From Verrucomicrobiota bacterium (GTDB lineage Bacteria; Verrucomicrobiota; Verrucomicrobiia; Opitutales; Seribacteraceae), in contig JACNJI010000327.1 in NCBI GenBank assembly GCA_014382645.1, forward strand, positions 1-12,236: 12,236 nucleotides of DNA. Direction: 5' to 3'. The translations under genes were made by a program, and so were the position numbers. A model generated the notes under the pieces. That model saw only the letters and a program-made list of their open reading frames with translations, ran no database searches and was not told the DNA's origin. Positions 1-12,236 of the stretch are shown one piece after another (position 1 is the stretch's first letter; every line of letters begins with the position of its first letter).

Positions 1-20
1 GCTAATATTACAACTTTCAT
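1..20 (-). CDS. Start of a probable sugar-phosphate nucleotidyltransferase gene (cut by left edge)
   Basis: An ATG at bases 20-18 on the minus strand opens a frame that reads M-K-V-V-I-L and then the first two bases of an alanine-type codon (GC) before the window ends. Seen: only these codons. Known: sugar-1-phosphate nucleotidyltransferases such as RfbF (glucose-1-phosphate cytidylyltransferase) very often begin M-K-V/A-V-I-L-A-G-G. The place, 44 bases after the acetyltransferase stop in a sugar locus that carries C-methyltransferases, fits. RfbF-type genes commonly neighbour TcaB9-like methyltransferases. Six residues cannot prove a family. A MurG- or GlmU-like protein, or chance, remains possible. 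Confidence 0.45.
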
Positions 21-24
21 TTAT

Positions 25-55
25 ATTATGTATAATAAATAGTTCCTAAGTCCAA
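25..55 (-). promoter_or_regulatory. Weak promoter-like AT-rich sequence before the left-edge gene
   Basis: On the minus strand TTGGAC (bases 55-50) is followed 15 bases later by TATACA (34-29) and 19 bases later by CATAAT (30-25). Both are imperfect -35/-10 pairs with non-ideal spacing. The second would start transcription almost at the ATG at base 20. The stretch is very AT-rich, so such matches arise easily. It may serve as an internal promoter for the gene entering at the left edge, or simply be a spacer inside the operon. Confidence 0.15.
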
Positions 56-64
56 TCATCTGGT

Positions 65-571
65 TTATAGCTTAAGAATCATTTTGAAAGACTTGGTCCC
101 CACTCGATTATTGAAGGGGATTCCGTAGATCTCAAATCCTAGACTGTGGTACAATGAAATAGCTGGTTTGTTGTAATCGCGGACGCTTAGGCAAATTCCC
201 TGCACCTTTCCTTGAGCCCAATTTATTAATTCAGACATCAACATCTTACCTATGCCTTGGTTTCTGAAATCCTCGAGCAGACCGATAGATAGTTCTGGTG
301 TGTCATCATCTATATAACCAGCACCCTTATTCTCATAAGTCAATAGTCTCATCCAAGCAACTCCAATCAATGTTTTTTCCGGAGCAGGCGTCTCTGCAAT
401 GATTCCATAGTCGAGGGGCTTTCCCCATTCACAAACATATCTTCTTCGATCGGCATTTTTTTTAGCTTCCTCAATCGTTTCACCAGTTTTCCCCATGTCC
501 GCAGTTACGTAAACTATCTTCCAAATCAGCTCCTCATCATCTTTGTCTATTGCTCTGAAGTCTATTTTCAC
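65..571 (-). CDS. GNAT-family N-acetyltransferase
   Basis: Probable GCN5-related acetyltransferase moving an acyl group from acyl-CoA to an amine, 168 residues, cytosolic, the usual size for a single-domain GNAT. The acetyl-CoA motif A is clear near residues 94-118: a beta strand (L-S-I-G-L), then R-N-Q-G-I-G-K and a helix. It is followed by the typical strand-N-helix ending, with N-K-P-A-I-S-L-Y and L-G-F-E. I chose the GTG at 571 because AAGGA lies exactly 7 bases upstream. An in-frame GTG at 574 and TTG at 577 are only 4 and 1 bases from it. The gene follows the WbuC gene by 57 bases. In context it may acylate the amino group installed by the DegT aminotransferase, but the substrate is not readable from sequence. 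A role unrelated to polysaccharide (cargo acetyltransferase) is possible. Confidence 0.85.
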   Translation of the reverse strand: MKIDFRAIDKDDEELIWKIVYVTADMGKTGETIEEAKKNADRRRYVCEWGKPLDYGIIAETPAPEKTLIGVAWMRLLTYENKGAGYIDDDTPELSIGLLEDFRNQGIGKMLMSELINWAQGKVQGICLSVRDYNKPAISLYHSLGFEIYGIPFNNRVGTKSFKMILKL

Positions 572-578
572 CACCAAA

Positions 579-583
579 TCCTT
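579..583 (-). promoter_or_regulatory. Ribosome binding site that decides the GNAT start
   Basis: AAGGA on the minus strand precedes three consecutive candidate start codons, TTG-GTG-GTG. Spacings are 1, 4 and 7 bases. Only the third (GTG at 571-569) has normal spacing, so it is the preferred start. It is one of the clearest Shine-Dalgarno matches in the window. Confidence 0.6.
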
Positions 584-628
584 ATTGGACTAAAGAATGA
601 TTTGATACAGCAGTTGAACGCAGGGCTA

Positions 629-1153
629 TTACTTTCGTATATGGTTTGCTAGCAAAACCTCGACATATTCAAAGGCCTTTTCCTCAGCAGTTTCGGGAGG
701 AGCCCATTTGGCGTACTCGGTTTCCTCGGGGTTGAAGGGACCATTCGTCGTTTCATGAAAGATTACATATTCGGATTCAGGAATTACCGAATGAAAGCAA
801 CTGGTTGCCAGCCTGTAAAAAAAAGTAAGTCCTGAATTGCAAGGACCCATACGAATAACTTTTTCCACCCTGCCTTGATCGTCAAAGAAGACAACGGATA
901 ACCTTCCTTCGATAATGTGGAAGGATTCCGTTTTGCCTTCGTGCTTATGGGGTCTGATGTAGCTTCCCCGACCAAGTACAATGGCCATTTCATGAAGAGG
1001 GTTTTCGACATCGTCATGGAGGCAAAGCCTCACCCTTTTGCGAGGAGACTCATCCACTTTTCCTCGCAGGAAATCCACGGTGGAGTCGTTGACCTCGGTT
1101 ATCGATTGACGAGTATAAAAGGCTTCCTTGCTTACTTGCTCCATTTTCATCAT
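629..1153 (-). CDS. wbuC: WbuC-family cupin metalloprotein
   Basis: 174-residue single-domain cupin of the WbuC type, a family encoded in O-antigen and capsule clusters whose reaction is not established. Seen: a complete first cupin motif at residues 69-83, H-x-H-(x4)-E-(x6)-G, giving H69, H71 and E76, and a second-motif histidine in C-F-H-S-V-I-P (H121). All four expected metal ligands are therefore present. The sequence P-H-K-H-E-G-K-T-E-S-F-H-I-I-E-G is typical of the family. The start codon shares ATGA with the stop of the upstream methyltransferase-like gene, implying coupled translation. A second ATG follows at once, and a third at codon 4, so the exact N terminus is uncertain by up to 3 residues. 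Family assignment is from memory of its characteristic motif and length. Function in sugar modification is inferred from neighbours. Confidence 0.85.
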   Translation of the reverse strand: MMKMEQVSKEAFYTRQSITEVNDSTVDFLRGKVDESPRKRVRLCLHDDVENPLHEMAIVLGRGSYIRPHKHEGKTESFHIIEGRLSVVFFDDQGRVEKVIRMGPCNSGLTFFYRLATSCFHSVIPESEYVIFHETTNGPFNPEETEYAKWAPPETAEEKAFEYVEVLLANHIRK

Positions 1154-2379
1154 GCGTGGGTAATCTGTAGAGATATTGATTCAGGACGAATTGCGCGCGA
1201 ACTGTTGGGGGCGATGGACAGAAATCGGCCTCCCTTTTTCTCGAACTCTTTCTGGTTTTGAATGAAGCGTTCCTCCGATAGGGGGTTGATTCCTAAGAGG
1301 CAAAGCGTAATGTCCTCTTCCACAAGCGATTTGGAATTGCGAATCGGCAAGCCACAACCCGGTATATGCAAAGAATGTTTGTTGGGATCGTCATCCACGA
1401 AAAATTCCAAGTACTTGCCGATTTCAAGAACGTTGACAAAGGTGCAGCTTCGATGTCCTGCACCCAAAATGACGATCTTCCCACCTTTGGAAACGTAATT
1501 CTCAAAGAATTCACCTAATTGCCGCTTCGTATCCGTTAAGGTCATAACAAAGAAGTTGATCCTGTTACTTTCTTTCTCACTAGCATCCTTGCTTAGTTTT
1601 TCTGAAATTTGCTCGGCCGCATGGGCGGCAACGACCAAGGCGTTTTCATCGGGATATTCAAATACCCTTGCTTGGGCTGTCTCCAGACCGTTCATGGAGA
1701 GAACCTTATCCAAACTTACCTCCGTAAAGTATGAAATATGTTCCTCCCATAAGGTGGAGACGTCTCCATTCTCAAAAGAGGATTTACAGTCCGGAACTTC
1801 AAGGACAAGGAGTCCGCCTGGAGAAAGTAAGGACTTTAGAGTCACGAGGAACTCGGATCCATGAAAGGCATGCTCAAGTACTCTGCGGGCCAACACGATT
1901 TCAAATGATCCTCGTTTCTTGAGGATTGATTCAGCGGTGCTTGAGTCCAATTTCGATTGAATGAGCGCCTCGCTTGGGTTTTCGTGTGGAAGCCCCAAGT
2001 CTTCCGAGGCACTCACTTGATGCAGTTGTGTGAAACCTGCTTTGGACAATTGCCGAAGAAGAGGTTTGTCGTGCTTGGAGATTCCGAGAATGCGAGATTC
2101 TTTGGTTATCCCGGGGAATGCAGAGATGAATTGGACCATCTCGCCTAGGTGATCTTCCGGTTCATTGAATTTGATCCAATCGAATTTAGGAACCATTGAT
2201 TCAACGGGCATTGGATCGGATAATTGAGCGACACCGCAAATGAGGCATTGTCCCAATGCCATGGGGAATTTATCCGCCACCTCGTGTGTCTCGACGAAAT
2301 GGTGACTGACGGGTTGGCTGCCTAGGTCAATCAAGACCTTGTAGCCATCTTCACCGCAGAGCCTGCAATTGTCCGTCAT
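1150..2379 (-). CDS. Divergent TcaB9-like C-methyltransferase paralogue with altered SAM loop
   Basis: 409 residues with the three-part layout of sugar C-methyltransferases (TcaB9/TylC3 type): an N-terminal zinc-type C-x2-C pair (C5, C8 and C45, C48), a central Rossmann-like methyltransferase region, and a C-terminal domain with a second nucleotide-fold segment near residues 299-345 (G-G-K-I-V-I-L-G-A-G). The usual E-H-l-S-Y-F signature is present at 213-218, preceded by W-E. Motif I is abnormal: at 97-108 it reads I-L-G-I-S-K-H-D-K-P-L-L where active relatives, including the upstream neighbour, have an acidic G-x-N-D-G-S loop. SAM binding may be lost or changed. The start overlaps the upstream stop as ATGA, and the stop overlaps the WbuC start the same way. 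Possible roles are a pseudoenzyme partner of its neighbour, a non-methylating sugar enzyme, or a methyltransferase with an unusual loop. Confidence 0.8.
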   Translation of the reverse strand: MTDNCRLCGEDGYKVLIDLGSQPVSHHFVETHEVADKFPMALGQCLICGVAQLSDPMPVESMVPKFDWIKFNEPEDHLGEMVQFISAFPGITKESRILGISKHDKPLLRQLSKAGFTQLHQVSASEDLGLPHENPSEALIQSKLDSSTAESILKKRGSFEIVLARRVLEHAFHGSEFLVTLKSLLSPGGLLVLEVPDCKSSFENGDVSTLWEEHISYFTEVSLDKVLSMNGLETAQARVFEYPDENALVVAAHAAEQISEKLSKDASEKESNRINFFVMTLTDTKRQLGEFFENYVSKGGKIVILGAGHRSCTFVNVLEIGKYLEFFVDDDPNKHSLHIPGCGLPIRNSKSLVEEDITLCLLGINPLSEERFIQNQKEFEKKGGRFLSIAPNSSRAIRPESISLQITHA

Positions 2380-3638
2380 TTGAGATCGAATTCCGCATCG
2401 ACAACTAATAATTCGGGGCAGCAGACAATAAATTTTCCACCGCCTTTAAGATATTCCCGATTGCCCGCAATGATCTTTTTGGCATGAATCCATGCAAGAA
2501 TGAAGGTATAATCAGGCCTTCGCTCAGTTAGCTCTTTAGTCGGAAGAACTGGGATGTCATATCCCCCGATCCGCTTGTTTACTTTTTGGGGATGATCATC
2601 TACGATGTAATCTATCAAGTCTTTTAACCCCATCTGAGCAATAAGAGTGTTGCCGCTACGGGCGGCCCCAAAACCAGCTGCCGATATTCCCTGGTCTGCC
2701 CATCCCTCGGTCAGTTTGCTTACTTGCTGGCGCAGACCTGATAATTTGTCTGCAAATGATCTCAGGGTCTCAGGGCGATCGAGCAATCGATCTTCTTCGA
2801 TGCTTACGATTTCCCCCACCGAAGCGGAAACCGTATGTGGTCCACCTGCCAGTTGGGCGATTCCGATGAGGGACCCTCCCTGGATGGAAACCCTTTGGAG
2901 GTCAATGAGCTCAAGACCGTTTCTTTCAAGAAATTGAATCAGTGGCTTTACTGAATGATGGGACAGATGCTCGTGAAAGAAAGTCCCGAGAAGCATATCA
3001 TCAATGATATTTTGAAGATATGAAACCTCGAACACGAAGATACCTTCGGGCGAGAGCAGACTTCGAATGCTCCGGACCATGCCTTCTAGGTCATCGGTAT
3101 GGGCGAAGACATTGAAAGCGGTCACGATACTTGCAGACCCATGCTGAGTGGTTATCTTTTCAGCCAAATCGGGAGAAAGGAATTCGGCGAGGGTTTCCAC
3201 GCCCGAATCGGTAGCCTTTCGAGCAATTTCCCTAGCTGGATCAACTCCTAGAACCCGTAGGCCTCTTTTTTGAAAACATCGCAGGAAAGAACCGTCGTTG
3301 CTGCCGACGTCTACGACAAAGCTGTTTTTGTCAGGAGTATGGCGTTTTAAAATCATTTCTGCGCAATCTTCGAAATGATCAATGATTCCACGGGTTTGGC
3401 CCGAATGATAGGTATAGTCATCCCACAATACTTCGGGATTCACCACTTCCAGAAGTTGCACGTGTCCGCACTCTAGGCACATGTGCAAATCCATGTCATA
3501 GAACTGTTGCTTGCCCGCGGTTTCGGAGTCAGGAAAATATTTTTCAGCCAATGGGGTTGGTGCGAGGGGGACAACCAAATCAAGCTTTTTGCTTTCGCAT
3601 AGCCTGCAGGTTTCTCTTTTACTTGAATTCTTTTTCAC
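2376..3638 (-). CDS. TcaB9/TylC3-like sugar C-methyltransferase
   Basis: 420-residue class I SAM-dependent methyltransferase of the family that adds a methyl branch to C3 of keto-deoxy nucleotide sugars. Seen: N-terminal zinc-type cysteines C11, C14, C54, C57; SAM motif I V-V-D-V-G-S-N-D-G-S-F-L (108-119); acidic end of strand 2 (G-V-D-P, 131-134); the family signature F-H-E-H-L-S (221-226); and the C-terminal domain with A-A-G-F-G-A-A-R-S-G-N near residue 317. Length is normal for the family. Characterised members have Tyr where F221 stands and usually Tyr where H227 stands, so the active site is slightly unusual. Translation must begin at GTG (3638-3636), since an in-frame TAA lies 12 bases upstream and no ATG follows before the zinc motif. 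No good ribosome site precedes it. It is translationally coupled (ATGA) to the divergent paralogue downstream. Confidence 0.88.
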   Translation of the reverse strand: MKKNSSKRETCRLCESKKLDLVVPLAPTPLAEKYFPDSETAGKQQFYDMDLHMCLECGHVQLLEVVNPEVLWDDYTYHSGQTRGIIDHFEDCAEMILKRHTPDKNSFVVDVGSNDGSFLRCFQKRGLRVLGVDPAREIARKATDSGVETLAEFLSPDLAEKITTQHGSASIVTAFNVFAHTDDLEGMVRSIRSLLSPEGIFVFEVSYLQNIIDDMLLGTFFHEHLSHHSVKPLIQFLERNGLELIDLQRVSIQGGSLIGIAQLAGGPHTVSASVGEIVSIEEDRLLDRPETLRSFADKLSGLRQQVSKLTEGWADQGISAAGFGAARSGNTLIAQMGLKDLIDYIVDDHPQKVNKRIGGYDIPVLPTKELTERRPDYTFILAWIHAKKIIAGNREYLKGGGKFIVCCPELLVVDAEFDLK

Positions 3639-3756
3639 TTCAAAGGGGTTTTAGTTAGGCAATTAAAAGTTGGAAGCAGATTTCAGCCCTTCGTGCATTT
3701 TTCGGAGACTGCATTTCATTTCAGGCTTAGGGGTTTAATCGGCAAAAGTCTTGATC
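3639..3756 (-). other. Longest intergenic gap in the cluster (118 bases)
   Basis: This is the largest spacer in an otherwise tight operon, between the aminotransferase stop and the C-methyltransferase GTG. I see no tRNA-like fold, no rho-independent terminator and no convincing promoter. It holds an 18-codon frame (ATG 3719 to TAA 3663) without a ribosome site, and an 8-base direct repeat (AAACCCCT on the minus strand, at 3736-3729 and 3651-3644). An internal promoter or a decayed gene remnant would be plausible, but neither is shown. Confidence 0.4.
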
Positions 3757-4953
3757 TTATTTTGAAAACTTTTCGGCTGTTTTCGCAATCATCCGAACGG
3801 CAAACGCAATTTCTTTTTCCGAAACGGGTGGATGTACGCAAAGTTCCAGCAAGTGATTGTCGCAAAGATTCTCAATGATCGGAAAAGAGAGAGAATTGTA
3901 TTTCTTACCTTTCATCACACCGTCATATGTCGACCACTCCCAGGGTAGTCCTCTTGCAGGAACCTTTTCGGGATTAAAATGCGGATGCTTGTGCAGAAGT
4001 GTCCAAGTCATTTCCAATGGAACTCCGGAATCCTGCACCTGAGATGAAAACTCCTCCAGGTCGCAATTGAATTTTTCACGATCAAAGTGAAGCAAGACGC
4101 GATAATAGACTGACTTCGCGCAAGGGAGAGGCTTGATTACGTCAAGTCCCTCGATATCTTCCAATAGCCGCTCGAGTAACTCCGCATTGTCCTGCCTGAC
4201 TTGGTTGTGGGTATCCAGCTTTCCGAGTTGAATCAATCCAAGGGCACCGGCGAACTCGGTCATGCGGTAATTGTAACTAAGTTGTTTATGGCCGAAGGAA
4301 CGCAGTCGGTAAATCTTCTCATCGATTTCAGGATCATTGGTGGTGACCACGCCTCCGTCTCCAGCACTTAGTGACTTGCGTTGGTGCATACTGAAGACGC
4401 CGACATCTCCAATGCCTCCGCATCTGCGACCTTTGTATTCCGCTCCGTAGGCGTGGGATGCATCTTCAATTACTGAAAGGCCATGTTTTTGAGCCAGTTC
4501 CATAATGGGGTCCATATCCGCAGGGTAGCCAAACATATGTACGACGACGATTGCCCGAGTACGATGGGAAAGGTGTCTCGCTATCTTTTCTGCGCTCAAG
4601 GCCCTGGTCTGTGGATCACAGTCGCAAAATACGGGTACTGCGTTTTGCATGAGAATTGAGCTGGCTGAGGCAATGAAAGTGTAGGGGGTGACGATGACTT
4701 CGTCACCGATTCCAATGTCGAGAGCAGCCATTGCCAGATGCAAACCTTGGGTTGCGTTTCCCACTCCCTTGGCGAAGCTCGTACCCGTATATGATTTGAA
4801 ATTATCCTCGAACTCCCTGACGCGATCCGCGGCGAACAATTGGTTCGAATCGATCACTCTTTTTACGGCTTCCTTTTCTTCTTCGCCGTATTGGGGCCAG
4901 GTGGGCCAGGCAATGGTGTTGTTCTCTTTCAACAGACAGTCGCTGCGATACAT
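3757..4953 (-). CDS. DegT/DnrJ/EryC1 family sugar aminotransferase (PLP-dependent)
   Basis: 398-residue fold-type I aminotransferase that turns a keto group of a (usually nucleotide-linked) sugar or cyclitol into an amine, normally with glutamate or glutamine as donor. Seen: PLP phosphate-site segment G-N-A-T-Q-G-L (65-71), the PLP-pyridine aspartate in V-I-E-D-A-S-H-A-Y-G (D164), and the Schiff-base lysine K193 in S-M-H-Q-R-K-S-L-S-A-G-D-G-G. The Q-x-K spacing and the M-H-Q start resemble the StsC/AHBA-synthase side of the family more than the classical S-F-x-x-x-K form. That comparison is from memory. Length is typical. The ATG lies 25 bases inside the preceding methyltransferase gene. A TTG at 4932-4930 that overlaps its stop is an alternative start and would drop seven poorly conserved residues. 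It probably provides the amino sugar for downstream acylation or methylation. Confidence 0.93.
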   Translation of the reverse strand: MYRSDCLLKENNTIAWPTWPQYGEEEKEAVKRVIDSNQLFAADRVREFEDNFKSYTGTSFAKGVGNATQGLHLAMAALDIGIGDEVIVTPYTFIASASSILMQNAVPVFCDCDPQTRALSAEKIARHLSHRTRAIVVVHMFGYPADMDPIMELAQKHGLSVIEDASHAYGAEYKGRRCGGIGDVGVFSMHQRKSLSAGDGGVVTTNDPEIDEKIYRLRSFGHKQLSYNYRMTEFAGALGLIQLGKLDTHNQVRQDNAELLERLLEDIEGLDVIKPLPCAKSVYYRVLLHFDREKFNCDLEEFSSQVQDSGVPLEMTWTLLHKHPHFNPEKVPARGLPWEWSTYDGVMKGKKYNSLSFPIIENLCDNHLLELCVHPPVSEKEIAFAVRMIAKTAEKFSK

Positions 4954-5636
4954 GAATAATTGATGTGCCTGAAGTTAAGATGCAACCCGCGTTTTGCAAA
5001 GAATTCGTCAGTAGCCTCGCGGGCTCCGCTATGGTGACCATAATCATCTATAATGATTGAGCCTCCGTTTTGAACGCGGTCGTAAAAGTTCACCAAGGCT
5101 GCCATCGTGGGTTCGTACCAATCCATGTCGAGTCGAAGAATCGATATTTTCTCAATTTCGGGTTCTATTGTTTCTGAGGTTACTTCTCCTTTCCGCAAAG
5201 TCACGTCGGTTCTGATTGCAGTAAGATGTTTGAGAACCGAATCGTAATGTGATTTGACCCATGATCCATTTTCCTCGATTTCCTTGTGAAACCTTTCGTT
5301 CATGTTGTTTCCCCAAGCATCCACTTCATTTTTACTTGGTTCGGGATGTCCCTCAAATGTGTCGAATCCATAAACCTTGTTCTTGCCATTGAAACGGTTC
5401 AGGGCATGACATGCCATTTCCAACCCGCCCCCTTTCCACACTCCAAATTCCAAAACATCTCCCGTCAGTCCCTTTGCAGTGATATACTTAACCGTATTCC
5501 AAAGATCATAAAGAACTTCCGCTGAGAGCATTGTCTTGGATTTGACTAATTCCAAGCAATCGTTGAATTCCTTTGGTGTGACTTTGGCAAAAAGTTTCAC
5601 ATGGCTTTCCTGCTGTTTTTTTTGGTAATCGATCAT
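4929..5636 (-). CDS. TylF/MycF-like SAM-dependent methyltransferase
   Basis: 235-residue member of the macrocin O-methyltransferase (TylF) family, metal-dependent enzymes that O-methylate sugar hydroxyls. Relatives are common in polysaccharide and secondary-metabolite loci. Seen: SAM motif I V-L-E-F-G-V-W-K-G-G (61-70), strand-2 end G-F-D-T-F-E-G (90-96), and the hallmark L-R-L-D-M-D-W-Y-E-P-T (167-177). Next comes I-I-I-D-D-Y-G-H-H-S-G-A-R-E-A (194-208), giving D170, D197 and D198 as probable magnesium ligands. The usual family text is L-R-L-D-G/A-D-x-Y-E-S-T, so M171 and W173 are mild variants. The ATG at 5636 has an AGG 8 bases upstream. It is 54 bases after the HAD-kinase gene and overlaps the aminotransferase start by 25 bases. 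The target, a free sugar, nucleotide sugar or finished glycan, cannot be read from sequence. Confidence 0.9.
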   Translation of the reverse strand: MIDYQKKQQESHVKLFAKVTPKEFNDCLELVKSKTMLSAEVLYDLWNTVKYITAKGLTGDVLEFGVWKGGGLEMACHALNRFNGKNKVYGFDTFEGHPEPSKNEVDAWGNNMNERFHKEIEENGSWVKSHYDSVLKHLTAIRTDVTLRKGEVTSETIEPEIEKISILRLDMDWYEPTMAALVNFYDRVQNGGSIIIDDYGHHSGAREATDEFFAKRGLHLNFRHINYSCIAATVC

Positions 5637-5690
5637 TTAGCTAACCTGAAGTGAATTTGAAGTAAGAAACATGTTCGAAATGTCTTGGTT

Positions 5691-7343
5691 TTAAGCAGGT
5701 TGAGCGATGTTCGGGTCATGAAGGAGTCTATTCAGGGAATTGGTAAGAGAGGGGAGATCGATCTCGGAGGATTCTGCCAATTCTCTTCTTTTTCGGTCCT
5801 CGGGGTGAAAGACGTTGAGGCATATGTAACACCATTTCAAATTTGCCATACGAGCAACCAAAGGCAAACGCCGGACAAAATTTCCGATTTTCTGCTTAGG
5901 AAGAAGCTCGATGATCCTATTTTTCATCACGGGAAAGAGCTCTGATGGAGCTTTGTGTTTAGGTTGGGCAAAAAAGTCTGCAATCGTTTTGGCGGGATCA
6001 TCCCATCCGGCATATTCGAAATCATAAAAGCAGAGAGAGCCATTCGTTTGCAAAACCGCATTATGCAATCCGAAGTCCGACGGAGACAAAATTCGCTCCT
6101 CCACAGTGATCACTTGATTGAAACGTGGATTGGCGAGAACCTCCTCAGCAAGCTCTTTGTACTTCCTTTCCAAGTCATTCAATAAAAAGTCCTTGATCGA
6201 TTTTGGTATGCTCTTTGGTTCGCTCTGGATTCGCCGTAGCCAAAAATCGTGACGTCCTTGAAGGATGCTCCAATGATCCCGTATGGAAAACGCAGATTCG
6301 GATGCGCAAGGAACTCCTTTGGCCGCTTCCGTATTTCTTCCCTGCTGGAGCTGGGTGATGAAATCGAAGCACTTTTCCCAATGGGCAGAATCGATAGGAG
6401 AGTTTGAATCAAAAAAATCGCCATGCAACCACTCGAAAACGGCGATTCCCAAGTTTTCTTCCTTTGCAATAAGCTGCGGAAAGAGCTCAAGTTCAAGGGT
6501 CTCAAGGTATTTGGCAAAGGCATTTTCGTGGAGCAAGCGGTCTCGTGTATCCGATGGATCCTTGAAATATACCTTGCCCATGAGAGTCTTGTTGCCAGTG
6601 GAAATCTTATAGGACCGGTTGTTTCCTCCTCCTCTGAGTGTTTCCAATCTTAACTTATCAGAGGAAGGCAAGTTAAGAAGTGTTCTGAAGCTGTCCTCGT
6701 GCAGATTTGATGGAAGGGTAGTTGGAGCGGATATGGATACTTTATTTTTGTTCCCGGGGCAATCCAGTAGCTGGTCAGCATTCATCCATGAAAGTATGGA
6801 CTCCAGAGATTCATGTTCTTTGCCGAATAAAATCCCTTTAGTGAAGCTGGGGAATCTCTCATGTTCGAGAACGGTGGTAAGATCGTCGATGAAAAGGTCG
6901 CAATTTTCTCTTCCTATCCGTTCGACCTTATTCTCCAAGGTCGTTTCAAAAAAGCAATTTTCCCCGATAATGCGTTGAGGAGATAGTATGCCCATCTCTT
7001 TTAACCATTCGATGGCTGCCTCATGCAGGTCAATCGGTGCCCCGGAAGCAGGAAAAATAGTTCTATGGCTGACCACGATGATTTTATGGTCGAGGGATCC
7101 CGCTTTTTCCAAGAAATCGACAAATCCGGCAAAGAGGGCGGCTGATGAAATATTAGTTCCGTATATCCTTCCTTGGATTCGGGTCCATTCGAGATTGCCA
7201 TTTTCCTTGCCGAGGAAAAAGTCCTTAACCACTTGCTTCGGCTTTTCCTCCTTTTCAATAGAGAGCCCTTCGTCCAAGGCGACCTTCCTGAAGGACTCGT
7301 CATGGCAGGCAATGGTGTTGTCGAAATCAATTCCTATGATCAT
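5691..7343 (-). CDS. HAD phosphatase - APH/choline-kinase-like phosphotransferase fusion
   Basis: A 550-residue two-domain cytosolic protein. Residues 1-190 are a HAD hydrolase: motif I D6-F-D8-N-T, motif II S92 in I-I-V-V-S-H-R, a motif III lysine (probably K139), and motif IV F-I-D-D (D153, D154). This set is complete, consistent with a working sugar-phosphate or similar phosphatase. Residues 230-480 are a protein-kinase-like small-molecule kinase: a glycine loop R-G-G-G-N-N-R-S-Y (237-245), ATP lysine K257, a catalytic segment S-P-S-D-F-G-L-H-N (D423, N428), and metal aspartate D441 in Y-D-F-E-Y-A-G-W-D-D-P. The Brenner motif H-x-D has lost its histidine (P421). The ATG at 7343 begins directly at the HAD strand. 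It lies 81 bases after the dehydrogenase gene and 54 before TylF. It probably adds and removes phosphates on a sugar intermediate, but the substrate is unknown. Confidence 0.88.
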   Translation of the reverse strand: MIIGIDFDNTIACHDESFRKVALDEGLSIEKEEKPKQVVKDFFLGKENGNLEWTRIQGRIYGTNISSAALFAGFVDFLEKAGSLDHKIIVVSHRTIFPASGAPIDLHEAAIEWLKEMGILSPQRIIGENCFFETTLENKVERIGRENCDLFIDDLTTVLEHERFPSFTKGILFGKEHESLESILSWMNADQLLDCPGNKNKVSISAPTTLPSNLHEDSFRTLLNLPSSDKLRLETLRGGGNNRSYKISTGNKTLMGKVYFKDPSDTRDRLLHENAFAKYLETLELELFPQLIAKEENLGIAVFEWLHGDFFDSNSPIDSAHWEKCFDFITQLQQGRNTEAAKGVPCASESAFSIRDHWSILQGRHDFWLRRIQSEPKSIPKSIKDFLLNDLERKYKELAEEVLANPRFNQVITVEERILSPSDFGLHNAVLQTNGSLCFYDFEYAGWDDPAKTIADFFAQPKHKAPSELFPVMKNRIIELLPKQKIGNFVRRLPLVARMANLKWCYICLNVFHPEDRKRRELAESSEIDLPSLTNSLNRLLHDPNIAQPA

Positions 7344-7424
7344 CGGCGAGAATCTTTTCTTTCCGTCCGGAATTCGGGGAACTTGGGAAAAAGGCCATTT
7401 CCCGGCATGAGGAATGGCGGGGTT

Positions 7425-8456
7425 TCAGAATGTAATGAGAGTATGGGTGCTCTCTCCCGAACGCATTCTTGAGATTGCCGAATTTACGTCCTCGAGCTTA
7501 CAGCGATGACTAACGAAATCATCCAAATGAAATACGCCTTCATCCATCATCTGCGTGTAGCGTGGAATGTCGAGGTGAGGCTGGCTCTGTCCACCTTCGG
7601 AACCGGTCAGCGTTCTTCCGAAATGAAGGGGTAGGGTATTCAGGCTTACTTTCTGATCAAATCGGATTACTCCGAAAAGAACGCAGGTACCTTCCTTGGA
7701 TGTCAGTTCGTAGGCTCTCTCAATGACCTTGGGATTCCCCGTTCCCTCAATCATCACATCGACCTCCGCTTTTCCCAGAATATCGCAAAGAGCATCTTCC
7801 AAAGCGACTTCGCTTTGATTTACGCAGTGAGTGGCTCCGCATTTTTTCGCCTGCTCGAGCTTGTGGTCGAACAAGTCGACCGCGACTATCGGATTCGCCC
7901 CCGCAAGCTTGGCGCCTAAGACGGCACCGAGTCCGATGCCACCGACCCCAATTATGCAGACCGATTGCCCGATTCGTACTTTGGCATCGTTGGAGATGAT
8001 GCCGAAGCCGGTGGTAATGGTATCTGCCATAAGGGCGGACACTTCGTGCCCATATTTCGGCTCAATCGGAGTAAGCCTGCTCTCCGAAATGATGGAGTGC
8101 TGATTGAACGTCGTAATATGTCCGGCGTTCACCTGTGTCCCCTTCCAATCATAAGTTGGACAAGGGCCCGAGATGCCGGGTGCCGGACGCCAGTGGCAGA
8201 CGACGTGTTCGCCTTCCCTTACGCGAGTAACGAGAGGTCCCACCTCGCGGACGATTCCGCCTGCCTCATGTCCAAGGAGGTGGGGGAGATAGTCATCAGG
8301 ACCCTTGACCCCGTCGATTTCGCCCAGTTGCGAACCGCAAATGCGTGTCGCCTTGATTTCCACCAGAACCTTGCCGGGCCCGAGTGAGGGAACCTCGACT
8401 TCATCAACGATGAGTTCCTTGTTTTGGGAGACGAGAATGGCTGCTTGGGTTTTCAT
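7425..8456 (-). CDS. Zinc-type medium-chain dehydrogenase (MDR family)
   Basis: 343-residue alcohol/polyol dehydrogenase-like enzyme. Seen: catalytic-zinc ligands C40 and H63-E64 (G-H-E-A-G-G), and D145 at the place of the third ligand (L-M-A-D-T-I-T-T-G), a Cys-to-Asp change known from Thermoanaerobacter-type ADHs. The NAD(P) loop is G-V-G-G-I-G (170-175), with D194 at the end of strand 2 favouring NAD(H). The structural-zinc lobe, normally four spaced cysteines near residues 95-110, is missing. That region reads H-W-R-P-A-P-G-I-S-G-P-C-P-T-Y and has one cysteine. I recall similar sequences among dehydrogenases of LPS/capsule clusters. The gene starts inside the stop of the upstream methyltransferase (ATGA), so the two are probably made together. 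The likely job is oxidising a sugar or polyol hydroxyl or reducing a keto sugar. The substrate is unknown. Confidence 0.9.
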   Translation of the reverse strand: MKTQAAILVSQNKELIVDEVEVPSLGPGKVLVEIKATRICGSQLGEIDGVKGPDDYLPHLLGHEAGGIVREVGPLVTRVREGEHVVCHWRPAPGISGPCPTYDWKGTQVNAGHITTFNQHSIISESRLTPIEPKYGHEVSALMADTITTGFGIISNDAKVRIGQSVCIIGVGGIGLGAVLGAKLAGANPIVAVDLFDHKLEQAKKCGATHCVNQSEVALEDALCDILGKAEVDVMIEGTGNPKVIERAYELTSKEGTCVLFGVIRFDQKVSLNTLPLHFGRTLTGSEGGQSQPHLDIPRYTQMMDEGVFHLDDFVSHRCKLEDVNSAISRMRSGESTHTLITF

Positions 8457-9115
8457 TCGAAAAAGATGAAACTGTGGTCTCCGGAGTACCCGGTGCTTTC
8501 AAACCACCACTCCCATTCCTCGGGGGAGCAAAAAGCCTCGCAGGTCAATTGCCAATAGAGCAGGTTGGCTTTCTCACTTTCGTTGCGGTAAGATTCCACA
8601 CACAAATACTTTCGGTCCTGTCCGACCCTCTCGATTTCCCTGAGAGCCGAATCGAGGTCATAATTGGGGAGGTTGTGAAGGGTGTTGAGCGATAGCACGA
8701 AATCAAAGGCGTTGTCTCCCCATGGGAGCTGGTTGGCTCCGCCTGTGGTAATGGAGTCCCGTATTTCCTCCTTGGAGTGCTCCTTGGCGTATTCGGAAAT
8801 ATCAAGGCCGAAAACCTCAACGCCGGGAACTGCCAAGGTGAAATCATACATCAGGAATCCCTTCCCGCAACCGATGTCCAGAATCTTGTCTCCGGGCTTG
8901 ATGCCATAATGCTCTGCCATGGCTTGGGCTACCTTAAGCCAACGGCCGTCGTACTTCATTCCCCCGTAACCCCAGCGACGATCCCCGTCCCAATAATCGT
9001 ATCCCCATGACTTCGCTTTTTCGGCGGCTTTTGCCTTGGGGTATTCGGTAACCCTTGCGACATAGTCGCGCGTGGTCGACTTATGGAGCAGGGAAATGAA
9101 ATCTAGGTTGGCCAT
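8453..9115 (-). CDS. Class I SAM-dependent methyltransferase
   Basis: 220-residue methyltransferase (Methyltransf_11/25-like). Seen: motif I I-L-D-I-G-C-G-K-G-F (78-87), acidic residue D105 at the end of strand 2 (V-F-G-L-D-I-S), a strand-4 segment D-F-V-L-S-L-N-T-L-H-N-L (138-149), and a tryptophan-rich tail (W-E-W-W at 201-204). The N-terminal 60 residues hold many aromatic residues (W-G-Y-D-Y-W, W-G-Y-G-G) that may form a substrate lid. It follows the transketolase C gene by 14 bases and overlaps the dehydrogenase by 4. The pairing with a dehydrogenase suggests methylation of a small sugar or polyol intermediate, but this is inference from position. No membrane segment or signal peptide is seen. 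Confidence 0.88.
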   Translation of the reverse strand: MANLDFISLLHKSTTRDYVARVTEYPKAKAAEKAKSWGYDYWDGDRRWGYGGMKYDGRWLKVAQAMAEHYGIKPGDKILDIGCGKGFLMYDFTLAVPGVEVFGLDISEYAKEHSKEEIRDSITTGGANQLPWGDNAFDFVLSLNTLHNLPNYDLDSALREIERVGQDRKYLCVESYRNESEKANLLYWQLTCEAFCSPEEWEWWFESTGYSGDHSFIFFE

Positions 9116-9129
9116 GGTAAGTGAATCTT

Positions 9130-10059
9130 TCAGGCAGGACCAATGAAGTGCGTGATTTGTTCGAGTAACCCCGCCTTGTCCAGTCTGCAGACCTTGCGGG
9201 CTGATTCCTGGTTGCCGGTGTAAAGCAGGAATTGATCAGGAGTGCCGATCGTGAAGAGTCGCGCCTTTGTCTTGGCTTGACTGGAAAACCATTCCGCCAC
9301 TGCGGACCCGAAGCCGCCCTTCCTGCTATGCTCCTCGACTGTGACAACGTATTCATGCTCAATGAAAATCTGCTCAAGGCACTTCTCGTCCAAGGGCTTC
9401 ACTGAATGAAAACTGTAAAGGGAGGAAGAGATTCCGCGTTCTTCGAGTTCATCCGAGACAGACGAACAATTTGGCAATATATTGCCTGTTGCGAGAAGGG
9501 CTACGGATTCCCCGCGCTTCAGGCAAATGGATTTACCTACCTCGAATTCATCGAGGGCTTTCCCGTGTACGGGAGCCTCTCCTTTTTTCCCGATCCTCAG
9601 ATAGGTTGGCTTTGGGTTCTTGAAAAAAGCCTTGGTTGCGGCGCGCACCTCGAGGGGGTCACCTGCGCAGATAACCTGCATGTTCGGAAGGCTCCTCATG
9701 AGGGCAATGTCCTCGAGCGAATGATGGGTTGACCCGTTGGAGGCATAGGAGAGGCCTCCTCCCACGCCAACCAACAGGACGGCTGCATCGTGATAAGAGA
9801 CGTCGACTCTTATTTGCTCAAAGGCCCGGTATATGAGAAAGGAAGCGATGGTGTAGACAACTGGCTTCATTCCGGTCATTGCCAAGCCGGAGCCCATGGT
9901 GACCATATTTGCTTCGGCCACGCCGCAGTTGACGAATCTTTCGGGGTTGCTTTCCTTATAGTTGTCAAAAAGCCTGTTTCCGATGTCGCCGGACAACAAA
10001 ACGACCGAGGGATCGTCTTTGGCAATTTGCGTGATTTCATCTGCAAAGGCGTTTCGCAT
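9130..10059 (-). CDS. Transketolase, C-terminal subunit (pyrimidine-binding and C domains)
   Basis: 309 residues, equal to the second half of transketolase/DXS-type enzymes. Seen: the start of the pyrimidine-binding domain (S-G-D-I-G, 23-27); the catalytic glutamate E49 in C-G-V-A-E-A-N-M, which activates thiamine diphosphate; the conserved R-x-F-E-Q-I-R (78-84); the histidine pair in S-T-H-H-S-L-E-D (110-117); and a regulatory C domain from about residue 190 (L-L-A-T-G-N). It must combine with the N-terminal subunit encoded 3 bases upstream to form a full active site. Split transketolases occur in archaea, many bacteria and polysaccharide clusters. In this locus the likely product is a ketose phosphate, such as sedoheptulose 7-phosphate, or a two-carbon-extended sugar. 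The gene ends 14 bases before the methyltransferase ATG. It may also be a paralogue with changed donor or acceptor. Confidence 0.93.
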   Translation of the reverse strand: MRNAFADEITQIAKDDPSVVLLSGDIGNRLFDNYKESNPERFVNCGVAEANMVTMGSGLAMTGMKPVVYTIASFLIYRAFEQIRVDVSYHDAAVLLVGVGGGLSYASNGSTHHSLEDIALMRSLPNMQVICAGDPLEVRAATKAFFKNPKPTYLRIGKKGEAPVHGKALDEFEVGKSICLKRGESVALLATGNILPNCSSVSDELEERGISSSLYSFHSVKPLDEKCLEQIFIEHEYVVTVEEHSRKGGFGSAVAEWFSSQAKTKARLFTIGTPDQFLLYTGNQESARKVCRLDKAGLLEQITHFIGPA

Positions 10060-10062
10060 ATT

Positions 10063-10917
10063 CTAGAGGCTTTCTATTCCAAGCTCGGCAAAAGCGGAAT
10101 CGACCTCTTCTTTCGTTGGAATACGATAATGCCAGTTGTTGTCGTCCTCCATCGTTTTGATCCCTTTGCCTTTGATCGTATCGGCAATAATCGCAAAGGG
10201 TTTGTCAGAGTCTTTCGCCGTTTCAAGCGCAGATTTAATTTGTCGGAAATCATGCCCGTCAATGCGGAGGCTATTCCAGCCGAATGCCTCGAACTTTTCT
10301 TCAAGCGGCTCGAGGGCTGTGACTTCTGTGCTCCTTCCAGTAGCCTGCCATTTATTGAAGTCGACTATCGCGATGAGGTTGTTCAGCTTGTGAACAGGAG
10401 CCAACAGGGCTGCTTCCCAAGTTGAACCCTCGTTGCATTCTCCATCGCTGAGGAGACTGACGACGGAGAAGGGGATTCCATTCATTTTGGAGGCCAGTGC
10501 AATTCCTGTTGAAATCGAAAGGCCGTGTCCCAGAGATCCTGTAGCTGCCTCTATCCCCGGAACGCAATGGGGGGAGGGATGTTCGGGCAACGGGGAACCT
10601 TCCTGTGCATAACCCTCGAAGAGTTCGGGAGAGAAGAAACCTCTCTCGGCAAGAACTGCATACAAGGTTGTTATACCATGGCCCTTGCTCAGAATAAAGC
10701 GGTCCCTGTCGGGACTTTTGACTTGGCTAGGGCTGATTTCGAGAAAGTTCCAGTACAGGTAGACGAGAAGCTCGACAAAGGAAAGAGAACTTCCCAAATG
10801 CGGAGTTCTGGCCTGATGGGAAAGCTGTATGATCCTTCCACGTATTCTAGCCGCAACGGCAAGCAAAGGCTCGAATTCCCTTTCGGTTTTTTGGGGATGG
10901 TCAGTGGAAGCGATCAA
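10063..10917 (-). CDS. Transketolase, N-terminal subunit (pyrophosphate-binding domain)
   Basis: 284 residues, equal to the first half of transketolase, which binds the diphosphate of thiamine diphosphate and Mg2+. Seen: H40-L-G-S-S-L-S near the substrate entrance, S-K-G-H-G (77-81), G-S-L-G-H-G-L-S (127-134), and the TPP motif from S-D-G-E (157-160; S replaces the first G of GDG) to N188 in V-D-F-N-K. The start is uncertain. The first candidate is TTG at 10917, 14 bases after the kinase stop, with GGA only 3 bases away. A second TTG at codon 18 has AAAGGGA upstream and would begin nearer the conserved helix. No ATG or GTG is available before the conserved H40 region. Both subunits are needed for activity. 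Being second and third in the visible operon, after an activation kinase, suggests dedicated sugar-precursor synthesis rather than central metabolism. Confidence 0.92.
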   Translation of the reverse strand: MIASTDHPQKTEREFEPLLAVAARIRGRIIQLSHQARTPHLGSSLSFVELLVYLYWNFLEISPSQVKSPDRDRFILSKGHGITTLYAVLAERGFFSPELFEGYAQEGSPLPEHPSPHCVPGIEAATGSLGHGLSISTGIALASKMNGIPFSVVSLLSDGECNEGSTWEAALLAPVHKLNNLIAIVDFNKWQATGRSTEVTALEPLEEKFEAFGWNSLRIDGHDFRQIKSALETAKDSDKPFAIIADTIKGKGIKTMEDDNNWHYRIPTKEEVDSAFAELGIESL

Positions 10918-10931
10918 ATTTCCGAAAAGGT

Positions 10932-12236
10932 TTAGAAGTTTATCATCGTCTGGGCAGCCTTGAGCAAATCGGCCTTTTTGATGGCTTCAGCATTCCCTAT
11001 GATCCTGACAGCCTGAGCACCAGCCATTTGGGCCAAGTAAGTGCCTGCGTCCACGGGCAATCCTTTTGCCGCCGCAAGGGAAGCTATGGTGCAAAAGGCA
11101 TCCCCGGCTCCGACGGGGTCGACAACTTCGTTTTCAAATGACGGACATCGGGACACGTGATTCTCCGCATCGAGCCCCAGAGTTTCGATTGCTCCGCGAG
11201 TCAGCCATGCGTACTTTGCTGAAAGATCGTGCTTAAGTCCTTTGAGCGCTTCGGGGAAATCTGGTTTTTTAAGGCCGCAGGAAAGCTTGATCTCCGTTTC
11301 ATCGAGGGAAAAGGAGTCCGCCCTGGAGTATTGCCGGTTGATGATGTTGTATCCGTGATTATAACTATTGGTTTGGCAATTCAAGGAGAGAAAAGGAGCT
11401 TTTTCCTGGACGAGTTCACGAATCCTTGGGGTCAATAGACCGTGCCCGAAGTCCATCACGAGCACGAGGTCGAAGTCTTCGATCATGGAGTCCAAGGAGT
11501 CCAGAACTTTCTGTTCAGCTGAGTCGGAAATTTCAGCTTCGTTTATGTAATTGACTGAAAAAAGCTTATTTAATTCGGCACCATCCTTGTAAGGTTCGAC
11601 AAAGCGGAGCTTTCGGACGGTCGTGAATTTGTCACAGCTTACGATCTTGTTGTTATCCTCCTTGACGAATTTTCGAATGATCGGCTCAACCCAAGCTTCG
11701 CTACCAACCAGACTGACGAACTGGACATTCTCGGTAAACTCGAGAGCGTGCCTGTACACGGCCAAGGCTCCTCCTGCCTGCTGGTTCCCGTAAAGACGTC
11801 TCCCCGATAGGATACGATTCTTGGAAGTCAGGCCTTGAACTTGAACCGTTTCATACTCGTCGAAGATAATGTCGCCGACGATCAAGACCTTCAGGGTGGA
11901 AAATGAATCAATGATCGAACGTATTTCATTCGATGAGTATCTCTTCGCTATGGATTGGCAAAAAGACTTTACCTCAGGAGATTGAGTGGAGAAATTTCCG
12001 TGCAATAGTTTGGTGGAAGAGAAGACCACTGATCCTGCGTAGCGAATGACTCCTCCGGTTGCCTCTACTGTTCTGACGTCATCGGCCATGTTGCCGGTGA
12101 CATCCTCCTCCGCATTCTCGTATTCCTTGCCTTTGCAGTAAATGTCAGGACTCACTGCCTCAATTGCTTCAATTGCCGCAGGGTAGGGTATTATTGCAAC
12201 GTAATCGACTGATTCGAGGGCAGTGATGGACTTGAG
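10932..12236 (-). CDS. HldE-like nucleotidyltransferase-PfkB kinase fusion (5' end outside window)
   Basis: The frame is open to the right edge, so the true start lies outside. 434 residues are visible, counted from base 12236. Residues 1-77 match the C-terminal end of an RfaE-type cytidylyl/adenylyltransferase: V-D-Y-V-A-I-I-P (10-17), then P-D-I-Y-C-K-G-K-E-Y (30-39), then G-G-V-I and S-S-T-K-L-L. Residues from about 115 are a ribokinase (PfkB) domain: L-I-V-G-D-I-I-F-D-E-Y (118-128), A-G-G-A-L-A-V (154-160), M-D-F-G-H-G-L-L (261-268), and the anion-hole motif D-P-V-G-A-G-D-A-F (373-381), whose second aspartate D379 is the catalytic base. In E. coli HldE the kinase comes first, so the order here is reversed. 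A GTG at 12155 cannot be the start, because it sits inside the conserved transferase motif. The enzyme probably phosphorylates and nucleotide-activates a sugar, perhaps the transketolase-derived one. Confidence 0.9.
   Translation of the reverse strand, partial: LKSITALESVDYVAIIPYPAAIEAIEAVSPDIYCKGKEYENAEEDVTGNMADDVRTVEATGGVIRYAGSVVFSSTKLLHGNFSTQSPEVKSFCQSIAKRYSSNEIRSIIDSFSTLKVLIVGDIIFDEYETVQVQGLTSKNRILSGRRLYGNQQAGGALAVYRHALEFTENVQFVSLVGSEAWVEPIIRKFVKEDNNKIVSCDKFTTVRKLRFVEPYKDGAELNKLFSVNYINEAEISDSAEQKVLDSLDSMIEDFDLVLVMDFGHGLLTPRIRELVQEKAPFLSLNCQTNSYNHGYNIINRQYSRADSFSLDETEIKLSCGLKKPDFPEALKGLKHDLSAKYAWLTRGAIETLGLDAENHVSRCPSFENEVVDPVGAGDAFCTIASLAAAKGLPVDAGTYLAQMAGAQAVRIIGNAEAIKKADLLKAAQTMINF

Follow-up and report, generated by a model that had tools for sequence, protein, structure and literature searches.

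In avilamycin and paulomycin, E1-like enzyme pairs have been proposed to attach two-carbon branches from pyruvate (PMC4425429, PMC4753412), and two-carbon-branched octoses also occur in Gram-negative bacterial polysaccharides (PMC4753412). According to PMC4425429, its authors knew of just two mechanisms for two-carbon branches, and the avilamycin pathway involves a nonheme iron enzyme (AviO2); transketolase receives no mention in that text. The AviB1/AviB2 systems resemble the module presented below in placing a TPP pair in a sugar pathway, and E1-like pairs recur in its sister modules. In place of the E1-like pair, however, our locus carries a transketolase pair together with a HAD phosphatase/kinase, and the module includes GmhA-like and HldE-like genes.

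The NDP-heptose pathway (GmhA, HldE, GmhB, HldD) is a second relative, with which the module shares a GmhA-like isomerase, a PfkB kinase with a nucleotidyltransferase, and SDRs. The module differs in that its nucleotidyltransferase precedes the kinase, in its extra transketolase, methyltransferase, redox enzyme, HAD and kinase, and in that its HAD half is not a GmhB by family scan. As regards the fusion, polynucleotide kinase-phosphatase likewise carries a HAD phosphatase and a kinase in one chain, acting on different positions. The kinase of that enzyme has a P-loop fold, whereas the one described here has the APH/choline-kinase fold.

Literature searches on transketolase in heptose, O-antigen, branched-sugar and capsule contexts, and on HAD-kinase fusions, returned nothing on this module in titles and abstract openings. 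The texts searched contain no mention of 'sporadic carbohydrate cluster', 'SpoChoClust' or split transketolase, and neither transketolase nor LIC12192 was found in the papers searched on the Leptospira rfb locus.

The window, that is the whole stretch of DNA analysed (12,236 nucleotides), is one entire contig of a 3.79 Mb assembly of 557 contigs. Its features are as follows:

3757..4953, minus strand, DegT-type sugar aminotransferase, read as a decoration gene
4929..5636, minus strand, TylF-like O-methyltransferase, read as a decoration gene
5691..7343, minus strand, HAD-kinase fusion: HAD phosphatase domain at about residues 1-195 and APH/choline-kinase-like domain at about residues 212-550
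7425..8456, minus strand, zinc-type alcohol dehydrogenase, replaced elsewhere by radical SAM or 2OG-Fe(II) genes
8453..9115, minus strand, MT_u, the module methyltransferase, with SAM motif LDIGCGKG and a conserved YWDGDRRxGYGG region
9130..10059, minus strand, transketolase C-terminal half (pyrimidine-binding and C-terminal domains; Pfam PF02779 and PF02780; best PDB match 6yaj)
10063..10917, minus strand, transketolase N-terminal half (TPP-binding), whose scores with the NCBIfam transketolase models stay under the cut-offs, the chain being a half
10932..12236, minus strand, nucleotidyltransferase-PfkB (HldE-like, with the domain order reversed), truncated by the contig end

The initial annotation had described the HAD-kinase feature at 5691..7343. 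The feature is real and was confirmed, with the correction that the gene lies on the minus strand (7343..5691, 550 amino acids). The neighbouring genes support the sugar locus in which it had been placed, and the GmhA-like isomerase and HldE-like kinase/nucleotidyltransferase support a heptose-like setting. The dehydrogenase and TylF methyltransferase that had been singled out as neighbours do flank the gene, but its steadiest partner proved to be the split transketolase, which had gone unnamed.

Another contig of the same genome (C309) ends in genes for a GmhA-like protein, two SDRs and the start of a nucleotidyltransferase. Its end (L125) and the window end at 12236, both within the nucleotidyltransferase gene, share 91% identity across 111 bases; the mismatches are probably strain variation that split the assembly. 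Joined on the strength of this match, the operon probably runs GmhA-like, SDR, SDR, nucleotidyltransferase-PfkB, transketolase N half, transketolase C half and MT_u, followed by Zn-dehydrogenase, HAD-kinase, TylF, DegT, two C-methyltransferases, WbuC and GNAT. A relative from the same family (G010, locus L090) has the same core order uninterrupted, except for one unidentified gene between the Zn-dehydrogenase and the HAD-kinase.

That one chain carries two intact-looking domains of opposing activity was borne out by domain matches and conserved residues. In an alignment of 93 rows (80 public loci, the window and 12 loci of further genomes, the rows of L029 and L113 being identical), all four HAD motifs are intact, with D6/D8, S92, K139 and D153/D154 near-invariant. 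The kinase residues K257, E273, D423, N428 and D441 are also near-invariant, the ATP lysine, catalytic aspartate and metal asparagine and aspartate being present in 93/93 rows. The catalytic residues of both halves were likewise invariant when the window was aligned with 34 of the 120 listed homologues. Loss of catalytic residues in close relatives, which the initial annotation had named as evidence against its reading, was not seen, since they are retained across the 93 rows. Outside the active sites, Q57 (93/93), Y61 (93/93) and W504 (92/92) are family-specific invariants. The Brenner motif had been described as altered, and P421 does replace the His of HxD in 92/93 rows; this is the sole change in the kinase motif, which is not broken, as D423 and N428 are kept. 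That His, within HxD(x4)N, is typical of antibiotic-type aminoglycoside phosphotransferases, and assignment of the protein to that type was rejected on account of its replacement.

The kinase half scored above the Pfam APH cut-off (PF01636; 33.3 against 23.2 bits), and Foldseek matched the kinase fold to choline kinases, LicA and APH enzymes with a probability of 1.00; methylthioribose kinases were also among the matches of the HAD-kinase. By motifs I-IV (DxD, S/T, K and DD) and fold, the HAD half is a predicted phosphatase of the HAD superfamily. It aligned best with deoxyribonucleotidase-like proteins. A Pfam scan of the window's HAD half alone gave no match, and an NCBIfam scan at E<=0.1 gave no GmhB model for the window protein. 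Profile searches of the PDB returned weak matches to phosphoserine phosphatase for the HAD half (E 0.0046) and to corramycin phosphotransferase for the kinase half (E 0.00089). Pfam and NCBIfam scans found no domain beyond HAD and kinase, and the predicted structure had a pTM of 0.89, suggesting that the modelled chain has a defined packing. The proposal that the kinase belongs to a sub-family with no assigned substrate is supported. The database names seen for the family are general (phosphotransferase, hypothetical protein and the like). The HAD-kinase is a real, conserved and widespread protein, uncharacterised in the literature and family libraries searched. Its domains are ordinary, and the novelty lies in the partnership.

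A profile scan of genome contigs confirmed at least 567 stretches encoding this family, and 3441 HAD-kinase homologues were found among the scored candidates. The best 80 of at least 567 loci were analysed; they spread over many phyla and, being the closest matches to the window, form a sample biased towards it. Among the matches listed, the closest named homologue belongs to an Opitutae bacterium (53% identity), and the closest named tree neighbours of the window protein are Verrucomicrobiota, which makes this the probable phylum of the host. Fusion is optional, as 66/93 rows are fused and 27/93 are split into adjacent genes, some of the splits perhaps being sequence errors. On a quick tree, many forks of which stay open, at least 12 changes between the fused and split states were counted, and in the window's phylum sample the HAD/kinase is fused only in the window (9/288 genomes are carriers). 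One homologue (P0092, 749 amino acids) is a natural fusion of HAD, kinase and MT_u, the last part sharing 46% identity with the window MT_u over 220 columns, a sign that the three may act together. Homologue P0114 has no fused transketolase N half.

As the initial annotation had advised, the two-domain architecture was searched and its neighbours listed. Among the best 80 loci, 47 are flanked on either side by 5 kb or more (full-flank loci), and a six-frame profile search was used to count the neighbours that share the strand of HAD/kinase and lie no more than 5 kb from it. Transketolase was the steadiest partner, its N half and its C half each being found near HAD/kinase in 45/47 full-flank loci; it was on the opposite strand within 5 kb in 0/47. 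The other neighbours were MT_u (39/47), SDR (35/47), nucleotidyltransferase-PfkB (26/47), Zn-dehydrogenase (24/47), GmhA-like (16/47), WbuC (13/47), DegT-type genes (9/47) and two sporadic-carbohydrate-cluster proteins (7/47 each). The two exceptions for transketolase were L029, with no core module gene, and L062, where the C half lies further off and the stretch has no N half. Separate HAD and kinase genes with unrelated neighbours, the other outcome that would speak against the initial reading, did not emerge: the 27/93 split rows usually keep their neighbours, with L029/L113 and L114 as exceptions. In 14 loci (L042, L044, L048, L071 and others), a short transketolase C half of about 167 amino acids appears to be without its C-terminal domain.

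The same association was seen in a sample of 288 genomes from the window's phylum, in which HAD/kinase, called at E<=1e-20, was carried by 9/288. The module transketolase C half scored 368-487 bits in exactly those 9 genomes and 332 in the next one; for MT_u, the same 9 came top (at least 228 bits), followed by 5 others at 159-195. Of the 8 carriers other than the window, 5 have both transketolase halves no more than 5 kb from HAD/kinase, 1 has the C half on the opposite strand at a distance of about 8 kb, and 2 show no transketolase in the stretch around HAD/kinase. HAD/kinase and transketolase are both present in G213 and G318, on separate contigs. Collectively, these data provide a strong link between HAD/kinase and the transketolase pathway. 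At L113 (contig C24 of G318) and L114 (contig C62 of G213), HAD and kinase are located away from the module; in the same two genomes, transketolase, MT_u and an HldE-like gene sit together on another contig.

Five genomes of the phylum contain a sister module (L161 in G280, L162 in G145, L163 in G132, L164 in G267 and L165 in G194) with weaker MT_u-like genes and HldE-like genes. GmhA-like and SDR genes are nearby, and the redox gene is a Zn-dehydrogenase in four cases and a radical SAM in one. No HAD/kinase was found in 5/5 of these genomes at E<=1e-20, nor in the loci at E<=1e-3. The TPP genes beside the sister MT_u reached only 20-72 bits with the module transketolase profiles. The pairs of L161, L163, L164 and L165 match pyruvate dehydrogenase E1 alpha/beta, mostly below curated cut-offs, and some tested pairs match Pfam E1_dh with transketolase beta-type domains instead. 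L161 additionally encodes a lower-scoring split transketolase (322 and 240 bits), distinct from its E1-like pair and without HAD/kinase. In this sample, HAD/kinase thus follows the module transketolase rather than the E1-like pair, even though both kinds of module have the heptose-like genes, a contrast that covers five genomes of one phylum, with the E1 family test made on four (not L162). Since the sister modules keep the heptose-like genes without HAD/kinase, the latter seems to serve the transketolase rather than the bisphosphate steps.

The window pair (10917..9130) is a transketolase by its domains and by the residues H26, H66, D155, N185, E411 and H473, which in E. coli TktA we take to be catalytic or cofactor residues. 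The alternative of an AviB1/AviB2-type E1-like alpha/beta pair was rejected on these grounds. Its best PDB matches are the two chains of the split transketolase of Carboxydothermus hydrogenoformans, a two-gene enzyme like that of the window: 6yak, the N-terminal chain, for the N half and 6yaj, the C-terminal chain, for the C half. Compared with TktA, the catalytic residues are kept in all ungapped rows (H26 69/69, H66 69/69, E411 70/70, H473 71/71). The phosphate and acceptor residues, which we assume to be R358, S385, H461, D469 and R520, fare differently. H461 is replaced by G, A or S in 71/71 ungapped rows, D469 by L in 66/71 and by N in the window, R520 by K in 57/59, and S385 by R in 41/69 and by G in 23/69 of the wider set. 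The window keeps R358 and has S385R, H461G, D469N and R520K; with four of five pocket residues changed, an ordinary TktA-like specificity is not predicted for it, and the loss of H461, S385 and D469 leaves room for unusual substrates.

The altered pocket was rejected as a module-specific trait, because 0/21 further sequences of the phylum sample keep H461 or D469; the loss of these two residues says little about the module. Meanwhile, S385R is found in 9/9 module rows of the phylum sample and in 0/21 others. The Carboxydothermus chain, in which THAGLTVGEDGASH aligns with GVGGGLSYASNGSTH of the window, has a His and an Asp lined up with TktA H461 and D469, both of which are absent from the window.

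Near the transketolase, a single kind of redox enzyme is present in 41/45 full-flank transketolase loci (within 7 kb; L009-L088): Zn-dehydrogenase only in 25, radical SAM only in 10 and a 2OG-Fe(II) profile only in 6, with two kinds in 2 and none in 2. A Fisher test of Zn-dehydrogenase against radical SAM gave a p of 7e-5, uncorrected for kinship. On the quick tree, for which the redox labels of nine rows were set by hand (window, L089-L092 and L117-L120), the occupant changed at least 10 times against a possible minimum of 2; strongly supported branches alone force fewer changes (3, 4 and 2 for the three groups). A small sporadic-cluster protein accompanies the 2OG enzyme in 7/7 cases. This family name comes from the NCBIfam 'sporadic carbohydrate cluster' models TIGR04323 and TIGR04324, for which two representatives scored above cut-off, and profiles built from these proteins match 14/80 loci (best 80 of at least 567). 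Both families are named without a function, and the window has a Zn-dehydrogenase in their place. The TIGR04323 and TIGR04324 proteins co-occur in 7/7 full-flank loci, mostly between transketolase and MT_u (L060, L072, L083 and others). In PMC4425429, AviO2 of avilamycin is a nonheme iron enzyme, comparable to the 2OG-Fe(II) enzyme of some modules. That three unrelated oxidising systems share one slot suggests that they perform one carbonyl-making oxidation, and we infer that the resulting carbonyl is the transketolase acceptor.

Based on these findings, we tentatively propose, at somewhat short of an even chance, that the HAD-kinase performs a phosphate swap around the central step of a sugar-building module, at which a dedicated split transketolase would move a two-carbon unit. 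In this putative sequence of steps, the GmhA-like isomerase, the HldE-like kinase/nucleotidyltransferase and the SDRs would make an activated sugar, and the redox enzyme (here the Zn-dehydrogenase) would create the carbonyl acceptor, to which the transketolase would add a glycoloyl unit from a ketose. On one side of this transfer, the HAD domain would dephosphorylate a small sugar and might thereby release the donor ketose or the acceptor; on the other, the kinase would phosphorylate a different molecule, trapping, for instance, the leftover aldose or the new product. As the proposed substrates differ, there would be no futile cycle, and the two activities would drive a reversible reaction rather than cancel. 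A pyruvate-driven E1 reaction is pulled by the loss of CO2; the transketolase reaction is reversible, usually starts from phosphorylated ketoses and has no such loss, so that a phosphate swap would supply the missing drive. This also fits the contrast with the sister modules.

The initial annotation had suggested a 1,7-bisphosphate step, in which one heptose-like intermediate gains an anomeric phosphate from the kinase and loses its terminal one to the HAD domain, as in the GmhB step of an NDP-heptose-type pathway. The operon does hold GmhA-like and HldE-like genes, and these steps look active, with or without HAD/kinase, judging from their conserved residues: S55, S119, S121, S124 and H180 of the GmhA-like proteins, to which we presumptively assign functional roles, are kept in 28/28 (E65 is D in 27), the PfkB catalytic Asp is kept in 41/41, and the HxGH motif is found in 38/46 nucleotidyltransferase-PfkB proteins. 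Some APH-fold kinases, NahK and AmgK among them, use anomeric hydroxyls as their target, methylthioribose kinases appear among the structural matches, and GmhB-like proteins are scarce at the loci themselves (10 matches in 8/93). The operon, however, already has its own PfkB/HldE-like kinase, with GAGD intact in the window too, and the bisphosphate genes are common to the five sister modules that lack HAD/kinase. The HAD half lies nearest to deoxyribonucleotidase-like proteins and is not a GmhB by NCBIfam. Moreover, GmhB-like matches occur in 15/15 genomes tested, with or without HAD/kinase, 14/15 of them below the curated cut-off, in a loose search that also matched 5/14 control genomes (1 above cut-off). 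The HAD domain as a replacement for GmhB has therefore lost ground, and we regard this weakened reading as unlikely.

The kinase could instead put a temporary terminal phosphate on the free ketose made by the transketolase, as a handle for the GmhA-like and HldE-like enzymes that the HAD domain removes later. This would give every main operon gene a place, and it agrees with the kept phosphate-binding serines of the GmhA-like proteins and with a transketolase lacking several TktA phosphate-binding residues. Yet the altered pocket is common to other split transketolases, and the five sister modules run GmhA-like and HldE-like genes with neither kinase nor HAD, which makes such a handle distinctly unlikely. 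The closer tie of the pair to transketolase than to other sugar genes would also suit damage control, in which the two domains contribute nothing to the final sugar but clear or recycle transketolase by-products (free glycolaldehyde, short aldoses, wrong sugar phosphates); HAD phosphatases are often broad in specificity. The invariant Q57, Y61 and W504 suggest a defined substrate, and we consider this very improbable. Lastly, in the switchable enzyme initially put forward, a signal would decide whether a given phosphate is attached by one domain or taken off by the other. Opposing domains do share one chain with a seemingly defined packing, but a within-chain switch would hardly tolerate the 27/93 split rows and at least 12 changes between the fused and split states, and the domain scans revealed no further domain, leaving this with barely any likelihood.

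The phosphate swap meets difficulties of its own, namely the lower-score split transketolase of L161 that goes without HAD/kinase, and the HAD and kinase of L029/L113 and L114 that lie away from a transketolase, though G318 and G213 hold one. Most likely, the HAD-kinase works beside the transketolase. It is possible, if rather doubtful, that the module constitutes an extra route to two-carbon-branched or two-carbon-extended sugars beside E1-like AviB1/AviB2 and the flavoprotein YerE. Here a dedicated transketolase would transfer a glycoloyl unit to a carbonyl, whichever of three unrelated and interchangeable redox enzymes (Zn-dehydrogenase, radical SAM or 2OG-Fe(II) oxygenase) had produced it, and the HAD-kinase would swap phosphates around the transfer and so drive it. 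If this is true, the module would supply higher-carbon surface sugars widely, by a route not yet characterised. Together, the transketolase, MT_u and a redox slot with three occupants give an orphan HAD-kinase a testable pathway question: whether a transketolase builds surface sugars in the way proposed for E1-like enzymes in avilamycin and paulomycin.
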